Shown piece after piece: positions 1-64,000 of a DNA stretch of 64,000 nt. This stretch comes from Telluria mixta. GTDB taxonomy: Bacteria > Pseudomonadota > Gammaproteobacteria > Burkholderiales > Burkholderiaceae_D. Position 1 is the stretch's first letter. Every line of letters begins with the position of its first letter. Where the stretch lies: contig NZ_CP119520.1 of NCBI RefSeq assembly GCF_029223865.1, forward strand, positions 1,364,001-1,428,000. Reading direction: 5' to 3'. The notes beneath the pieces were generated by a model. The model was not told the origin of the DNA. It saw nothing but the letters and a program-made list of their open reading frames with translations, and did no database searches. The position numbers and the translations under genes are program-made.

Positions 1-1157
1 TGCCGATACAGCCGCCGCATCCGCCGCAAGTGCAACGCAAATTCCCCGCTGCGCAGAAATTCTGCCAGCGCCAGCTGCTCCGCCGTCCGTCCCGCTGCCG
101 CCGATTGCGCGCGCATGAGGGCCAGCTGCGGCGCCAGCCCGGCCGGCACGACGACGAACCCGATCCGCAAAGCTGGAAACATCGTCTTGCTGAACGTGCC
201 GCAATAGAGCACGGGCGCATCCGCCACAAGGCCCTGCATGGCCGCGAGCGGCGGGCCTTCGTGGCGGAATTCGCTGTCGTAGTCGTCCTCGACGATCAGC
301 GCACCGGCCGCACGCGCGCCATCGATCAGCGCCAGGCGCCGCGCCGCCGACGTCACCACGCCGAGGGGATACTGGTGCGACGGCGTCGTGTAGATCAGCT
401 TCGGACGGCGCGTGCTCCAGTCTTGAAGGGATGGCGCCATGCCCTCGCCATCCACCGCGATGCCCTTGACGACGAGACCCGCGCCGCGGAACGCGGCCAG
501 CGCGCCGCCGTAGCCGGGGTTCTCGATCCAGGCGGTGTCTCCGGCGTCGGCGCAGGCGTGGGCGCACAGGTCGAGGCTCGCCTGTGTGCCGTCCGTGATG
601 AAGACCTGGCCCGGCTCGCACACGACGCCGCGCGACGCGCGCAGGTAGTCCGCGATCGCCGTGCGCAGCGCAGGCTCGCCGGCCGGGTCGCCGTAGTTCA
701 GCTGGTCCGCGGACAGGCCGCGCCAGGCGCGGTCCAGCAGGCGGCGCCACTGCGCCAGCGGGAACGCGCGCAGGTCCGGCACGCCGGGCGTGAACGGCAG
801 CGCGACACTGGCGGTGCCGTTCACGGTCCGCAGGTTCTGCGCGCGGCGCGCGAGGCCCGCCTGCGGCACGTCGGCGCTGCGCCGGCGCGGTGCCTGGGCG
901 ATCCCGGCGACCACGGTGCCGCGCCGGTCCGGGATGACGAAGCCTTCGCACGCCAGCTGCTCGTACGCATACAGCACCGTGTTGCGGGCGATGCCCAGCT
1001 CCTGCGCCAGCGCGCGCGTCGCGAGCAGGCGCGTGCCGGCGGCCAGCGTGCCGTCGCGGATCGCGGCGCGCAGGCATTCGTGCAGCAGGCGCTGGCGCGG
1101 CCAGGCGTGATGCGCGTGGTCGCGGCCGAAAGCGTCCAGCAGCAGGGAATAATCCAT
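1..1157 (-). CDS. MocR/PdxR-type GntR regulator with aminotransferase domain, partial
   Basis: Transcription regulator of the MocR family: an N-terminal GntR winged helix-turn-helix (about residues 10-85; ALAQELGIARNTVLYAYEQL is typical) joined to a fold-type I aminotransferase domain that binds PLP. The PLP-lysine segment reads CGTFSKTMFPALRIG. The reading frame begins at the ATG at 1157 (MDYSLLLDAFGRDHA) and is still open at base 1, so about 385 residues are visible and the C-terminus is missing; family members are usually 450-500 residues. It is divergent from a PPOX-family flavin gene at 1247, a common pairing for PdxR-like regulators that sense pyridoxal phosphate. The spacer holds inverted TGGCTCCA/TGGAGCCA half-sites. 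The effector is inferred from the family, not shown by the sequence. Confidence 0.88.
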   Translation of the reverse strand, partial: MDYSLLLDAFGRDHAHHAWPRQRLLHECLRAAIRDGTLAAGTRLLATRALAQELGIARNTVLYAYEQLACEGFVIPDRRGTVVAGIAQAPRRRSADVPQAGLARRAQNLRTVNGTASVALPFTPGVPDLRAFPLAQWRRLLDRAWRGLSADQLNYGDPAGEPALRTAIADYLRASRGVVCEPGQVFITDGTQASLDLCAHACADAGDTAWIENPGYGGALAAFRGAGLVVKGIAVDGEGMAPSLQDWSTRRPKLIYTTPSHQYPLGVVTSAARRLALIDGARAAGALIVEDDYDSEFRHEGPPLAAMQGLVADAPVLYCGTFSKTMFPALRIGFVVVPAGLAPQLALMRAQSAAAGRTAEQLALAEFLRSGEFALHLRRMRRLYR

Positions 1158-1158
1158 C

Positions 1159-1219
1159 GTGGCTCCATGAAATTGCGTGGCTCTGGATCTGTTGCTGGAG
1201 CCATCCCGGCCATTATAGT
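1159..1219 (+). promoter_or_regulatory. Divergent promoter with probable MocR operator half-sites
   Basis: The 89-bp gap between the MocR-type regulator and the PPOX gene contains TGGCTCCA (1160-1167), a direct partial copy TGGCTCTG (from 1178) and the inverted copy TGGAGCCA (1196-1203). A likely plus-strand promoter has -35 TTGCTG (1192-1197), a 16-nt spacer and -10 TATAGT (1214-1219). The inverted half-site overlaps the -35, as expected where a MocR protein acts at the PPOX promoter. The repeats and boxes are seen directly; the binding is inferred. Confidence 0.45.
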
Positions 1220-1246
1220 GCGGCTTCCACCCACTTTATCGAGGCC

Positions 1247-1885
1247 ATGAACACCGCTCCCTCTACCCGCACCCAGGTCAAGCGCATCGCGCGCAACGCA
1301 TCCTACGACCCCGCCCTGCTGCATGCCATCGTCGATGCGGCCTACGTCTGCCACATCGCCTTCGCCGACGCGCATGGCACGCATTGCATCCCCACCGCCT
1401 GCTGGCGCAGCGGCGACTACCTGTACATCCACGGGTCGAACGGCAGCCGCATGCTGCAGCGCCTGACGGAACAGGATTGCTGCGTGACGATCACGCATGT
1501 GGACGGCCTCGTGCTCGCACGCTCCGCCTTCAATCATTCGATGAATTACCGCAGCGCGATGGTCTACGGCCGCTTCGAGGTCGTGGCGGAAGACGCCAAG
1601 CGCCAGACCCTGGCCGACTTCATGGAGCACCTGGCGCCGGGCCGGCAAGCGGAGATCCGTCCCGGGAACGACAAGGAATTCGCGGCGACGACCGTGATGC
1701 GCATCGCGCTGCTTGAAGCCGCGTGCAAGGTGCGTACGGGTCCGCCCGACGACGACGAGGAAGACATGCACATCGCCGCGTGGGCCGGCGTGCTGCCGCT
1801 CGCGCAGGCGCGCGGGACGCCGGTGCCGGACGCGCATTGTGCGGTGGCGGCGCCGGCCTACGTGAAGGACTGGGCTACTTCTTGA
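1247..1885 (+). CDS. Pyridoxamine 5'-phosphate oxidase family (FMN split-barrel) protein
   Basis: A 212-residue protein with the FMN-binding split-barrel fold of the Pyridox_ox_2 type: an N-terminal helix, the strand VCHIAFADAHGTHCIPTACW near residues 31-50, YLYIHGSNGSRM near 57-68, and a conserved C-terminal WAGVLPL segment. Such proteins bind FMN or F420-like cofactors; the substrate cannot be told from sequence, and it is not the biosynthetic PdxH. GAGG stands just before the ATG. It is divergent from the MocR-type regulator, which probably controls it. Its last 11 bases overlap the 3' end of the convergent DUF3108 gene. Confidence 0.85.
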   Translation: MNTAPSTRTQVKRIARNASYDPALLHAIVDAAYVCHIAFADAHGTHCIPTACWRSGDYLYIHGSNGSRMLQRLTEQDCCVTITHVDGLVLARSAFNHSMNYRSAMVYGRFEVVAEDAKRQTLADFMEHLAPGRQAEIRPGNDKEFAATTVMRIALLEAACKVRTGPPDDDEEDMHIAAWAGVLPLAQARGTPVPDAHCAVAAPAYVKDWATS

Positions 1886-2633
1886 CGATGCGTTCGAGCG
1901 TCTGCTCGACGTAGTCGCGGTCGTTGTCCGTGAAGCGCAGCTTGACCGGATACCACTCGTGGCCAGGGGCCAGCCAGATGTCGAGCGTCTGGTCCTTGGA
2001 GCCCGGTGGCGCGGCGCGCATCACGTGGACGGCATCCACTTCGCCGAGCGACGCGCCGGCCTGCACTTTCTCCCGGCCGACGACGCGGAAGGTCCACGGA
2101 TCCGCGTCGCGCGGGCCGATGACGAAGAATTGCCATTCCGATCCCGGCTTGAACTTGTCCTTCGCGGCGCGCGCGACCGCCACCAGTTGCCACGAAATCG
2201 ACACGCGGTCCTGCTCGCCGCCTTTGATCGGATACGTCTTGTCGCCGTCGCTGAAGGTGATGGTCTTGCCGTCGCGGTCGAAGGTGGCCGTCGTCGGGTC
2301 CTTGCGGAAGCGCTTGTCGTAGTACTCCGTTGGCGCCAGGCCCCAGTTGTCGACGAGGCCCGTGCTGCGGTTTTCCGTCAGCTTGCCCAGCAGGGCCACG
2401 CGCGACTCGGCGTTGACGGAATATTTACTGTCGTTCGCGCGCCAGGTGAGCGTCGCGTCGCCGCTCAGGTTGAAGCCGCGCTGGCGCGCGCCGATGGAAT
2501 AGGTCAGGTCGGCCGACGGCGGCAGGTCGAACGGGCGCTTGATGGCCGGATGTTCTTCCGCTGCCACGGCATGGCCGCCCAGCGCCGTCATCAACATCAT
2601 CCCTGCGCCTGCCATTCTTAAAACATTTTTCAT
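1875..2633 (-). CDS. Exported DUF3108 domain protein
   Basis: A 252-residue protein with a signal peptide (MKNVLRMAGAGMMLMTALGG, cleavage probably after HAVA) followed by one DUF3108 domain. Family features visible here are PPSADLTYSIGARQRGF near residue 38, repeated beta strands, an FRVVGRE segment and the C-terminal DIWLAPGHEWYPVKLRFTD. DUF3108 proteins are periplasmic beta-rich proteins of unknown function, common in Burkholderiales. It lies one base downstream of a second, longer DUF3108 gene on the same strand, so the two are co-transcribed and probably arose by duplication. No catalytic motif is apparent. Confidence 0.85.
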   Translation of the reverse strand: MKNVLRMAGAGMMLMTALGGHAVAAEEHPAIKRPFDLPPSADLTYSIGARQRGFNLSGDATLTWRANDSKYSVNAESRVALLGKLTENRSTGLVDNWGLAPTEYYDKRFRKDPTTATFDRDGKTITFSDGDKTYPIKGGEQDRVSISWQLVAVARAAKDKFKPGSEWQFFVIGPRDADPWTFRVVGREKVQAGASLGEVDAVHVMRAAPPGSKDQTLDIWLAPGHEWYPVKLRFTDNDRDYVEQTLERIVKK

Positions 2634-2634
2634 A

Positions 2635-3792
2635 TCAGCTTCCTGCTTGTTGAATCACGATTTTGCTCGCGGTCTGGGTCGTCACAGCCCCGCTCGCCTC
2701 GACGTTACGGATCTGTACCGGATACCAGCCGTAACCCGGCGCCAGCCACAGTTCCAGGCGCGAGTTGTACGAGCCGGGTTTCGGTGGACGCACGAGGTGC
2801 CACGTCGCGATGCGGCCCAGCCGCGTGTCGAGCTGTTCCTGTCCGGCCACCGTAAAGGTGAAAACGCTTGCGTCGCGGTCCTCGCCGACAAGGATGTCGA
2901 TATTTCCCGACAATTGTTTCGAATCACCGCGCGCGATGGCCGTCAACTGCAGCGGCACGCTGGCTTTATCCTGCGCGCCCGGCACGAGCGGATACTTCAA
3001 GCCCGATGCCGAAAACGTCAGCGTGCCCTCCTGGCGATTGAAATGCGTCGCCGTCATGGCGCGCCCGCGCCGCTTCTCCGTCATCAACGTGGGGACGAAT
3101 CCCTCATCTCCAACCGTGCCCTCGCTCGTGAGGGTGAGCAGGTTCACGTGCGCGAACACGACACGGATACCGGCCTCGATCTTCACGCGGTAGCTGGACG
3201 GCGTCACCCGCCACGACAGCAGCGCGTCGCCGCTCCACTTCGTGCCGTTCGCGTCCGTGCGCGCGACGTCGAGCGTGATGTCGGCCGAGGGCGGCATGTC
3301 GACCTTGTAACGGCGCGCTTCCGGCGCGGCCGGTTGGGGTTTCTGCGCCGCTTCCGCCTGGGCCTGCGCCTGGGGGGCCGCGTCCTGCTTGTCATCCTGC
3401 CGGGATTGTACGGTGCCTGCGCCGACCGCGGCGCCCCCCTGCCCCGTTTGCTGTCCCGGCGCATCGGTGGCGGCGATACCGTCCGATTCCGGCGTCAACG
3501 CAGCATCGGGCGCACCAGGTGCCGGTGCGGGCACCACGGGCTCCGGGTCGACCTCGGGCAACGGCGGCTGCTCCAGCGCCGGCTGCGGCGGTGGCACGGG
3601 CGGCAAGGGCCGCGGCTGCGGCGCCTCGACCAGCTCGGCCGTCATGGGCGCGCGTCCCGTGCGGGCAGACGGGTCGGGCACCTGGCCCATCTGGCGCGCG
3701 AACCAGACGAACACCAGCACGTGCAACAGGATCGTGAGCGCGCCCAGCACCAGTTGCCGGCGGCGTCGGGTCGTGGCGTATGCGGGGCTCAT
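2635..3792 (-). CDS. Membrane-anchored proline-rich DUF3108 protein
   Basis: A 385-residue protein when started at MSPAYATTRRRR (3792); an in-frame ATG 57 bp upstream adds an unlikely Arg-rich leader. It has one N-terminal membrane helix (LVLGALTILLHVLVFVWFA, about residues 15-33), a long Pro/Ala/Gln-rich linker (about 40-160, with runs such as PRPLPPVPPPQPALEQPPLP), and a C-terminal DUF3108 domain starting at PPSADITLDVARTDANG and ending LWLAPGYGWYPVQIRN. The layout, inner-membrane anchor plus stiff periplasmic linker plus folded domain, resembles TonB, but no TonB C-terminal domain is present. It is first in a two-gene operon with the exported DUF3108 protein. Function unknown. Confidence 0.82.
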   Translation of the reverse strand: MSPAYATTRRRRQLVLGALTILLHVLVFVWFARQMGQVPDPSARTGRAPMTAELVEAPQPRPLPPVPPPQPALEQPPLPEVDPEPVVPAPAPGAPDAALTPESDGIAATDAPGQQTGQGGAAVGAGTVQSRQDDKQDAAPQAQAQAEAAQKPQPAAPEARRYKVDMPPSADITLDVARTDANGTKWSGDALLSWRVTPSSYRVKIEAGIRVVFAHVNLLTLTSEGTVGDEGFVPTLMTEKRRGRAMTATHFNRQEGTLTFSASGLKYPLVPGAQDKASVPLQLTAIARGDSKQLSGNIDILVGEDRDASVFTFTVAGQEQLDTRLGRIATWHLVRPPKPGSYNSRLELWLAPGYGWYPVQIRNVEASGAVTTQTASKIVIQQAGS

Positions 3793-3915
3793 CCGCCTAG
3801 TGTAGCCGGTCCGCCCGCGCGCCGCCGCCTGCGCTTCCAACCATCGCATCCACCCATATCTATGTCGGCTCTTATTTATCTGTTACGCTAGCGGCCACCA
3901 ACCAGGGAGACCACC

Positions 3916-4713
3916 ATGCTGAAACCCTCCGCACCCGCCATGCCTGGCGTGACGGACACGCTGGAATTCGTCAAGAACCTGTGGGGATCCATGCAGATCC
4001 CCGGCACCGGCATGCCCGGCATGCCGGGGATGGCAGGCATCGCCGCACCGCCGATGTCGACCGAGGACCTGGACAAGCGTATCGCCGACCTCAAGGCGGT
4101 CGAGTCCTGGCTCAACCTGAACCTCAGCATGCTGCGCGGGACCATCCAGGCCCTCGAAGTGCAGCGCGGCACGCTGATGACGCTGAAGACGATGGGCGCC
4201 TCGATGGCCGAAGCGATGCGCCAGTCCGGCGTCAGCGCGGAAAAGATGGCGTCCATGCCGTTCTCGCCCTTCTTCGGTGCGCAGGGCCAGGGAGGCGCCG
4301 CTGCCAAGCCGGCACCCGCTGCCCCTGCCGCAAAGACGGAGACACCCAAGGCCCCGACTGCCGCCGCGGCGGGCAGCGGTGGCACGGCTCAGCCGGGCAC
4401 GACCGCGCCGCAATCCACCGGTGCAGCGGACGCGCAAGCCAACCCGGCCGCGATGGCGATGCCGGCCGCCGTCGCGTGGTGGAACATGTTGCAGGAACAA
4501 TTTACGCAAGCTGTCGCGAATGCGATGACGCCGAGCGCCGCAGCACCGGCAGTGCCCGGAAACGAGGGCGGCGGCGCACCGAAGGCGGAGCCGTCCAGGG
4601 CGGCATCGAAAACCGCCATGGCGCCCCCCGTCGAAGGCAGCGGCGGCCCGGCGGCCGGCAACGGCAACGGCAAGACACCTCGCACCAGCCGGACGAAGAC
4701 CGACAAGCCCTGA
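3916..4713 (+). CDS. phaM: PhaM-family polyhydroxyalkanoate granule protein
   Basis: A 265-residue protein with the PhaM layout. The N-terminal region begins with a segment containing VTDTLEFVKNLWGSM, followed by a Met/Gly/Pro stretch (GMPGMPGMAG). A helical segment PPMSTEDLDKRIADLKAVES follows, with a leucine-rich helix running to SMLRGTIQALEVQRGTL. The Ala/Pro-rich tail ends in a basic stretch (KTPRTSRTKTDKP). In Ralstonia eutropha PhaM activates PHB synthase PhaC1 and tethers granules to the nucleoid, the basic tail binding DNA; the same role is inferred here. GGGAG precedes the ATG. No other PHA gene is in the window. Confidence 0.8.
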   Translation: MLKPSAPAMPGVTDTLEFVKNLWGSMQIPGTGMPGMPGMAGIAAPPMSTEDLDKRIADLKAVESWLNLNLSMLRGTIQALEVQRGTLMTLKTMGASMAEAMRQSGVSAEKMASMPFSPFFGAQGQGGAAAKPAPAAPAAKTETPKAPTAAAAGSGGTAQPGTTAPQSTGAADAQANPAAMAMPAAVAWWNMLQEQFTQAVANAMTPSAAAPAVPGNEGGGAPKAEPSRAASKTAMAPPVEGSGGPAAGNGNGKTPRTSRTKTDKP

Positions 4714-4729
4714 CGCTACGCCCGCAACG

Positions 4730-6862
4730 TCATCCCAGGTCGAACGGCAACTTGCGCAAGCGCTTGCCCGTGAGCTGGAAGATGGCGTTGGCGAAGGCCG
4801 GCGCCAGCGGCGGCAGGCCCGGCTCGCCCATGCCGGTCGGCGGGTCGGCGGACGGCACGATGAACACGCCCACGTGCGGCATGTCCGGCATGCGCGCCAC
4901 CGTGTAGTCGCTGAAATTCCGCTGCTCGACGACGCCGTCCTTGAACGTGATCGCGGCGCCCGGCAACGTGGTGCCGAGGGCCGCCAGCACGGCGCCCTGC
5001 ACCTGCGCCTCGATCGTCAACGGATTGACGGCCAGGTTGCAATGCACCCCGGCCGTGACCTTGTGCAGCCTGGGCACGTCCTTCTCGACCGACGCCTCGA
5101 CCACGTAGGCCACCACGCTCCCGGACATGCCGTGCACGGCCACGCCCCAGGCACGGCCCTCGCCCAGGGGCTTCTTGCCGTAGCCGGACTTCTGCACCGC
5201 CAGGTCGAGCGCCGCCAGGTGGCGCGGGCGTTTATCACCCAGCAGCTTGCGGCGGTACTCGACCGGGTCGGCGCCTGCCGCATGCGCGACCTCATCGACC
5301 AGCGTCTCCATGACGAACGCCGTGTGGTTCGACGCCGATCCGCGCCACCACAGCACCGGCACGTTCGCCTTCGGATGATGCACCGACAGCTTCACCGGCA
5401 AGGCATACGCGTCAAGGATGCCCTCGGTCGTCGTGGAGTCCACGCCGTTCTTGATCAGCACCGATTCGAACGGCGTGCCCGCACTGATGGCCTGGCCGAC
5501 GATCACGTGGTTCCACGCCACGACGTCGCCTTTGCCATCGAGCCCGATGTCGACCTTGTGCACGTGCGCCGGGCGATAGTAGCCGCCCTTGATGTCGTCC
5601 TCGCGGCTCCAGATGACTTTCACCGGACCGCGTCCGTACGCCCTGGCGACGTTGACCGCTTCGACCAGGTCGTCCGACGTGGTCACGCCGCGGCGGCCGA
5701 AACCGCCGCCCGACATCATGGTGTGCAAGGTGACCTGCGTGAGCTTGAGCCCCGCCGCCGCCGCGACGGCGGTCTGGTCGAACGTCTGGAACTGCACGCC
5801 CGCCCAGACCGAGCAGCGATCTGCATGGAGGTCGACCACGCAGTTGATCGGTTCCATCGGCGCGTGTGCCAGATAAGGAAATTCGTAGACGGCCGAGATC
5901 GACGTCGTCGCCAACGCCGGCGTGGCGGCGCGCGTCCGGTAATCGCGCAGCTGGCGTTCCGAATCGACCTTGTCGACGGCGCCCGTGTCCCAGTCGATGA
6001 CGAGCGCGTCGCGGCCCTGACTCGCCGGCCAGTAACCGTCCGCGATCACGGCCACGCCGCGCCCGCCGCTGCCCACCGCCACCTCGACCACGTCGACGAC
6101 GCCCTTGATCGCGCGGGCCTTGCCTGCATCGAGGCTGCGCACCCTGCCCCCGAACACGGGCGGACGCGCGACCACGGCCACCTTCATGCCGGGCAGCGTG
6201 AAGTCGATGCCGAACTGCTGCTTGCCGCTCGACTTGGCGCGCGCATCCAGGCGTCCGGTCGGCTTGCCGATGTGGCGAAAATCCTTCGCGTCCTTCAGTT
6301 TGACGGTCGCAGGCACCGGTTGCTTCATGGCCGCATCGGCCAGCGCGCCGTAGCGCGCCTTGCGGCCGCCGGGGCCGATGACGACGCCCGCGGCCGTGGT
6401 GCACGCGTCGGGCGCGACCTGCCACCGCTCAGCCGCGGCGGCGACCAGCATCGCGCGGGCGCGTGCGCCGATCTCGCGGTAATGCGTAAACGAGTGCGCC
6501 ACCGAGATGGAGCTGCCGGTCATCTGGATGCCGAACAGCGGGTCCTTGTAGGCGTCGCCGGCCGGCGCCAGCTCGGCGCGCACGCGCGACCAGTCGGCAT
6601 CGAGCTCCTCGGCGACCAGCATCGGCAGCGCCGTGTGCACGCCCTGGCCGAATTCGAGCCGGTCGACCAGCACGGTGACGGTGTCGTCGGGCGCGATGTG
6701 CAGGAACGCATTGGGTGAGGCGGGCGCCGGCGTGGCCGCGCGGCCCTGGACGGGGATGACGAAGCCGAGTACGAGCCCGCCGGTGGATTTCAGAAAGCCG
6801 CGGCGGGTCAATGCCACCTGGTTGCTTCGTTCGATGCGCACGCCGCTCTCCGCTGTGATCAA
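4730..6862 (-). CDS. Tat-exported molybdopterin-binding subunit (IorB-like, xanthine dehydrogenase family)
   Basis: A 710-residue large subunit of the isoquinoline 1-oxidoreductase beta / aldehyde dehydrogenase type. A twin-arginine signal is clear (ALTRRGFLKSTGG, residues 17-29, then a hydrophobic stretch and an Ala-rich cleavage region). Family motifs include DRLEFGQGVHTALPMLVAEE, MMSGGGFGRRGVTTSDDLVE and the C-terminal GMGEPGLPPLAPAFANAIF, where the Glu matches the usual active-site Glu. It would act in the periplasm, oxidising an aldehyde or N-heterocycle with a Mo cofactor. The usual small [2Fe-2S] partner (IorA) and a cytochrome are not adjacent: one flank is convergent phaM, the other a response-regulator gene. 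The substrate is unknown. Confidence 0.85.
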   Translation of the reverse strand: MITAESGVRIERSNQVALTRRGFLKSTGGLVLGFVIPVQGRAATPAPASPNAFLHIAPDDTVTVLVDRLEFGQGVHTALPMLVAEELDADWSRVRAELAPAGDAYKDPLFGIQMTGSSISVAHSFTHYREIGARARAMLVAAAAERWQVAPDACTTAAGVVIGPGGRKARYGALADAAMKQPVPATVKLKDAKDFRHIGKPTGRLDARAKSSGKQQFGIDFTLPGMKVAVVARPPVFGGRVRSLDAGKARAIKGVVDVVEVAVGSGGRGVAVIADGYWPASQGRDALVIDWDTGAVDKVDSERQLRDYRTRAATPALATTSISAVYEFPYLAHAPMEPINCVVDLHADRCSVWAGVQFQTFDQTAVAAAAGLKLTQVTLHTMMSGGGFGRRGVTTSDDLVEAVNVARAYGRGPVKVIWSREDDIKGGYYRPAHVHKVDIGLDGKGDVVAWNHVIVGQAISAGTPFESVLIKNGVDSTTTEGILDAYALPVKLSVHHPKANVPVLWWRGSASNHTAFVMETLVDEVAHAAGADPVEYRRKLLGDKRPRHLAALDLAVQKSGYGKKPLGEGRAWGVAVHGMSGSVVAYVVEASVEKDVPRLHKVTAGVHCNLAVNPLTIEAQVQGAVLAALGTTLPGAAITFKDGVVEQRNFSDYTVARMPDMPHVGVFIVPSADPPTGMGEPGLPPLAPAFANAIFQLTGKRLRKLPFDLG

Positions 6863-6927
6863 AGCGGAATTCTTACACGGCGGACGGCGCCGCCGGCGTT
6901 ATGATTTTCACCAGATCGTGTAGCGAA

Positions 6928-8601
6928 TTACGCCACTTCGGCGATCGTCCCGCTTTCGAGTACAGGCTGCAGCTGCGCCAGTTGCTCCATCAGTTGCGCG
7001 AAGCGTTGCTGCCCCGGCAGCAGCCGGTCCACGTGGTGCAGCACCTCGTACGCCTCGGCCGACAGGGCGCCGTCGTAGCCATGCTGCTGCAGGTGCGAGA
7101 CGAGGATCTGGGCCGCGTTGAACAGGATACGCTGGTTGTTCGGCACCTTCTTGCGCGCCTGGCGCATCCACTCGACCGCGTCCATCAGCTTGCCCGTCTT
7201 CCACAGCAACACGCCCTGGTTCATCAGGTCGGTCGCTTCCTTCTTCGAGACGCGAATGAACTCCAGGCCCTCGTCGCCGAGGCGCGCCTTGTCGAAGATC
7301 TTCTGCACTTCGTCGAGCAGCAGCGGGTTGTCGTGGTTGTTGCGGATCACGTAGCACAGCAGCTCCACGGGCGCATCCTTCACGCCCACCGCGAACAGCA
7401 GGGTCGCCAGTTCCAGGCAGGTCGGGATGTCGGGCCGGTCCTCCGTCGCATTGAGAAGGGCTTCCAGCTCGTCGCCGGCCTTGCGCGCGCGCCGGTAGTC
7501 GCCGCTCTCGTGGTAGACGAGGCCCTCGGTGATCTTGGAACGCAGGGCGATGTCCGGATAGTCGGCGGCGAACTCGCGCTGCACCTGCAGCAGCAGCCGC
7601 AGCGCTTCCTTCGCATCGTTTTTCTGGCCGCACACGCGCGCGAGCCCGAGGTAGGCGTCCGGCGTCTTCATGACGGAATACTCGCCGATCAGGATGCACT
7701 TGCGGAAGGCCTGCTCCGCCAACTGCACATTGCCCACCTTGAGCGCCACGTTGCCCAGGTTGCGCTGGCGCGGCACGGAATTCGGCGACAGTTTTGCGGC
7801 CCGTTCGAGGATCGCGCACGCCTCGTCCAGCTTGCCCAGGTTCTGATAGGTCAACGCGAGCTGGTCGTACGCGTCGATGTAATAGCGGTTCTCCGCGATC
7901 ACGCTCTGGAAGGATTGTCTCGCCTGTTCGAATTCGCCGTTGGCCATGCGGATCTTGGCGATGCCGGCGCGCGCCCACTGGTATTCGCGCTGCTCCAGCA
8001 CGCGCTCGTACACCTCGCGCGCCTTGACCGGCTCGCCGCTCTTTTCCATCAGCTTGGCCTTCATGCGCAGGAGGTCGATCTCGTGCGCCTTGTGCCCTTC
8101 GATGGCGGCATCGCACAGGCGCGCCGCGCGCAGGTAGTCCTTCTCCGCATAGGCCTGGTCGATGAGGCGGAAGATCTGCTTCTTGTGCCATACGCGATTG
8201 AGCCGCGTGAGCAGCACGCCTTCCGTGATCGGCTTGATCAGGTAGGCATCCGGCTGGTGCTCGGCCGCGCCCATCACGGATTCCACGCTCTTTTCTGCCG
8301 ACACCATCAGCCACACGGTGCTCGGGTTGACGAGGTTGCGCACGCGCGCTTCTTCCAGCACCTGCTGGCCGTTCTTGCCGTCGCCCAGGTTGTAGTCGCA
8401 CAGGACGACGTCGTAGCGGATGCGCGTGAGCAGGCCCATCGCCTCGCCGCCGGACGATGCCTGGTCGATGTTCTTCGCGCCCAGGCTGCGCAAGGCTTCG
8501 CGCAGCAGCTGGCGCACGCCGACGAAATCGTCGACGACGAGGTAGTTCTTGTCGGCCCAGTCGATCTCGCCCACGGCCTTGAGGGAAGCAGGCGCGTTCA
8601 T
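6928..8601 (-). CDS. Response regulator with C-terminal TPR repeats
   Basis: A 557-residue protein starting at MNAPASLKAVGEIDW (8601). Residues 18-140 form a CheY-like receiver: acidic pair D24/D25, phospho-acceptor D69 in CDYN, and the conserved Lys in LIKPIT near 121. Residues about 150-540 are tetratricopeptide repeats, for example AKLMEKSGEPVKAREVYERV and ARAGIAKIRMANGEFEQARQ. There is no DNA-binding or enzymatic output, so signalling must be by protein contact. The start overlaps the stop of the upstream histidine kinase by ATGA, so the two are translationally coupled cognate partners. Longer in-frame upstream starts are rejected because they would run through the kinase gene. Confidence 0.9.
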   Translation of the reverse strand: MNAPASLKAVGEIDWADKNYLVVDDFVGVRQLLREALRSLGAKNIDQASSGGEAMGLLTRIRYDVVLCDYNLGDGKNGQQVLEEARVRNLVNPSTVWLMVSAEKSVESVMGAAEHQPDAYLIKPITEGVLLTRLNRVWHKKQIFRLIDQAYAEKDYLRAARLCDAAIEGHKAHEIDLLRMKAKLMEKSGEPVKAREVYERVLEQREYQWARAGIAKIRMANGEFEQARQSFQSVIAENRYYIDAYDQLALTYQNLGKLDEACAILERAAKLSPNSVPRQRNLGNVALKVGNVQLAEQAFRKCILIGEYSVMKTPDAYLGLARVCGQKNDAKEALRLLLQVQREFAADYPDIALRSKITEGLVYHESGDYRRARKAGDELEALLNATEDRPDIPTCLELATLLFAVGVKDAPVELLCYVIRNNHDNPLLLDEVQKIFDKARLGDEGLEFIRVSKKEATDLMNQGVLLWKTGKLMDAVEWMRQARKKVPNNQRILFNAAQILVSHLQQHGYDGALSAEAYEVLHHVDRLLPGQQRFAQLMEQLAQLQPVLESGTIAEVA

Positions 8602-9308
8602 GGCAGGTTCAGGATGAAGCAGCCGCCGCCGAAGCGGCCGCCGTTTTCCAGGCGCAGCGTGCCGCGCCGCTCGCGGTGCTGGTGCATGCGCGCGACTTCG
8701 CTGGAAAAATACAGGCCCAGGCCCGCGCTGTTGGTCAGGAAGTTCATGCCCTTCGCGGTGTCCCGCGTGGCGATCGCGCCGGCCTTCAGCAGGGACGGCG
8801 GATAACCGGGGCCGTTGTCTTCCACGCGCAGTTCGAGCCAGTTGTCGTCGGTGACGCGGATCGCGAGGCGCACCGTGTCGCACGTGTAGTGGATGGCGTT
8901 GTTGATCGCATGCGACAGCACGCCCGTGATCAGGTCTTCGTCGAAGTGCCAGACGAGGTCCGGGTCGTAATCGAGCTCCAGCTTCAGGCCGCGCGATTTC
9001 AGCAGCACGCGTTCCAGCGCCACCACCTGGTCGACCAGCTGGCCCAGCTCGAGCGGTTGCACGTCGAACGGGTACGCGGGCGTGCCCACCTGCTTGTACA
9101 GCGCGAGCAGCTGCATCAGGTTGTCGTTCAGGCGCTTCGTCTGGTACAGCATGTGCGCCATCTGCGGATATGCCGATTCCGTCTGCGGAGATGCATCGAC
9201 CAAAAGCCGCTCCAGCGTCCCGGACAGGACGCTGATGGAGTTCTTCATGTCGTGCGCGGTCGAGGCGAGAAACAGCGACAGCTCGGGCGCGTCGGGGGTG
9301 TCGTCCAT
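8598..9308 (-). CDS. Soluble sensor histidine kinase
   Basis: A 236-residue kinase started at MDDTPDAPELS (9308). A further in-frame ATG at 9344 overlaps the likely -10 box and is rejected. The H-box is LASTAHDMKNSISVLSG with phospho-acceptor H19. An N-box-like segment lies in LITGVLSHAINNAIHYT, the G1 box is VEDNGPGYP, and GLGLYFSSEVARMH forms the G2 region. There is no transmembrane helix and no PAS, GAF or HAMP domain, so the signal must come through another protein. It overlaps the TPR response-regulator gene by 4 bases and forms a two-gene operon. Confidence 0.9.
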   Translation of the reverse strand: MDDTPDAPELSLFLASTAHDMKNSISVLSGTLERLLVDASPQTESAYPQMAHMLYQTKRLNDNLMQLLALYKQVGTPAYPFDVQPLELGQLVDQVVALERVLLKSRGLKLELDYDPDLVWHFDEDLITGVLSHAINNAIHYTCDTVRLAIRVTDDNWLELRVEDNGPGYPPSLLKAGAIATRDTAKGMNFLTNSAGLGLYFSSEVARMHQHRERRGTLRLENGGRFGGGCFILNLP

Positions 9309-9342
9309 GGGTGGATCATGTGTGAAATGTTGCTTCCCACAC

Positions 9343-9348
9343 ATTATA
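9343..9348 (-). promoter_or_regulatory. -10 box of the kinase/response-regulator operon
   Basis: The minus strand reads TATAAT here, 35 bp upstream of the chosen ATG at 9308, just after the terminator of the preceding operon. No good TTGACA-like -35 is seen 16-18 bases upstream. The box supports starting the kinase at 9308, since an ATG at 9344 would sit within the promoter. Confidence 0.45.
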
Positions 9349-9357
9349 CCTTTGAAA

Positions 9358-9375
9358 CTTTCGGTTGCCCGAAAG
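9358..9375 (-). terminator. Intrinsic terminator after mnmC
   Basis: A perfect 7-bp stem with a 4-base loop (CTTTCGG, GCAA, CCGAAAG on the minus strand) followed by TTT, starting 3 bases after the mnmC stop. The U-tract is short, so termination may be partial. It separates the tag-mnmC operon from the kinase operon. Confidence 0.6.
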
Positions 9376-9378
9376 AAA

Positions 9379-11040
9379 TCAATTTTCTGGCTGCGGACCC
9401 CGCGGGGCGCGGCGTGCGCGCAACACGAAGCGGGCCGGATCGAGCGCGTCGACGAGGCTGGACTCCAGCGGCAGGGGCTCGCCCTCGATCTGCGCGGCCA
9501 GCAATTCGGCCGACAAACCGGCCCAGATCAGGCCGCGCGACGCATAGCCGAGCAGTCCATACAGACCCGGATGGCGCGGTACGTCGCGCAGGCGCTCGGT
9601 GGTGCCGGCGGCGTCGAAGTCCGGCAGGCGGCCGACGAGCGGCAGGCGGTCCGGGGCAACGCAACGGAAGCCGACGCGGCCCGCCAGCGGCGCATCCTCG
9701 GCCGCATGCGGATCGGACAGCAGGCCGCGCAGGCGTTCCAGGTTTTCCGCATGGCTTGCGGGCGACAGCGCCGGATTCGGATCGGCGTCGTACGTGGCAC
9801 CCGCGCTGCACACGCCCCCGGACGGCGGGGTCAGGTACGCCTCGCGGCACAGCACGACGGGGAGCTTCGGCACCATGTCGGCCGGCACATGCGACACCTG
9901 CCCGCGCAGCATCGTCAACGGCAGCGGCGCGGCCTGCGGCACCTGCGCGGCGCCGGCACCGTTGGCCAGGATCAGGTTCGGCGCGTGCGCGACCACGATG
10001 CCGTGTTCGTTCGTCAGGCGCCACTGCCCGCCATCGCGTTCGATGCGCACGTCGCCCACGCCGAGTTTGCGCTCCAGGAGGCCGCCGCAGGCGTCCAGCA
10101 TGGCCTCGCACACGCTGCCGGGCCGCGCCCAGCCTGCACCGCGGAACAGCCAGCCGCCATCCGGCGCCGGCAGGCCGCCGAGCAGCGCTTCCGCTTCGGG
10201 GCGTTCCAGCCACTCGGCGAACTCCGCCGGCAGCGACTTGTCGGCGGCGATGGCGCGCTGCACGTCGGCGTGATCGGCGTCGCGCGCCAGTTGCAGCACG
10301 CCGCATTTGGCGCCCTCGATGGCGCGGCCGATGCCGCCCAGGCGTTCCCAGTGGCGCAGCGCGTACAGGTAGGCGGCGCGCGTCAGGCGCGTGGGCACGT
10401 TGTCGTCCTTCGACAGCAGCGGCATGAAGATGCCCGCCCGGTTGCCCGACGCTTCCATCGCCGGCTGCGGCTGGCGGTCGACGACGGTCACCTGCCAGCC
10501 GCGCGCGCACAGGCGCTCGGCCGCGGCGGAACCGGCGATGCCGGCGCCCAGCACGATGGCGCGGCGTTCCGGCACCGGCGGTGCGGGCGGACGCGGCTTG
10601 CGGCTGGCGAAGCGCGCGTGAACGCCGTCCGCGTCGAACACGAAGCCCTGCGCCGTCAGCGCGGCGACCTGGTCTTGCGTGAGGCCTTGCGCCTGCAGGC
10701 AGCCATCCTGCGCGGCCACGCGCGCGACGTGGCGCGCGAAGTCCGTGCCTTCGTGTTCGATGTCGTGCAGGCGGAACATGTCGACGCGCGCCGTCAGCTG
10801 GGCCAGCGCGTCCGTCAGCGGGGCGCTGATCAGGTCCAGCGTGACGCCCGGCTCCGCCTGCGGCATGCGGTGGAAGCCCGGCAGCAGGTGCTCGCACAGG
10901 GAGATGATGTGCAGATTGGGCGAGCGGTGCGGATCGGTGCGCCAGACGTCGGTCAGGACGCGGACCGCGGCGCCGTCGCCGTAGTGCGAATCGAAGACGG
11001 TGTAGCGGGCCCGGGTGCACCAGCAGGCGCGATAGTCCAT
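9379..11040 (-). CDS. mnmC: MnmC-type tRNA mnm5s2U34 modification protein with degenerate methyltransferase half
   Basis: A 553-residue protein starting at MDYRACWCTRARY (11040). The C-terminal two-thirds is an FAD-dependent oxidoreductase of the MnmC1 type: dinucleotide loop GAGIAG at 165-170, then ASGNRAGIFMPLLSKDDN, and a C-terminal GLLGYASRGLIWAGL segment. This half converts cmnm5s2U34 to nm5s2U34 in tRNA wobble positions. The N-terminal 155 residues align in position with the MnmD methyltransferase domain but are about 90 residues shorter than usual. The glycine-rich SAM loop (GFGTG-like) reads YGDGAAV, and no NPDMW-like catalytic motif is visible, so methylation is probably lost or done elsewhere. 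It lies 4 bases after tag, in the same operon. Confidence 0.85.
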   Translation of the reverse strand: MDYRACWCTRARYTVFDSHYGDGAAVRVLTDVWRTDPHRSPNLHIISLCEHLLPGFHRMPQAEPGVTLDLISAPLTDALAQLTARVDMFRLHDIEHEGTDFARHVARVAAQDGCLQAQGLTQDQVAALTAQGFVFDADGVHARFASRKPRPPAPPVPERRAIVLGAGIAGSAAAERLCARGWQVTVVDRQPQPAMEASGNRAGIFMPLLSKDDNVPTRLTRAAYLYALRHWERLGGIGRAIEGAKCGVLQLARDADHADVQRAIAADKSLPAEFAEWLERPEAEALLGGLPAPDGGWLFRGAGWARPGSVCEAMLDACGGLLERKLGVGDVRIERDGGQWRLTNEHGIVVAHAPNLILANGAGAAQVPQAAPLPLTMLRGQVSHVPADMVPKLPVVLCREAYLTPPSGGVCSAGATYDADPNPALSPASHAENLERLRGLLSDPHAAEDAPLAGRVGFRCVAPDRLPLVGRLPDFDAAGTTERLRDVPRHPGLYGLLGYASRGLIWAGLSAELLAAQIEGEPLPLESSLVDALDPARFVLRARRAPRGPQPEN

Positions 11041-11044
11041 GGCA

Positions 11045-11608
11045 TCATCTCCGGCGGCGGCACAGGCAGGCACGGTCGTGGTCGTCGACCATGCCGATGC
11101 CCTGCATGTAGGCATACACGATGGTCGAGCCGACGAACTTGAAGCCCCGCTTGGCCAGGTCTTTCGAGATGCGGTCGGACAGCCCGGTGCTCGCCGGCCG
11201 CGCGCCGTCCGGCCAGTCGTTGACGATGGGCTTGCCGTCCACGAAGGCCCACAGGTAGTCGTCCAGGGTCAAACCCTGTTCGCGCAGGCGCAGGTAGGCT
11301 TGCGCATTGTTGATGGCGGCCGCGACCTTCAGGCGGTTGCGCACGATGCCGGGATTCGCCAGCAGTGCCGCGACTTTCGCATCGTCGTAGCTGGCGATCT
11401 TGTCCGCGTCCCAGCCGTCGAAGGCGATGCGGTAGTTGTCGCGTTTGTTCAGGATCGTTTCCCACGACAGCCCGGCCTGCGCGCCTTCGAGATTGAGCAT
11501 TTCGAACAGCGTCGTCTCGTCGTGGCAGGGTACGCCCCACTCGTGGTCGTGATAAGCGATGTAGCGTGGGTTGGCCATGTTGGCCCAGGTGCAGCGGGTG
11601 TCGTTCAT
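11045..11608 (-). CDS. tag: DNA-3-methyladenine glycosylase I
   Basis: A 187-residue base-excision repair enzyme that removes 3-methyladenine from DNA. It matches E. coli Tag in length and motifs: RCTWANMANPRYIAYHDHEWG at the N-terminus (zinc ligands C6 and H20), the active-site segment LNLEGAQAGLSWETILNKR, an HhH-like middle region, and a C-terminal DDHDRACLC supplying the remaining His and Cys zinc ligands. It is first of a two-gene operon with mnmC, whose start lies 4 bases beyond its stop. It is divergent from the Ser/Thr kinase gene at 11679. Confidence 0.95.
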   Translation of the reverse strand: MNDTRCTWANMANPRYIAYHDHEWGVPCHDETTLFEMLNLEGAQAGLSWETILNKRDNYRIAFDGWDADKIASYDDAKVAALLANPGIVRNRLKVAAAINNAQAYLRLREQGLTLDDYLWAFVDGKPIVNDWPDGARPASTGLSDRISKDLAKRGFKFVGSTIVYAYMQGIGMVDDHDRACLCRRRR

Positions 11609-11678
11609 ACATCAAGTATAACCCCCTGCGGCGCCGATTTTCATTGTTGGCAAACCGATTTGCTTTACACTTGCCGCC

Positions 11679-12677
<999 letters not shown>

Positions 12678-12684
12678 CAAGAAA

Positions 12685-13850
12685 ATGAGCGATTCGACCA
12701 TCGTACGCAGTGTGGCTGGACGCGGCGACTTCTTCCGCCGCCTGCAGCAGCTCACTACGCGCATCCACGCCACGCGCAACGTCGACGAGATCATGCTCGA
12801 CCTGTCCGAAGGCATCTGCACGCTGTTCGGCGCGGACCGCCTGACGATCTACACGGTCGGCGAGGACAAGGCGAGCCTCGTCTCCAAGATCAAGACGGGG
12901 ATGGCGTCGTTCCGCCAGCTGCGCCTGCCGATCTCCGCGCAAAGCGTGGCCGGCTACGCCGCGCTGGCGCGCCGGCTGCTCAACCTGAACGACGTCTACG
13001 ATGCGGCCGAACTGCAGCGCTACGCGGCCGACCTGCGCTTCCAGCAGGGCGTGGACCGGCGCACGGGCTACCGCACGACGCAGATGCTCGTCGTCCCGAT
13101 CATGCACGACCGCGAAGTGATCGGCGTCCTCCAATTGATCAACAACCTGCACGGCGGCCCGTTCGACAGCACGGTCGTCGAAGGCGCGCGCTACCTGTGC
13201 GACACGCTCGCCATCGCGTTCGCCCAGCGCCGGCAGGAAGCAAAGCGCGAGCGCACCGGATTCGTCGGCGCATTGGGATCGCGGGCGCTGGGCCGCGAAC
13301 AGGTCGAGCAGGCGGTGGAACAGGCGCGCGCGCAAGGCCGCGACGTGGAAGACGTGCTCCTCGACGACTTCAAGTTGAAACTGCCCGTCGTCGGCCGCGC
13401 ACTCGCGGACCATTTCGCCGTCCCTTATCTCGCCTTCCACCCGGGCGGCGCGTGCCGGCGGAACTCCTCGACGGCATGGACCGCGCGGCCGCCGAAGTGC
13501 GCCAGTGGCTGCCGGTGGAACGCAACGACCACGCGCTGTACGTCGTCTGCATCGACCCGGAACAAGTCAGGGCGGACAATGCCGTCGCCATGCTGTTCCC
13601 GCAATCGCGCCCCGTGTTCTGCGTGACGACGCGGCGCGATTTCGCGGCGCTGCTCGACCAGTACTTCGGCCCGGCCACGGCACCCGCGGCGTTGCCGCCC
13701 GAGCGTGCGGACAGGCTGATGGACACCGTCGCGGCGCTCGTCGCGGGCAGCCACCGCGAGGGCCTGTCGGACCTGCGCATCGAGACGGCGCCGGGCGACA
13801 GGCCGGGCGAGATCCGCTTCACGGTCAGCGGCGTCCTGCGGCTGCCGTGA
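12685..13850 (+). pseudogene. GAF domain - MshEN-like protein, frameshifted
   Basis: Residues about 20-175 (from MSDSTIVRSVAGRGDFFRRL) form a GAF sensory domain, with VDEIMLDLSEGICTLFGADR and VVPIMHDREVIGVLQLINN. A linker leads into an MshEN-like segment (ALGREQVEQAVEQARAQGRD, then ALADHFAVPYLAF), a module that in GspE/PilB/MshE ATPases binds c-di-GMP. At about 13447 the frame breaks: the first frame runs on as non-homologous residues to a stop at 13626, while the expected continuation (RVPAELLDGMDRAAAEV, then VERNDHALYVVCIDP) is in the next frame and runs to 13850. One missing base would restore about 388 residues. It may be a pseudogene or an assembly indel. It sits between kinase and PP2C genes. 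Confidence 0.7.
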
Positions 13851-13915
13851 AAATCGCCAACCCTCCAGGGCAGCGTGCTAGCATGCCGCACCTGTATTGA
13901 TATCCACCGCGTTCG

Positions 13916-14740
13916 ATGAGCCCCTGGAAGCAGCTAACCCCGAGCATCTACCACCGCCTCGCCTTCGGCTGCGCGTACGGACTGACCGACGTCGGCCTCG
14001 TGCGCCAGTCCAACGAAGACAACTTCCTCATCGATCCCGCGCTTCGCCTGGTGGCCGTCGCCGACGGCATGGGCGGTCATGACGGCGGCGAAATCGCGGC
14101 GCGCCTGGCCCTGGAAACCGTGCGCGACGCCCTGGGCGCCGTCGACCCGAAAAAATCGTCTCCCGGCGATGCGGCCGACCCGGACGCGACCTGGCAGGAC
14201 GAACACATGCCCGCCGTCGTGGCCGTGCATGAAGCCGTCGACGCCGCCAATGCGCGCGTGTACGGCGCCAACGTGCACAACGGGCTTGGGGAAGGCAGCG
14301 GCATGGGCACCACGCTGACGGGCTTCTGGCAAAGCCTGCCGGACGGCCCGCTCGTCGTCTTCCACGTCGGCGACAGCCGCCTGTACCGCTACCGCGACGG
14401 CGAACTGGCCGTGCTCACGCGCGACCAGACCATGTACCAGCAGGCGCTGGAAGCGGGCGTCTCCGGCGACTTCCCGCCGCGGAACCTGCTGCTGCAGGCG
14501 ATCGGCCCGACGGCCGCGATCGCCCCCGACGTCAAGGCGTGCACACCCCATCCCGGCGATCTGTACCTGCTGTGCAGCGACGGCTTGTACGGCAACACGC
14601 CGCACGCCGCGATCGAACGCGTGCTGGCCGGCGCGCATGCGCAAACGCTGGAGCACTGCTGCGCCGACCTGATCGCCCTCGCCAAGACGCACGGCAGCCG
14701 TGACAACATCACGGCCGTACTGGCGCTCGTCGAACGCTGA
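13916..14740 (+). CDS. PP2C-family serine/threonine protein phosphatase
   Basis: A 274-residue metal-dependent phosphatase with all PP2C signatures: VRQSNEDNF near residue 30, VADGMGGHDGGEIAA near 50, GMGTTLTGF, VGDSRLYRYRDGELAVLTRD, YLLCSDGLYGN and SRDNITAVLALVE at the C-terminus. The conserved Asp residues bind two metal ions. It would reverse phosphorylation by the kinase at 11679, with which it forms a cluster. It resembles the stand-alone PppA/Stp1 type and has no membrane segment. It starts at MSPWKQLTPSIYH; a Shine-Dalgarno sequence is not obvious. Confidence 0.93.
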   Translation: MSPWKQLTPSIYHRLAFGCAYGLTDVGLVRQSNEDNFLIDPALRLVAVADGMGGHDGGEIAARLALETVRDALGAVDPKKSSPGDAADPDATWQDEHMPAVVAVHEAVDAANARVYGANVHNGLGEGSGMGTTLTGFWQSLPDGPLVVFHVGDSRLYRYRDGELAVLTRDQTMYQQALEAGVSGDFPPRNLLLQAIGPTAAIAPDVKACTPHPGDLYLLCSDGLYGNTPHAAIERVLAGAHAQTLEHCCADLIALAKTHGSRDNITAVLALVER

Positions 14741-14754
14741 CCGGCGAAGTGTCT

Positions 14755-14839
14755 CTATTTGCACTATGCAAATAGAATTTCTCTGGAAGAATGTAGATTT
14801 GATACGAGGAAAGATGATACTCTGTAGGAGCTCTCCTAC
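14755..14839. promoter_or_regulatory. Two perfect inverted repeats upstream of the PEP-CTERM gene
   Basis: The spacer between the PP2C and PEP-CTERM genes is AT-richer than its surroundings. It contains CTATTTGC-5 nt-GCAAATAG (14755-14775) and GTAGGAG-CT-CTCCTAC (14824-14839). The first could be a weak terminator for the phosphatase gene or an operator; the second lies 21 bp before the next start and could bind a regulator or hide the ribosome site. No U-tract follows either one directly. Confidence 0.4.
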
Positions 14840-14860
14840 TTTCATCCTCCTGGACCTCGT

Positions 14861-16051
14861 ATGGACTACCGCAGCGCCTACATTCGCCGCAGCAGAAAAG
14901 GTTCGCGTCTGAAACAACGACTGGCCGCCGTCGGCCTGCTCGGCGTCGCGGCGTGCGCCGGCCTGTACGCGCTCGCGATGAGCGAGTCCGCGGCGCCGGC
15001 GCTGTCCGCACAGGCGCACGCACCGGCCGCGAGCGCGACGCCGGCGCCGGCCGTCCTGCGCACCGCGGCCCAGGTGGAGACGAAGAAGACGCGCCGCGTC
15101 TATCCCTATTCGATCGTGCCCGGCGGCGTCCTCAACCGCCAGGAACTCACGCGTGCCGTCGCCGTGGACCAGGTCGTGGCGGAGCATTATTCGGCGTTCG
15201 AGGCAGGTAACACCACCGTCAGGACCGTCGACAAGCCGCGCGCCGTGTACGTCTCGTACCGCAAGGGCGACAAGGTATTCTGGACGTCGAAGAAACTCCA
15301 GCTGGCCCAGGGCGAGACGCTGCTGTCCGACGGCCAGAACGAGATCCGCACGCGCTGCGGCAACCGCATTTCGGACGTGCCCCAGCTGCCCGTCGAAGCC
15401 AAGGGACCGAGCGAGGAAGAACTCGATTCTTCCGTCGAACAGGCCCAGGAAGACGAAGGCACGGTGGAGCAGGTCGGGTACGCGGCCGACACCAATCCGG
15501 CCGGCCACGGCTACCAGTTGCAGACCTTCGGCAGCGGCGAGACCGCGCAGACCGGCGGCACGGGGCCCACGCGCACCAGCTTCGGACCGAACGGCATCCA
15601 CAGCGCCGGCATGGGCCCGATCTGGGATGGCGGCACGTTGCCGGCGGCGCTGGCCAAGGTGTCGAGCGACACCGCGCAGACCGGCACCGACGGCAGTTCG
15701 GGCACCGGCACGCCGGGCAGCGGCGGCACGTCGACCGGCACGGACGCCGGCGGTTCCGGCGGCGGCGATCCCGGCAAAACAGGGGGCACGACGCCCGGTG
15801 GCACAACGGACGGAACGACCGGCACGCAACCGGGCACCGACACCGGCCCCGGCTCGAAACCGTCCCCTCTCCCCGGCACGCTGCTGCCGACGGACCAGCC
15901 CGGCCAGACCAACGATCCGGGCAATGACCCAGGTAAAAACGCGGTCAAGCCGCATGGCGACGTGCCGGAGCCGGGCACGCTGTGGCTGGCCGGCGCCGGC
16001 GTGGCAGCACTGCTGGCATCGCGCCGCGCGAAGAAGCGGACGCGCAACTGA
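14861..16051 (+). CDS. PEP-CTERM sorting-domain exported protein
   Basis: A 396-residue exported protein. The N-terminus has a basic stretch and a hydrophobic signal (LAAVGLLGVAACAGLYALAM, about 22-41). A globular part follows (RRVYPYSIVPGGVLNRQELT to about 200), then a long low-complexity Gly/Thr/Pro region (about 230-360) and a C-terminal PEP-CTERM signal: VPEPGTLWLAGAGVAALLAS followed by RRAKKRTRN. The signal is cut by exosortase, usually in exopolysaccharide producers; no exosortase gene is in the window. The globular part has conserved-looking YRKGDKVFWTSKK and RTRCGNRISDVP segments that I do not recognise as a named family. It is convergent with the arr gene, directly abutting it. Confidence 0.85.
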   Translation: MDYRSAYIRRSRKGSRLKQRLAAVGLLGVAACAGLYALAMSESAAPALSAQAHAPAASATPAPAVLRTAAQVETKKTRRVYPYSIVPGGVLNRQELTRAVAVDQVVAEHYSAFEAGNTTVRTVDKPRAVYVSYRKGDKVFWTSKKLQLAQGETLLSDGQNEIRTRCGNRISDVPQLPVEAKGPSEEELDSSVEQAQEDEGTVEQVGYAADTNPAGHGYQLQTFGSGETAQTGGTGPTRTSFGPNGIHSAGMGPIWDGGTLPAALAKVSSDTAQTGTDGSSGTGTPGSGGTSTGTDAGGSGGGDPGKTGGTTPGGTTDGTTGTQPGTDTGPGSKPSPLPGTLLPTDQPGQTNDPGNDPGKNAVKPHGDVPEPGTLWLAGAGVAALLASRRAKKRTRN

Positions 16052-16507
16052 TCAGTCTTCGATCACGGCGCGTCCCGCGCGCCGCAATTCGTCCAGGTGG
16101 TCGAGCATCTGCCGGATGACCTCCGGCGGATGCCCCTGCCAATCCTCCACTTCCGCGACGATCCTGAGCGGCGCCCGCGTGCGGTACGAACGCGTGGGAT
16201 TGCCGGGAAAGCGTTTATTCGTCAGGTTCGGATCGTCCTCGAACGTCCCCGTGGGTTCCACGATATAGATGTGGCCCCGCCCCTCGGCACCGCCCAGCGC
16301 GGTGGCCAATTCCGCACCCCAGATCGCCGCTTCCAGGTTGGCGCTGAAGTACACGTTGTTCGAAACGCGGCCTTCCTCGAAGTTGGAGGCGTAGCCCGGG
16401 ACCAGCAGGTCGCCCGGCTGGAAACGGGTCCTGGTGCCGTGGTAGAAAGGGCCCGGGACGTTGTCGCAGGATTCGTGGGTAACGGGAGTCCATTCTTGAT
16501 GATCCAT
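16052..16507 (-). CDS. arr: NAD(+)-rifampin ADP-ribosyltransferase (Arr family)
   Basis: A 151-residue enzyme that inactivates rifamycins by transferring ADP-ribose from NAD to the ansa-bridge hydroxyl. It matches Arr closely: PGPFYHGTRTRFQPGDLLVP, VYFSANLEAAIWGAELA, IYIVEPTGTFEDDPN and KRFPGNPTRSYRTR. The His-Tyr-Asp residues expected from Mycobacterium Arr fall at H23, Y53 and D91/92. Length is slightly above the usual 140. It stands alone, without transposase, integrase or attC site, so it looks like a chromosomal intrinsic copy rather than a cassette. A role in rifamycin tolerance is inferred from the family. Confidence 0.9.
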   Translation of the reverse strand: MDHQEWTPVTHESCDNVPGPFYHGTRTRFQPGDLLVPGYASNFEEGRVSNNVYFSANLEAAIWGAELATALGGAEGRGHIYIVEPTGTFEDDPNLTNKRFPGNPTRSYRTRAPLRIVAEVEDWQGHPPEVIRQMLDHLDELRRAGRAVIED

Positions 16508-16515
16508 ACGGCCTC

Positions 16516-17064
16516 TTATTTCAACAACTTGATGTGTTTAACGAGGGGAATCCGCTCACCGTCGCCCGGCCCGGGGATACGGCCGGCATTCCGTTCGATC
16601 GCCACCTCGACCGCCACCCGCCTGCCAACCAGCTCCTTGCGCAATGTGACGACGTCATGGTCGTCGGGCTCGCTGAACAGATCGTCGCAAAGCTGGGTGC
16701 AATACGCGTGGATCCGCTCGCCTTTGTCGGTCAGCACCGTCAGTTGGTCGGCATCGCTGCCGCCGCCTGAGAACAGGTAGCCCTGGAAAGTCCCTGCGCG
16801 CTCTTTGGTACCGCAGAACTGGGGGCGATACGACTCGCCCGCCAGCATGTCGCAGCCCCGCTCGAACTCGTCGACGATCATGGCACAGCTGTTGGCCGCG
16901 TTACAGGGCGGATGCGTCGCCGGCGAGACTTGCCGGCACTGCCGGGCCAACAGCGTCGCGCGTTGCTGGCCCATCTGCTGTGCGCAGGACACGTCGGCTG
17001 CCGACGACGACGAGCAAGCCAGTGCGGCAAGCAGAAACGGCAGGCTGTTGATCAGGCGATTCAT
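16516..17064 (-). CDS. Exported protein of unknown function
   Basis: A 182-residue protein with a cleavable signal (NRLINSLPFLLAALACSSSS, cleavage probably after SSAA). The mature part has eight or more Cys residues (CAQQ, RQCRQ, PPCNAANSCAM, RGCDM, FCGT, AYCTQLCDDL), which suggests disulfide bonds in the periplasm, and a basic C-terminal strand region. I do not recognise a family. It is encoded 8 bases upstream of arr on the same strand, so the two may be co-transcribed, but nothing links their functions. Confidence 0.6.
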   Translation of the reverse strand: MNRLINSLPFLLAALACSSSSAADVSCAQQMGQQRATLLARQCRQVSPATHPPCNAANSCAMIVDEFERGCDMLAGESYRPQFCGTKERAGTFQGYLFSGGGSDADQLTVLTDKGERIHAYCTQLCDDLFSEPDDHDVVTLRKELVGRRVAVEVAIERNAGRIPGPGDGERIPLVKHIKLLK

Positions 17065-17146
17065 GCATGAAACCGGTAACGTAATCCTTCATGATACTGA
17101 AAGGATGACGTCACAAGTGCACGCTTTATCACTCGTGAACATGCCC

Positions 17147-17527
17147 TCATTTCGATTGATACGGACCGGTAACGGGCGGGCCGAGCCGCGGCACCGTATC
17201 GAGTCCCGTGTCAATCGTCGACAACAGGTTCTGGACGGCGATTTCGAGCCCGTCCTGATTGCACCAATACTCGGCAAGCGTCCCGACCACGTAATACGAC
17301 GAGCAATTAAACCCGTCTTCGATATCGTTGTACCAGATCGCCTTGCGGCCGATGATCGCAACGACCCAGAATCCGCCGTCCATCTCACCGAACGCCGCCT
17401 CGCGCCACTTCTCCGGCACGATCCTGACGGCTTCCCAAAAGCGGAACACACGAGGACTCATCCGCCCCTCGGCCTCCATGATCTTGTCCCATAACTCGAC
17501 TTCTGTAATCGGCTTCCAGTCCGTCAT
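17147..17527 (-). CDS. Conserved-looking hypothetical protein
   Basis: A 126-residue cytosolic protein started at MTDWKPITEVELWDKI (17527). An alternative ATG seven codons upstream is possible. It has a helical N-terminus, an aromatic central sheet (DGGFWVVAIIGRKAIWYNDI, then EDGFNCSS) and a C-terminal helix AEYWCNQDGLEIAVQNLL. The pattern resembles small immunity or SMI1-like proteins of polymorphic toxin loci, but no toxin is adjacent and I cannot assign a family. Codon use is less GC-biased than in its neighbours. Confidence 0.5.
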   Translation of the reverse strand: MTDWKPITEVELWDKIMEAEGRMSPRVFRFWEAVRIVPEKWREAAFGEMDGGFWVVAIIGRKAIWYNDIEDGFNCSSYYVVGTLAEYWCNQDGLEIAVQNLLSTIDTGLDTVPRLGPPVTGPYQSK

Positions 17528-17617
17528 GTTTACCCTGCCGTGATACACATTTGCATTGACGACAAGTTACCACACCGGAGATACTGGACAGCGATCGAAC
17601 CGCCCCGGAGGTCTCAC

Positions 17618-18208
17618 ATGAAACGGTCCCTGCTGGCGTTGTGTCCGGCCATCGCGCTGTGCGGCTGCCAGGTCATGCCGGACCTGTCCGATACGACGAA
17701 CGCGACGATGCGCTTCCGCGTCCACTACCAGGCGCCCGGCGTCGGCACGCCGATGGTGGAAGTCACGACCAACACATCCGCGCCCGCCAACCGCTGCGTC
17801 TACGTCAACGAACCGTTCGGTGTCTCCGCCAACGTGCAGGATGCCGGCGGCGTGCACTCCATCGTCATCGGCCCGTCGGGCTATCCGCTCGACCGCGTCA
17901 AGGCACGCAACAATCCGGGCGACGTCATCGCGATTCCCGGGCCTGCGGATGGCACGCCACCGAACCCCGGCCTGCTCGACGACACCCGGGTCCACGTGCT
18001 CTACAGCACGGCCAAGTCCTTCGATACCGTCACGCTGTTCGCCGTCTACGAATTCCGCAACGCGACGCGCGCGCAGATGCGCGCCACGGCACGCAACTGG
18101 GGCCCGACGACGGGCGCGTCCGAGGTCTATGACTTTTACGTGGAAAAGGCGCAGCCTTCCGATCCGTCCCGCCAACCCGGGATGCCCTGCGCCGTGGGCA
18201 ACGGCTGA
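17618..18208 (+). CDS. Putative lipoprotein
   Basis: A 196-residue protein starting at MKRSLLALCPAIALCGCQV, with a GGAGG ribosome site 7 bases upstream. ALCGC is a lipobox, so C17 would be lipidated. The mature part is beta-rich (TMRFRVHYQAPGVGTPMVEV, then PFGVSANVQDAGGVHSIVIG) and ends with a Pro-rich tail. It looks like a small Ig-like envelope protein. No family is recognised. Nine bases separate it from the GST gene, so the two may share a transcript. Confidence 0.65.
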   Translation: MKRSLLALCPAIALCGCQVMPDLSDTTNATMRFRVHYQAPGVGTPMVEVTTNTSAPANRCVYVNEPFGVSANVQDAGGVHSIVIGPSGYPLDRVKARNNPGDVIAIPGPADGTPPNPGLLDDTRVHVLYSTAKSFDTVTLFAVYEFRNATRAQMRATARNWGPTTGASEVYDFYVEKAQPSDPSRQPGMPCAVGNG

Positions 18209-18216
18209 GAACTCCC

Positions 18217-18876
18217 ATGACGCTCGCGCTCTACGGACATCCCTTCTCCTCGTACACGCAGAAAGTGCTCGTCGCGCTGTACGAGAACGACACGCCTTTC
18301 GAGTTCCGCTGCCTCGGGCCGGACACGCCGCAGCACGCGGCGCAATGGCTGCAGCGCTGGCCGCTGCGCAAGTTCCCGCTGCTCGTCGACGGCGAGCGCA
18401 ACGTCGTCGAGACGAGCATCATCATCGAATACCTGCACCTGACGCATCCGGGGCCCGTACGCCTGCTGCCGGACGATCCGCTCGCGGCGCTGGACGTCCG
18501 TTTCATGGACCGCTTCTTCGACCTGCACGTGATGAACCTGGTCCAGCACGCGGTGAACGGTGCGCTCACGGGCGATGCAGGCAAGCGCGCGGACGCCGTC
18601 GCGACGGCGACGGAAAAACTGGAACTCGCCTACGGCTGGCTGGAAGGCTGCCTGGCCGGGCGCACGTGGACAGCGGGCGACACGTTCTCGCTGGCGGATT
18701 GCGCCGCCGCGCCCGCGCTGTTCTACGCGGACTGGACGCATCCGATCGCGGAACGCTACCCAACCCTGCGCGCCTACCGCGCGCGCCTGCTGGCGCGGCC
18801 GTCGTTCGCCCGCGCGGTGGACGAGGCGCGGTCGTACCGCCCGCTATTCCCGCTGGGCGCGCCCGACCGCGACTGA
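18217..18876 (+). CDS. Glutathione S-transferase family protein
   Basis: A 219-residue GST. The thioredoxin-like N-terminal domain (1-80) has LYGHPFSSYTQKVLVALYEN, the cis-Pro in RKFPLLVDGE and the glutathione-binding turn VVETSIIIEYL. The all-helical C-terminal domain has the N-capping motif WTAGDTFSLADCAAAPALFY. The activating residue is probably a Ser near position 10-11 (beta/theta-like). The substrate is unknown. It follows a putative lipoprotein gene and converges with the MBL hydrolase gene. Confidence 0.88.
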   Translation: MTLALYGHPFSSYTQKVLVALYENDTPFEFRCLGPDTPQHAAQWLQRWPLRKFPLLVDGERNVVETSIIIEYLHLTHPGPVRLLPDDPLAALDVRFMDRFFDLHVMNLVQHAVNGALTGDAGKRADAVATATEKLELAYGWLEGCLAGRTWTAGDTFSLADCAAAPALFYADWTHPIAERYPTLRAYRARLLARPSFARAVDEARSYRPLFPLGAPDRD

Positions 18877-18885
18877 GCGCAGGCG

Positions 18886-19806
18886 TCAGTAATCCCAGAA
18901 CACCGGCACGTAACGGTACGCGTCGCCATCCGCCATCACCCGTCCGATGGACGGGAACGGCAGGTGCGCCGCGACCAGCAGTCCGCCGTCGTCGATCAGC
19001 TCGCGGAACAGACGGTCGCGCACCTTGGCCGCTTCTTCGGGATCGTGTTCGAAACCGTTCTGCCAGCCGGGATGTTCGAAGTTGACGGGGAAGACGGCAT
19101 CGCCGGCGAACATCAATCGCTTGCCGCCGGACGCCAGGTCGACCACGCAGTGGCCGGGCGTGTGGCCGCCCGTCAGACGGGCCACCACGCCGGGCGCGAC
19201 TTCGCGGCGCTCCTCGAAGACCTGCAGCCGGTCGCGGTATTCGGCGAGGAAGCGCGCGGCGGTCGAGCGCAGCACGGGCGGCACCGCTTCCGGCATGACC
19301 GTCAGCGAGAAATCGGGCGACGCCCAGAACTTCACTTCGGCGTCGGTCACGTGGATGCGCACGTCCGGACGCAGTCTCTCCTTCACGCCGGGCGCCAGCA
19401 GCCCGCCCACGTGGTCCATGTGCATGTGGGTGATCACGATGTCCGTCACGGATGCCAGATCGATGCCGATGGCCTCCAGCCGCGCCGGGAACTGGCCGGC
19501 GCGCGGGAAGCCCGGAAACTGCGTGCCGACCCCGGCGTCGACGAGGATGGTCTGGTCGCCGCTGCGCACGACGAGCACGTTCAGCGGCCAGTCGAATTTA
19601 TCCGGCGGCAGGAACATGTGATCCAGCCAGCCTGCCAGCTCGGCCGGATCGGCATTCGTGGCCATCGTCACGGCGGGCAGCGGCAGCACGCCGTCGCTGA
19701 CCACCATCACGTCGATGTCGCCGACCTTCAGCGCGTAACGGGACGGCACCAGTTCTTCGGGCCCGTGGCTGGCGGGGCGCAATGGCGTATCTACGGTAAG
19801 CATCAT
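18886..19806 (-). CDS. MBL-fold metallo-hydrolase
   Basis: A 306-residue hydrolase started at MMLTVDTPLRPASHGPE; the CAGGAGACC just upstream supports this start over an ATG 105 bp further out. The metal-binding motif is VITHMHMDHVGG, with further ligands in GGHTPGHC, FAGDAVFP and AAHLPFPSIG, as in two-metal MBL enzymes. An N-terminal segment (ALKVGDIDVMVVSDG) and the overall layout resemble AHL-lactonase-like or aryl-sulfatase-like MBL proteins, but the substrate cannot be assigned. It lies 109 bp downstream of a LysR gene on the same strand. There is no signal peptide. Confidence 0.86.
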   Translation of the reverse strand: MMLTVDTPLRPASHGPEELVPSRYALKVGDIDVMVVSDGVLPLPAVTMATNADPAELAGWLDHMFLPPDKFDWPLNVLVVRSGDQTILVDAGVGTQFPGFPRAGQFPARLEAIGIDLASVTDIVITHMHMDHVGGLLAPGVKERLRPDVRIHVTDAEVKFWASPDFSLTVMPEAVPPVLRSTAARFLAEYRDRLQVFEERREVAPGVVARLTGGHTPGHCVVDLASGGKRLMFAGDAVFPVNFEHPGWQNGFEHDPEEAAKVRDRLFRELIDDGGLLVAAHLPFPSIGRVMADGDAYRYVPVFWDY

Positions 19807-19914
19807 GGTCTCCTGAAAGAGGCCCGGGGGTCGGGCATGGATGCATCGTAGAGAGGAAGACCGCGTGCCAGAAGCCACGCGCGCGGGCGCACCGTGTTGC
19901 CCGCAACGCACCAG

Positions 19915-20817
19915 TCACGCGTGATGCCGGCAGATCTCCGTGCAGAAATCGAGGAAGGCTTCGACGGCCGCCGGCGGCAGGCGCCGCGACGGCCGGATCG
20001 CGTACAGGGGAAATCGCTCGTCCGGCCAGTCGGGGAACAGGTCGACGAGGGCGCCGCCCGTGATCAGGGATTCGAAGCCCAGCGCCAGCATCTGCGCGAC
20101 GCCCGCCCCGGCCACGCACGCGCGCACGAGCGCATCGCCGTCCGTCAGCGTCAGCCGGCCGCGCGTCTCGACGACGAGCACCTCTTTCCCGCGGTGGAAC
20201 TCCCAATCGAACACGCGCCCGTCCTGCGGGTTGATGTACTGGAGGCACTCATGTTTCGCCAGGTCCTGCGGCACCTTCGGCCGGCCGTGGCGCTTCAGGT
20301 AGGCGGGTGCCGCCACCGTCAGCACGCGGGTGTTCAGCAGCAGCCGCGACGACATGCTCGATGCCGGCTGCGGTCCGAAGCGCACCGCGACGTCGACGCC
20401 TTCCGCCACCAGGTCGGCCGCATCCGGTACCGGCACCATCCTGATTTCCAGCTCCGGATAGCGCGCGAGGAATTCGGGCAGCCGCGGCGCCAGCACGTAG
20501 CGCACGAACAGCGGATTCAGGCTGACGCGCAGCACGCCGCGCACCTGTGCCGCAGCGCCCGCGACCGCGTCCGCCGCTTCCTCGATGCCCGACAGGTGCG
20601 GCGCCGCCAGTTCGTACAGGCGCGTACCCTCGCCTGTCAGGCGCAGCGCGCGCGTCGTCCGTTCCAGCAGCCGCACGCCGATCTTCGCTTCCAGCCGCGC
20701 CACCGAGCGGCTCACGCCCGAAGCCGACAACCCCAGCACCTCCGCCGCGCGCGTAAAACTGCCCGTCTCGACGACGGCCGCCAGCACGCTCATCTCCGCC
20801 AGCAATCTCCCGTCCAT
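19915..20817 (-). CDS. LysR-family transcriptional regulator
   Basis: A 300-residue LysR regulator. The N-terminal winged helix-turn-helix (residues 5-65) contains VVETGSFTRAAEVLGLSASG and SRSVARLEAKIGVRLLERTT. The rest is the LysR substrate-binding domain (about 90-295). It is of the CrgA/DmlR-like subgroup judging by the LPEFLARYPELEIRMVPVP segment. It is divergent from the amidohydrolase-MFS-SDR genes at 20941, with a 123-bp AT-richer gap where LysR sites would be expected, and sits upstream of the MBL hydrolase. It probably controls one or both; the ligand is unknown. Confidence 0.92.
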   Translation of the reverse strand: MDGRLLAEMSVLAAVVETGSFTRAAEVLGLSASGVSRSVARLEAKIGVRLLERTTRALRLTGEGTRLYELAAPHLSGIEEAADAVAGAAAQVRGVLRVSLNPLFVRYVLAPRLPEFLARYPELEIRMVPVPDAADLVAEGVDVAVRFGPQPASSMSSRLLLNTRVLTVAAPAYLKRHGRPKVPQDLAKHECLQYINPQDGRVFDWEFHRGKEVLVVETRGRLTLTDGDALVRACVAGAGVAQMLALGFESLITGGALVDLFPDWPDERFPLYAIRPSRRLPPAAVEAFLDFCTEICRHHA

Positions 20818-20940
20818 GGGTCACCTTTGAATTTTGTCACAAATGATTTGCATGCCACCATCTTAATCAAAAGTGGGCACTCCCCTATCTTGTCGTGGAC
20901 GCCGCGCCATCCCGGTCGCGGCCCAACCAGGGAGACCGAC

Positions 20941-22248
20941 ATGACCCGCCCCATCCTCTTCAAGAACGGCACCATCGTGACGATGGACGCCGCCGTCCCC
21001 GACCTCGCGACCGGCGACGTGCTCGTCGAAGGCGACCGCATCGCCGCCATCGCGCCCTCGCTGCCGGCCGGGGACGCCGAGATCATCGACGCCACCGGCT
21101 GCATCGTGCTGCCCGGCCTCGTCGACGCGCACCACCACGCGTGGCTGGGCGCCCTGCGCCGGCTGATGCCCGACGTGGACGACCTGTTCGCCTACATCGG
21201 CGTCGTCGCCGAGACGCTGGGCAAGCACTACCGTCCGCGCGACATGTATCTGTCCACGCACCTGACGGCCATCGCGTCGCTCGACGCGGGCATCACGACG
21301 ATCGTCGACGCCTGCCACAGTTCGCGCAGCCCGGACCACACGGACGCCGCCCTCGACGCGCTCGCCGCAAGCGGCATCCGCGCGCTGCACATGGTCGGCC
21401 CGGCGATGGACAAGGGCGCATCGAGCGCGCACCTGCCGGGCGACCTGGAACGCCTCGCGCGCACCTGGAACGCAGATGACAGCCTCGTACGCGTGGGCCT
21501 GTTCGGCCAGTTCAATCTCGCATGGTGGCAGGCGGCGCGCCGCCTCGACATGCGCATCCTGACGGAATTCATCGGCGACCTCGCCACGCTCGGCCCCGAG
21601 TTTTCCGAACCCGGCATCCTCGGCCCGCACAACATCTTCAACCACTGCACGCGGCTGCCGGAGACGACGTGGCGTCGGCTCGCGGACGCCGGCGCCAACG
21701 TCACCGTCAACCCGCGCTCGGACGCGCTGTTCGGCTTCGACGACGACAGCTTCGCGTACCAGCGCGCCGTCGACCACGGCCTGTCTCCGGCGCTCGGCAT
21801 CGACCTCGACACCGCCTTCGGCAGCGACATGTTCGGCGAGATGCACGCCCTGTTCCACCAGCAGCGCGCCGCCATGCGCAACCGCCGTTCCCGGGGCGAG
21901 CAGGACGTGCCGGCCCCGATCACCGTGCGCGCCGTGCTGGAAGCGGCGACGGTCAACGGCGCCCGCACCGCCGGCCTGGAACGCACGATCGGCACGCTCG
22001 CGCCGGGCAAGCAGGCCAACATCATCATGGTGCGCACGAACGGCGCCGCCGTGTTCCCGCTGACGCATGCCATCGGCACCATCGTGCAGGCCGTCGAGCG
22101 GTCGGACGTGGACATGGTGATGGTCGCGGGCCGGCTGCGCAAGCGGAACGGTACCCTGCCCGGCGTCGACCTGGACCGCCTCGCCGCCGACGTCACGGCG
22201 TCGCGCGACTACCTGCTGGCCGCGGGAGGCATGCATGTCGGCCTCTGA
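20941..22248 (+). CDS. Amidohydrolase-family protein (cytosine deaminase/chlorohydrolase-like)
   Basis: A 435-residue enzyme starting at MTRPILFKNGTIVTMDA with GGGAGA upstream. It has the amidohydrolase layout: an N-terminal beta sandwich, then a TIM barrel with the metal motif DAHHHAW near residue 60, and a His region GPHNIFNHCTRLP. The region where the late metal Asp is expected reads GIDLDTAFGSDM, and a C-terminal GRTAGLERTIGTLAPGKQAN-like segment (here ARTAGLERTIG) closes the sandwich. The family hydrolyses C-N or C-Cl bonds of heterocycles; the substrate is unknown. It overlaps the MFS start by 14 bases, so uptake and hydrolysis of one compound are probably coupled. Confidence 0.88.
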   Translation: MTRPILFKNGTIVTMDAAVPDLATGDVLVEGDRIAAIAPSLPAGDAEIIDATGCIVLPGLVDAHHHAWLGALRRLMPDVDDLFAYIGVVAETLGKHYRPRDMYLSTHLTAIASLDAGITTIVDACHSSRSPDHTDAALDALAASGIRALHMVGPAMDKGASSAHLPGDLERLARTWNADDSLVRVGLFGQFNLAWWQAARRLDMRILTEFIGDLATLGPEFSEPGILGPHNIFNHCTRLPETTWRRLADAGANVTVNPRSDALFGFDDDSFAYQRAVDHGLSPALGIDLDTAFGSDMFGEMHALFHQQRAAMRNRRSRGEQDVPAPITVRAVLEAATVNGARTAGLERTIGTLAPGKQANIIMVRTNGAAVFPLTHAIGTIVQAVERSDVDMVMVAGRLRKRNGTLPGVDLDRLAADVTASRDYLLAAGGMHVGL

Positions 22249-23407
22249 GACGTTGTCGATGTCATCGTCATACCGCGACCGCCCGGTGCCGGCCGTCATC
22301 GCCGCGCTGTTCTGCGGCTGCCTGGCCGTCGGCCTGCCGCTGCCTGTCGTGCCCTTGTTCATCCACGACAGTCTCGGCTTCGGCAGCGCCGTCGTCGGGC
22401 TGGCCATCGGCATCCAGTTTCTCGCGACCGTGGTCACGCGGGGTTACGCCGGCCGCGTCGCCGACGTGCACGGCGGCCGCCGCGCCGCGCTGCAGGGCGC
22501 GCTATGGTGGGCGCTCGGCGGGCTGCTGTACCTGGTCGCGACCTTGCCCGGGCTGTCTGCCGGCGCCAGCCTGGCGATCCTCGTCGCGGGCCGCCTGGCC
22601 GCGGGGTTCGGCGAAAGCCAGTTCGTCACGGGCTGCGTGGCGTGGTCGATCGCATCGGTCGGGCCGCAGTGCGCCGGCATGTCGATGTCGTGGACGGGGA
22701 TCGCCATCTTCGCCGCGCTGGCCGTTGGCGCACCGGCCGGCATGGCACTGTTCACGCGCTCCGGTGCGGGCGCCACGATGCTCGCCTGCGTGCTGTCTCC
22801 GCTGCTGGGTGGCGCCATCGCACTCGGTGCGCGGCCGTACGCAATGGCGGCCGGGCCTCGGCTGCCGTTCCACCGCGTGCTGGGCCAGATCTGGCGCGAG
22901 GGCGCGGGCCTGATGCTGTCCGGTGCCGGCATCGCGGGCCTGACGGCATTCGCCTCGCTGTACTTCGCGCTGCGCGGCTGGGGGCACGCGGGGCTCGTGA
23001 TGACCGCGTTTGGCACCGGCTTCATCGCCGTGCGCCTCGTCCTCGGCCACCTGCCGGACCGCGTGGGCGGCTACCGCGTGGCCCTGTGGTCGCTCGCCGT
23101 CGAAGCCGTCGGCCAGGTCATGCTGTGGCAGGCGCCGACCGAAGCGGCGGCATTGGCGGGCGCACTCGTCACGGGCCTGGGCTGCGCGCTCGTGTTCCCG
23201 GCCCTCGGCGTGGAAGCGCTGAAGCGCGTGCCGCCGGCCAACCGCGGCAGCGCGATGGGCGCGTTCGTCGCGTTCCTCGACATTGCCTACGGCCTCGCCG
23301 GCCCGGCCGCCGGCATCGTGGCGGGCCGCTTCGGCTATGGGGCCGTCTACCTGCTCGGCGCCGCCTGCGCGCTGGCCGGCGCCGTCCTCGTGCGACGCCT
23401 CGCGTGA
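22235..23407 (+). CDS. MFS transporter (YfcJ/YhhS-like)
   Basis: A 390-residue inner-membrane protein with 12 predicted helices. The MFS signature between helices 2 and 3 reads GYAGRVADVHGGRRAALQGA. Helix 1 is IAALFCGCLAVGLPLPVVPL. The layout and N-terminal motif are those of the YfcJ/YhhS arabinose-efflux-like branch, but the substrate is not predictable. The start at 22235 (MSASETLS) overlaps the amidohydrolase stop; a second ATG (MSSSYRDRP) lies 8 codons in. It belongs to the LysR-divergent operon with the amidohydrolase and SDR genes. Confidence 0.88.
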   Translation: MSASETLSMSSSYRDRPVPAVIAALFCGCLAVGLPLPVVPLFIHDSLGFGSAVVGLAIGIQFLATVVTRGYAGRVADVHGGRRAALQGALWWALGGLLYLVATLPGLSAGASLAILVAGRLAAGFGESQFVTGCVAWSIASVGPQCAGMSMSWTGIAIFAALAVGAPAGMALFTRSGAGATMLACVLSPLLGGAIALGARPYAMAAGPRLPFHRVLGQIWREGAGLMLSGAGIAGLTAFASLYFALRGWGHAGLVMTAFGTGFIAVRLVLGHLPDRVGGYRVALWSLAVEAVGQVMLWQAPTEAAALAGALVTGLGCALVFPALGVEALKRVPPANRGSAMGAFVAFLDIAYGLAGPAAGIVAGRFGYGAVYLLGAACALAGAVLVRRLA

Positions 23408-23443
23408 GCACGACCTACACTCGATATTCGAAAGGAGAAACAC

Positions 23444-24214
23444 ATGGCACGCATCTTCATTTCCGGCTCGTCCACGGGCCTCGGCCTGATGGCCGGCGAA
23501 CTGCTGGCCGCGCAAGGCCACCGCGTCGTCCTGCACGCCCGCGATGGCGCGCGCGCCGCGCAGGCGCGTGCAGCATTACCACAGGCCGAAGCGGTCGTCG
23601 AAGGCGACCTCGAGACGGTCGCCGGCATGCGCACCGTCGCGGCGCGCGTCAACGACCTCGGGCAGGTCGACGCCGTCATCCACAACGCCGCCGTCGGCTA
23701 CCGCGAAGACCACCACCTGACGGCGGACGGCCTGCCGCACGTCTTCGCCGTCAACACGCTGTCGGCCTACGTGCTGACGGCGCTGATCGACAAGCCGGCA
23801 CGGCTCGTCTACCTGAGCTCCGGCATGCATCACCACGCAGACGCCCACCTGGACGACATCCTGTGGCAGAAACGCCGCTGGAACGGATCGAACGCGTACG
23901 CGGAGAGCAAGCTGCACGACGCGATGCTGGCCTTCGCCATCGCGCGCCGCTGGCCTGGTGTGCTGTCCAACGCGCTCGAACCCGGTTGGGTGCCCACGCG
24001 CATGGGCGGCCCGGGCGCGCCGGACGACATGGACCAGGCGCACCGCACGCAAGCGTGGCTCGCGGTGAGCGACGATCCGGCGGCACGGGTGACGGGCCGC
24101 TACTTCTACCACCTGAAGCCGATGAGGCCGAACCCGCAGGTGCAGGATGCGGCGCTGCAGGACCGGCTCATCGCGATCTGCGTAGCGTGTTCGGGCATTG
24201 TCCTGCCGGACTGA
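23444..24214 (+). CDS. SDR-family oxidoreductase
   Basis: A 256-residue short-chain dehydrogenase. The Rossmann motif is ISGSSTGLGLMAGEL (residues 6-20), the NAA motif is VIHNAAVGYRED, and the catalytic residues are Ser in LVYLSSGMHHHAD and the YAESK motif (Y and K separated by three). It would reduce or oxidise an alcohol or carbonyl with NAD(P). A strong ribosome site (AAAGGAGAAACAC) precedes the ATG, 36 bp after the MFS stop, so it is probably third in the LysR-linked operon. A weak hairpin at 24258 may end the transcript. Confidence 0.9.
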   Translation: MARIFISGSSTGLGLMAGELLAAQGHRVVLHARDGARAAQARAALPQAEAVVEGDLETVAGMRTVAARVNDLGQVDAVIHNAAVGYREDHHLTADGLPHVFAVNTLSAYVLTALIDKPARLVYLSSGMHHHADAHLDDILWQKRRWNGSNAYAESKLHDAMLAFAIARRWPGVLSNALEPGWVPTRMGGPGAPDDMDQAHRTQAWLAVSDDPAARVTGRYFYHLKPMRPNPQVQDAALQDRLIAICVACSGIVLPD

Positions 24215-24257
24215 CCGCTATTCAAAACAGTGTTGCATCGTTACAAATTTTGAATCG

Positions 24258-24273
24258 TTCACATTCTTGTGAA
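24258..24273 (+). terminator. Probable weak terminator after the SDR gene
   Basis: TTCACA-TTCT-TGTGAA forms a perfect 6-bp stem with a 4-base loop, followed by TTTTGG. It lies 44 bp after the SDR stop. The stem is AT-rich, so termination strength is doubtful. Confidence 0.4.
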
Positions 24274-24541
24274 TTTTGGTGATTTATTCGCTTTTAAAAA
24301 CGCGTTTCCCATTCCATTTGGAGCGACAAACACGTCCCGATTATCGAATTGACAGGTAAATTGGAATAATCAGTGAGAATGTGGCACAAATATCCGGAAA
24401 TAAAAGCTTTCCCTCTCCGGGATAAATATGAATTCCCACCGCACCCTCGCTTGCGAGAGGGTAACGGGCACAATTTCACCGTGTTAACATCCATTTATTG
24501 GGGTTGTTCATTCATTAAATAAAACAGGACAGGAAAAATTA
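24274..24541 (+). promoter_or_regulatory. AT-rich upstream region of the Calx-beta/RTX gene with competing hairpins
   Basis: This gene-free stretch before the giant surface-protein gene is far more AT-rich than the window average. GAGGG-containing bases at 24455-24462 can pair either with CCCTCTC at 24411-24417 (long-range, 7 bp) or with ACCCTC at 24443-24448 (local hairpin, 24443-24462). The two structures exclude each other, as in attenuators or riboswitches. AGGACAGGA lies 8-16 bases before the ATG. I recognise no known riboswitch consensus, and the pairing could be chance. Confidence 0.35.
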
Positions 24542-27500
24542 ATGGCGATGTTTATCACCAGCCGTGACATCACGGTCAGCGAAGCGGATGGCTATGCGGA
24601 TTTCGTGGTCAAACTGAATGCGCCGAGTACCTTGCAGGTCAGCGTGAACTATCGTATCGACGGCATTACCGCAGGATATTCGGATTACACTTATTCCAGC
24701 GGTACCCTGTCATTCGCGCCGGGCGTGACCACGCAAACCCTGCGCGTCGCATTGGCCAATGACGTCAACGTCGAAACACCGGAAAGCCTTGCCCTGAACC
24801 TGTCCTCGCCGGTCAATGCCGTCCTTGGCGATAACCAGGCCATCGCCACTATCATCGACAACGATACGGCGGCGAGTACGACCAGCAAGGCCAACATTTC
24901 CGTACTCGACGTGGTGGTCGATGAAAAAGCCGGCAGCGCGACCTTCGACATCGTGCTCGACAAGGCCGCATCGAGCAGTTTCACGGTGGGCTACAGTACC
25001 GCCGACGGCAACGCAACGGCCGGTGCCGATTACACGACTGCCAGCGGCACCGTCACCTTCGCCGCCGGCCAGACGGTCAAGCACGTGACCGTCAATATCG
25101 CGGACGATGCCGCGATCGAACCGAACGAAGTCTTCCACCTGAACCTGGGCGCCATCGCGGGCAACGCCGCCGGCGTGGTGCAGCTCGGCGACGGCATGGG
25201 ATCCGCCCTGATCGGCCGCAGCGACCAGGCGGCCCTCGCCAAACCGTCCATCAGCGCCTCGGACATCATGGTCGGCGAAGCGGACAACTACGTCGAGTTC
25301 GTGGTGAAGCTGGATGCCCCGGGCACGACGCCGGTCAGCGTCAACTACCGCGTCGACGATCTCACCACGGGCTATTCGGATTACGGCTACGTGAGCGGCA
25401 CGCTGTCGTTCGCACCGGGCGTGACCACCCAGACCGTGCGTGTCGCGCTGTCCAGCGACATCGGCGCCGAAACGCTGGAAAGCTTCGCGCTGAACCTCTC
25501 GTCTCCGGTCAATGCCGTGCTGGCCGATAACCAGGCCGTGGCGACAATCGTCGACAACGACACGCTCGCGGACACCGGCAGCAAGGCCAGCGTGTCCGTA
25601 CGCGACGTCGTCATCGACGAGAAAGCTGGCCTCGCGACCTTCGACATCGTGCTGGACAAGGCTGTGACAAGCAACTTCACGGTGGCCTACTCGACGGCCA
25701 ACGGCAGCGCGACGGCGGGCACCGACTACACGGCGGCCAGCGGTACCGTCAGCTTCGTCGCAGGCCAGACCGTGCAGCACGTAGCCATCGCCATCGCGGA
25801 CGACACGGCGGCCGAACAGGACGAGCTGTTCCACCTGAACCTGGGTGCCGTCACCGGCAGCGGCGCCACCATGGTGCAGATCGGCGACGGCACTGGTACC
25901 GCCCTGATCGGCCACAACGACCAGGTGGCCAGCGCGACGCCTTCGATCAGCGTGACAGACATCACGGTCGGCGAAGGGGACGGCTATGCGGAGTTCACGG
26001 TCGAGCTGAACGCGCCGGGCACGACGCAGGTCACCGTCAACTACCGCGTCGACGGCCTTACCGCGGGCTATTCGGATTACGATTTCTCCAGCGGCACGCT
26101 GTCGTTCGCGCCGGGCGTGACCACGCAGACCGTGCGCATCGCCCTGCCCGAAGACACGGGCGCCGAGACGCTGAAAAGCTTCGCGCTGAACCTGTCCTCG
26201 CCCGTCAACGCGGTGCTGGCCGATAACCAGGCCGTGGCGACGATCGTCGACAACGACACGTTCGCAGACACGGGCAGCAAGGCCAGCGTGTCCGTTCGCG
26301 ACGTCGTCGTCGACGAAAAGGCCGGCCTCGCGACCTTCGACATCGTGCTGGACAAGGCCGTGTCGAACAACTTCACGGTGGCCTATGCCACGGCCAACGG
26401 CAGCGCGGCAGCGGGCACCGACTACACGGCGGCCAGCGGCACGGTCAGCTTCGTCGCAGGCCAGGTGGTGCAGCACGTGACCGTCAACATCGCGGACGAT
26501 GCCACGCCAGAATCGGACGAAGTCTTCCAGCTGAACCTGGGGGCCATCACGGGCAACGCCGCAAGCATGGTCCAGGTCGGGGACGGCACCGGTACCGCCC
26601 TGATCGGCCACAACGACCAGACGGCCATCGCCAAGCCATCCATCACCACCTCGAACATCACCGTCAGCGAAGCGGACGGCTACGCGGAATTCGTGGTCGC
26701 GCTGAACGCGCCGGGCACGACGCAGGTCAGCGTCAACTACCGCATCGACGGCCTCACCACGGGCTACTCGGATTACAGCTTCGTGAACGGCACGCTGTCG
26801 TTCGCGCCAGGCGTGACCACGCAGACCGTGCGTGTCGCGCTGGTCAACGACACCAGCGCCGAAACGCCGAAAAGCTTCGCCCTGAACCTGTCGTCGCCGG
26901 TCAATGCCGTGCTGGCCGATAACCAGGCCGTGGCGACGATCATCGACAACGACACGTTCGCGGACACCGGCAGCAAGGCCAGCGTGTCCGTGCACGACGT
27001 CGTCATCGACGAGAAAGCCGGCCTCGCGACTTTCGACATCGTGCTGGACAAGGCCGTCTCGAACAACTTCACGGTGGCCTACTCGACAGCCAACGGCAGC
27101 GCGGCAGCGGGCACCGACTACACGGCGGCCAGCGGCACCGTCAGCTTCGTCGCAGGCCAGACGGTGCAGCACGTGACCGTCAACATCGCGGACGATGCCA
27201 CGCTCGAATCGGACGAAGTCTTCCAGCTGAACCTGGGCGCCGTCACCGGCAGCGGCGCGACCATGGCACAGATCGGCGACGGCACCGGCACCGCCCTGAT
27301 CGGCCACAACGACCAGGCGGCCGTCGCGACGCCTTCGATCAGCGTGTCGGACATCACCGTCGGCGAAGGCGACGACTACGCCGAGTTCACGGTCGAACTG
27401 AACGCGCCGGGCACGACGCAAGTCAGCGTCAACTACCGCCTCGACGGTCTCACCACGGGCTATTCGGATTACGAATTCGCCAGCGGCACGCTGTCGTTCG

Positions 27501-28350
27501 CGCCGGGCGTGACGACGCAGACCGTGCGCGTGGCGTTGATCAACGATACCAGCGCCGAGATGACGGAGAGCTTCGCACTGAACCTGTCCTCGCCCGTCAA
27601 CGCCGTGCTGGCCGATAACCAGGCCGTGGCGACGATCGTCGACAACGACGCGTTCGCAGATACCGTCAGCAAGGCCAGCGTGTCCGTTCGCGACGTCGTC
27701 GTCGACGAAAAGGCCGGCCTCGCGACCTTCGACATCGTGCTGGACAAGGCCGTGTCGAACAATGTCACGGTGGCCTATGCCACGGCCAACGGCAGCGCGA
27801 CGGCGGGCACCGACTACACGGCGGCCAGCGGTACCGTCACCTTCGTCGCAGGCCAGGTGGTGCAGCACGTGTCCGTCAACATCGCGGACGACGCCCTGCT
27901 CGAATCGGACGAAGTCTTCCACCTGAACCTGAGTGCCCTGTCCGGCAGCGGCGCCGGCATGGTGCGGATCGGCGACGGCACCGGTACCGCCCTGATCGGC
28001 CACAACGACCAGGTGGCCAGCGCCAAGCCATCCATCAGCGTGGCGGACATCAAGGTCAGCGAAGGCGACGATTATGCGGACTTCGTCGTCGTGCTGGACG
28101 CGCCGGGCAGCGCGCAGGTCAGCGTCAACTACCGGGCCGACGGTCTCACCACGGGCTATTCGGACTATGCCTTCAGCAGCGGCACGCTGTCGTTCGCGCC
28201 GGGCGTGACCACGCAGACCGTGCGCATCACCCTGGTCAACGACAGCAGCACCGAAACGCTGGAGAGCTTCGCGCTGAACCTGTCGTCGCCGGTCAATGCC
28301 GTGCTGGCGGATAACCAGGCCGTGGCGACGATCCTCGACGACGATCCGGC
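24542..28350 (+). repeat. 696-bp tandem coding repeat
   Basis: Five near-identical 696-bp units plus a half unit. The segment encoding ALIG(H/R)(N/S)DQ recurs near 25208, 25905, 26600, 27297 and 27993, always 695-697 bp apart. Stretches of tens of bases, such as the one around CGTGCTGGCCGATAACCAGG, are conserved between units, while the first unit is the most diverged. Such repeats favour copy-number change by recombination and are easily collapsed in assembly. Confidence 0.88.
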
Positions 28351-29446
28351 GCAAGGCAGGGTCCTGCACTATGGCATGGGCAACGACACCTACCAGATCG
28401 GCAATACCGCCGACGTCATCCTCGAGGCGGTCGGCGGCGGCACCGATCTTGCGGTCAGCACGGTATCGTACGTCCTGCCCGACAACGTCGAAAACCTGCG
28501 TCTCGATTCGTCCGCCGCGATCAACGGCACGGGCAATGCCCTGAACAACATCATCTACGCGGGTGCCGGGGCGAACGTCATCAATGGCGGCGCCGGCACG
28601 GATACCCTCTCGTATGCCTATGCCACGACGACCGGCACCACGGGCGTGACGCTCGACCTGTCGCTGACGAACGCCTCCGGCGAGTCCGTCGCCAGCGGCA
28701 TCTCCGGCGCCGACCGGGTCTCGAATATCGAAAACGTCTCGGGCTCCCGCTACAACGACAAACTGACGGGCAACAGCGGCGCCAACGTGCTCGACGGGGG
28801 TGCCGGTGCCGACACCTTGTCCGGTGGCCTCGGCAACGACACCTATTATGTCGACAATGCCGGCGACGTCATCGTGGAATCCAGCGACGCCACGCGTGGC
28901 GGCGTGGATGTCGTGATCGCCACGGTGAGCCGCACCCTGGGCAGCTACCAGGAAAAACTCTACCTGAACGGTTCCGCGACAATCAATGGCACGGGTAACG
29001 AGCTGGCCAACACGCTCACGGGCAACGCCGGCAACAACGTCCTGGATGGCGGTGCCGGTGCCGACAGTTTGTCCGGCGGTGCCGGGGACGACATCCTGAT
29101 TGGCGGCGCGGGCAAGGATACGTTGAAGGGAGACGCCGGCAAGGACGTCTTCGATTTCAACGCGCTGTCCGAAATGGGCACGACGAGCGCCACGTGGGAT
29201 GTGATCGGCGACTTCACGGCCGGGCAGGACAAGATCGACCTGTCCACGCTCGACGCGAATACCGCGACCACGGCCAACGACGCGTTCACGGAAATCATTG
29301 CCGCCACGGCCGCCTTCACCAAGGCGGGGCAGCTGAAATTCGCCAACGGCGTACTGTACGGGAATGTCGATGCCGACGCCGACGCCGAATTCGCGATCCA
29401 GTTGACGGGCGTGACCACGCTCGGCGCGGCCGACATCGTGCTTTAA
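24542..29446 (+). CDS. Giant Calx-beta repeat protein with RTX C-terminus
   Basis: A 1634-residue acidic protein. Residues 1 to about 1270 hold eleven Calx-beta domains of about 116 residues that alternate in two types: type A (ISVSDITVGEGDGYAEF to ATIVDNDT) and type B (SVRDVVVDEKAGLATFDIVL to TALIGHNDQ). Five A-B pairs are followed by a last A. The C-terminal 360 residues contain RTX nonapeptides (NVLDGGAGADTLSGGLGNDT, ILIGGAGKDTLKGDAGKDVF) and the DVIGDFTAGQDKIDLS segment found in type I secreted proteins. There is no N-terminal signal, so export by a type I system through the C-terminus is inferred; no such transporter is in the window. A likely role is a calcium-stabilised adhesin or matrix protein. 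Confidence 0.9.
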   Translation: MAMFITSRDITVSEADGYADFVVKLNAPSTLQVSVNYRIDGITAGYSDYTYSSGTLSFAPGVTTQTLRVALANDVNVETPESLALNLSSPVNAVLGDNQAIATIIDNDTAASTTSKANISVLDVVVDEKAGSATFDIVLDKAASSSFTVGYSTADGNATAGADYTTASGTVTFAAGQTVKHVTVNIADDAAIEPNEVFHLNLGAIAGNAAGVVQLGDGMGSALIGRSDQAALAKPSISASDIMVGEADNYVEFVVKLDAPGTTPVSVNYRVDDLTTGYSDYGYVSGTLSFAPGVTTQTVRVALSSDIGAETLESFALNLSSPVNAVLADNQAVATIVDNDTLADTGSKASVSVRDVVIDEKAGLATFDIVLDKAVTSNFTVAYSTANGSATAGTDYTAASGTVSFVAGQTVQHVAIAIADDTAAEQDELFHLNLGAVTGSGATMVQIGDGTGTALIGHNDQVASATPSISVTDITVGEGDGYAEFTVELNAPGTTQVTVNYRVDGLTAGYSDYDFSSGTLSFAPGVTTQTVRIALPEDTGAETLKSFALNLSSPVNAVLADNQAVATIVDNDTFADTGSKASVSVRDVVVDEKAGLATFDIVLDKAVSNNFTVAYATANGSAAAGTDYTAASGTVSFVAGQVVQHVTVNIADDATPESDEVFQLNLGAITGNAASMVQVGDGTGTALIGHNDQTAIAKPSITTSNITVSEADGYAEFVVALNAPGTTQVSVNYRIDGLTTGYSDYSFVNGTLSFAPGVTTQTVRVALVNDTSAETPKSFALNLSSPVNAVLADNQAVATIIDNDTFADTGSKASVSVHDVVIDEKAGLATFDIVLDKAVSNNFTVAYSTANGSAAAGTDYTAASGTVSFVAGQTVQHVTVNIADDATLESDEVFQLNLGAVTGSGATMAQIGDGTGTALIGHNDQAAVATPSISVSDITVGEGDDYAEFTVELNAPGTTQVSVNYRLDGLTTGYSDYEFASGTLSFAPGVTTQTVRVALINDTSAEMTESFALNLSSPVNAVLADNQAVATIVDNDAFADTVSKASVSVRDVVVDEKAGLATFDIVLDKAVSNNVTVAYATANGSATAGTDYTAASGTVTFVAGQVVQHVSVNIADDALLESDEVFHLNLSALSGSGAGMVRIGDGTGTALIGHNDQVASAKPSISVADIKVSEGDDYADFVVVLDAPGSAQVSVNYRADGLTTGYSDYAFSSGTLSFAPGVTTQTVRITLVNDSSTETLESFALNLSSPVNAVLADNQAVATILDDDPAQGRVLHYGMGNDTYQIGNTADVILEAVGGGTDLAVSTVSYVLPDNVENLRLDSSAAINGTGNALNNIIYAGAGANVINGGAGTDTLSYAYATTTGTTGVTLDLSLTNASGESVASGISGADRVSNIENVSGSRYNDKLTGNSGANVLDGGAGADTLSGGLGNDTYYVDNAGDVIVESSDATRGGVDVVIATVSRTLGSYQEKLYLNGSATINGTGNELANTLTGNAGNNVLDGGAGADSLSGGAGDDILIGGAGKDTLKGDAGKDVFDFNALSEMGTTSATWDVIGDFTAGQDKIDLSTLDANTATTANDAFTEIIAATAAFTKAGQLKFANGVLYGNVDADADAEFAIQLTGVTTLGAADIVL

Positions 29447-29459
29447 CCGGCGCCGGCCG

Positions 29460-31373
29460 TCAGCGTGTGGCCGGCGTGTCGTAGCGCCGCTGCACGTCGT
29501 CGTAGAACTGCTTCATGGTCCAGAACGCGAGCTTCTTCTTGCCGGCGTCCGTGACCAGGCCCTTGCGGTTCCAGAAGTCCTGGTAGTACGGGTGCTGGCG
29601 GCGCGGCGAGCGAAAGTCGACGAGCACCCACGGCGTCATCCCGCGCAGGCCCGGGATCGCGGACAGCATCTTGAACTGGTTGCGATACAAGGTGTCCTGG
29701 TATTCCTCGCTCCAGCGCGTGTCGGCGTCGGCGTGGTAACCGCCCAGCGCCTCGGCGCCGAATTCCGTCACCACGACCGGCTTGTTGTAGCGGACGTCGA
29801 AGCGGTAATTCAGCATCTCCGCGTTGCTGGCCCAGTACCAGCCGGCGTATTCGTTGAAGCTGGCGAGGTCGAGGTAGTCCGCGAGAGGGTCCTCCACCGT
29901 GATGTCGCTGCCCTTGCGGTGGATTTCCAGCGCGGCCGCCACGAGGCGCGTATCGTCCAGCGACCGCGCGGTCCTGGCGAGATTGCTCATAAAGGTGTTG
30001 CGCGGGCCGCCGATCGGCGTCTCGTTCCCCACCGACCAGACGACGACGCTGGCGCGGTTCTTGTCGCGCGTGACGAGGTCCGTCAGCTGCGCGTTCGCGT
30101 TGGCGTAGGTGTCGGGATTCGTCCACGAGATCGTCCAGTACACGGGCACTTCCGCCCACACCATCAGGCCCATCTCGTCGGCCAGGCGGATCATCTCTTC
30201 GCTGTGCGGGTAGTGCGCGAGCCGCACGTAGTTGCAGTTCATCTCCTTGGCCCACTGCAGCAGCATGCGCATGTCGCCCGCACCGCGCGGACGGCCCGGG
30301 ATCAGCGGGTTCTCTTCATGCATCGAGATCCCGCGCAGGAACACGGACTTGCCATTCAAGAGGATGTCCCGGCCGCGCGTCTCGATCGTGCGGAAGCCGA
30401 TGCGGTCGACCACCTTGTCGCCGCCGCCACTGAGTTCCACCGTGTACAGCTTGGGCTGTTCGGGCGACCAGTACGTCAGTTTGTTGACGGGGAAGTTCAG
30501 CGCCGCGCGGCCGTTCGCATCCGTGCGCACGGTGGTCTTGATGCCCGCTTCGGGGATGCTGACGGTCACCTGCTGCGCCTTCGCTTCGCCCGCCATTTGA
30601 ATGAAACCTTCGATGCGGCGGGCGTCGCCCTTCGCCAGCTGCACCTTGTAGTCGGCGATCCAGGTGGCGGGGAGCTCGGCCAGCAGCACGTCGCGCGTGA
30701 TGCCGCCGTAGTTCCACCAGTCCGTGTTCACGGTCGGGATCTCGTCCTGGTGGCGCGTGTTGTCGGCCTTGACAACGACGACGTTGCGGCCTTTCGCCAG
30801 CTTGTCCGTCACGTCGAACTGGAACGGCGTGAAGCCGCCCTTGTGCATGCCGAGTTTTTTACCGTTCAGGTAGACGTGCGCCTCGTAGTTGACGGCGCCG
30901 AAGTACAGCGCGTAATGCTTGCCCGGCTTCGGATCGGCCTGGAACGTCTGGCGCAGCCACACAGTGCCCTCGTACAGCTGCAGCTTTTCCGCCTGCGAGT
31001 TCCAGTCGCCCGGCACCTTCATCGTGGGTGCGTGGTCGAAGTCGTACTCGACCCACTCCGTCTTGTCCTTCGGCTTGCGGTCGTCGTAGAAGCCGCCCTT
31101 GCCGCTGTCCGACTGGTCGAACGGCATGTGGCGGTAGTCGTAGTAGCCGTTCTCGTACGGATCGATGATGTAGCTCCAGCGGCCGTCCAGGCTTACGTGG
31201 CTGCGGGCGTAGATGTTCTGGGTCGGCGCCATCAGGCTGCTGGCGTGGGACGCTTTCGATGGCTGGCCGGCCAGCTGGACATCCACAGGGTCGGCGGCAT
31301 GCGCGGTGCACGCCACCAGTGTCAATACAGCGAAATGCAGCACGGCCGTCAGCCGGGCAAACGGGTATGTCAT
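29460..31373 (-). CDS. Exported glycoside hydrolase family 2 (beta-glucuronidase/galactosidase-like)
   Basis: A 637-residue enzyme with a signal peptide (LTAVLHFAVLTLVACTAHAA). The GH2 order is visible: jelly-roll sugar-binding domain (about 40-230; GTVWLRQTFQA, VYLNGKKLGMHKGGFTPFQF), Ig-like domain (about 235-335), and TIM barrel from RTIETRGRDILLNGKSVFLR. The acid/base Glu is in WSVGNETP (about 451) and the nucleophile in VVVTEFGAEA (about 537). Length and the NYVRLAHYPHSEEM segment fit beta-glucuronidase-type members. It would remove a terminal sugar in the periplasm or outside; the substrate is not certain. It is convergent with the Calx-beta gene, 13 bp apart. Confidence 0.88.
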   Translation of the reverse strand: MTYPFARLTAVLHFAVLTLVACTAHAADPVDVQLAGQPSKASHASSLMAPTQNIYARSHVSLDGRWSYIIDPYENGYYDYRHMPFDQSDSGKGGFYDDRKPKDKTEWVEYDFDHAPTMKVPGDWNSQAEKLQLYEGTVWLRQTFQADPKPGKHYALYFGAVNYEAHVYLNGKKLGMHKGGFTPFQFDVTDKLAKGRNVVVVKADNTRHQDEIPTVNTDWWNYGGITRDVLLAELPATWIADYKVQLAKGDARRIEGFIQMAGEAKAQQVTVSIPEAGIKTTVRTDANGRAALNFPVNKLTYWSPEQPKLYTVELSGGGDKVVDRIGFRTIETRGRDILLNGKSVFLRGISMHEENPLIPGRPRGAGDMRMLLQWAKEMNCNYVRLAHYPHSEEMIRLADEMGLMVWAEVPVYWTISWTNPDTYANANAQLTDLVTRDKNRASVVVWSVGNETPIGGPRNTFMSNLARTARSLDDTRLVAAALEIHRKGSDITVEDPLADYLDLASFNEYAGWYWASNAEMLNYRFDVRYNKPVVVTEFGAEALGGYHADADTRWSEEYQDTLYRNQFKMLSAIPGLRGMTPWVLVDFRSPRRQHPYYQDFWNRKGLVTDAGKKKLAFWTMKQFYDDVQRRYDTPATR

Positions 31374-31460
31374 GGCGTCTCCTGATTGTTATTCAGGGAA
31401 TGGTAGCGCTGTCACAGTACCGGTGCAATCTTTACAATGGAGCGTACGCCGCCCGTACGT

Positions 31461-31549
31461 TATACTCGTGCGATAAGGGGTGTTCGCGCCATGTCGGCGC
31501 GGCAGGTGATAGCGCTGGTCGGGCCGCCACGCGGTCTTGTTACGACCCC
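31461..31549 (+). promoter_or_regulatory. Promoter and structured leader of the antiporter-symporter operon
   Basis: TATACT (31461-31466) is a plausible -10, which would start the RNA near 31473 with AUAAGGGG. The leader holds GGGG (31477-31480), a strong hairpin CGCGCC-ATGTC-GGCGCG (31484-31500) and CCCC (31546-31549), which touches the AUG and can pair with the GGGG. No Shine-Dalgarno sequence precedes the start, so folding could control initiation. It has a loose resemblance to the opening AAGGGG of yybP-ykoY elements but does not match their full consensus by eye. Confidence 0.4.
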
Positions 31550-32824
31550 ATGCTTACACCCACGACCCTGCAAATCATCGGTGCCGCGCTGTTCGGCGTG
31601 GCCGTCCTCCACACCTTCTCCGTCAAGTATTTCGAGCGCCTCGCGCACACGCACCCGCGCCATGCCGGCATCTGGCACCTGCTCGGCGAAGTGGAAGTCG
31701 TGTTCGGGTTCTGGGCGATGGTGCTCATGCTGTTCATGTTCGGCAGCGCCGGCCGCCATGAGTCCGTGGCCTATCTCGAGTCGCGCAATTTTACGGAGCC
31801 GATGTTCGTGTTCGCGATCATGGTCGTCGCGGGGAGCCGGCCGATCCTGGCCTTCGCCCACCTGCTCGTGCGCACCGGCGCGCGCCTGCTGCCGCTGCCG
31901 CGGACGATGGCCCTGTGCTTCGTCGTGCTGTCGCTCGTGCCGCTGCTGGGCGCCTTCATCACCGAACCGGCCGCGATGACCCTGGCCGCGCTGCTGCTGC
32001 GCGACAGCGTGTTCGCCCGCAATACGGGAGCACACGACACGGCCCCGCGCCTGAAGTACGCCATCCTCGGCGTCCTGTTCGTCAACGTCTCCATCGGCGG
32101 CACCCTGACGCCGTTCGCCGCGCCGCCCGTGCTGATGGTCGCGTCCACGTGGGGCTGGGACCTCGGCTTCATGCTTGCCACCTTCGGCTGGAAATCCGCG
32201 CTGGCCGTGGCGGCCAACACGATCCTGCTGCTCGTCGTGTTCCGGCGCCAGTTCGTCGCGCTGGGCGACACCCCGGATACCGCGGCCGATCCCGTGCCGC
32301 TGCCGGTCATCGCGATGCACCTGCTGTTCCTCGTGCTGATCGTCGTCTTCGCCCATCATCCGCAAGTCTTCATGGGCATCTTCCTGTTCTTCCTCGGCTT
32401 CACGGCCGCCTACCAGCGCTACCAGGACAACCTGATCCTGCGCGAGGCGCTGCTCGTCGCCTTCTTCCTGGCCGGCCTCGTCGTGCTGGGCGGCCTGCAG
32501 GCCTGGTGGCTTGCGCCGCTGTTGACGAGCATGAGCGCCGACGCCGTGTTCTTCGGGACCACCGCGCTCACGGCCATCACCGACAATGCCGCCCTCACCT
32601 ACCTCGGCGCCCAGGTGCCCGGCCTCAGCCTCGCGTACAAGACCGCCCTCGTCGGCGGCGCGGTCGCGGGCGGTGGCCTGACCCTGATCGCCAATGCGCC
32701 CAATCCGGCCGGCGCCGCGATTTTGCGAGACAGCTTTCCCGACCGTGCGATCAGTCCCCTCGGGCTGCTCGCCGCCGCAACACCGCCCACGCTGATCGCG
32801 GTGGCGGCCCTGCACTTCCTCTGA
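31550..32824 (+). CDS. Putative Na+/H+ antiporter
   Basis: A 424-residue inner-membrane protein starting at MLTPTTLQIIGAALFGV, with about 11 hydrophobic helices. It belongs to the putative Na+/H+ antiporter family (PF07399-like): conserved segments are FITEPAAMTLAALLLRDSVF, LFVNVSIGGTLTPFAAPPVL, TALTAITDNAALTYLGAQVP and TLIANAPNPAGAAIL. Polar Glu/Asp/Asn residues inside these helices are the probable ion path. Twenty-two bases separate it from an alanine/glycine:cation symporter gene, so one transcript would couple Na+ entry with amino acids to Na+ export. Longer in-frame starts extend into the leader and promoter and are rejected. Confidence 0.85.
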   Translation: MLTPTTLQIIGAALFGVAVLHTFSVKYFERLAHTHPRHAGIWHLLGEVEVVFGFWAMVLMLFMFGSAGRHESVAYLESRNFTEPMFVFAIMVVAGSRPILAFAHLLVRTGARLLPLPRTMALCFVVLSLVPLLGAFITEPAAMTLAALLLRDSVFARNTGAHDTAPRLKYAILGVLFVNVSIGGTLTPFAAPPVLMVASTWGWDLGFMLATFGWKSALAVAANTILLLVVFRRQFVALGDTPDTAADPVPLPVIAMHLLFLVLIVVFAHHPQVFMGIFLFFLGFTAAYQRYQDNLILREALLVAFFLAGLVVLGGLQAWWLAPLLTSMSADAVFFGTTALTAITDNAALTYLGAQVPGLSLAYKTALVGGAVAGGGLTLIANAPNPAGAAILRDSFPDRAISPLGLLAAATPPTLIAVAALHFL

Positions 32825-32846
32825 TCCCCTACTGGAGACGCAAGCA

Positions 32847-34322
32847 ATGAACGACCTGGTGAACGCCATCAACGGCATCGTGTGGAGCCCGGCCCTGATC
32901 GCCCTGTGCCTGGGCGCCGGCCTGTATTTTTCGGTGCGCTCGCGCTTCCTGCAGCTGCGCCATCTACGCGAGATGGTGCGCCTCATGATGGAAGGGAAAA
33001 GCTCGGCCGAAGGCGTGTCGTCGTTCCAGGCGCTGGCCATGACGCTGGCCGGCCGCGTCGGCACCGGCAACATCGCGGGCGTCGCCACGGCCATCACGTT
33101 CGGCGGTCCGGGTGCCGTATTCTGGATGTGGGCCGTGGCCTTCCTGGGCGCCAGCTCGGCGTTCGTCGAGTCCACGCTCGGCCAGGTCTACAAGGAGCAG
33201 ATCCACCGCGAGTTCCGCGGCGGCCCCGCGTTCTACATCGAGAAGGGCCTGGGCATGAAGTGGTATGCCTGGATCTTCGCCGTCGTCACCATCTTCGCCA
33301 CCGGCGTGCTGCTGCCGGGCGTGCAGGCGAATTCGATCGCGGAAGGCCTGCGCAACGCCACCGGCATCGACGCCAACGTCACCGCCGCGCTGCTCGCCAT
33401 CGCGCTCGGCTTCATCATCTTCGGCGGCGTCAAGCGCATCGCCCACTTCGCCGAAATCGTCGTGCCGTTCATGGCCCTCGCGTACATCATCGTCGCCTGC
33501 GTCATCATCTTCCTGAACTGGCAGGCGCTGCCGGGCGTGCTCACGTTGATCTTCAGCTCGGCCTTCGGCCTGGACGCCGGCTTCGGCGCCATCGTCGGCA
33601 TGGCGATCCAATGGGGCGTCAAGCGCGGCGTGTATTCGAACGAAGCGGGCCAGGGCACCGGACCGCACGCGTCGTCCGCCGCGGAAGTCAGCCATCCGGC
33701 CAAGCAGGGCCTCGTGCAAGGCTTCTCGGTCTACATCGACACGCTGTTCGTGTGCTCGGCGACGGCCTTCATGCTGCTGATCACCGGCCAGTACAACGTC
33801 GAAGGGCCGGACGGCACCGCGATCCACACGGGCGTCCACGGCGTCGCCTCGGGCCCGGGCTACGTGCAGACCGCGCTGGAAAACGTCATGCCGGGCTTCG
33901 GCTCGCTGTTCGTCGCGCTCGCCCTGCTGTTCTTCGCCTTCACGACGATCGTTGCCTATTACTACATCGCCGAAACCAACATCGCCTATATCAACCGCAC
34001 GGTGCACCGTCCGTGGATGACGCTCGTGCTCAAGGTCTGCATGATCGGCGCGACCGTGTACGGCTCGGTGAAGACGGCCGACGTGGCCTGGGCGCTGGGC
34101 GACCTGGGCGTCGGCCTGATGGCCTGGCTGAACATCGCCGCGATCCTGCTGCTGCGTAACGTCGCCTTCAAATGCCTGCGCGACTACGAAGCGCAGCGCG
34201 CGGCCGGCAAGGAGCCCGAGTTCGATCCCGCCGCGCTGGGCATCGAGCGTGCCGATTACTGGGTCAAACGGGCCGCCGGCCGGCGCCAGCAAGACGCCGA
34301 CGCGGTCACGGCCGAGGTGTGA
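32847..34322 (+). CDS. Alanine/glycine:cation symporter family protein
   Basis: A 491-residue AGCS-family transporter that imports alanine or glycine with Na+. The family motif reads GVSSFQALAMTLAGRVGTGN, followed by IAGVATAITFGGPGAVFWMW and SSAFVESTLGQVYK. A second conserved block is RGVYSNEAGQGTGPHASSAA. About 11 membrane helices are evident. GGAGACGCAAGCA precedes the ATG. It is the second gene of an operon with the Na+/H+ antiporter. The C-terminal 40 residues are hydrophilic and cytosolic. Confidence 0.93.
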   Translation: MNDLVNAINGIVWSPALIALCLGAGLYFSVRSRFLQLRHLREMVRLMMEGKSSAEGVSSFQALAMTLAGRVGTGNIAGVATAITFGGPGAVFWMWAVAFLGASSAFVESTLGQVYKEQIHREFRGGPAFYIEKGLGMKWYAWIFAVVTIFATGVLLPGVQANSIAEGLRNATGIDANVTAALLAIALGFIIFGGVKRIAHFAEIVVPFMALAYIIVACVIIFLNWQALPGVLTLIFSSAFGLDAGFGAIVGMAIQWGVKRGVYSNEAGQGTGPHASSAAEVSHPAKQGLVQGFSVYIDTLFVCSATAFMLLITGQYNVEGPDGTAIHTGVHGVASGPGYVQTALENVMPGFGSLFVALALLFFAFTTIVAYYYIAETNIAYINRTVHRPWMTLVLKVCMIGATVYGSVKTADVAWALGDLGVGLMAWLNIAAILLLRNVAFKCLRDYEAQRAAGKEPEFDPAALGIERADYWVKRAAGRRQQDADAVTAEV

Positions 34323-34420
34323 ACAGATCGTCATCGATTTGACGGACGAGTGTGGCTATTTGTCCCATTGCGTCGAAACCATTTGTAATTACGGGGAGGA
34401 ACCTGCAAGAATAAATTACC

Positions 34421-36022
34421 ATGTCGAAACTAAATTTCTCCGAGAGCAAATCCGAAGCGCCGGCACTCGACGCGCTGGCGCAAGGATTACGTCGTCTCGC
34501 CGCAACCGCCAGTGTGGAGACGCTGCGGCAGGAAACGGTGGCCATTGCGGTGTCGCTGTGCGGCGCCGAGCGTGGATACTGGGTGGCCGCGGGCGAGACC
34601 GCCTGTATCGGAGACACGACGAGTTTCGCCGTCGGCGACGGCATGGTCGTGCTGGAACATGCGCAGACGAGCGACGCCGCCCTGCTCGACATCCTTGCCA
34701 CGTCGGCGTCAATCGCGCTGATGAATACGGCCCTGCGGGAACAGTCGGCGGGGCTGGCATTCGAACAAACGCTGCTGCACACCCTCGTCGACAACATCCC
34801 ATTCCGGATCTACGCCAAGGACCGCGACAGCCGCTTCCTGTTCGGGAATAACCGCATGGCCCGGCTGGCCGGCGTCGAGACGCCCCCGCAACTGATCGGC
34901 AAGACCGACTACGATTTCTTCCCGGCCGAGCTGGCGGCCAAATACTTCGCCGACGAAAAGCAGGTCATGGACTCGGGCCGGTCGCTGTTCGATTACGAGG
35001 AACTGGTCGAGGACCAGGACACAGGCGAATTGGGCTGGACCGTCACGACCAAGGTGCTGCTGCGCGGCGAAGACGGCGCGGTGAACGGCATCGTCGGCAT
35101 CGGCTACGACGTCACGCAGCGCAAGCTCATGGAAGAGCACCTGCGCGAGCGCACCCAGGCGCTGGAAGTGGCCAATGCCCGGCTGGAGGCCGAAAAGGAA
35201 CACCAGCAAATCCTGATCCGCAAGCTGAGCGACATGCAGGGCCAGTTGCTGCAGTCCGAAAAGATGGCGTCGATCGGCCTGCTGGCCGCCGGTGTCGCCC
35301 ACGAGATCAACAATCCGCTCGCGTTCATCAGTTCGAACTTCGGCGCGCTCGAACGCGACGCAAAAGATATCCTGAAGCTCATCAGCGCATTCGAAGGCGT
35401 CGAAGGCTTATTGCCGGGCGATGCCCGCGCACCGGTCGCCTTCATGAAGCAGGACATCGGCCTGGACGATATCCGCCAGGACCTCGACGCCCTGTTCGTC
35501 GAATCCCGGGAAGGTCTGCAGCGTGTCAAACACATCGTGCAGAACCTGAAGGATTTTTCCCGGCCCGGCGGCACGGAAAAGGAAATGGCCGACCTCGAAC
35601 AGGGATTGAACAGCACCCTGAACGTGGCCTGGAACGAAATCAAGTACAAGGCGGACGTCGTCAAGGAATATGCCGGCGTCCCCGGGCTGTATTGCCTGCC
35701 TTCGCAGATCAACCAGGTGTTCCTGAACCTGCTCATCAATGCGGCGCATGCGATCGAGGGCAAGGGCACCATCGTGGTCCGCACCGGCTACGACGACAAG
35801 GTCGTCTGGGTCGAGATCGAGGACAACGGCAGCGGGATCGCGCCCGCGCATCTCGATCATATTTTCGAACCCTTCTTTACCACCAAGCCCGTTGGCAAAG
35901 GGACCGGGCTTGGTCTGTCGATCGTGTACGGGATCGTGCAGGGGCATCAGGGCACGATCGACGTAAAAAGCGAACTCGGCAAGGGGACCGTGTTCAGGGT
36001 GGCATTGCCACGGACGGCATGA
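34421..36022 (+). CDS. PAS-domain sensor histidine kinase
   Basis: A 533-residue cytosolic kinase. Residues about 20-120 look like a weak GAF-like domain (ETVAIAVSLCGAERGYWVAA). Residues about 125-235 form a PAS domain (LLHTLVDNIPFRIYAKDRDS, GKTDYDFFPAELAAKYFADE) ending in VGIGYDVTQRKLMEEH. A coiled coil follows, then the HisKA H-box MASIGLLAAGVAHEINNPLA (phospho-acceptor His near 292), and an HATPase with INAAHAIEGKG, EIEDNGSGI and KPVGKGTGLGLSIVYGIV. No membrane helix and no neighbouring response regulator are present, so it is an orphan kinase. Confidence 0.9.
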   Translation: MSKLNFSESKSEAPALDALAQGLRRLAATASVETLRQETVAIAVSLCGAERGYWVAAGETACIGDTTSFAVGDGMVVLEHAQTSDAALLDILATSASIALMNTALREQSAGLAFEQTLLHTLVDNIPFRIYAKDRDSRFLFGNNRMARLAGVETPPQLIGKTDYDFFPAELAAKYFADEKQVMDSGRSLFDYEELVEDQDTGELGWTVTTKVLLRGEDGAVNGIVGIGYDVTQRKLMEEHLRERTQALEVANARLEAEKEHQQILIRKLSDMQGQLLQSEKMASIGLLAAGVAHEINNPLAFISSNFGALERDAKDILKLISAFEGVEGLLPGDARAPVAFMKQDIGLDDIRQDLDALFVESREGLQRVKHIVQNLKDFSRPGGTEKEMADLEQGLNSTLNVAWNEIKYKADVVKEYAGVPGLYCLPSQINQVFLNLLINAAHAIEGKGTIVVRTGYDDKVVWVEIEDNGSGIAPAHLDHIFEPFFTTKPVGKGTGLGLSIVYGIVQGHQGTIDVKSELGKGTVFRVALPRTA

Positions 36023-36099
36023 CGGCCGCCCTCCTTTCTTGAAGGATTGATACGCCGCAGAAATTTTTCGCTTAAAAAAGTGAACTTAGGAAGTTTCCC

Positions 36100-36133
36100 T
36101 GGCTCAAAGCTACTCATTCACTCGCTTGAGCCA
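36100..36133 (+). promoter_or_regulatory. Inverted repeat before the beta-helix gene
   Basis: TGGCTCAA (36100-36107) and TTGAGCCA (36126-36133) form a perfect 8-bp stem around an 18-base loop, ending 11 bases before the ATG at 36145. No Shine-Dalgarno sequence is visible in between. It could be an operator, or a stem that gates translation of the exported beta-helix protein. Confidence 0.4.
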
Positions 36134-36144
36134 AGCCACTCCTG

Positions 36145-37278
36145 ATGAAAAAATCTGCTACTTTCGCTTCGAACATCCGTGCAAACGTTCTCCTGTCCTG
36201 CGGCGCCGTCGTGCTGCTCGCAGCGGCCCCGATGGCTTCCGCCGTCGCCAAAGACTTGTATGTCTCCACGACCGGTTCCGACTCGAACCCGGGCACGCAA
36301 GCCGCGCCGGTGAAGACGATCGCGCGTGCCGATGCTCTCGCAAGCGCCGGTACCATCATCCACGTCGCCGCAGGCACGTACCGGGTCTCCGCGCCCTCGC
36401 TGGATAACGCCGGCATCAAAACGAGCAAGAGCGGTACCGCAACCGCCCGCATCAAATTCGTCTCGGACGTGAAATGGGGCGCGAAAATCATCGTGTCGGG
36501 CACCGGCATCACGTGGGACTCGCGCGGCAGCTATGTCGATATCGATGGTTTCGACATCTCCGGATCGGGCCGTCACGGCATCCTGGCCGCCGGCGCAAAC
36601 CTCACGATGACCAACAACTTCGTCCATGACCTGACCATCAGCGGCGGTTGCAACGGCAGCGGCGGCGCCGCCATCGATACCTACGGCCCGGTCGGCGGTG
36701 TCGTCATCGACCGCAACGTGGTGCGCAACATCGGTGCCTCGATGATCGGCCGATGCAACACGGTGCAAGGCATCTACATCGCGAACGCGAACAATGTCGT
36801 CACCAACAACCTCGTCTCGGGTGTTGCCATGGCCGGCATCCAGCAGTGGCACGGCGCGACCGCGTCGACGATCGTCAACAACACGGTCTTCCACACCAAG
36901 GACGGTATCCTGTTGGGCCAGGGCGATGCCGGCACGACCACGGGTTCAGCCAACAACTACGTTGCCAACAATGTCGTGTATGACAACACGACCTACGGCA
37001 TCGTCGAACTGGGCAAGATGGCCGGTAACAACCGCTATGTGAACAACCTGGTGGCAAAAAGCGGCACCAGCATGCGCGTGGCGGGCAGCGTCAGCGGCAC
37101 CATTTCGTCGGACCCGCTGTTCGTGGCCTACCAGGCCAACGGCACCGGCAACTATCGCCTGTCGAGCAGCTCGCCGGCGATCGACCGCGGTACGTCGACC
37201 TCGGCACCGCGCGTCGACCTGATGCTGGTGGCCCGCCCCCGCGGCGCGGCGATCGATATCGGCGCCTACGAGTTCTAA
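36145..37278 (+). CDS. Exported right-handed beta-helix protein
   Basis: A 377-residue protein with a signal peptide (VLLSCGAVVLLAAAPMASAV, cleavage near AVA-KDL). The mature part opens with the KDLYVSTTGSDSNPGTQAAP motif seen in polysaccharide-lyase-like and Q-anchor beta-helix proteins. Parallel beta-helix coils rich in N, V and G follow (FDISGSGRHGILAAGANLTM, NNYVANNVVYDNTTYGIVEL), and it ends in SSPAIDRGTS to DIGAYEF, the choice-of-anchor-Q type end. No catalytic residues of a known lyase can be named. A cell-surface carbohydrate-binding or -cleaving role is likely. Its last 4 bases overlap the convergent FAD-oxidase gene. Confidence 0.82.
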   Translation: MKKSATFASNIRANVLLSCGAVVLLAAAPMASAVAKDLYVSTTGSDSNPGTQAAPVKTIARADALASAGTIIHVAAGTYRVSAPSLDNAGIKTSKSGTATARIKFVSDVKWGAKIIVSGTGITWDSRGSYVDIDGFDISGSGRHGILAAGANLTMTNNFVHDLTISGGCNGSGGAAIDTYGPVGGVVIDRNVVRNIGASMIGRCNTVQGIYIANANNVVTNNLVSGVAMAGIQQWHGATASTIVNNTVFHTKDGILLGQGDAGTTTGSANNYVANNVVYDNTTYGIVELGKMAGNNRYVNNLVAKSGTSMRVAGSVSGTISSDPLFVAYQANGTGNYRLSSSSPAIDRGTSTSAPRVDLMLVARPRGAAIDIGAYEF

Positions 37279-38723
37279 GCCGGCAGGTCGGGCGCCCAGC
37301 TGCGCCGCAACGCGCCCTGTGCGTCCGCGCCCCACAGCACCTTGCCGGGGTTGAGGATGTCCTGCGGATCGAATACCCGCTTGATGGCCCGCATCAGTTC
37401 CACCGCGGGCAGCCCGGCTTCCTGCACCAGGAAATCCATCTTGTGCATGCCGATGCCGTGCTCGCCCGAGCACGTGCCATCGAGGCGGATCGCACGGGCC
37501 ACCAGCCGGGCGTTGAGCAATTCCGCGCGTTCGCGTTGCTCCGGCTGGTGCGGATCGATCAGGTAGCCGAAATGGAAATTGCCGTCGCCGACATGCCCGA
37601 CCAGGTAGTACGGCATACCCATCTCGTCCGCTTCGCGCACCGACTCGAGCAGGCATTCCGCCAGGCGGCTGATCGGCACGCAGGTGTCGGTGCTGATCGC
37701 GCGGCAGCCGGGGATCGAGGCGATGGCCGCGAAATAGGCGTGATGGCGCGCTGTCCAGAGACGCGACCGCGCTTCGGCGTCGGTCGCCCAGGCGAACGCC
37801 GCGCCGCCGTGTTCCGCAGTCAAGGCCTCGACCGATTCCGCCTGTTCGCGCACGGAGGCCGGTGTGCCGTGGAATTCCATCAGCAGCATCGGTCCTTCGC
37901 GCAGATCCAGCTTGCTGTACCGGTTCACCATCCGCACGGCATGCGCGTCGAGCAGTTCCATGCGCGCGATCGGGATGCCGGATTGGACCACGTCGATCGC
38001 GGCACCGACAGCTTCGGCGATACCCGGGAACGAACACACGGCCGCCGACTGCGCTTCCGGCAGCGGGTGCAGGCGCACGACGATCTCGGTGAACACGCCG
38101 AGCGTGCCTTCGCTGCCCACCATCAGCCGGGTCAGGTCGTAGCCCGCACTGCTCTTGCGCGCACGCGTCCCGGTATGCACGATCTCGCCGGCGGCCGTGA
38201 CGACCTGCAGCGCGAGCACGTTCTCGCGCATCGTGCCGTAGCGCACGGCATTGGTGCCGCTGGCACGCGTGGCGCACATGCCGCCGATCGACGCATCCGC
38301 GCCCGGATCCACGGGGAAGAACAATCCGGTGCCCTTGAGCGCCTGGTTCAGCTGCATCCTCGTCACACCCGGCTGCACCGTCGCCGTCATGTCTGCCGTG
38401 TCGATGGCAAGCACACGGTTCATGCGGCTCACGTCCAGGCTGATGCCGCCCCGTACCGCCAGCAGATGACCTTCCAGCGACGACCCCGCGCCGAACGGGA
38501 TCACGGGGACCGCGTGCTTGTTGGCCAGGGCGAGCAGCGCCTGGACATCTTCGACGTCCTCGGCGAACACCACGGCGTCCGGAGGATTCACGTCCACGAA
38601 CGCGGACTCGTCGCGGCCGTGCTGGTCGCGGACCGCGGCGGCGGTCGAGAAACGGGCGCCGAAGCGGGCTTGCAGTTCGGCCAGCAAGGGGGCCGGCAGG
38701 CCCTGGGCCGTGCGGTCGTTCAT
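37275..38723 (-). CDS. FAD-linked oxidase (GlcD / D-lactate dehydrogenase-like)
   Basis: A 482-residue oxidoreductase of the vanillyl-alcohol-oxidase fold. The FAD-binding PP-loop region reads VIPFGAGSSLEGHLLAVRGG, and GGMCATRASGTNAVRYGTMR is the second FAD contact. The C-terminal cap contains VGDGNFHFGYLIDP and CSGEHGIGMHKMDFL with the conserved substrate His residues. Such enzymes oxidise D-2-hydroxyacids (glycolate, D-lactate). It lacks neighbouring GlcE/GlcF genes, so it resembles the single-subunit cytochrome-linked D-lactate dehydrogenase type. It is followed upstream by the NTF2-like gene 13 bp away on the same strand. Confidence 0.9.
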   Translation of the reverse strand: MNDRTAQGLPAPLLAELQARFGARFSTAAAVRDQHGRDESAFVDVNPPDAVVFAEDVEDVQALLALANKHAVPVIPFGAGSSLEGHLLAVRGGISLDVSRMNRVLAIDTADMTATVQPGVTRMQLNQALKGTGLFFPVDPGADASIGGMCATRASGTNAVRYGTMRENVLALQVVTAAGEIVHTGTRARKSSAGYDLTRLMVGSEGTLGVFTEIVVRLHPLPEAQSAAVCSFPGIAEAVGAAIDVVQSGIPIARMELLDAHAVRMVNRYSKLDLREGPMLLMEFHGTPASVREQAESVEALTAEHGGAAFAWATDAEARSRLWTARHHAYFAAIASIPGCRAISTDTCVPISRLAECLLESVREADEMGMPYYLVGHVGDGNFHFGYLIDPHQPEQRERAELLNARLVARAIRLDGTCSGEHGIGMHKMDFLVQEAGLPAVELMRAIKRVFDPQDILNPGKVLWGADAQGALRRSWAPDLPA

Positions 38724-38736
38724 TCCATGACTCCTT

Positions 38737-39240
38737 TTACTTGGCGGGCGCGTCGACGTGCTCGTAACTGAAAATGCGCGAGATCCGCCACTGCTTTCCT
38801 TGCAAGAGCATCAAGTGCGTAAAGTTCGCGTGGCCCGCAAGCGTCTCCGGCGCACCCGCCGGCCGTGCATAGAACTTATGCTCGCCGGTCACCATGGCGC
38901 CATACAGCGTCTCGCCATGGCGCATCGGGAAGAAGCGGATCGTTCCCGGTATGGCTTCACGGCGCAATTTGACCGGCGCGCTCTTCATGCCGTCGTTTAC
39001 CGCGGACAGCGCCTTCTTGCCGATCAGCTTGCCGCCACGATCGTGATAAAACTCGACGTCCTGTGCGAGCCAGGCATTCATGGCGTCCGGGTCGGCGCGA
39101 TTGTAGGCTTCCCAATACGCCTTGTCCGCGGCGCGTGCGCCGGCATCCCAGGCGCTGTCGGCTGCCGGCTGGGCCATGGCGGTGGTGGACGCCATGGCGA
39201 GCATGGCGATGGATGTGGATACTAAACCGCGTGCAAACAT
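38737..39240 (-). CDS. Exported NTF2/SnoaL-like protein
   Basis: A 167-residue protein started at MFARGLVSTSIAMLAMASTT (39240), with GGAGA five bases upstream; an ATG 30 bp further out lacks a ribosome site. A signal peptide (to about TTAMA) is followed by an NTF2-like cone fold of the DUF4440/SnoaL type: YWEAYNRADPDAMNAWLAQD, VEFYHDRGGKLIGKKAL and a terminal sheet ending RISRIFSYEHV. The family includes ketosteroid-isomerase-like enzymes and non-enzymatic binders; no function is assigned. It is 13 bp upstream of the FAD-oxidase gene, probably in one operon. Confidence 0.78.
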   Translation of the reverse strand: MFARGLVSTSIAMLAMASTTAMAQPAADSAWDAGARAADKAYWEAYNRADPDAMNAWLAQDVEFYHDRGGKLIGKKALSAVNDGMKSAPVKLRREAIPGTIRFFPMRHGETLYGAMVTGEHKFYARPAGAPETLAGHANFTHLMLLQGKQWRISRIFSYEHVDAPAK

Positions 39241-39350
39241 CAATTCTCCAATATTGATCCGGGGACGCATGCCGACTGCTCCAGCCGTTCCGAATTATAT
39301 TGCGTGCCTTCGCCAACGGCTAACGCCGAGTACCGGAAATGGCGGGCGGC

Positions 39351-39906
39351 CTAGCGGCTGGGCGCCTGGAAATCCACGTCGGCCGTCTTCACGATTCCCG
39401 CGCTGCGGCCGGGGCCAGTGTGGTAGCTCCAGTACAGGTTCGTGTGCGCTGGCGGGTTCCGGTGCGCCCCATTCGGTCTTGTCGCCTGTCGTGTGGGCAT
39501 CGCTGACGAGGATGACGTCGTACCCGCGCGTAAAGGCGCCATGGATCGTCGAGCGGATGCAGGCATCGGTCTCGGCACCTGCCACGAACAATCTGCCCAC
39601 CCGCAGCCCCGCCAGGTGCTCGGCCAGTACGGTATCTTCGAAGGCGTCGCCGTAGGCCTTGTCGATCCGTGCATCGTCCGGCGCGGGATGAAGCTCGGGC
39701 ACCAGCTCCCAGCCCTCCGTGCCGCGCACCAGGCCGTCGTCCGCATGTTGAACCCAGATCACCGGAACGCCCGCGGCGCGCGCCTTGGCGACCAGCTGGT
39801 TGATGTTCGCGACGACCGCATCGCGGGCGTGCGCCTGGGCGACCACGTCCCGCTGCACGTCGACGATGAGCAGGGCGGTGTTTGGGCGGTTCTCGAATGT
39901 CGTCAT
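39351..39906 (-). pseudogene. Isochorismatase-family cysteine hydrolase, C-terminus frameshifted
   Basis: The first 150 residues are a typical isochorismatase-like hydrolase: catalytic Asp in TALLIVDVQRDV, Lys in ARIDKAYGDAFEDT, and nucleophile Cys in VAGAETDACIRST, then GYDVILVSDAHTTGDKTEW. After about 39450 the frame loses homology (and would stop at 39295), while the expected ending AHTNLYWSYHTGPGRSAGIV is found in another frame with a stop at 39351. Removing one base restores a protein of about 184 residues. All catalytic residues precede the break, so partial function is conceivable. A real mutation and an assembly error cannot be told apart here. Confidence 0.7.
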
Positions 39907-40017
39907 AAAGGCCTCGTTGAAAGTGTGCTGTCTTTGCCCGGCGGTGCGAGGCTCTTTCGTTCTCTGTCGATGAGCGTTATTTCAAGAGCCGAGGTTCAAG
40001 CGGACAACCTGGACGAA

Positions 40018-40117
40018 GTCCGTTTCTGGCCGGGCCTGCCTGTCATCAGCATAGCAGTTTGCAAAAGTGAACACGCACAAGGGCGTAACAGATAGCGGTA
40101 GCCGATCCAAGGCGGAC
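40018..40117 (+). repeat. Array repeat R1 (long form)
   Basis: Begins GTCCGTTTCTGGCC and ends CCGATCCAAGGCGGAC, so the ends pair. An internal insert containing CAGCATAGCAG makes it about 100 bp. It closes the array after its last gene. Confidence 0.65.
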
Positions 40118-40134
40118 CTTGGGCAGCAATGCTG

Positions 40135-40422
40135 TTAGCGGCTGGGCTTACCGAACACGCGCGTATGCCAGTACATCTGTGGTGCGGCAAACCAGCCTTC
40201 GTTCCTGGTCGTTCGGAACTGAGCAAGTTGAGCCATCGGTATTTGATAGCGGCTGAACAAAGCTAACAGGTCTCTGAGGGACGGCTGCGACAGGTTCGTT
40301 CTCACCACCAAGGTATCTTGTTCCCACCGAAGAACGCCAGGAATCTCCAGCGCCCATTCAAACAGATGCTTCTCGTCTAGCTGCGACCCAAAATGCACGC
40401 CTGAACAGTCGAGATAAATCAT
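40135..40422 (-). CDS. Array gene 9: small hypothetical protein (95 aa)
   Basis: A 95-residue soluble protein started at MIYLDCSGVHFGSQLDEKHL; longer readings add an Arg-rich leader that crosses repeat R2 and are rejected. It is mixed alpha/beta with FEWALEIPGVLRWEQDTLVV, a helix SQPSLRDLLALFSRYQIPMA, and an aromatic C-terminal tail. The compact acidic N-terminal half resembles small immunity proteins in general make-up, but there is no family match I can name. It is bounded by repeats R1 (3') and R2 (5'). The UAA stop sits 18 bases before R1. Confidence 0.6.
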   Translation of the reverse strand: MIYLDCSGVHFGSQLDEKHLFEWALEIPGVLRWEQDTLVVRTNLSQPSLRDLLALFSRYQIPMAQLAQFRTTRNEGWFAAPQMYWHTRVFGKPSR

Positions 40423-40440
40423 TGGTTTCCTTGCTCTTCT

Positions 40441-40503
40441 ACGTCTTCTCCTAGCCCGTTGCTGCCGCTCAGTGTATGACTGCTGTCGACCCAATACACA
40501 CGT
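40441..40503 (+). repeat. Array repeat R2
   Basis: A degenerate short copy (ACGTCTTCTCCTAGCCCGTT through GTCGACCCAATACACACG). It aligns along its length with R9, including the central GCTGCCGCTCAGTGTATGAC. Confidence 0.55.
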
Positions 40504-40554
40504 TGGCTGCCGTCCCAAGTAAGCTCTAACGAACGTGGCTTGGTCACACAATTC

Positions 40555-40839
40555 CTACTGAAGTTCGGCGTACAAACGCCGCAGTATCGCGTCGCCTGCA
40601 TCTGAATTCGCGAGCAGATAACTACCGCTCCAGTTATCCCAACCGGCGGAAATCTCAAGCTCGGCACGTAAGAACGACGGGCATACTCCTTCATCGAGTC
40701 CGGCGACGATGCCGCCATGTCTAGCAAACCCGAGTTCGTTTTCGAGTTTAGCGCATGCCTGCTGGTATGCCACGGAATCGTAATCGCCGAAATCGAGATT
40801 CAGGTGCCCGTTAGCGGCAATGTGCAAGGATGGGTTCAT
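40555..40839 (-). CDS. Array gene 8: small hypothetical protein (94 aa)
   Basis: A 94-residue soluble protein started at MNPSLHIAANGHLNLDFGDY; a GTG 45 bp upstream is an alternative start. It has an N-terminal beta hairpin, a helix DSVAYQQACAKLENELGF and a C-terminal sheet/helix with WDNWSGSYLLANSDAGDAIL. No family is recognised. It lies between repeats R2 and R3, about 50 bases from each side. Confidence 0.55.
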   Translation of the reverse strand: MNPSLHIAANGHLNLDFGDYDSVAYQQACAKLENELGFARHGGIVAGLDEGVCPSFLRAELEISAGWDNWSGSYLLANSDAGDAILRRLYAELQ

Positions 40840-40884
40840 AGCGATGCGGTTATGGCTGAGTTCACAAACTGATCCATGCTCCAC

Positions 40885-40950
40885 GTAGGTCCGCTGTTGG
40901 CCGAATGCGGGCCTACAACGACGTCCGCTTCCGACCCATTGCAGACGTTC
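40885..40950 (+). repeat. Array repeat R3
   Basis: A short-form copy starting GTAGGTCCGCTGTTGGCCGA and ending CCGACCCATTGCAGACGTTC. The GTCCGCT motif occurs twice (near 40889 and 40923). Confidence 0.7.
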
Positions 40951-40953
40951 GAG

Positions 40954-41298
40954 CTATGACTTCAACGTCTTAGCGATCCGGCGCGTCAGGTATCCGGCGA
41001 AAAATGCTATCGCTCCAAGTCCAAACGCCATTGTTAGTACGACTGGCACGAGAACAATTGCCGATAAGCGTTCAGACGCTGTCCCTACAACTAAACCTAA
41101 GCCAGTCCAGCAACACAAGGCCAGCGTCAAGCCTGCAAAGAATCGGGTTGCGTCTGCTTGGAAGCATCCTGCAACGAAAGCGATAAGGACTGAAAAAAAG
41201 GCGGCCGGCAGCCCAAAGCCAGACGTTGCAGCCATAACAACTGCGTAGATTCCAAACGCGGCCGCGCCAGCTATAAGCGACCAACTTTGAATTTTCAT
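40954..41298 (-). CDS. Array gene 7: small membrane protein (114 aa)
   Basis: A 114-residue, very hydrophobic protein with four likely membrane helices: SLIAGAAAFGIYAVVMAATS, GLPAAFFSVLIAFVAGCFQA, FFAGLTLALCCWTGLGLVVG, and VLVPVVLTMAFGLGAIAFFA, then a basic tail RRIAKTLKS. No transport motif is seen. Repeat R3 starts 4 bases after its stop and R4 lies about 48 bp before its start, so the gene fills its cassette. Confidence 0.6.
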   Translation of the reverse strand: MKIQSWSLIAGAAAFGIYAVVMAATSGFGLPAAFFSVLIAFVAGCFQADATRFFAGLTLALCCWTGLGLVVGTASERLSAIVLVPVVLTMAFGLGAIAFFAGYLTRRIAKTLKS

Positions 41299-41345
41299 TT
41301 TTATGCGCAGAGTAGGTCTATCAACAATGTTTAAACGGTCGGCCC

Positions 41346-41410
41346 ATGTCCGCTCTTGGCCGAACTCGGCCGTTCATTGTACGGCAGTAGCCGACCCGTA
41401 GGGGACGGTC
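41346..41410 (+). repeat. Array repeat R4
   Basis: The clearest short copy. ATGTCCGCTCTTGGCCGA opens it, GGCCGA-AC-TCGGCC (41358-41371) is a perfect internal hairpin, GCCG and CGGC flank TTCATTGTA, and CCGACCCGTAGGGGAC closes it so that GTCC pairs with GGAC. Confidence 0.75.
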
Positions 41411-41427
41411 GTGACGAGGGCTGATAG

Positions 41428-41829
41428 TTAGATGCGTGCGTTCTGTAAGCGAGCAAACAACTCACCTAACGTCAGTTTTTCAGTCCAAATTTCGCCGAGC
41501 GCGATTCCGTGTTTAGCTTTGAGGTCATCGGTCAATGTCTCAATTTCCAACGCGTCCGCGACCCAACGGTTGGGGTACAAGTCGCGATAGATTTCCCAGA
41601 TCCGATCGTCAGGGCTGAACTTTAATTTCTCACTGTCCCGAAAGGCAAAAGCGGCAACGAAGAGCAAGAGGAACTCTCTTATGTCCTCCTTAGTAGCTTG
41701 TGGAAATGCTCTACGCCACTGTGCACCCTGGCACTTTCGAAATTGATATCCCTTGGGAATGCTAGTTCCGAACCTTAGCCAGAGTATCGACAGCAGAATC
41801 AAAAGACCCACTACCGCAAGCATGCTCAT
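41428..41829 (-). CDS. Array gene 6: small protein with one membrane helix (133 aa)
   Basis: A 133-residue protein started at MSMLAVVGLLILLSILWLRF, with GGTGAG upstream. The N-terminal helix (2-20) is the only membrane span. The soluble part has RKCQGAQWRRAFPQATKEDI and an acidic helical C-terminus (VADALEIETLTDDLKAKHGI) that recalls DUF1493/acyl-carrier-like folds, without a Ser phosphopantetheine site. Function unknown. It lies between repeats R4 and R5. Confidence 0.58.
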   Translation of the reverse strand: MSMLAVVGLLILLSILWLRFGTSIPKGYQFRKCQGAQWRRAFPQATKEDIREFLLLFVAAFAFRDSEKLKFSPDDRIWEIYRDLYPNRWVADALEIETLTDDLKAKHGIALGEIWTEKLTLGELFARLQNARI

Positions 41830-41865
41830 TTCGCTCACCACCTTATTGTTTTCGCTACACCGCCA

Positions 41866-41890
41866 ACGACCGCTCCTGGCCGATAGAAGA
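41866..41890 (+). repeat. Array repeat R5 (left half)
   Basis: CGACCGCTCCTGGCCGATAG matches the left half of the repeat; the right half is missing or too diverged to recognise. It keeps the one-repeat-per-gene order. Confidence 0.5.
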
Positions 41891-41922
41891 AGTCTCACAG
41901 CTATCGCAAAACCATGGTCAAA

Positions 41923-42264
41923 TTATAAAAGAGAGAAAGTAATCCATAGATACCAGAGGAACGGCGCAATCAAAATCACATAGACACTGCGTCGGACAAC
42001 TTTGGAAGCAGGAGCTTGTGTTCCAGTATTACGCCTTTCCAGATGAGCCGACCACAGAGCGCTAGAACCACTCACGAGCAACGCAAGTACATAGGTCACA
42101 AAAAGCACACCAATCATCAGGAATGCATCTGACCCTCCCATTTGCCCTTTATGCTCCTTCGCATAGGCAATGACAGAAAAGATCCACGCGATGCCCAGCA
42201 GTAGCGGCACAATGCCGACGACCATGAGAGCGTTCGCGATGCGTAGTTGGCTTTGTAGTGTCAT
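41923..42264 (-). CDS. Array gene 5: small membrane protein (113 aa)
   Basis: A 113-residue protein with three membrane helices: ANALMVVGIVPLLLGIAWIF, AFLMIGVLFVTYVLALLVSG, and a C-terminal SVYVILIAPFLWYLWITFSL. A polar loop KEHKGQMGGSD and a basic loop HLERRNTGTQ lie between them. No family is recognised. It lies between repeats R5 and R6. Confidence 0.58.
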   Translation of the reverse strand: MTLQSQLRIANALMVVGIVPLLLGIAWIFSVIAYAKEHKGQMGGSDAFLMIGVLFVTYVLALLVSGSSALWSAHLERRNTGTQAPASKVVRRSVYVILIAPFLWYLWITFSLL

Positions 42265-42344
42265 ATCAACAGTCTACGGCATCCGAGACAGTAAAAATGC
42301 ACGGATGGTCACAAGCTATTTTTCGCTGAACAAAATCACCGCAA

Positions 42345-42404
42345 GTCTGCTCTTTCCCCTTCGCGGCCGCTTCGTGTAAGGCAGATTCCGACCCATAGCG
42401 GACG
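42345..42404 (+). repeat. Array repeat R6
   Basis: A short copy: GTCTGCTCTTTCCCC opens it and CCGACCCATAGCGGAC closes it; GTCTGCT and AGCGGAC pair over 7 bp with one G-T. Confidence 0.65.
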
Positions 42405-42417
42405 TAGCTAAAGCTGG

Positions 42418-42681
42418 CTAAGCGAACTCGGCCGCCATTCGAAGCGCGCTAAAAGCGATGTACTCGTTCGTGTATTCGGGGCCTTCCGCCTCTGGTCCCG
42501 CAAGCCAACAGTCAAACTCGTCGTCGCATCTTTCGACAGCTTCCTTCAATGAGCGCCTCTCGTCTTGCGAGCAGTTGTCGATGAGGCATTCCCGTGCCCG
42601 GTCATCAGCGATTCCGTATTTTTCAGCGAGAGCAATCAGGTGATGTAGTTGAAGCGGAACGTTTGAAGGTCGAAGGTTCAT
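42418..42681 (-). CDS. Array gene 4: small acidic helical protein (87 aa)
   Basis: An 87-residue soluble protein, mostly helical and acidic: LQLHHLIALAEKYGIADDRA, NCSQDERRSLKEAVERCDDE, then a short loop PEAEGPEYTNEY and a final helix. Nothing in it marks an enzyme; it resembles small immunity or antitoxin-like proteins in size and charge only. It lies between repeats R6 (13 bp after the stop) and R7 (30 bp before the start). Confidence 0.58.
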   Translation of the reverse strand: MNLRPSNVPLQLHHLIALAEKYGIADDRARECLIDNCSQDERRSLKEAVERCDDEFDCWLAGPEAEGPEYTNEYIAFSALRMAAEFA

Positions 42682-42710
42682 GACGGTACCTAGATATGGC
42701 AGCGATTCGA

Positions 42711-42814
42711 ACGACCGCTATTGGCCGATCTAGGCCGTTGGACCCAGCATACCAGCTTGCTTGGTTGCAAAGTTCACGGACTGTTACGACAGGCAGCAGC
42801 TACATGGAGTGGAC
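42711..42814 (+). repeat. Array repeat R7 (long form)
   Basis: Left half ACGACCGCTATTGGCCGATC, an insert with CAGCATACCAGCTTGC that is shared with R1, and a diverged right half GGCAGCAGCTACATGGAGTG ending in GGAC. About 104 bp in all. Confidence 0.55.
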
Positions 42815-42840
42815 TTCGTAGTCCAAGTTAAATACAACGT

Positions 42841-43331
42841 TCAAAGACCCAAAGGGCAGTCTCGCCAAAATTTTCTTGAGCCGGCAGTTTCACCCGCACC
42901 TCCACACTCATGAATTGGGTGGAAACCCTTGTCGTCTCCGGTTGCGCTGCCGTTTCGATGCGGTGTGAAGGTCACAGTGTTACCGTCAGAGATCAAGGAA
43001 ACTAGTGACGTCTGCTTCTGAAATGTCGCTTCGCTTTTGACGACCGTAGCCGCCAATCTCGAGGCAGCTAATTCCTTCCAATTTAGAGGATGGGCGACGC
43101 CATTATGCGATCTCTCCAGTGCTTGACTGATAGCCCTACTTAGTTCCACAGCTGATATTGGCGCATGTAACACGATGTAGGGCTCAACCGTAATCCCGAT
43201 ACCAGACGTTGTCGTGCTGACCGGACAGACTATGTACCGCGATGGGAGCCTGTAGATAGACGCTTTTCTGACCGGGATAGTGGCCCCGAAAACGGAAAGT
43301 ATGGGCTGACGAGACGGCTAACCAGTTTCAT
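42841..43331 (-). pseudogene. Array gene 3: hypothetical protein, probably frameshifted
   Basis: The frame from about 43280 to 42841 reads as a good protein (VRKASIYRLPSRYIVCPVST, EPYIVLHAPISAVELSRAIS, LVSLISDGNTVTFTPHRNG). It has no ATG between the upstream stop near 43313 and a weak internal GTG at 43173. An ATG at 43331 opens the neighbouring frame with a fitting start MKLVSRLVSPYFPFSG. The two join if one G is added to the G4 run (C4 on the plus strand) at 43284-43287, giving about 163 residues. No family is recognised. It lies between repeats R7 and R8. Confidence 0.5.
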
Positions 43332-43357
43332 GATAAGGCTCGCAACAGGATAAGTGG

Positions 43358-43410
43358 ACGATCGCTTTTGGCCAGTTGCAGACTGTCGGGACAGCATAGC
43401 ACCTTGCTAC
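43358..43410 (+). repeat. Array repeat R8 (long form, degenerate)
   Basis: ACGATCGCTTTTGGCCAGTT matches the left half; GGGACAGCATAGCACCTTGC matches the insert seen in R1 and R7. The right end cannot be placed with confidence. Confidence 0.5.
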
Positions 43411-43481
43411 ATCGAAAAATCTCGTGAAGTGTCACGAACGTCTGCAACCACCTCGAAGCAAACCTTCGCCTTCGTCCAATC

Positions 43482-43814
43482 TCAACAGCCATGTCGACGT
43501 GCGAAAACAAGGAACTCTACTTGCTCTGGATCTGAAAGCCACCTAGCTGTAATCTCTGCACCTGGGTCTTCAGCGTTAATTAAGTCTGCCTCGGGTTGCC
43601 ATGTTTTATCGTCGGGATTTCCAAAGCCAACCGTACATCCTGACTTGATAAGCGAACCTGAAACTCGCCCGATCGCCAAGGGAAGCTCATCCTTTGCGTA
43701 TGTCGGCCCACCGAAGCTACTTGTAGTGATATGGCAAAGGAACACAAGGTCGCGCTCCGCTTCGCAAATCAACGACCTGATCCATTCTTGCTCAAGCTGG
43801 TCTGTATAAGTCAT
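43482..43814 (-). CDS. Array gene 2: small hypothetical protein (110 aa)
   Basis: A 110-residue soluble acidic protein starting MTYTDQLEQEWIRSLICEAE. It has an N-terminal helix, a beta strand RDLVFLCHITTSSFGGPTYA, and a C-terminal ITARWLSDPEQVEFLVFARR. The balance of hydrophobic strands and acidic helices suggests a folded cytosolic protein. No family is recognised. It lies between repeats R8 and R9. Confidence 0.58.
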   Translation of the reverse strand: MTYTDQLEQEWIRSLICEAERDLVFLCHITTSSFGGPTYAKDELPLAIGRVSGSLIKSGCTVGFGNPDDKTWQPEADLINAEDPGAEITARWLSDPEQVEFLVFARRHGC

Positions 43815-43860
43815 AAATGGCGTTCGCCAATGACATCTTCGAGAAATTCACATCAGGGCA

Positions 43861-43922
43861 ATGTCTACTCCTGGCCGGCTGTTGCCGTCCAGTGTACGAC
43901 AGAGACCGACCCGAAGCGGACA
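43861..43922 (+). repeat. Array repeat R9
   Basis: A full short copy: ATGTCTACTCCTGGCCGG at the left, CCGACCCGAAGCGGACAC at the right, with CGTCCAGTGTACGAC in the centre. Confidence 0.72.
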
Positions 43923-43929
43923 CAGGAGT

Positions 43930-44184
43930 TTAGTGATCGTATTTCGCCAAGAAGTCGTTAATCTCTTGGTCTGCAGCTGCCCAGTTGGGACCACGCGCCT
44001 CATACATGCTGACAAGACCAAGCAGCTCTATCAAGTTTTCGGCCTGAAAGCGCAAGCCGTCTTTCTCGGCGTACCAACCGTCGTTTCCGGGTGCGGTTAC
44101 GGTGTAAGTCTTTTGGGTAAGAACGAGGTAGGCCGGGACTTCCACATTCGCAGCCGCGCAGAGGAAAGTTTGGACTTGATCCAT
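43930..44184 (-). CDS. Array gene 1: small hypothetical protein (84 aa)
   Basis: An 84-residue soluble protein starting MDQVQTFLCAAANVEVPAYL. A strand-rich centre (KTYTVTAPGNDGWYAEKDGL) leads to a helix AENLIELLGLVSMYEARGP and an acidic tail. It resembles small SMI1/immunity-like or DUF proteins in size only; no assignment is made. It is the first cassette in gene orientation, between repeats R9 and R10. Confidence 0.58.
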   Translation of the reverse strand: MDQVQTFLCAAANVEVPAYLVLTQKTYTVTAPGNDGWYAEKDGLRFQAENLIELLGLVSMYEARGPNWAAADQEINDFLAKYDH

Positions 44185-44231
44185 ACAAATACTCCAATGA
44201 GTCCGAGGTCGGGTTGTCCTGAGGGTCGCCT

Positions 44232-44264
44232 ACGTCTGCTTCTGGCCGATTGCGGCCCTTGGCA
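44232..44264 (+). repeat. Array repeat R10 (left half)
   Basis: ACGTCTGCTTCTGGCCGATT matches the left half; the rest (GCGGCCCTTGGCACG) is partial. It marks the array edge, 36 bp from the tagF stop. Confidence 0.55.
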
Positions 44265-44299
44265 CGCACCATCTAAGACGTATTTTGCTTCGATCCGCA

Positions 44300-44911
44300 C
44301 TAACGCGCATCCAGCATCGCCGTAAACCGCTGCGCCCCCGGCAGCCCGGCACACATGAGCATCGACGGCGCAACCCCAGGCGCCCCGTCGGTCCACCACA
44401 AACTGTGCCCCCGCAACGCCACCGCGGCGACGCGTTCGCCGACGTCCTGGTCCAGCGCAAACCGCCACGCCCCGCCGACGGGCGCGGCCTGTGCGGCATC
44501 GATCAACGCCGGCTCCGGCATCCCATCGAACTGCGCCAGCCTGAACGCGGAATCCAGCGATGCCCGCGCCAGATCCTCGATCGCGTCATACCAGGCCGCA
44601 TGCTTGTGAAACCAGTCCAGCAACGGCGGCGCGCCGACGGCCCCGATCATCAACGGGAAGTAGCGCCCGACGCGATCCACGCTGGGCATCATCACGCCGC
44701 CCAGTCCTTCCGGTCCGAGAATTCCGGGCGCAATCGCAAACCGCCACACCGGACTGGTGAGATAGTGATTCAACCACTGCTCCCCCAACTGCTGCCGGCT
44801 CGCATGAATGCACTGCTGCAGCCACGCATCCCAGGCCGCTACCAGCCCATCGGGCAGCCCGCGCGACACGAAGTCGCCCAGGGTGGAGACCTTGCCGAAG
44901 TACCCGGTCAC
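44300..44911 (-). CDS. tagF: T6SS-associated protein TagF (ImpM family)
   Basis: A 203-residue protein of the TagF/ImpM family, a post-translational repressor of T6SS activity in Pseudomonas. It begins with the family signature GYFGKVSTLGDFVSRGLPDG, followed by WDAWLQQCIHASRQQLG and a central PSVDRVGRYFPLMIGAVG. The start is a GTG overlapping the TssM stop (GTGA), showing translational coupling. It lacks the fused PP2C domain of some TagF proteins. It is the last gene of the operon; the cassette array begins beyond it. Confidence 0.9.
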   Translation of the reverse strand: MTGYFGKVSTLGDFVSRGLPDGLVAAWDAWLQQCIHASRQQLGEQWLNHYLTSPVWRFAIAPGILGPEGLGGVMMPSVDRVGRYFPLMIGAVGAPPLLDWFHKHAAWYDAIEDLARASLDSAFRLAQFDGMPEPALIDAAQAAPVGGAWRFALDQDVGERVAAVALRGHSLWWTDGAPGVAPSMLMCAGLPGAQRFTAMLDAR

Positions 44912-47900
44912 AGCTTGTCCACGCAGCGGAACTGTTCCAGCACGGCGCGGCGGAACGGGTTGACGACGCTGCTCGCGGTCAGCTCCAGCGCGGCCTTGCG
45001 GCCGTCCGCGTCGAACGTCACGTTGTAGCGCTCGCCCTGCGCCGTGGGCGCCACGGTCGCCTTGTCGAGCATGCGGAACCACGCCCACGGGCCTTCCGTG
45101 TGTAAGGAGCCGTGCGCACTCGCGGGCGTCATGTCCAGCTTGACCTGCCCGCTGCCCTTCCCGCTCGGCAGCTGGAACGACGCCGGCGTCAGCGCGCCCG
45201 GCGCGGCGGTCAACGCCTGCCCGTCGATGTCGAGCACGAATTTGGTAATCGAAGGATCGAGCGACACCGGCTTCAGGTCGAAGCGCATCGATGCCTGGCG
45301 GCCGCCGTTCGCGAAGAACGCATCGCGGATTTTTGCAGCGCGCTGGAATTCGTCCAGCGTGGATTGCGGGATGCCCAGCGTGCCGTCGTTCGCGGTCGCG
45401 CGCCAGCGCCATTGGGCGCCGCCCATGTCGACGTACTGCGCGAGGTTCTTCGCGAAGAAGTCGTCGATCAGGCCACCCGGCGCGAACATGCGGCCGAAGT
45501 CGTCGGCGGTGACGTCCTGCGCGGCGGATTTCACGATCGGGTAGCGGCCCGCGACGGCCTGGCGGCAGAACTGCGCCGGGCCCGCGGTCCACAAGGCGTT
45601 CAGGCGTTCGCGTTCGCTGCCGGACGTGAGCCCTGCGCCGCCGTTGTCGATCGACTTCAGCATCGTACCCAACGGGGCCGGTTTGCCGTCCGCTTCCAGT
45701 TTGACTTTCGCGAGCGCGTCGCCCGGTGGCGGCGGCGCGCCCGTGCGCTTGGCGGCGGCGGCGCTGTCCAGGTAGACCGCGACGTCCTTCAGCATGCCCA
45801 GCGACTGGTCCAGCGGCGACGGCGTCCCCGCCGTCATCTTGTGCAGGTCTTCGAAGTGGGCGTCGACCGGATTCGCGGCCTTGACGGGTGCGGCCGGTGC
45901 GGCATCGTCCGTGCTCGCCATCGCGTTTTCCAGCTTCTTCTTGTACGCGTCCAGCTTGCCCTTGACGGCAGCCGTGACGGATGCCGCAAGCGGCGCCTTG
46001 GTCCCGCCGAGCGTCGTCTCCTTGCTGGCCGCGACGAGAAATTTACGCATCGGCGAGTCCGCGCCGGACAGCAGATTGGTGATGCGCGCGCCCTGCTCCA
46101 GCGTGCCGAACGGACGCAGGCTCACGTCGGCCAGCAGCGCATCCCATTGCGCGATGTAGTCGTCGTAGTACAGGCGCAGCACGGCCTGGCGGACCTGGTC
46201 GCGATTGCCGGCCTGCGTCGCTTCCTGCTGCGCCAGCACCCAGCGTTCCTTCTCGACGTCGTCGACGGCTTCGTTGCTCATCTCGAGGAACTTCGCATAG
46301 CCGGCGGGCGAGAACATGCCGTTCACGCCGCGCGTGATCGGCTCTCCGCTCTTGCGCACGAAGACGTTCGCGGCTTCGCGTCCGCCCGCGCTGGCGGGGC
46401 TGAACTCCGGCAGCTTCTCGCGCATCAGCTGGCGTTTCAGGCGGTTGTAGACGCGCTGTTCGAGCGGCATGCGCGCGAGCGTGAGACGCGTGTCGCTGAT
46501 CAGTTGCGGATCGAGTCGCGGCATCGCCTGGCCACTGCGGAAGTTTTCCATCAGCGCCAGCTCGTGCGCGGCCAGTGCCCCTTTCTGGTCGTCGCTGGCA
46601 TCCTTCAGGTTGCGCGCATCGTCCAGCGCGGCCCAGGCGGCGACGGATTCGGCGTCGAAGTGGCTCGCGTCGCCCAGCATCAAGTAGACGCGCAGGACTT
46701 CGTACAGGTACTCGGGGCTGTTGGCCGCGCTTCTGCGCAGCTGGTCTTCCATGCGCTGCTGCAGGCGCGGCAGCAGCGTGTCCTGCAGCACCTTGCGGTA
46801 GGCGATGCGCGCGGCTTCGCCCAGCTTGTCGCCCTGGTACAGGCCGAAGCGGTTCAAGAGCGGCGCGCCCTTGTCGCGGTCGTCGTAGCCGCCCGGCAGC
46901 GTGCGCAGCGCGTCCAGCACGGGCAGCAGCTGCACCGTCGATCCCTGCGCGGGCAACGCGGCCACCTGCTTCGCGATGTCCGCCGATTTCGCTTCCATGT
47001 CCGCGACGTACGCGCGGTTGCGCACATAGCTCGTGATCATGCCGGCACCCAGCAGCACGAACGCGATGCCGATGGCAGCAACGGTACCCCACTGGATCAT
47101 GCGCCGGCGCTTCTCCAGCGCGTGGTTCACGCCGGCCAGCTCGGCCTCGGGGAAGATCACCTGCTGCAGCAGATGCGTGATGAAGTAGCTGCGGCCGCTG
47201 GCGGCGTTCGGCGCCAGCGCCTGGCGCTCCAGGCCGAACGACGCGGCCATCGCGCTCATCACACGGTCCAGCGGGCTGCCTTCCTGCGTGCCGCTGCTGA
47301 AGTAGACGCCGCGCAGCAGCGCCTGGCGTTCGTAGCGGTTCGATGCGAATACGTCGTCCAGGAAGCGTTTCAACACGTCCTCGATGCCCGCGAACTGCTG
47401 CGGGAAGCTGTAGACGAGCGCGCGCTTGTGCGGGTCGCGCTCCTGCTGCATGCGCGCGAGCACGCGTTCCTGCAGGCGCTTTTCCAGTTGTTCGAATTCG
47501 GCCGGGAACGCGGCCAGCGCGGCGTCGCCATCCATCCCGTCCTGCAGCGGGAACGTCATGCCCCACACCTGCGCGCGCTCTTCGCGGCCCAGCGCATCGA
47601 AGAATTCGACGAAGCCGCCCAGCAGGTCGCACTTCGTCACGAGCACGTAGACCGGGAAGCGCACGCCGAGTTGATCATGCAATTCCTTGAGGCGGTCGCG
47701 GATCGCCTGGGCCTGCGCTTGCCGGCCCGCTTCCGTGTCCTGCAGGAGATCGCTCACCGGGATGGTGACGATCACGCCGTTGATGGGACGGCGACGGCGG
47801 TATTTTTTCAGCAGTTGCAGGAAGCCCGTCCATGCGGCCTTGTCGGCGCGGGCGTTGCTGTCCTGCGTCGTGTAGCGGCCGGCCGTATCGAGCAGCACGG

Positions 47901-48432
47901 CGTCGTCCGTGAACCACCAGTCGCAGTTGCGCGTGCCGCCCACGCCGCCGATCGCACCTTTGCCCAGCGCGTCGGCGAGCGGGAATTTCAGGCCGGACTG
48001 CGTCAGCGCCGTCGTCTTGCCGCTGCCCGGCGCGCCGATGAACATATACCACGGCAGCTGGTACAGGCCGCCCTTGCCGCCGGTCTTCGCCTTCTTCAGG
48101 ATCGCGATCGCGTCCTGCATGCGTTTGTTCAGCTGCGCGACTTCGGCGGCGCCCTCCTCGGGCGCGGGCGCCGGCTGGGAGTCCTCGCCGGCCACGCTCT
48201 TCATCAGTTCGCGATTGGCACGCCATGCCTTGAACCAGCGCCAGCCCAGCCAGCCGGCCCACAGCGCGAAGACGATGAGGATGAAGGTCCAGCGCACCGT
48301 CTCCGATGCGAACGGATAGTGGCCGTCGTAGGACACCAGCGGTAACTCGAACCAGATGACCAGCGCGAGCAGCAGCGCGCCCAGGAAGGCCAGCACGGCG
48401 GGCTTGATCAGCCAGGTGAAGAACTTTTTCAT
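44908..48432 (-). CDS. tssM: T6SS membrane-complex protein TssM (IcmF)
   Basis: A 1174-residue inner-membrane protein that forms the trans-envelope complex with TssL and TssJ. Two N-terminal helices (about 10-30 and 48-66), a cytosolic NTPase domain with Walker A IGAPGSGKTTALTQSG (GAPGSGKT at 133-140) and DTAGRYTTQD, and a third helix (VAAIGIAFVLLGAGMITSY, about 445-465) precede a large periplasmic region with IcmF-related and C-terminal domains. The full length is normal for the family. It follows tssL by 19 bases and overlaps tagF by 4. The intact Walker A suggests ATP binding. Confidence 0.95.
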   Translation of the reverse strand: MKKFFTWLIKPAVLAFLGALLLALVIWFELPLVSYDGHYPFASETVRWTFILIVFALWAGWLGWRWFKAWRANRELMKSVAGEDSQPAPAPEEGAAEVAQLNKRMQDAIAILKKAKTGGKGGLYQLPWYMFIGAPGSGKTTALTQSGLKFPLADALGKGAIGGVGGTRNCDWWFTDDAVLLDTAGRYTTQDSNARADKAAWTGFLQLLKKYRRRRPINGVIVTIPVSDLLQDTEAGRQAQAQAIRDRLKELHDQLGVRFPVYVLVTKCDLLGGFVEFFDALGREERAQVWGMTFPLQDGMDGDAALAAFPAEFEQLEKRLQERVLARMQQERDPHKRALVYSFPQQFAGIEDVLKRFLDDVFASNRYERQALLRGVYFSSGTQEGSPLDRVMSAMAASFGLERQALAPNAASGRSYFITHLLQQVIFPEAELAGVNHALEKRRRMIQWGTVAAIGIAFVLLGAGMITSYVRNRAYVADMEAKSADIAKQVAALPAQGSTVQLLPVLDALRTLPGGYDDRDKGAPLLNRFGLYQGDKLGEAARIAYRKVLQDTLLPRLQQRMEDQLRRSAANSPEYLYEVLRVYLMLGDASHFDAESVAAWAALDDARNLKDASDDQKGALAAHELALMENFRSGQAMPRLDPQLISDTRLTLARMPLEQRVYNRLKRQLMREKLPEFSPASAGGREAANVFVRKSGEPITRGVNGMFSPAGYAKFLEMSNEAVDDVEKERWVLAQQEATQAGNRDQVRQAVLRLYYDDYIAQWDALLADVSLRPFGTLEQGARITNLLSGADSPMRKFLVAASKETTLGGTKAPLAASVTAAVKGKLDAYKKKLENAMASTDDAAPAAPVKAANPVDAHFEDLHKMTAGTPSPLDQSLGMLKDVAVYLDSAAAAKRTGAPPPPGDALAKVKLEADGKPAPLGTMLKSIDNGGAGLTSGSERERLNALWTAGPAQFCRQAVAGRYPIVKSAAQDVTADDFGRMFAPGGLIDDFFAKNLAQYVDMGGAQWRWRATANDGTLGIPQSTLDEFQRAAKIRDAFFANGGRQASMRFDLKPVSLDPSITKFVLDIDGQALTAAPGALTPASFQLPSGKGSGQVKLDMTPASAHGSLHTEGPWAWFRMLDKATVAPTAQGERYNVTFDADGRKAALELTASSVVNPFRRAVLEQFRCVDKL

Positions 48433-48451
48433 TGCGAATTCCGTATCGGGA

Positions 48452-49759
48452 TCAAGGTGCCGTCGCAGGCGTCAGCAGGACGATCTCCACGCGGCGGTTG
48501 CGCGAGCGGCCGGCCGGCGTGTCGTTCGACGCGAGCGGTTCCGAGTCGCCGCGGCCTTCCACGCTGTAGCGCGCTTCGGGGCCGGCGCGTTCGGCCAGCA
48601 GGTCGCGCACGGCGGTGGCGCGGGCCTTCGAGAGTTCGTAGTTGGACGGGAAGTGCGCCGACAGGCCGGGCTTCGTGTTGTCCGTATGGCCTACCACGAT
48701 CACCTTGCCGGGCACGGTCTTCAGCGCGTCGCCGATGCGGCCCAGCAGGCCGAGATAGGCACCGGAGACGTCGCCGCTGCCCGATGCGAACACGCCGTCG
48801 CCGCGCAGCGTGACGACGGAGCGGTCGGCGCTGTCGACGACGGTGACGAGGCCCTGCGCGATCTCGGGCGCGAGGAAGCCGGCCAGGCGCGGCACGACCG
48901 GCGCCGGCGATGCGGGTGTCGCAGCCGCAGGCGGTGCAGTCTTCAGCGACAGCAGGTTCGCGAACACGGGATCGGACGCATTGCCCAGCCGGTGGCCGAG
49001 GAAGAGCTGCAGCAGGATCAGGATGACGGCGGCGCCGGCGGCCATGATCCACACGGGGACCATGCGCCACAGCGGTTCGCCCTTGCCCGTGGCGCCCTTC
49101 CAGTGCGGCGACAGCTCGGTTTCAACGGGTGTCTTCTGCTGCGCGATCAGCTGCTGCAGGCGTTCGCGCAGCGCGTCCAGCTGGCTGCGGCCGTTGTCGA
49201 TGACGCGGTAGCGCCCTTCGAGGCCGAGCGCGAGGCACAGATACATCAGCTCCAGCGCGTCGACGTTTTCCTTGGGCGCCTGCGACAGCTTTTGCAGGAT
49301 CAGGAAGAACTTCTCGCCGCCGAATGCCTCGTTGTGGAACGCGACGAGCAGGCTGCGGCTGGCCCAGACGCCGCCGCCGCCCCACGGCGTCGACGAGATG
49401 GTCTCGTCCAGCAGGGTGCACAGGGAATAACGCGCGGCCGCGATCTGGTCGTGGTTCACATGCGCGGCCTTCGCGGCCGTCTCGAACGTCTTGATCGCTT
49501 GAATCAGCTGCATGCGCAGCGCCTCGACGTCCGGATGCGACGCCATGCGGCGCAGCGGCGGCACGAGATCGAGCAGCGGATTCGCGGCGCGCACGAGCGG
49601 ATTCAGGCCCACGCCGTGCAGCTGCGCCGGCACGCCGGAAGGTTGAGGACGCGGCGGCTCGGAAGCCGGCGGTTGGCTGGGCGCCGTGCGGCGCCCGCCG
49701 GGTGCGGGCACCAGCACGGTGCGGTCGGGGTCCTGCATGGGGTTCGTGGGTTCGCTCAA
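48452..49759 (-). CDS. tssL: T6SS protein TssL with C-terminal OmpA domain
   Basis: A 435-residue inner-membrane protein. A Pro-rich leader is followed by the DotU/TssL cytosolic domain (about 45-230; NPLVRAANPLLDLVPPLRRM, TLLDETISSTPWGGGGVWAS, LYLCLALGLEGRYRV-like MYLCLALGLEGRYRV). A membrane helix (MVPVWIMAAGAAVILILLQ, about 240-260) then leads to a periplasmic OmpA/MotB peptidoglycan-binding domain with VVGHTDNTKPG and NYELSKARATAVRDLLAE. This is the specialised TssL form that anchors the complex to the cell wall itself. It lies between tssK and tssM. Confidence 0.94.
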   Translation of the reverse strand: MSEPTNPMQDPDRTVLVPAPGGRRTAPSQPPASEPPRPQPSGVPAQLHGVGLNPLVRAANPLLDLVPPLRRMASHPDVEALRMQLIQAIKTFETAAKAAHVNHDQIAAARYSLCTLLDETISSTPWGGGGVWASRSLLVAFHNEAFGGEKFFLILQKLSQAPKENVDALELMYLCLALGLEGRYRVIDNGRSQLDALRERLQQLIAQQKTPVETELSPHWKGATGKGEPLWRMVPVWIMAAGAAVILILLQLFLGHRLGNASDPVFANLLSLKTAPPAAATPASPAPVVPRLAGFLAPEIAQGLVTVVDSADRSVVTLRGDGVFASGSGDVSGAYLGLLGRIGDALKTVPGKVIVVGHTDNTKPGLSAHFPSNYELSKARATAVRDLLAERAGPEARYSVEGRGDSEPLASNDTPAGRSRNRRVEIVLLTPATAP

Positions 49760-49771
49760 GCGATCCTCCAG

Positions 49772-51103
49772 TTACTTGCGGATGGCCCAGAACTCCATCT
49801 GCAGGCCCGGGTACTCGTTCGGGATGTGCATCGCGAAGCCGACGGAATTCTGCAGCTGGGCCCAGTGCTCGCCCGCCTTGTCGAGTTCAAAATAGGTGTA
49901 GCCGGCGTGGAACGGCAGCTGGCGCGGCGCCACGGGCAGCGCGCGCAGGGCGATGCCCGGCAGCTGCAGGTTGACCAGGTCGCGGATCTTTTCGATCGAC
50001 CCGATCTTGACCATGGCAGGGAAGCCGCTGCGCACGGCTTCCGGCGGCATGTGCGCGTTCACCGCCAGCACGAACGTCGCGGTGCGCAGCAATTCCTTGT
50101 CCGGCACGACGGCCACGCGGATGCCGAACTGGCGCTCTTCCAGCGTGAGCGCGACGGCGCGCGGGTCGACGACGAGCGACAGCGCCGCACGCACGTCCTC
50201 GATCAGCGGCGCGAAGCTTTCATTGAGCTTGTCGTGGCGGTACACGGGATACGTGGCGGCGCGCTTGTCCGGGCGGCTGAACGTCGACAGTTCGCCGGCC
50301 AGTTGCGCCAGTTCCGCATACAGCCGCTCCGGATGCAGGCCCGTCATGCCGGCCAGGTGGCCGAACAGCGGCAGGCTGCGGTTCAAGAGCTGCAGCATCA
50401 GGAAGTCCGCGATCTCGGCGGCACCGGCGACACCGGGCTGGCTCAATCGACCCGCCAGCGCCTGCGCACGCTGGTTCAGCAGGCCGACCAGTTCATCGGC
50501 AAAGGCCGACAGGCGCGGCGCGACGCGGAAGTCCAGGCACGGCGGGCAATACGCCGGATCGAGCACGACACGGTTGTCCGGCCGCCGCTCGATCACGCGC
50601 GCGATGCCCAGGGTCGTGTAGGCGTTGACGACGTCCTTTTCCAGCGCGACGCGCAGGCGCAGGCTGCCCACCTGCATCAGCGCGCTGTTGTCGAGGCCAT
50701 TGCTGTCCATCGCCTCGTAGTCGACGGGGCGATGGCGCGCGAAGTTGTCGGGGCCGGGGTCGTCGCCCGTTTCCGCGATGCCCATGCGGCGCAGCGGCAG
50801 CGCCAGCACGATCAGCGCATCGCGCGCATCCTCCGGGATGTCGAGCGGCTCGGGCAGCGCGTCGTCCTGCGGCAGGTTCAAGGTCGTGCCGTCCGGGAGC
50901 ACGGCGCTCGCCGCCAGCAGCGCGAGCTTGCCCTGGGCAAGCAGTTGTTCGTCGATGACCAGCCTGGTGAAACCCCACGCGTAGGCGCGCACGCCCGCGA
51001 CGCGGTGTTCGATCACGCTGTGCAGGTAGCGGTCGTGCTGTTGCAGGTGCTGGGGCTGCAGCAGCATGCCCTCCGACCAGATGACTTTACTATTCCAGGA
51101 CAT
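49772..51103 (-). CDS. tssK: T6SS baseplate protein TssK
   Basis: A 443-residue cytosolic protein that joins the baseplate to the TssL/TssM membrane complex. The family start MSWNSKVIWSEGMLLQPQHL and HLQQHDRYLHSVIEHRV is plain, as are RRMGIAETGDDPG-like and FALNVNAHMPPE-like regions (here VLAVNAHMPPEAVRSGFP) and the C-terminal HYFEL-type segment GYTYFELDKAGEHW. The length is standard. It lies between tagH and tssL. Confidence 0.95.
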   Translation of the reverse strand: MSWNSKVIWSEGMLLQPQHLQQHDRYLHSVIEHRVAGVRAYAWGFTRLVIDEQLLAQGKLALLAASAVLPDGTTLNLPQDDALPEPLDIPEDARDALIVLALPLRRMGIAETGDDPGPDNFARHRPVDYEAMDSNGLDNSALMQVGSLRLRVALEKDVVNAYTTLGIARVIERRPDNRVVLDPAYCPPCLDFRVAPRLSAFADELVGLLNQRAQALAGRLSQPGVAGAAEIADFLMLQLLNRSLPLFGHLAGMTGLHPERLYAELAQLAGELSTFSRPDKRAATYPVYRHDKLNESFAPLIEDVRAALSLVVDPRAVALTLEERQFGIRVAVVPDKELLRTATFVLAVNAHMPPEAVRSGFPAMVKIGSIEKIRDLVNLQLPGIALRALPVAPRQLPFHAGYTYFELDKAGEHWAQLQNSVGFAMHIPNEYPGLQMEFWAIRK

Positions 51104-51139
51104 TCGTTGGCAGTGGTTGGAGTATCGGTTGATGGAAGG

Positions 51140-52627
51140 TCAGCGGCGCGCCTGGCGCAGCCGCGCGATCTGTTCCTCGTAGGCCTTGCCGAAGGCTTCG
51201 CCGAACAGGCGGTGGAAATCGCTGTCCGCCTCGCTGGCCATTTGCGTGTACAGCTCGACCATGCGGTCCCACATCTTGGCCTTGCGGTTAGCCGCGAGCA
51301 TCTTGTCCATCACGGTCGGCACCTGCAGCCGCGCCTCGATGGCGGCCGGGTCGAAGCGGGCGAGCACACCTTCGAGCGCGGCGCGCATGCCGGCCATGAT
51401 CGCCAGCTCGTGCGCCTTCAGGTCGTCGAACGCGTTGGCGAACGCGCGCGCCGGCTGCATATAGCCCGGCATCGTCCCGTTGATCATCTGCGTCAGCGCG
51501 CTGTCGGCGTCCGGGAAGAATTTCAAGGGATTGTTGGCGGCGGCCGAGATCATCGTCATGTCCAGGCGGCTCTCGCGCTTGGTCATGGCGCGGCCCATCA
51601 GCACGCCCATCGTGCCGGTCGTCGCTTCGCGCAGCATGGCACCGGCCAGTTCCGCGATCTCCTCGGCGCTGCGCTTCGTGTTCAGTTCCGACAGGCCCAG
51701 GCCGCGCATCAGGGCCTGGATCACGGGGTCGTCCGCCGCCGCGGTGCCTGGGGCGCGCGGCGCGGCCTGCACCGGAGGCGGAGGCGGAGGCGGTGGCGCG
51801 GCAGGTACGGGCATCACGGGCGGCGCGCTCGGCGCGAACGCGGTCGCTTCGGCCTGGTCGACCGGCAGCGGTGCGGGCACCGGTGCCGGTGCCGGTGCCG
51901 CCTGCACGCGTGGCGGCAGGAAGTCGGCCAGCGGATCGTAATCGTCCGGAATCGCCATCGCCGCTGCGGGCTGCGGATGCGGCGCCGCAAAGCTCGGCAT
52001 GGGCGCGGGCGCGGGCGGCGCCGCAAACGGCAACTGCTCCGGCGGCACGTGATCGCTCTCGGCACCGCGCCATGCCGGCACGCTGGGCGCGGGCGCGGGG
52101 GCCGGCGCCGGGCTGCCGAACAGATTCAGGCCCAGCGGATCGAAGCTCGGGTTCAGCGGATCGCCGCCCACGTCCAGGATGCCGGCATTGGCCAGCGAGT
52201 CGTCCGGATTCATGGGCAGGTCGGGCGTGACGGGGGGTGGTGGCGGTGCAACCTGCAGCGGCGACGGCGGCACAGGCTGCGGCGCCGCGGCGGGCATGAA
52301 TGCCGTCGCCTCGCTCTCCACGCTGGCCAACAGTTGATAGTCGCCGATGGTGACGCGGTCGCCGTCTTCCAGCTGCACGGAACGGCCGGTGCCGACGGGG
52401 CGGTCGTTGACGAGGCTCGGGTTGCTGCCGACGTCGACGAGCCAGAACGCGTCGTCGCGGTACTCGACGCGCGCATGCAGGCGCGAGATGTATTTGCCGG
52501 GATCGTCGAGCACCAGGTCGTTGCCGGGCGCCCGGCCGATGGCGCCGCCCAGCTGGTCGAAGCGCCGCGTCAGCGCCTGTGCCGGCGCCGCATTGCGGTA
52601 CATGTAGACGCTCAGTGTGATGGGCAT
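51140..52627 (-). CDS. tagH: T6SS FHA-domain protein TagH
   Basis: A 495-residue protein. Residues 1-100 are a forkhead-associated domain that reads phosphothreonine: IGRAPGNDLVLDDPGKYISR, LHARVEYRDDAFWLVD and NPSLVNDRPVG. A long Pro/Ala-rich linker (about 110-285) follows, then the C-terminal TagH domain with AGAMLREATTGTMGVLMGRA and FFPDADSALTQMINGTMPGY. In Pseudomonas the kinase PpkA phosphorylates Fha1 to trigger assembly; the kinase gene lies directly upstream here, so the same relation is likely. The linker is low in complexity. Confidence 0.92.
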   Translation of the reverse strand: MPITLSVYMYRNAAPAQALTRRFDQLGGAIGRAPGNDLVLDDPGKYISRLHARVEYRDDAFWLVDVGSNPSLVNDRPVGTGRSVQLEDGDRVTIGDYQLLASVESEATAFMPAAAPQPVPPSPLQVAPPPPPVTPDLPMNPDDSLANAGILDVGGDPLNPSFDPLGLNLFGSPAPAPAPAPSVPAWRGAESDHVPPEQLPFAAPPAPAPMPSFAAPHPQPAAAMAIPDDYDPLADFLPPRVQAAPAPAPVPAPLPVDQAEATAFAPSAPPVMPVPAAPPPPPPPPVQAAPRAPGTAAADDPVIQALMRGLGLSELNTKRSAEEIAELAGAMLREATTGTMGVLMGRAMTKRESRLDMTMISAAANNPLKFFPDADSALTQMINGTMPGYMQPARAFANAFDDLKAHELAIMAGMRAALEGVLARFDPAAIEARLQVPTVMDKMLAANRKAKMWDRMVELYTQMASEADSDFHRLFGEAFGKAYEEQIARLRQARR

Positions 52628-52673
52628 TGGAGTCCTGGGTGAATCGAACGATTATACATTTGCACGTCGGCTC

Positions 52674-54137
52674 TCAACTGCGCCCCACGTCCTTCAGAAA
52701 GCGCGCCCGTTCCTGCGGGTCGGGCAGGTTTTCGGCCAGCAGGCGATAAAACTCGTCGGCGTTCCCCGTCATCTTCGATGCGCGCTTGGCGAGCACCTTC
52801 GCGATCGGACCGACATACACGGCCAGCTTCATCTGCGCCGCTTCCATCTGCTCGGGGCTCAGTTGCAGCAGCGTGGGCATGCCCGTCATCTGCGTCAGTT
52901 GCGTCTTGGGCGCACTGGCCTGGCTGCGGCCGCTCATCGTGGCCAGCGTGGACAGGCCGTGCTTCTTCTTGATGTCGCGGACGCTGTCCTGGAACTGCGT
53001 GCGGCCCGCATCGGAACCGATGTGCGGCAGCAGCCGGTTGCACAGGTCGTCCAGGTCGACGGCGTCGCGCGCCGCATTCTTGAGCACCAGTTTCGCGACG
53101 GGGCCGATCTGCGTCGACAGCGCCGTCTGCAGGTCCGGGGCCAGGCTGTGCAGCCACTCCGGGGCGCTGGTCAGGCTGGAGGCGCTGCCCGTCGCGGGCA
53201 TGCTCTGCGACGCGCCGGTGGGATGCGCGGGCCGCGCCGGCTCGGGCACGACCGGACGCTGGAACGCGAGCACGGTGCGCTCGTTGTCTTCGTCGGTGAG
53301 CGGCACACCGCCCGTCTGCTGCATGTAGGCGGCGTTCAGCGCGTCCAGGAAGGCTTGTGCGCTGGGGTAGCGGTCCTCGACGCGCTTGGCCATCGCCTTC
53401 GCGAGCACCGCGTCGAACGCGGGATTCAGCGACGGCTGGCGCTCGCTCGGGCGCGGCGGCATCTCGTGGATGATCTGGTGCATGACGGTCGATGCCGGCC
53501 CGCTGAACGGCCGCACGCCCGTCAGCATCTGGTACAGCACGATGCCGACGGCGAACAGGTCGGAGCGGCCGTCGACGGTCTCGCCCTTGAACTGTTCGGG
53601 CGACATGTAGCTCGGGGTGCCGATCACGGCGCCCACCTGCGTTAGGGTCGACGACTCGATCTTGGCGATGCCGAAGTCCGTGATCTTGACTTGCGCGTCG
53701 CCCGTGATGAGGATGTTGGCCGGCTTGATGTCGCGGTGGACGACGCCGCGCGTGTGCGCGTAGTCAAGCGCGCGCAGCAGCTGCGTGATGCAGGTGATGC
53801 TGGCCGCGAGGTCCATCGGCACGTCCTTGACGAGGAACGCGTTCAGCGGCGTGCCGTCCACGTATTCCATCGCGATGTAGGTCGTGTCCGCGTACGCGCC
53901 GAAGTCGTACACGGCGACGATGTTCGGGTGCACGAGGCGCCCCGACGCCTGCGCCTCGTTGCGGAAGCGGGCGACGATGTCGGCTTCCTGCAGGCCGTCC
54001 AGCAGCTCGTGCCGGATCGTCTTGAGCGCGACCGTGCGCGCGATGTCGGCGTCGTACGCCTTGTAGACCACACCCATGGCGCCGCTGCCCAGCACGCCGT
54101 CGATGCGGTACTTGCCTATCCTGTCGATTGTTGCCAT
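52674..54137 (-). CDS. T6SS-linked serine/threonine kinase with tandem C-terminal repeats
   Basis: A 487-residue cytosolic kinase. The kinase domain (about 8-270) has LGSGAMGVVYKAY, the ATP Lys in VALKTIRHE, HRDIKPANILITG, ITDFGIAKIES and GTPSYMSPEQFKG. After a linker, the last 150 residues hold two similar copies of a helical module: IGPVAKLVLKNAARDAVDLD with LLPHIG, and VGPIAKVLAKRASKMTGNAD with LLAENLP. This tail resembles modules of unknown role in other STPKs. There is no membrane helix, unlike PpkA; membrane signalling may come from the DUF3365-HAMP protein 14 bases upstream. The likely target is TagH, downstream. Confidence 0.92.
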   Translation of the reverse strand: MATIDRIGKYRIDGVLGSGAMGVVYKAYDADIARTVALKTIRHELLDGLQEADIVARFRNEAQASGRLVHPNIVAVYDFGAYADTTYIAMEYVDGTPLNAFLVKDVPMDLAASITCITQLLRALDYAHTRGVVHRDIKPANILITGDAQVKITDFGIAKIESSTLTQVGAVIGTPSYMSPEQFKGETVDGRSDLFAVGIVLYQMLTGVRPFSGPASTVMHQIIHEMPPRPSERQPSLNPAFDAVLAKAMAKRVEDRYPSAQAFLDALNAAYMQQTGGVPLTDEDNERTVLAFQRPVVPEPARPAHPTGASQSMPATGSASSLTSAPEWLHSLAPDLQTALSTQIGPVAKLVLKNAARDAVDLDDLCNRLLPHIGSDAGRTQFQDSVRDIKKKHGLSTLATMSGRSQASAPKTQLTQMTGMPTLLQLSPEQMEAAQMKLAVYVGPIAKVLAKRASKMTGNADEFYRLLAENLPDPQERARFLKDVGRS

Positions 54138-54151
54138 TGACTTTGTCCTGC

Positions 54152-55030
54152 TTACTCTTCCAGCATCTTCAGCGCGCTATTCAGGCTCGTACGCATGCGA
54201 TTGAACGAGCGACCCAGGCCGCTGATCTCGTCGTTGCCCTTGACGTCGAATTCGTCCGCCTCGAACTTGCCCATGCTGACGTCGTCGGCGACAGTCGCCA
54301 GGCGCTTGATGCGGCGCGTGACGAACAAATGGACCATCACGTTCAGTGCGATGAAGACGGCGACGAACACGCCGAACAGCGACGCCATGAACGTTTTGAA
54401 AATCGAGTTGGCGCGCGCCAGCGGCACGGTCATCGGCACGGAGATCACCTGCGCGCCCACCACTTCGTTCAGCTTCCAGCCGAAGCCGTTGTTCGGGCCG
54501 TAGATGTCGACCATGGTCTTGGGCGCTTCGGCGGCCGTCGTGTGGCAACCCAGGCAGACCGGATCCTTGATCTGCAGCGGGCGCGCGATATACAGGCTGC
54601 GGCCCGTCGCGGTATCGCGCTCGCCGACGAATTCCTTCATGTCCGGCTTGTTGCGCAGGGTCTGCACAACGTCCACTTCCCAGTCCGACGCCTTGTCGCG
54701 CAGGTTGGTCGGGTTCAGCGTCGCTTCCTTGTACGAAAAGTCGGGGTACGACTTCAGGATCACGTTGAGGTTTTCGACGGCCGAATACGACGGCACCGAC
54801 TGCGGGTGGAACTCGAACTTCATCTGGTTCTTCAGCAGCGGCTGGATCTGGCTCGCGGTGTAGCCGCGCACGCTCTTGGCCGCTTCCAGCAGCAGGCGTG
54901 CGTTCTGCAGGGTTTCCTCGCGCGCGCTCTCCTTGAGCAGGCGGTCCGCGACGACGCCGGCGGCGAGGAAGCCGACGGCGAAGATCGACACGAACACCAG
55001 GTTGAATTTGGCGGCGATCGAAAGTTTCAT
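54152..55030 (-). CDS. DUF3365-HAMP membrane protein with haem c motif
   Basis: A 292-residue protein. N-terminal membrane helix FNLVFVSIFAVGFLAAGVVA (about 9-28), a periplasmic Tll0287/DUF3365 domain (about 35-200) with NLRDKASDWEVDVVQTL and DPVCLGCHTTAAEAPKTM. The CLGCH motif would attach one c-type haem. A second helix ASLFGVFVAVFIALNVMVHL is followed by a HAMP domain (RRIKRLATVADDVSMGKF) and a short helical tail. It has no kinase, cyclase or methyl-accepting part. Placed just before a Ser/Thr kinase in the T6SS operon, it is a candidate redox or gas sensor that controls the kinase; this is inferred from position. Confidence 0.85.
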   Translation of the reverse strand: MKLSIAAKFNLVFVSIFAVGFLAAGVVADRLLKESAREETLQNARLLLEAAKSVRGYTASQIQPLLKNQMKFEFHPQSVPSYSAVENLNVILKSYPDFSYKEATLNPTNLRDKASDWEVDVVQTLRNKPDMKEFVGERDTATGRSLYIARPLQIKDPVCLGCHTTAAEAPKTMVDIYGPNNGFGWKLNEVVGAQVISVPMTVPLARANSIFKTFMASLFGVFVAVFIALNVMVHLFVTRRIKRLATVADDVSMGKFEADEFDVKGNDEISGLGRSFNRMRTSLNSALKMLEE

Positions 55031-55069
55031 GTTATGTGTTCTCCTGATTGAATTCTGGTTGGCGCGGCG

Positions 55070-55894
55070 TCAGAACAGTCCATTGTCCGGACGACGGGCC
55101 GGGTACAGCACGGGCTTCCAGTCGGGGCTCTGGCCGAGTGCGCGGTCGAGCTGCTTGCGGAAATCCGGGTCGGCCAGGCGCGGTTTGAACCGCGCCACGA
55201 AGCGCCGGCGCGCCGGCAGCGCGGACGCCAGCCAGTCGTTCACGTCGGCAAACGCGGCGTCGCGTTCCTTCACGGGCGCCACCTTGCCGGCGTTCCTGAC
55301 GCCGGGTACGCGCGCCAGGTGGTCGCGGAAGGCCGGCGGCATTGCGCTCACGAAGGCACGCGGCGGGCGACCAACCACCGGCTGCGGCTTGCTGGTGTCG
55401 ATGCCGGCGTATTGTTCGGCGGCGAGTTTCAATGTCGTTCCCGACCTGGCGACCTGCTGCTCACCCTCTTCCGCGAACACGGCATCCATGCCGTCGCCCG
55501 CATGCACGATGGTCGAGCCGGTCGGGACGGTCACCTGCAGCGCGGGCGTGACCACGCTGGCGCGGCGTCCCTTGGCATACACCTTGGCCCAGCCCTGCAG
55601 CAGCTCGAGTTCGACGGGCGACTTGCCGTCCGCCGCCAGGTTCGCGACGAGCACACGGCTCTGCGGGCCCAGCGCGACGATCGCATCCGCGCCCGCTTCC
55701 ACCTGCGCGCCGGCGGCCTCCGTCTCGAGGATGTCGTCCTTCTGCACGGCGACGCCGCTGGCGGCCTTGTACACGGCCGCGCCGCGGATCAGGCGCAGCG
55801 GCTGGTCGGCCAGGGTCAGGACGGTGCGAGTCTCTTCGGCGCGGAGCGCAACCGGGACAAGCATCAAGCAGGCAAAAAGAAGTCGGAATCGCAT
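55070..55894 (-). CDS. Exported FecR-domain protein
   Basis: A 274-residue protein with a signal peptide (FRLLFACLMLVPVALRAEE). The FecR-like region (about 25-160) reads PLRLIRGAAVYKAASGVAVQ, ILETEAAGAQVEAGADAIVA and GWAKVYAKGRRASVVTPALQ, and a linker leads to a basic helical C-terminus with DWLASALPARRRFVARF. No sigma-factor gene is near, so it is not the classic FecI partner. It probably stays in the periplasm or envelope. It lies between vgrG and the DUF3365-HAMP gene in the T6SS operon; function unknown. Confidence 0.75.
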   Translation of the reverse strand: MRFRLLFACLMLVPVALRAEETRTVLTLADQPLRLIRGAAVYKAASGVAVQKDDILETEAAGAQVEAGADAIVALGPQSRVLVANLAADGKSPVELELLQGWAKVYAKGRRASVVTPALQVTVPTGSTIVHAGDGMDAVFAEEGEQQVARSGTTLKLAAEQYAGIDTSKPQPVVGRPPRAFVSAMPPAFRDHLARVPGVRNAGKVAPVKERDAAFADVNDWLASALPARRRFVARFKPRLADPDFRKQLDRALGQSPDWKPVLYPARRPDNGLF

Positions 55895-55901
55895 GGCAGC
55901 C

Positions 55902-57887
55902 TCAATTGATCTTCACGAGCGCGCCTTCGATGGTCATCACGGCACCCGACTTCACCTGCATCATCGCGCCGGCCTTGATCTCCGTGTTCGCGTCGGACTG
56001 CACCGCGATCTCCGGCGACTTGATCGTGATCTTGGCCGCTTCGATCTTGATGCTGCTGCCGCCGACCTTCAGCTCGATCGACGTATTTGCCTCGATGACG
56101 ATCTTGTTGCCCACCTTGACGCTCTGGTTGTTGTCGACCTTGCGCGTCTCGTCGTTCTTGACCGTCGTCGACAGGTTGTTGTCGATGGCGACCGTCTGGT
56201 CGTTCTTGACGTGCACCTTGCGGTCGTTGCCCACGTCGAGGCTCTGGTCGTTGGCGATCTCGATGGTCTGGTCGCCCTTGTCCTTCTTCTCGAAGCCGAC
56301 CTTCAGCGTGTCGTTGTTCTTCACGACGCGGTTGAAATCCTTCTCGGCCTGGACGAAGATCTCCTCGCTGTCCTTCTTGTCCTCGAAGCGGATCTCGTTG
56401 AAGCCGTTGCCGCCCTTGGACGTGTTCGACTTGATGGTCGATTTGGTCTGGTCGGCCGGCAGCGTGTACGGCGGCATGGCGTCGCCGTTGTAGACGCAAC
56501 CCGTGACGAGCGGCCGGTCCGGGTCGCCCTCGAGGAAGCTGACGACGACTTCCATGCCGATGCGCGGCACGAACATCATGCCCCAGCCCTTGCCGGCCCA
56601 GCCCTGCTGCACGCGCACCCAGCACGAGCTTTGCTCGTCCGACTTGCCGTCGCGGTCCCAGTGGAACTGCACCTTGATGCGGCCGTACTTGTCGGTCCAG
56701 ATCTCCTCGCCCGCCTTGCCGACCACCATCGCCGTCTGCGGTCCCTGCACGATGGGCTTGCGCGCCGTCGCCGGCGGGCGGTAGCTGTGCTCCTTGCCGA
56801 TCGCCTGGAAGCTGCATTCGAACTTGAGCCGCTCATTGCAGCCCTCCTTGCGGGCATCCGAACGGTAGTCGACGCCGGTGATCGACGTCTCGGCCGACGT
56901 GACCAGGAATACGCGGTTCTGGTCGTCGCGCGGATGGTCGGCCAGCGTGAACAGCGCGCCCGTCGTCAGGCCGCGCGCACTCGCTGCGCCCTCGATCCGC
57001 TCGCCCTGCCCGTGCAACGCTTCCATGCGCGCACGCGCGAAGCCGGTACCGGTGTCCGCCACATGGTAGCGGCCGGGATAATCGTAGTGTTCGTAGCTCT
57101 GCTGCCCGAACGGGGCGGGCATGCTGGCCTTGACCCGCAGGCCGCCACTGATGCTGGACGACGCCTTCTCGAAGTCGAAGTCGTTCAGTGCCATCGCGCT
57201 CGGCTGGATCTCGCCGCCCGGATGCAGGCGCGTCACGGCTTCTTCCAGGGCGTCGCGCGCCTTTTCCTCATCGCGGAACGGGATGCTGTCGTAACCGCTC
57301 ACCGTCGCGTGCGCGCCATAGCCGTCGGCCAGCACCATCGTGTGCTCGCCGTCCGCGTGCCTGAAGTAGAAATAGATGCCCTCTTCTTCCAGCAGGCGGC
57401 AGACGAAATCGAAGTCGGACTCGCGGTACTGGACGCAGTATTCGCGCTGCGCCGGCGTCGCGGACAGCATGCCGTCGTCCAGTGCGATCGCCCCGCCGTA
57501 CTCGCCGATGACGTCCCTGAGGATGTCGAGCGCGCTCTTTTCCTGGAAGATGCGGCAGTTGGTCGAACGCGTCAGCAGCCACAAGGCCGGACGCACGATG
57601 GCGAGGTAGGACGGCTTGCCGTCGCGCCAGCCCTGGTAGGCAAAGCGCGTCACGATGCCGTGGAAGTGGCGCTTGCCGCCCTGCGGCAGGTCGAGGCTCA
57701 CGGTCATGCCGGTGCCGAGGACGTCGGCGATCTTGATGTCGACGAGTTCGGACGCCAGCTCGATGCGGAACTCCGACAGGCGGCCCAGCGCCTCGCTGCA
57801 CTGCATGCGCTTGAACAGCAGATCGTCGCCGCCGAGGATGGTCTTGACGGCGGCTTCGCGGTGGGTCTGGGTGGGCAGGATGGGCAT
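55902..57887 (-). CDS. vgrG: T6SS tip protein VgrG
   Basis: A 661-residue spike protein starting MPILPTQTHREAAVKTILGG. The gp27-like part (about 15-370) has DILRDVIGEYGGAIALDDGM and YCVQYRESDFDFVCRLLEEE. The gp5-like OB domain has TDKYGRIKVQFHWDRDGK and SCWVRVQQGWAGKGWG. The triple-helix repeat region (about 510-661) carries RKVHVKNDQTVAIDNNLSTT and ends SGAVMTIEGALVKIN. There is no C-terminal effector extension, so cargo must bind non-covalently or through the PAAR-like protein upstream. Longer upstream readings are rejected, as they run into the DUF4280 gene. Confidence 0.95.
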   Translation of the reverse strand: MPILPTQTHREAAVKTILGGDDLLFKRMQCSEALGRLSEFRIELASELVDIKIADVLGTGMTVSLDLPQGGKRHFHGIVTRFAYQGWRDGKPSYLAIVRPALWLLTRSTNCRIFQEKSALDILRDVIGEYGGAIALDDGMLSATPAQREYCVQYRESDFDFVCRLLEEEGIYFYFRHADGEHTMVLADGYGAHATVSGYDSIPFRDEEKARDALEEAVTRLHPGGEIQPSAMALNDFDFEKASSSISGGLRVKASMPAPFGQQSYEHYDYPGRYHVADTGTGFARARMEALHGQGERIEGAASARGLTTGALFTLADHPRDDQNRVFLVTSAETSITGVDYRSDARKEGCNERLKFECSFQAIGKEHSYRPPATARKPIVQGPQTAMVVGKAGEEIWTDKYGRIKVQFHWDRDGKSDEQSSCWVRVQQGWAGKGWGMMFVPRIGMEVVVSFLEGDPDRPLVTGCVYNGDAMPPYTLPADQTKSTIKSNTSKGGNGFNEIRFEDKKDSEEIFVQAEKDFNRVVKNNDTLKVGFEKKDKGDQTIEIANDQSLDVGNDRKVHVKNDQTVAIDNNLSTTVKNDETRKVDNNQSVKVGNKIVIEANTSIELKVGGSSIKIEAAKITIKSPEIAVQSDANTEIKAGAMMQVKSGAVMTIEGALVKIN

Positions 57888-57901
57888 GCGGCGACGGACG
57901 G

Positions 57902-58291
57902 TTAAGGAATCATGGTCTTGACGGTGCCGGCATTCGTGAAGCCGATCACGCCGCCCCAGTTGCACATGCACTTGGAGACGTTGTCGAGCGCCGGCATGTT
58001 GGCGATGAGGACCGTGGGCGCGCCGGGCACCCAGGGCGCGGACGTCGCCGGCACGCACGGCATGGGCGTGAGCACGCCCAGCGCCGCAGCGGTGGCCGCA
58101 GCCACCGTCGGATTGGCGGGCGACTGACACATCCCGAACGGCATGATGTTCACGAGCGGGACGTGGTCCATGATGTTGGCGGCGGGCGGGCCCTCGGCCA
58201 GCACCTTGTTCTTCGGGAGGACCACCAGCGAGGATGGCGCGGCGCCGAAGGTGCACGTCATCATGGCGCCCATGGAGACTTGGTTTGGCAT
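57902..58291 (-). CDS. PAAR-like DUF4280 spike protein
   Basis: A 129-residue protein of the DUF4280 family (PAAR-like tip). It begins MPNQVSMGAMMTCTFGAAPS, then AANIMDHVPLVNIMPFGMCQ, VAAATAAALGVLTPMPCVPA and PWVPGAPTVLIANMPALDN, ending MCNWGGVIGFTNAGTVKTM. Cys and His residues probably bind the metal at the tip. It would cap the VgrG trimer encoded 14 bases downstream and help load the effector. It has no effector fusion. It starts at ATG 58291. Confidence 0.9.
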   Translation of the reverse strand: MPNQVSMGAMMTCTFGAAPSSLVVLPKNKVLAEGPPAANIMDHVPLVNIMPFGMCQSPANPTVAAATAAALGVLTPMPCVPATSAPWVPGAPTVLIANMPALDNVSKCMCNWGGVIGFTNAGTVKTMIP

Positions 58292-58319
58292 GACTTCTTC
58301 CTGTGGCAGCGCCGCTGGT

Positions 58320-59282
58320 TCAATCTCGAGCGCAACGATCAGTATGGCGGATGCCATCTGAAGTTGCAACGTGTTTGGCGGGCATACGGAAGCGCCGCGT
58401 GCCTGCTTCGGTCAGGCTCGCGATCCCGACCATCCGGTCATCGACGTCCTTCCCCGCATGCGTCCATTTGTCCTTGCTGCGCTGGACGACCAGCACGACG
58501 CGCGGGGCGGGATCGCCACGCTGCGCGTCGAGCAGCCGCGCCAGCGACTCGCACGCGTAGGCGTTGCAGGTCGCGCTGCGCATGTCGCGCGGCAGCGCGC
58601 AGCCGGCGGGCGTGTGGTTGATGCACGATCCGGCCTGGCTCGCCGGCGGCAGGCTGGCCACATAGCGCTCGACGACCTCGACATCGGTCATCTCGGGATG
58701 CCGGCGCATATAGGCGCGCAGCGTTCCCGCCGTCAGGTACGCATGGTCGCCGCCGCGGGTGCAGCAGCCGCCGCGGCATAGGCCGCACAGGCGGCCGGGC
58801 AGCGTCGATACCGCGTGTTCCGTGTCGTCCGCCAGCACTTCCTCGACCGCGTCACGGGCCTGGGAAACCAAGTCCATCAGGCGCCGGCGGTAACCCGCGC
58901 GGCGCCGCTCGGCCAGCGCGCGCGTGCGGCGTGGCCCCGATGGCAGCGCGATGCGCAGGCCCCCGTTCGGATCCGCAGCGTCGCCCACCCGGCGCGCCAG
59001 GTACGACCACGCCGCGGCGTTTTCAAGCTGCCGGTCATGGTCCTGCGCCTGCACGTCCGCGACGGTCGCACGCCGTTCCCGCACCTGCGCCGCCTGCCGC
59101 GCCAGGTAAGGCGCGAAGGCGGCATCGCCCATCCCGGCGCGGCGGCCGACGACCATCCGGCACGCCGCCGCCGCGCAGCTGGGGTAAGGGCCGCCCTGGC
59201 GCACCGCTCCGCCCGACACGTGCGGTGGGATGCGGTCGCCGCAGACCACGCAGGTCACGGGGACGAAGCGGTTCACGATCAT
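58320..59282 (-). CDS. Cysteine-rich protein of unknown function
   Basis: A 320-residue cytosolic protein with about 15 Cys. Clusters are CVVCGDRIPPH and CAAAACRMVVGRR at the N-terminus (zinc-finger-like), then LCGLCRGGCCTRGGDHAYLT and a C-terminal SCINHTPAGCALPRDMRSA followed by CNAYACE. The latter set resembles YkgJ/Fe-S or Zn-binding proteins (CxxC...C...C patterns). The rest is Arg-rich and helical. It lies 6 bases after the PI-PLC-like gene and 28 before the DUF4280 gene, so it may be an adaptor, an immunity protein or a maturation factor for the effector. No family can be assigned firmly. Confidence 0.6.
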   Translation of the reverse strand: MIVNRFVPVTCVVCGDRIPPHVSGGAVRQGGPYPSCAAAACRMVVGRRAGMGDAAFAPYLARQAAQVRERRATVADVQAQDHDRQLENAAAWSYLARRVGDAADPNGGLRIALPSGPRRTRALAERRRAGYRRRLMDLVSQARDAVEEVLADDTEHAVSTLPGRLCGLCRGGCCTRGGDHAYLTAGTLRAYMRRHPEMTDVEVVERYVASLPPASQAGSCINHTPAGCALPRDMRSATCNAYACESLARLLDAQRGDPAPRVVLVVQRSKDKWTHAGKDVDDRMVGIASLTEAGTRRFRMPAKHVATSDGIRHTDRCARD

Positions 59283-59288
59283 GACGGC

Positions 59289-60467
59289 TTACCCGACCTC
59301 GTCGCCCTGCTCGATCGCGCGCGTCACCGCGGCCAGTTGCACGGCTGCGAGGTTGTTCAGGTCGTAGATGTACTGGCACTTGTCGTCGTCGGCGAAGTCG
59401 ATCATCACGATGTTGGGCATGAACATCTTGAGCGTGCCTCCCGACGAGTACGAGGCCAGGTTGATGTTGTCCGGCAGCGCGTTCTGCAGGTATTCCGCGA
59501 AATCCATGAACATGTTCAGCCACATCTCGCTCAGACCCATGCGGTTCTTTGCGGTCCACAGGTTGTCGTTGCGGGACTTGATGCTGGCGAGCAGGCCGGT
59601 CGTCGTCCAGTACATCATGCCCATGGCGTGCGGGCTCGCCGCGCCGTTCCGGTATTCGACCGAACGCGCGAACTGGAAATGCTTCTTGACCTTCACGCCC
59701 ATGGTCGCCGTCCGCATGATCTTCGACTGGTTCGAGATGTTCTCCTGCATTTTCCCCTTCTGGGTCTTGCCGTTCATCGGATTCGTGCCGCCGGCGCCCC
59801 AGTACTGCAGGCCCGCGACGGCCGGATCGTAGTTCGCGGGCGGTTTGTACAGGTTCTTGATGGGCGTGATGCCCACGCGCTCGTTGACGTCCAGCTGCGC
59901 ATACCCTTCCGGCATGAAGGCGACGATCACCTTGCCGGCGAGTTGGGCCAGCGTCTTGGTATTCAGGTTGCCGCCGCCGGTGTACAGCTTCTGGCCCAAC
60001 CTGGCCTGGCACATGCCGGCGATCAGCTTCCAGTTCGTGCACTTGTCGAATTTCAGGATCAGGAATTCGCCCGAAAAATCGGCGCTCGACACGAAGTCGT
60101 AGGCGTCATCCAGCATTTCGGCCAGGCCCAGGCCCTTGTCTGTACCGCCTTTCAGCTTCGAGCGCTCGAGCACGGTCGTGCCGGTGGCGCCGACCACGCC
60201 GCGCGTCTTGTTTTCCACCTTGTGCAGCATGCCGTCGGCGTGGAACGCACGCATCTCGACTTTCTTGACGCCGTGTTCCAGCTGGTTGGTCGCGAACGCC
60301 GCGATGCGCAGGTCGAAGAAGCGCACGCCCGCCCGGGCCTGTTGGCCGATATCGAGCGTTTGCGTCTGCGCGTTCTTGTCGCCTCCCGTGATGCCGGCAT
60401 CGTGGCTGCCGGCCATGACGATCTCATTCAGCCTGCGGTGCGCGCCAAGGTCGCTGTACTTGATCAT
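59289..60467 (-). CDS. PI-PLC-like phosphodiesterase, putative T6SS effector
   Basis: A 392-residue protein without a signal peptide. Its N-terminal half has the PLC-like phosphodiesterase pattern: RRLNEIVMAGSHDAGITG with H22 and D23, LDIGQQARAGVRFFDLRIAA with D52 and R54, AFHADGML with H76, and FSGEFLILKFDKC. These match the His-Asp-Arg-His set of bacterial PI-PLC. The C-terminal half is unassigned. It lies between clpV and the PAAR-like/vgrG genes, a usual slot for secreted effectors, so a phospholipase-type toxin delivered by this T6SS is inferred. Immunity proteins for lipase effectors are normally encoded next to them; here the neighbour is the Cys-rich protein. Confidence 0.75.
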   Translation of the reverse strand: MIKYSDLGAHRRLNEIVMAGSHDAGITGGDKNAQTQTLDIGQQARAGVRFFDLRIAAFATNQLEHGVKKVEMRAFHADGMLHKVENKTRGVVGATGTTVLERSKLKGGTDKGLGLAEMLDDAYDFVSSADFSGEFLILKFDKCTNWKLIAGMCQARLGQKLYTGGGNLNTKTLAQLAGKVIVAFMPEGYAQLDVNERVGITPIKNLYKPPANYDPAVAGLQYWGAGGTNPMNGKTQKGKMQENISNQSKIMRTATMGVKVKKHFQFARSVEYRNGAASPHAMGMMYWTTTGLLASIKSRNDNLWTAKNRMGLSEMWLNMFMDFAEYLQNALPDNINLASYSSGGTLKMFMPNIVMIDFADDDKCQYIYDLNNLAAVQLAAVTRAIEQGDEVG

Positions 60468-60486
60468 TCGATTCTCCTCCGTCCCG

Positions 60487-63186
60487 TTAAAATTCGTAGT
60501 CGAACTGGCCGTCCTTGACCAGGACCCGCACGCGCTCGATCGCCTCGCCCTTCATCATCCGGTCGAGGAACGTGCGCGACACGTCCGGCAGCATCGTGTT
60601 GGTAAGGATCGCGTCGATCATGCGGCCGCCCGACTCGCTCTCGGTGCAGCGCGAGACCACGAGCTTGACGACGTCGTCGCCGTATTCGAACGGGATCTTG
60701 TAGCGCGCTTCCACGCGCTTCTTGATGCGGTTCAGCTGCAGCTTGACGATCTTGCCCAGCATGTCGTCCGACAGCGGGTAGTACGGGATCGTCACGATGC
60801 GGCCCAGCAGCGCCGGCGGGAACACCTTCAGCAGCGGCGCCCGCAGCGCGCTGGCCATGCCGTCCGGATCCGGCATCAGGTCCGGGTCCTTGCACAGGCC
60901 CGCGATCAGGTCCGTGCCCGCGTTCGTCGTCAGGATGATCAGCGTGTTCTTGAAGTCGATGAAGCGGCCCTCGCCGTCTTCCATGAAGCCCTTGTCGAAC
61001 ACCTGGAAGAACATCTCGTGCACGTCCGGGTGCGCCTTTTCCACTTCGTCGAGGAGCACGACGGAATATGGCCGGCGGCGCACGGCCTCCGTCAGCACGC
61101 CGCCTTCGCCATAGCCCACGTAGCCCGGCGGCGCGCCTTTCAGCGTCGACACCGTGTGCGCTTCCTGGTACTCGCTCATATTGATGGTGATGAGGTTCTG
61201 CTCGCCGCCGTACAGGGCTTCGGCCAGCGCCAGCGCCGTTTCCGTCTTGCCGACGCCGGACGTACCGGCCAGCATGAACACGCCGATCGGCTTGTTCGGG
61301 TTGTCCAGGCCAGCGCGCGAGGTCTGGATGCGCTTGGCGATCATCTCCATCGCATGGTCCTGGCCGATCACGCGCTGGCTCAGCGTGGAGGCGATATTCA
61401 GGATCGTCTCCATCTCGTTCTTCGCCATGCGGCCGACGGGGATGCCGGTCCAGTCGCCGACGACGGCCGCCACGGCCTGGTAGTCGACGGTCGGCAGGAT
61501 CAGCGGGGTCTCGCCCTGCAGCGCGGTCAGCTTCGCCTGCACGGCCTGCAGCTGTTCCTTCAATGCGGTGCGTTCGGCCTCGTTGGCCGCCGGTTCCGCG
61601 GCTGCCGTTTCGAGCTTCGACCCGGTGCCTTCGACCGGCTGCGCACCGTCGCGCAGCTGCGCCCGCAGCGACAGCAGTTCGTCGACGAGCGCGCGCTCGT
61701 CGTTCCAGCGCTGCTCCAGGCCCGCCAGGCGTTCCTTCTCGGCCGCCAGCGCGATCTCCGTTTCATGAGCGCGTGCGCCGACTTCGATGCTGATCGCGCC
61801 TTCGCGGCGGATGATGTCCATCTCGACGTTCAGCGCGTCGATACGCTTGCGGCTGTCGTCCACCTCGGCCGGCGTCGCGTGCAGGCTCACGGCCACGCGC
61901 GCGCAGGCGGTGTCGATCAGGCTCACGGATTTATCGGGCAGCTGGCGCGCCGGGATGTAGCGGTGCGACAGGCGCACGGCCGCTTCCAGCGCCTCGTCGA
62001 GGATCTGCACCTGGTGGTGCTTTTCCATCGTCGACGCCACGCCGCGCATCATGCGGATCGCGCGCTCTTCGCTCGGCTCGTCGACCTGGATGCTCTGGAA
62101 GCGGCGGGTCAGCGCCGGGTCCTTTTCGATGTGCTTCTTGTACTCGGCAAACGTGGTCGCGCCGATCGTGCGGAGCGTGCCGCGCGCCAGGGCCGGCTTG
62201 AGCAGGTTGGCCGCATCGCCCGTACCGGCCGCGCCGCCTGCACCGACGAGCGTGTGGGTCTCGTCGATGAACAGGATGATGGGCTTCTCGCTGGCCTGCA
62301 CCTCGTCGATGACGGAACGCAGGCGCTGTTCGAACTCGCCCTTCATGCTGGCGCCGGCCTGCAGCAGGCCCACGTCCAGCGCCAGCAGCTGCACCTCTTT
62401 CAGTGCGGGCGGCACGTCGCCGCGCGCGATGCGCTGCGCAAAACCTTCCACGACGGCCGTCTTGCCGACGCCGGCCTCGCCGATCATGATCGGGTTGTTC
62501 TGGCGGCGGCGCATCAGGATGTCGACCATCTGCCGGATCTCGTCGTCGCGGCCCACGATCGGGTCCATCTTGCCGCTTCTCGCCTGTTCCGTCAGGTCGA
62601 CCGTGAATTTCTTCAGCGCTTCCTGCTTGCCCATCTGCGCCGGGGCAATCGCACCGGATGTCTCGCCGGGCGCCGCGGCCTGGAAGCCGTCGCTGGCCGC
62701 CATCTTCGCTTCCGGCGACTCCTTCAGCAAGGTGGCGAAGCGGTCGGACAGGTCATCGGCCTTGACGCGCTCGAACTGGCGGCTGATCGCGTACAGCGCG
62801 TTGCGCAGGTTGGACGTCTTCAGCATGCCGAACACGAGGTGGCCGCTGCGCACCGACGATTCGCCGAACATCAGCGTGCCGAACACCCACGCGCGCTCCA
62901 CCGTTTCTTCCAGCTGCGACGACAGGTCCGTCACCGACGTGGCGCCGCGCGGCAGGCGGTCCAGCGCGGCCGTCACGTCGCGCGCGAGCACGGCGGCGTC
63001 CAGTTCGTAGTGGCGGATGATGCGGTGCAGGTCGGAGTCCTGCAGTTGCAGGATCTGGTGCACCCAGTGGACCATCTCCACATACGGATTGCCGCGCAGC
63101 TTGCAGAACACCGTGCTGCTTTCGATCGCGCGATAGCACAGCGCGTTGAGTTTTCCAAACAGTGCGACACGGGAGATTTCGGCCAT
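60487..63186 (-). CDS. clpV: T6SS ATPase TssH (ClpV)
   Basis: An 899-residue AAA+ unfoldase that disassembles the contracted TssBC sheath. It has the N-terminal Clp-N domain (about 10-160; YVEMVHWVHQILQLQDSDLH), first AAA module with GEAGVGKTAVVEGFA and IILFIDETHTLVGAGG, a middle coiled coil (about 430-540), and the second AAA module with AGTSGVGKTETALALAEALY, SEYQEAHTVSTLKGAPPGYV and a Clp D2 end. Both Walker A motifs are intact. The length is standard for ClpV. It follows tssG by 21 bases. Confidence 0.96.
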   Translation of the reverse strand: MAEISRVALFGKLNALCYRAIESSTVFCKLRGNPYVEMVHWVHQILQLQDSDLHRIIRHYELDAAVLARDVTAALDRLPRGATSVTDLSSQLEETVERAWVFGTLMFGESSVRSGHLVFGMLKTSNLRNALYAISRQFERVKADDLSDRFATLLKESPEAKMAASDGFQAAAPGETSGAIAPAQMGKQEALKKFTVDLTEQARSGKMDPIVGRDDEIRQMVDILMRRRQNNPIMIGEAGVGKTAVVEGFAQRIARGDVPPALKEVQLLALDVGLLQAGASMKGEFEQRLRSVIDEVQASEKPIILFIDETHTLVGAGGAAGTGDAANLLKPALARGTLRTIGATTFAEYKKHIEKDPALTRRFQSIQVDEPSEERAIRMMRGVASTMEKHHQVQILDEALEAAVRLSHRYIPARQLPDKSVSLIDTACARVAVSLHATPAEVDDSRKRIDALNVEMDIIRREGAISIEVGARAHETEIALAAEKERLAGLEQRWNDERALVDELLSLRAQLRDGAQPVEGTGSKLETAAAEPAANEAERTALKEQLQAVQAKLTALQGETPLILPTVDYQAVAAVVGDWTGIPVGRMAKNEMETILNIASTLSQRVIGQDHAMEMIAKRIQTSRAGLDNPNKPIGVFMLAGTSGVGKTETALALAEALYGGEQNLITINMSEYQEAHTVSTLKGAPPGYVGYGEGGVLTEAVRRRPYSVVLLDEVEKAHPDVHEMFFQVFDKGFMEDGEGRFIDFKNTLIILTTNAGTDLIAGLCKDPDLMPDPDGMASALRAPLLKVFPPALLGRIVTIPYYPLSDDMLGKIVKLQLNRIKKRVEARYKIPFEYGDDVVKLVVSRCTESESGGRMIDAILTNTMLPDVSRTFLDRMMKGEAIERVRVLVKDGQFDYEF

Positions 63187-63207
63187 GATCGGTTCTTTCG
63201 CGTGGGG

Positions 63208-64000
63208 TCAGCCCTGGCGGGCGGTCGGGTTGATCAAGAGTTGACGGGCATCGCGCGCGGCCGGGCCGCTCGCGAGATAAGTGGTCCAGCCGAGGCGGCG
63301 CGCGCCCAGCTTCAGGGGTGGAACGTCGGGACGCTTGAGCACGAGGCGCACGTCCCAGTCGAGCACCGTGCCGGCGTAGCTCTTCACCCAGTCGACGACG
63401 CGTGTCATGCTGGCGCCGCCGGGCAGCATGCGCTCGTAGTCCTCGTAATCGAGCGGGCCGATCACGAGCCGGAACTTGTGCTGGCAATCCCACACCTTCG
63501 TGCCCAGCACGGCCGACGTGCCGAGGCGGTTGCCGCGGTCTTCCATGCCGATACGGGTCTGGCCGTCCAGCGGGATCTTCATCCAGTGGCCGACGAATTG
63601 TTCGAGTTCGACGGGCAGCTTGAAATACGCGCGCAGGATCGTCACGAGGCCCGCGGCCGGGCGGCGCTGGTTGGCCATCAGGCCGGCGAAGTGCAGCTTG
63701 GCGAAGTCGCCGATCTCGTCGCGCCCACGCAGGGCCGGCGCACCGATGCCGAACAGGCTGCCCACGTAATCGGCGAAGCGGTCGCTGTCCGGGCGGTCCA
63801 GGCTGATGGCCGGGTCGGCCGCGGCGCGCGCGCGATAGAACAGCGACACCATGCGGTGGTGGAACACGTCCAGGAACGCGACCAGCGTCGGGTCGTTGTG
63901 ATTGCGGGCGCGGTCGCGCGCATACTCCGTCAGGTGCAGCGGCAGCGGGCCGTTGGGGCCGAACAGGCCGAGGAAGTTCACCGCCAGGCGCGCGCGCGCA
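63208..64000 (-). CDS. tssG: T6SS baseplate protein TssG, partial
   Basis: The visible part is about 264 residues. FLGLFGPNGPLPLHLTEYAR near the start of the visible reading is the family signature, which in full-length TssG lies about 80-100 residues in, so the N-terminus is cut by the window end. It continues with DPTLVAFLDVFHHRMVSLFY, FADYVGSLFGIGAPALRGRD and ends RQLLINPTARQG. TssG forms the baseplate wedge with TssF and TssE. The reading is open to the last base (ARARLAV before the FLGLF). The GTG inside is not the true start. Confidence 0.93.
   Translation of the reverse strand, partial: ARARLAVNFLGLFGPNGPLPLHLTEYARDRARNHNDPTLVAFLDVFHHRMVSLFYRARAAADPAISLDRPDSDRFADYVGSLFGIGAPALRGRDEIGDFAKLHFAGLMANQRRPAAGLVTILRAYFKLPVELEQFVGHWMKIPLDGQTRIGMEDRGNRLGTSAVLGTKVWDCQHKFRLVIGPLDYEDYERMLPGGASMTRVVDWVKSYAGTVLDWDVRLVLKRPDVPPLKLGARRLGWTTYLASGPAARDARQLLINPTARQG

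What the first reader, a model, noticed from the sequence alone, without database searches (positions are those of the whole stretch)
40018..44270. Cassette-like array: nine orphan small genes alternating with ten copies of one palindromic repeat
Ten repeats in the same orientation separate nine short minus-strand genes, exactly one gene per interval, with 370-650 bp spacing. Repeats come as a short form (about 62 bp; R2, R3, R4, R6, R9), a long form with a shared insert (about 100 bp; R1, R7, R8) and left-half remnants (R5, R10). The short form opens with GTCCGCT plus TGGCCGA and closes with CCGACCCA plus AGCGGAC, with inner hairpins, so a single strand would fold as a branched structure as attC sites do. 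The GC content is lower than in the flanks and no gene has a recognisable family. This is what an integron cassette array, or a new repeat-driven gene-capture system, would look like. No integrase is present.
Basis: partly seen in the sequence, partly recalled or inferred. Interest (0 to 1): 0.85.

Follow-up and report, generated by a model that had tools for sequence, protein, structure and literature searches.

The report
Integron-like gene cassettes without integrons
Beside a secretion-system cluster in a Massilia-group bacterium lies a row of nine small unknown genes separated by copies of one palindromic repeat; comparison with related bacteria suggests that such gene-and-repeat units move singly between arrays, chromosomes and plasmids, as integron cassettes do, but with sites that are not those of integrons.

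Summary
In detail: ten co-oriented copies of one palindromic repeat (40.01-44.28 kb) alternate with nine small minus-strand genes of no known family, in a low-GC island beside a T6SS cluster. Models find 35 places in this genome (E up to 1); 28 lie in seven spots. In 58 stretches fetched around such repeats, 118 of 118 neighbouring repeats are co-oriented and 73 of 79 intervals of 250-900 bp have their longest ORF on the expected strand. In the closest relative by TagF, 4.06 kb is replaced by 0.44 kb with one unrelated gene; its right edge lies inside repeat R10, its left edge 60 bp outside R1. Near-identical cassettes sit in different arrays, once on chromosome and plasmid of one strain; block ends cluster in the repeat arms (17 of 52, shifted control mean 1.3). 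The repeats are not attC: both core boxes in 0 of 183; no integron integrase over cut-off. Other families share the arms around other middles. Best reading: a cassette system that works like an integron but is not one. Enzyme unknown; a small tyrosine recombinase inside two arrays is a candidate with mixed support. Some cassettes are immunity-like, as in rAID arrays.

The parts
40013..40124 (+). R1, long-form repeat (strand of the model; genes are on minus)
   Evidence: R2 model 80 bits; also present in the closest relative, L062 15200-15311
40135..40422 (-). gene 1, 95 aa, no family
40438..40506 (+). R2, short-form repeat
   Evidence: 67 bits
40555..40839 (-). gene 2, 94 aa; relatives in other arrays: L103 85%, L075 80%
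40884..40951 (+). R3, short-form repeat
   Evidence: 66.5 bits
40954..41298 (-). gene 3, 114 aa, hydrophobic by eye, no family
41343..41411 (+). R4, short-form repeat (best short copy)
   Evidence: 78 bits
41428..41841 (-). gene 4, about 137 aa (start codon uncertain), no family
41863..41910 (+). R5, half repeat (RA arm plus part of the middle)
   Evidence: family D1; weak
41923..42264 (-). gene 5, 113 aa, hydrophobic by eye, no family
42340..42408 (+). R6, short-form repeat
   Evidence: 66.4 bits
42418..42681 (-). gene 6, 87 aa, no family
42708..42821 (+). R7, long-form repeat
   Evidence: 43.4 bits
42841..43173 (-). gene 7, 110 aa (GTG start), no family
43355..43470 (+). R8, long-form repeat, diverged
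   Evidence: 31.9 bits
43482..43814 (-). gene 8, 110 aa, no family
43858..43926 (+). R9, short-form repeat
   Evidence: 68.4 bits
43930..44184 (-). gene 9, 84 aa; relatives beside such repeats in other genera (G208 83% id)
44229..44284 (+). R10, half repeat at the gene-strand 5' edge; homology to the G069 locus resumes inside it, at 44245

Best explanation
A mobile gene-cassette array that works like an integron array but is not built from attC sites and has no integrase beside it in this genome. SHOWN: each full repeat has two conserved arms in inverted orientation, LA (gene strand GTCCGCTTTGGGTCG) and RA (CGGCCAGAAGCGGAC), around a variable middle (short, long, or about 330-400 bp in one plasmid); genes mostly sit one per interval and co-oriented; units of RA-gene-LA, with or without one middle, occur at 97-99.8% identity in unrelated surroundings, with ends at the inner edges of the arms. 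INFERRED: the repeat extrudes as a hairpin or cruciform, and an enzyme acting in trans exchanges strands at the two matching levels of the stem, X (middle|RA) and X' (LA|middle), so that genes are excised, exchanged and carried by plasmids. I think most likely a tyrosine recombinase acting on the folded strand; a 208-216-aa one lying inside two arrays is the first candidate. INFERRED: the cargo is a stock of accessory genes, partly immunity genes against toxins of neighbours, which would fit the place beside a T6SS cluster.
For: Layout: 118/118 neighbouring repeats co-oriented; longest ORF on the expected strand in 100/115 intervals, 73/79 for 250-900 bp; array GC 0.53 against 0.66. Gain/loss here: G069 keeps both flanks at 92-93% but has 0.44 kb with one unrelated ORF in place of 4.06 kb, right edge inside R10. 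Patchy cargo: gene 2 in 3 of 294, gene 9 in 18 of 294 family genomes, own included; 6 of 18 gene 9 loci of other genomes, the six best, show the repeat within the roughly 3 kb held. Same cassettes with other neighbours. Recent blocks: chromosome/plasmid pair L077/L128 99.8%, L078/L133 99%, L132/L178 98.9%, L129/L178 97% (L128 lies in M. forsythiae plasmid unnamed2). 17 of 52 block ends (13 blocks, each counted in both loci) within 8 nt of X or X'; shifted control mean 1.3, maximum 6 in 2000. Covariation score above all 500 shuffles and all slid controls. IS1182-family elements (NF033551), of a family reported to target stem-loops (PMC5678879, passages), are inserted in these repeats: in 7 of 8 copies the left flank is an arm. 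Arms shared by other families with other middles. Candidate recombinase inside arrays of G020 and G063 and in a Paraburkholderia megapolitana plasmid row with arm pairs.
Against: The candidate recombinase was not found in this genome: TIGR02249 at E up to 0.001 found only an XerD-like, an XerC-like and a 395-aa protein there. Its tie to the sites is uncertain: arms within 300 nt after its gene in 4 of the first 8 plasmid loci but 1 of 6 fetched afterwards as a test; together 5 of 14 against a shuffled-arm mean of 0.87. Five of 13 recent blocks end away from repeats, L106/L177 ends 19-45 nt off; L072/L107 and L078/L129 have one end in a repeat; the left edge against G069 is 60 bp outside R1. 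Neither upstream middles (9 comparable of 20 pairs, 5 with different forms) nor downstream middles (7 comparable) of shared genes are more alike than background, although an integron-type unit should carry its downstream site. Conserved arms pull alignment ends inward, which the shifted control does not remove. Folding is only mildly better than shuffles (median z -0.85 to -1.71). In distant families the genes lie on the other strand relative to LA-RA.
Confidence: 0.6

Rival explanations
1. The array is a CALIN, an integron cassette array without integrase, with very diverged attC sites.
For: Co-oriented small genes with a palindromic site each, variable middles, cassette exchange.
Against: RYYYAAC and GTTRRRY together in the end windows of 0 of 183 repeats on either strand (singly 4-6, shuffled expectation about 2.5); no integron integrase over cut-off in this genome; exchange 15-19 nt inside the site.
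Confidence: 0.07
2. Units are elements with terminal inverted repeats (RA and LA) moved in trans by a DDE transposase that recognises stem-loops, for instance of the IS1182 kind found inside the repeats.
For: Blocks RA-gene-LA of 300 and 532 bp at 99-99.8% end at the inner edges of the arms; IS1182-family elements insert at nearly the same level of the arm; IS1272 of that family is reported to replace stem-loops (PMC5678879, passages).
Against: No duplication of the middle around cassettes (adjacent long middles 0.687 identical, non-adjacent 0.692); arrays strictly co-oriented; two recent blocks carry a whole middle. Termini of the IS look unlike the arms by eye.
Confidence: 0.2
3. Repeats are ordinary extragenic palindromes or terminators in variable regions; genes are shuffled by homologous or illegitimate recombination.
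For: Repeat bodies of one form are on average 64-66% alike between loci; 5 of 13 recent blocks end elsewhere; the TagF flank varies in nine further relatives without a detected repeat.
Against: Blocks of 300-532 bp in unrelated surroundings with identical, partly non-consensus arms at both ends; copies clustered, not dispersed; 118/118 co-orientation.
Confidence: 0.12

Closest known systems
Integron cassette arrays and CALINs (attC sites)
   Same: Co-oriented small genes, a palindromic site with variable middle per gene, transfer of single units between chromosome and plasmid.
   Different: No RYYYAAC/GTTRRRY, no IntI found, exchange inside the stem at two symmetric positions, 15-nt arms conserved across families.
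rAID systems of Bacteroidales (PMC12247911, passages read)
   Same: Arrays of co-oriented short low-GC genes with conserved intergenic motifs; SUKH-type immunity genes among the cargo.
   Different: rAID is defined by a tyrosine recombinase at the array; none was found at the window's array. Cargo here is only partly immunity-like. The rAID motif itself was not compared.
IS1182-family stem-loop-replacing insertion sequences (IS1272; PMC5678879, passages and outline)
   Same: Use the same palindromic stem; insertion point within a few bases of cassette boundaries.
   Different: Cassettes carry no transposase and have other termini.
pdif modules of Acinetobacter (features recalled; PMC7399989 seen only in the listing)
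   Same: Genes between recombination sites used by a recombinase in trans.
   Different: Site length, sequence and the strict co-orientation differ (recalled, not tested).

Membership tests
Integron / CALIN | attC with RYYYAAC inverse core and GTTRRRY core (PMC3053210, passages) | tested here: not met
   both boxes in 0 of 183 repeats on either strand, searched in 24-nt windows at the ends
Integron / CALIN | integron integrase in the genome | tested here: not met
   TIGR02249: 5 matches, none over cut-off; a CALIN does not need one in cis
Integron / CALIN | palindromic site with each co-oriented gene, able to fold as a hairpin | tested here: met
Integron / CALIN | mobile unit = gene plus its complete downstream site | tested here: inconclusive
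   L132/L178 fits; L129/L178 carries the upstream middle, L077/L128 and L078/L133 neither; downstream middles not above background in 7 pairs
Integron / CALIN | attI site | not tested
   no search made
rAID | tyrosine recombinase at the array | tested here: not met
   for the window: no TIGR02249 match near it; elsewhere 4 loci with hits among 7486 ORFs, two of them inside arrays
rAID | array of co-oriented short low-GC genes with intergenic motifs | tested here: met
   GC is low against the genome, not below 41% as used for rAID
rAID | orphan immunity genes | tested here: inconclusive
   of 103 array ORFs 4 match SMI1_KNR4 and 1 Imm33-like; none of the nine window genes matched
TIR transposon / MITE | target duplication at each insertion | tested here: not met
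   no excess identity of adjacent middles; short target duplications not tested
REP/BIME | copies dispersed between unrelated genes over the genome | tested here: not met
   28 of 35 places in seven spots; a RAYT gene was not sought

The most novel reading that the evidence does not exclude
A second, integron-independent class of gene-cassette system in Proteobacteria: sites with widely conserved arms and lineage-specific middles, exchanged at either of two symmetric positions of a folded stem, perhaps by a small catalytic-domain-only tyrosine recombinase common on plasmids, feeding arrays of accessory and immunity genes on chromosomes and plasmids.
Probability: 0.45. Interest if true: 0.92.

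Novelty: new variant of a known kind. Interest (0 to 1): 0.8.

Why it matters
Integrons are the standard example of bacterial gene capture by cassettes. A parallel system with other sites would mean that tools which look for attC and IntI overlook a reservoir of small mobile genes, some of them immunity-like, in a large soil and water family. The arms give a direct handle (a model, exchange positions, and one candidate enzyme), so the question whether cassette arrays arose more than once becomes testable.

Tried and rejected
Rfam over the whole window at gathering scores: only an nhaA-I RNA elsewhere. TIGR02249 in the own genome: an XerD-like, an XerC-like and a 395-aa tyrosine recombinase, none over cut-off. 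A first phmmer run used wrong reading frames and found nothing; repeated, without the window's own ORFs. Duplication of the middle as a target-site duplication: no. Arm-like ends of the IS1182 elements turned out to be their target. Exact arm-pair pattern over 398 phylum genomes and over viral contigs: too strict to tell, since the own genome also gave 0; the single phylum hit looks like chance. Phage records: no match to the 115-bp repeat; plasmid records: 5. Structures of genes 9 and 2 from single sequences: mean pLDDT 58.7 and 53.8, not searched further. PDB by sequence for gene 9: none. Literature: no earlier description seen in the held open-licence PubMed Central library (searches; six literal pieces of the repeat gave 0 papers); most subscription papers are not in it. 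The candidate recombinase was tested on six further plasmid loci: 1 of 6 with an arm near; the models found one weak place just after and one just before the gene among these six.

Counts that leave things out: the pattern scan lists only first places. One search merges hits; alignment A3 holds the best 150 of 166 matches, nine lost ones and two half repeats of the window were added by hand; 3 of 118 pairs under 150 bp apart were dropped. The family search scored at most 12 candidates per genome. The Pfam set holds 94 of the 97 ORFs listed (L011:8578-8979, L080:6942-7115, L130:8686-8874 left out) plus the nine window genes, and its table shows 25 of 53 families. One search compares 20 pairs, most lacking a detected repeat on one side. 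One search keeps blocks of 90% identity or more, 150-1200 nt, near a repeat in both loci (13). Of 1279 plasmid records with a relative of the candidate recombinase, 14 were fetched.
Full report
What is there. The window is 1,364,001-1,428,000 of a 7.44 Mb one-contig genome. Its genus holds Massilia genomes: handle G036 has a contig of the same length as one of Massilia rhizosphaerae, and pieces of two G012 contigs are found in two plasmids of M. forsythiae GN2-R2. Between 40.01 and 44.28 kb lie ten copies of one palindromic repeat, all on the plus strand of the model, and nine small ORFs on the minus strand, one per interval. GC is 0.50-0.55 against 0.64-0.69 in the neighbouring kilobases. The next genes are TagF (TIGR03373) and TssM (TIGR03348) of a T6SS cluster. 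None of the nine proteins has a Pfam match with E below 0.06.

The repeat in this genome. Two models (short form, long form) give 35 distinct places at E up to 1. Of these 28 lie in seven spots: 1360-1363 (3), 1404-1408 (the window, 9), 4167 (1), 5213-5221 (9), 5267-5269 (2), 5828-5829 (3) and 6625 kb (1); the other seven are weak. Each spot is a dip in GC, the repeats of one spot share one orientation, and most ORFs lie antisense to the model strand; a 295-aa ORF at L009 12146-13033 is an exception.

The repeat in relatives. The long model hits 33 of 37 genomes of the genus, this one included, and 1 of 24 genomes of other families of the order, 79 of 294 sampled genomes of the family in 8 of 44 genera, and 5 of 368 other genomes of the class, weakly (E 2e-8 to 3e-5). 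In 58 stretches with 183 repeats, 118 of 118 neighbouring repeats are co-oriented, the longest ORF lies on the expected strand in 100 of 115 intervals (73 of 79 for 250-900 bp), and the median interval is 534 bp. The gene-strand consensus has two arms, GTCCGCTTTGGGTCG and CGGCCAGAAGCGGAC, round a long or short middle; information stops at the outer ends. The consensus short form folds into one long imperfect hairpin. On the long-form alignment the covariation score exceeds all 500 shuffles and all slid controls; that alignment was fitted to the structure, and folding energy of single copies is only mildly better than shuffles.

Gain and loss at this locus. G069, the closest by TagF among the 62 genomes searched (90%), keeps the left flank through R1 to position 40181 and the right flank from 44245; between them it has about 440 bp with one minus-strand ORF of 131 aa, without a Pfam match, instead of 4.06 kb. 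The right junction falls inside R10. The left one lies about 60 bp outside R1, in the tail of gene 1. Nine further relatives with TagF at 51-83% have other content at this flank, and the models found no repeat in the stretches fetched.

Transfer of single cassettes. Gene 2 has relatives in arrays of G065 and G007 (85 and 80%), gene 9 in G068 and G065 and in another genus, G208. In G065 relatives of genes 9 and 2 stand side by side, in the window they are seven places apart. The clearest cases are recent: a 532-bp unit at 99.8% on the 6.2-Mb contig and on the 23-kb plasmid of one strain, a 300-bp unit at 99% on two contigs of G026, and units shared by G026 and G063 at 98.9 and 97%. Their ends lie at the inner edge of an arm, and arms travel with the gene, including letters that depart from the consensus. 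Over the 13 blocks, 17 of 52 ends (each block counted in both loci) lie within 8 nt of such a position; shifting the blocks gives a mean of 1.3 and at most 6 in 2000. Against this, five of the 13 blocks end elsewhere, one is 19-45 nt off, and conserved arms draw alignment ends inward. The middle does not belong firmly to either neighbour: one recent block takes the downstream middle, one the upstream middle, two take neither; among older pairs neither upstream (9 comparable) nor downstream (7 comparable) middles exceed background.

Why not an integron. attC sites are defined by a palindrome between RYYYAAC and GTTRRRY (PMC3053210, passages). Both boxes together occur in 0 of 183 repeats on either strand. 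No integron integrase passes the cut-off in this genome. The exchange position is 15-19 nt inside the repeat. It works like an integron array; it fails the membership test.

A candidate enzyme. Two of the four loci with tyrosine-recombinase hits carry close relatives of one small protein, 208 and 216 aa, with only the catalytic domain (Phage_integrase, 71-72 bits): L074 14652-15278, next to a weak repeat at 14563-14630 (E 0.019), and L178 17010-17657, with an RA arm 66 nt after its stop. The family is common on plasmids: 1279 records at E up to 1e-10, the 40 listed at 64-75% identity. Of eight plasmid loci fetched first, four have an arm within 300 nt after the gene, and the P. megapolitana plasmid shows three arm pairs among small genes, the recombinase included; of six fetched afterwards as a test, one has. 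Together 5 of 14, shuffled arms 0.87 on average and at most 4 in 200. The protein was not found in the window's genome, where one search should have shown it at this score. I call it a candidate, and leave the odds as they were.

Insertion sequences. IS1182-family elements (471 bits to NF033551 for the L081 copy, cut-off 270) occur in eight copies in four genomes read, the own one included; in seven of eight the left flank is an arm of the repeat, and in at least two the whole middle is replaced. IS1272 of this family is reported to replace stem-loops (PMC5678879, outline and passages). I take this as support that the repeats extrude as hairpins, and as the base of the main rival.

Beyond the family. 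Genomes G519, G484 and G580 of other families of the class have the same arms round different middles in rows of 4-5 repeats, mostly with one to three genes per interval (one longer interval in G519 holds an insertion sequence), but with the genes on the other strand relative to the arms. Constant arms with lineage-specific middles are what a recombinase binding site would show.

Cargo. Of 103 array ORFs scanned, matches include GNAT acetyltransferases (5), SMI1_KNR4/SUKH (4), LprI (2) and Imm33-like (1); 53 Pfam families were matched in all, most by one ORF. A Janthinobacterium lividum plasmid array is annotated with a CDI immunity protein and a Tdi1-domain T6SS immunity protein. This resembles rAID arrays of Bacteroidales (PMC12247911, passages). 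That the window's nine genes are immunity genes is a guess from their place.

What remains open: the enzyme, the strand used, whether X and X' are used in one reaction, and why orientation differs between far families.

Noticed in passing
window 31478-31531 (+): nhaA-I RNA (49 bits, gathering 37), 1.3 kb before an amino acid carrier gene of the agcS family at 32847-34322.
   Followed up: partly
L187 (J. lividum plasmid NZ_CP049829.1), for example 4380-4736, 6588-6991, 8029-8429, 11339-11719, 11720-12044: A sequence of about 330-400 bp, repeated at 76-81% identity, forms an extra-long middle of these repeats.
   Followed up: partly
L187 5199-6051 and 8423-9264: A 0.85-kb array piece is duplicated at 97% within one plasmid array, carrying the same protein (WP_176386522.1) twice.
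   Followed up: partly
L185 (M. forsythiae plasmid unnamed2) 5006-5968 and 10433-11350: Two annotated tyrosine-type recombinases on the small plasmid that also carries repeats and the shared cassette.
   Followed up: no
L165-L168 (genome G363): Repeats that read by eye as two short hairpins in tandem with the same arms; perhaps a simpler form of the site.
   Followed up: no
L169, L171, L174: In three far families the genes lie on the strand opposite to that in Oxalobacteraceae relative to the LA-RA direction of the arms.
   Followed up: partly
L062-L071, 3' side of TagF; L066 13746-15932: The stretch beside TagF holds different genes in the relatives examined; in L066 a 728-aa ORF matches QatA of the Qat anti-phage system, below its cut-off.
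   Followed up: partly
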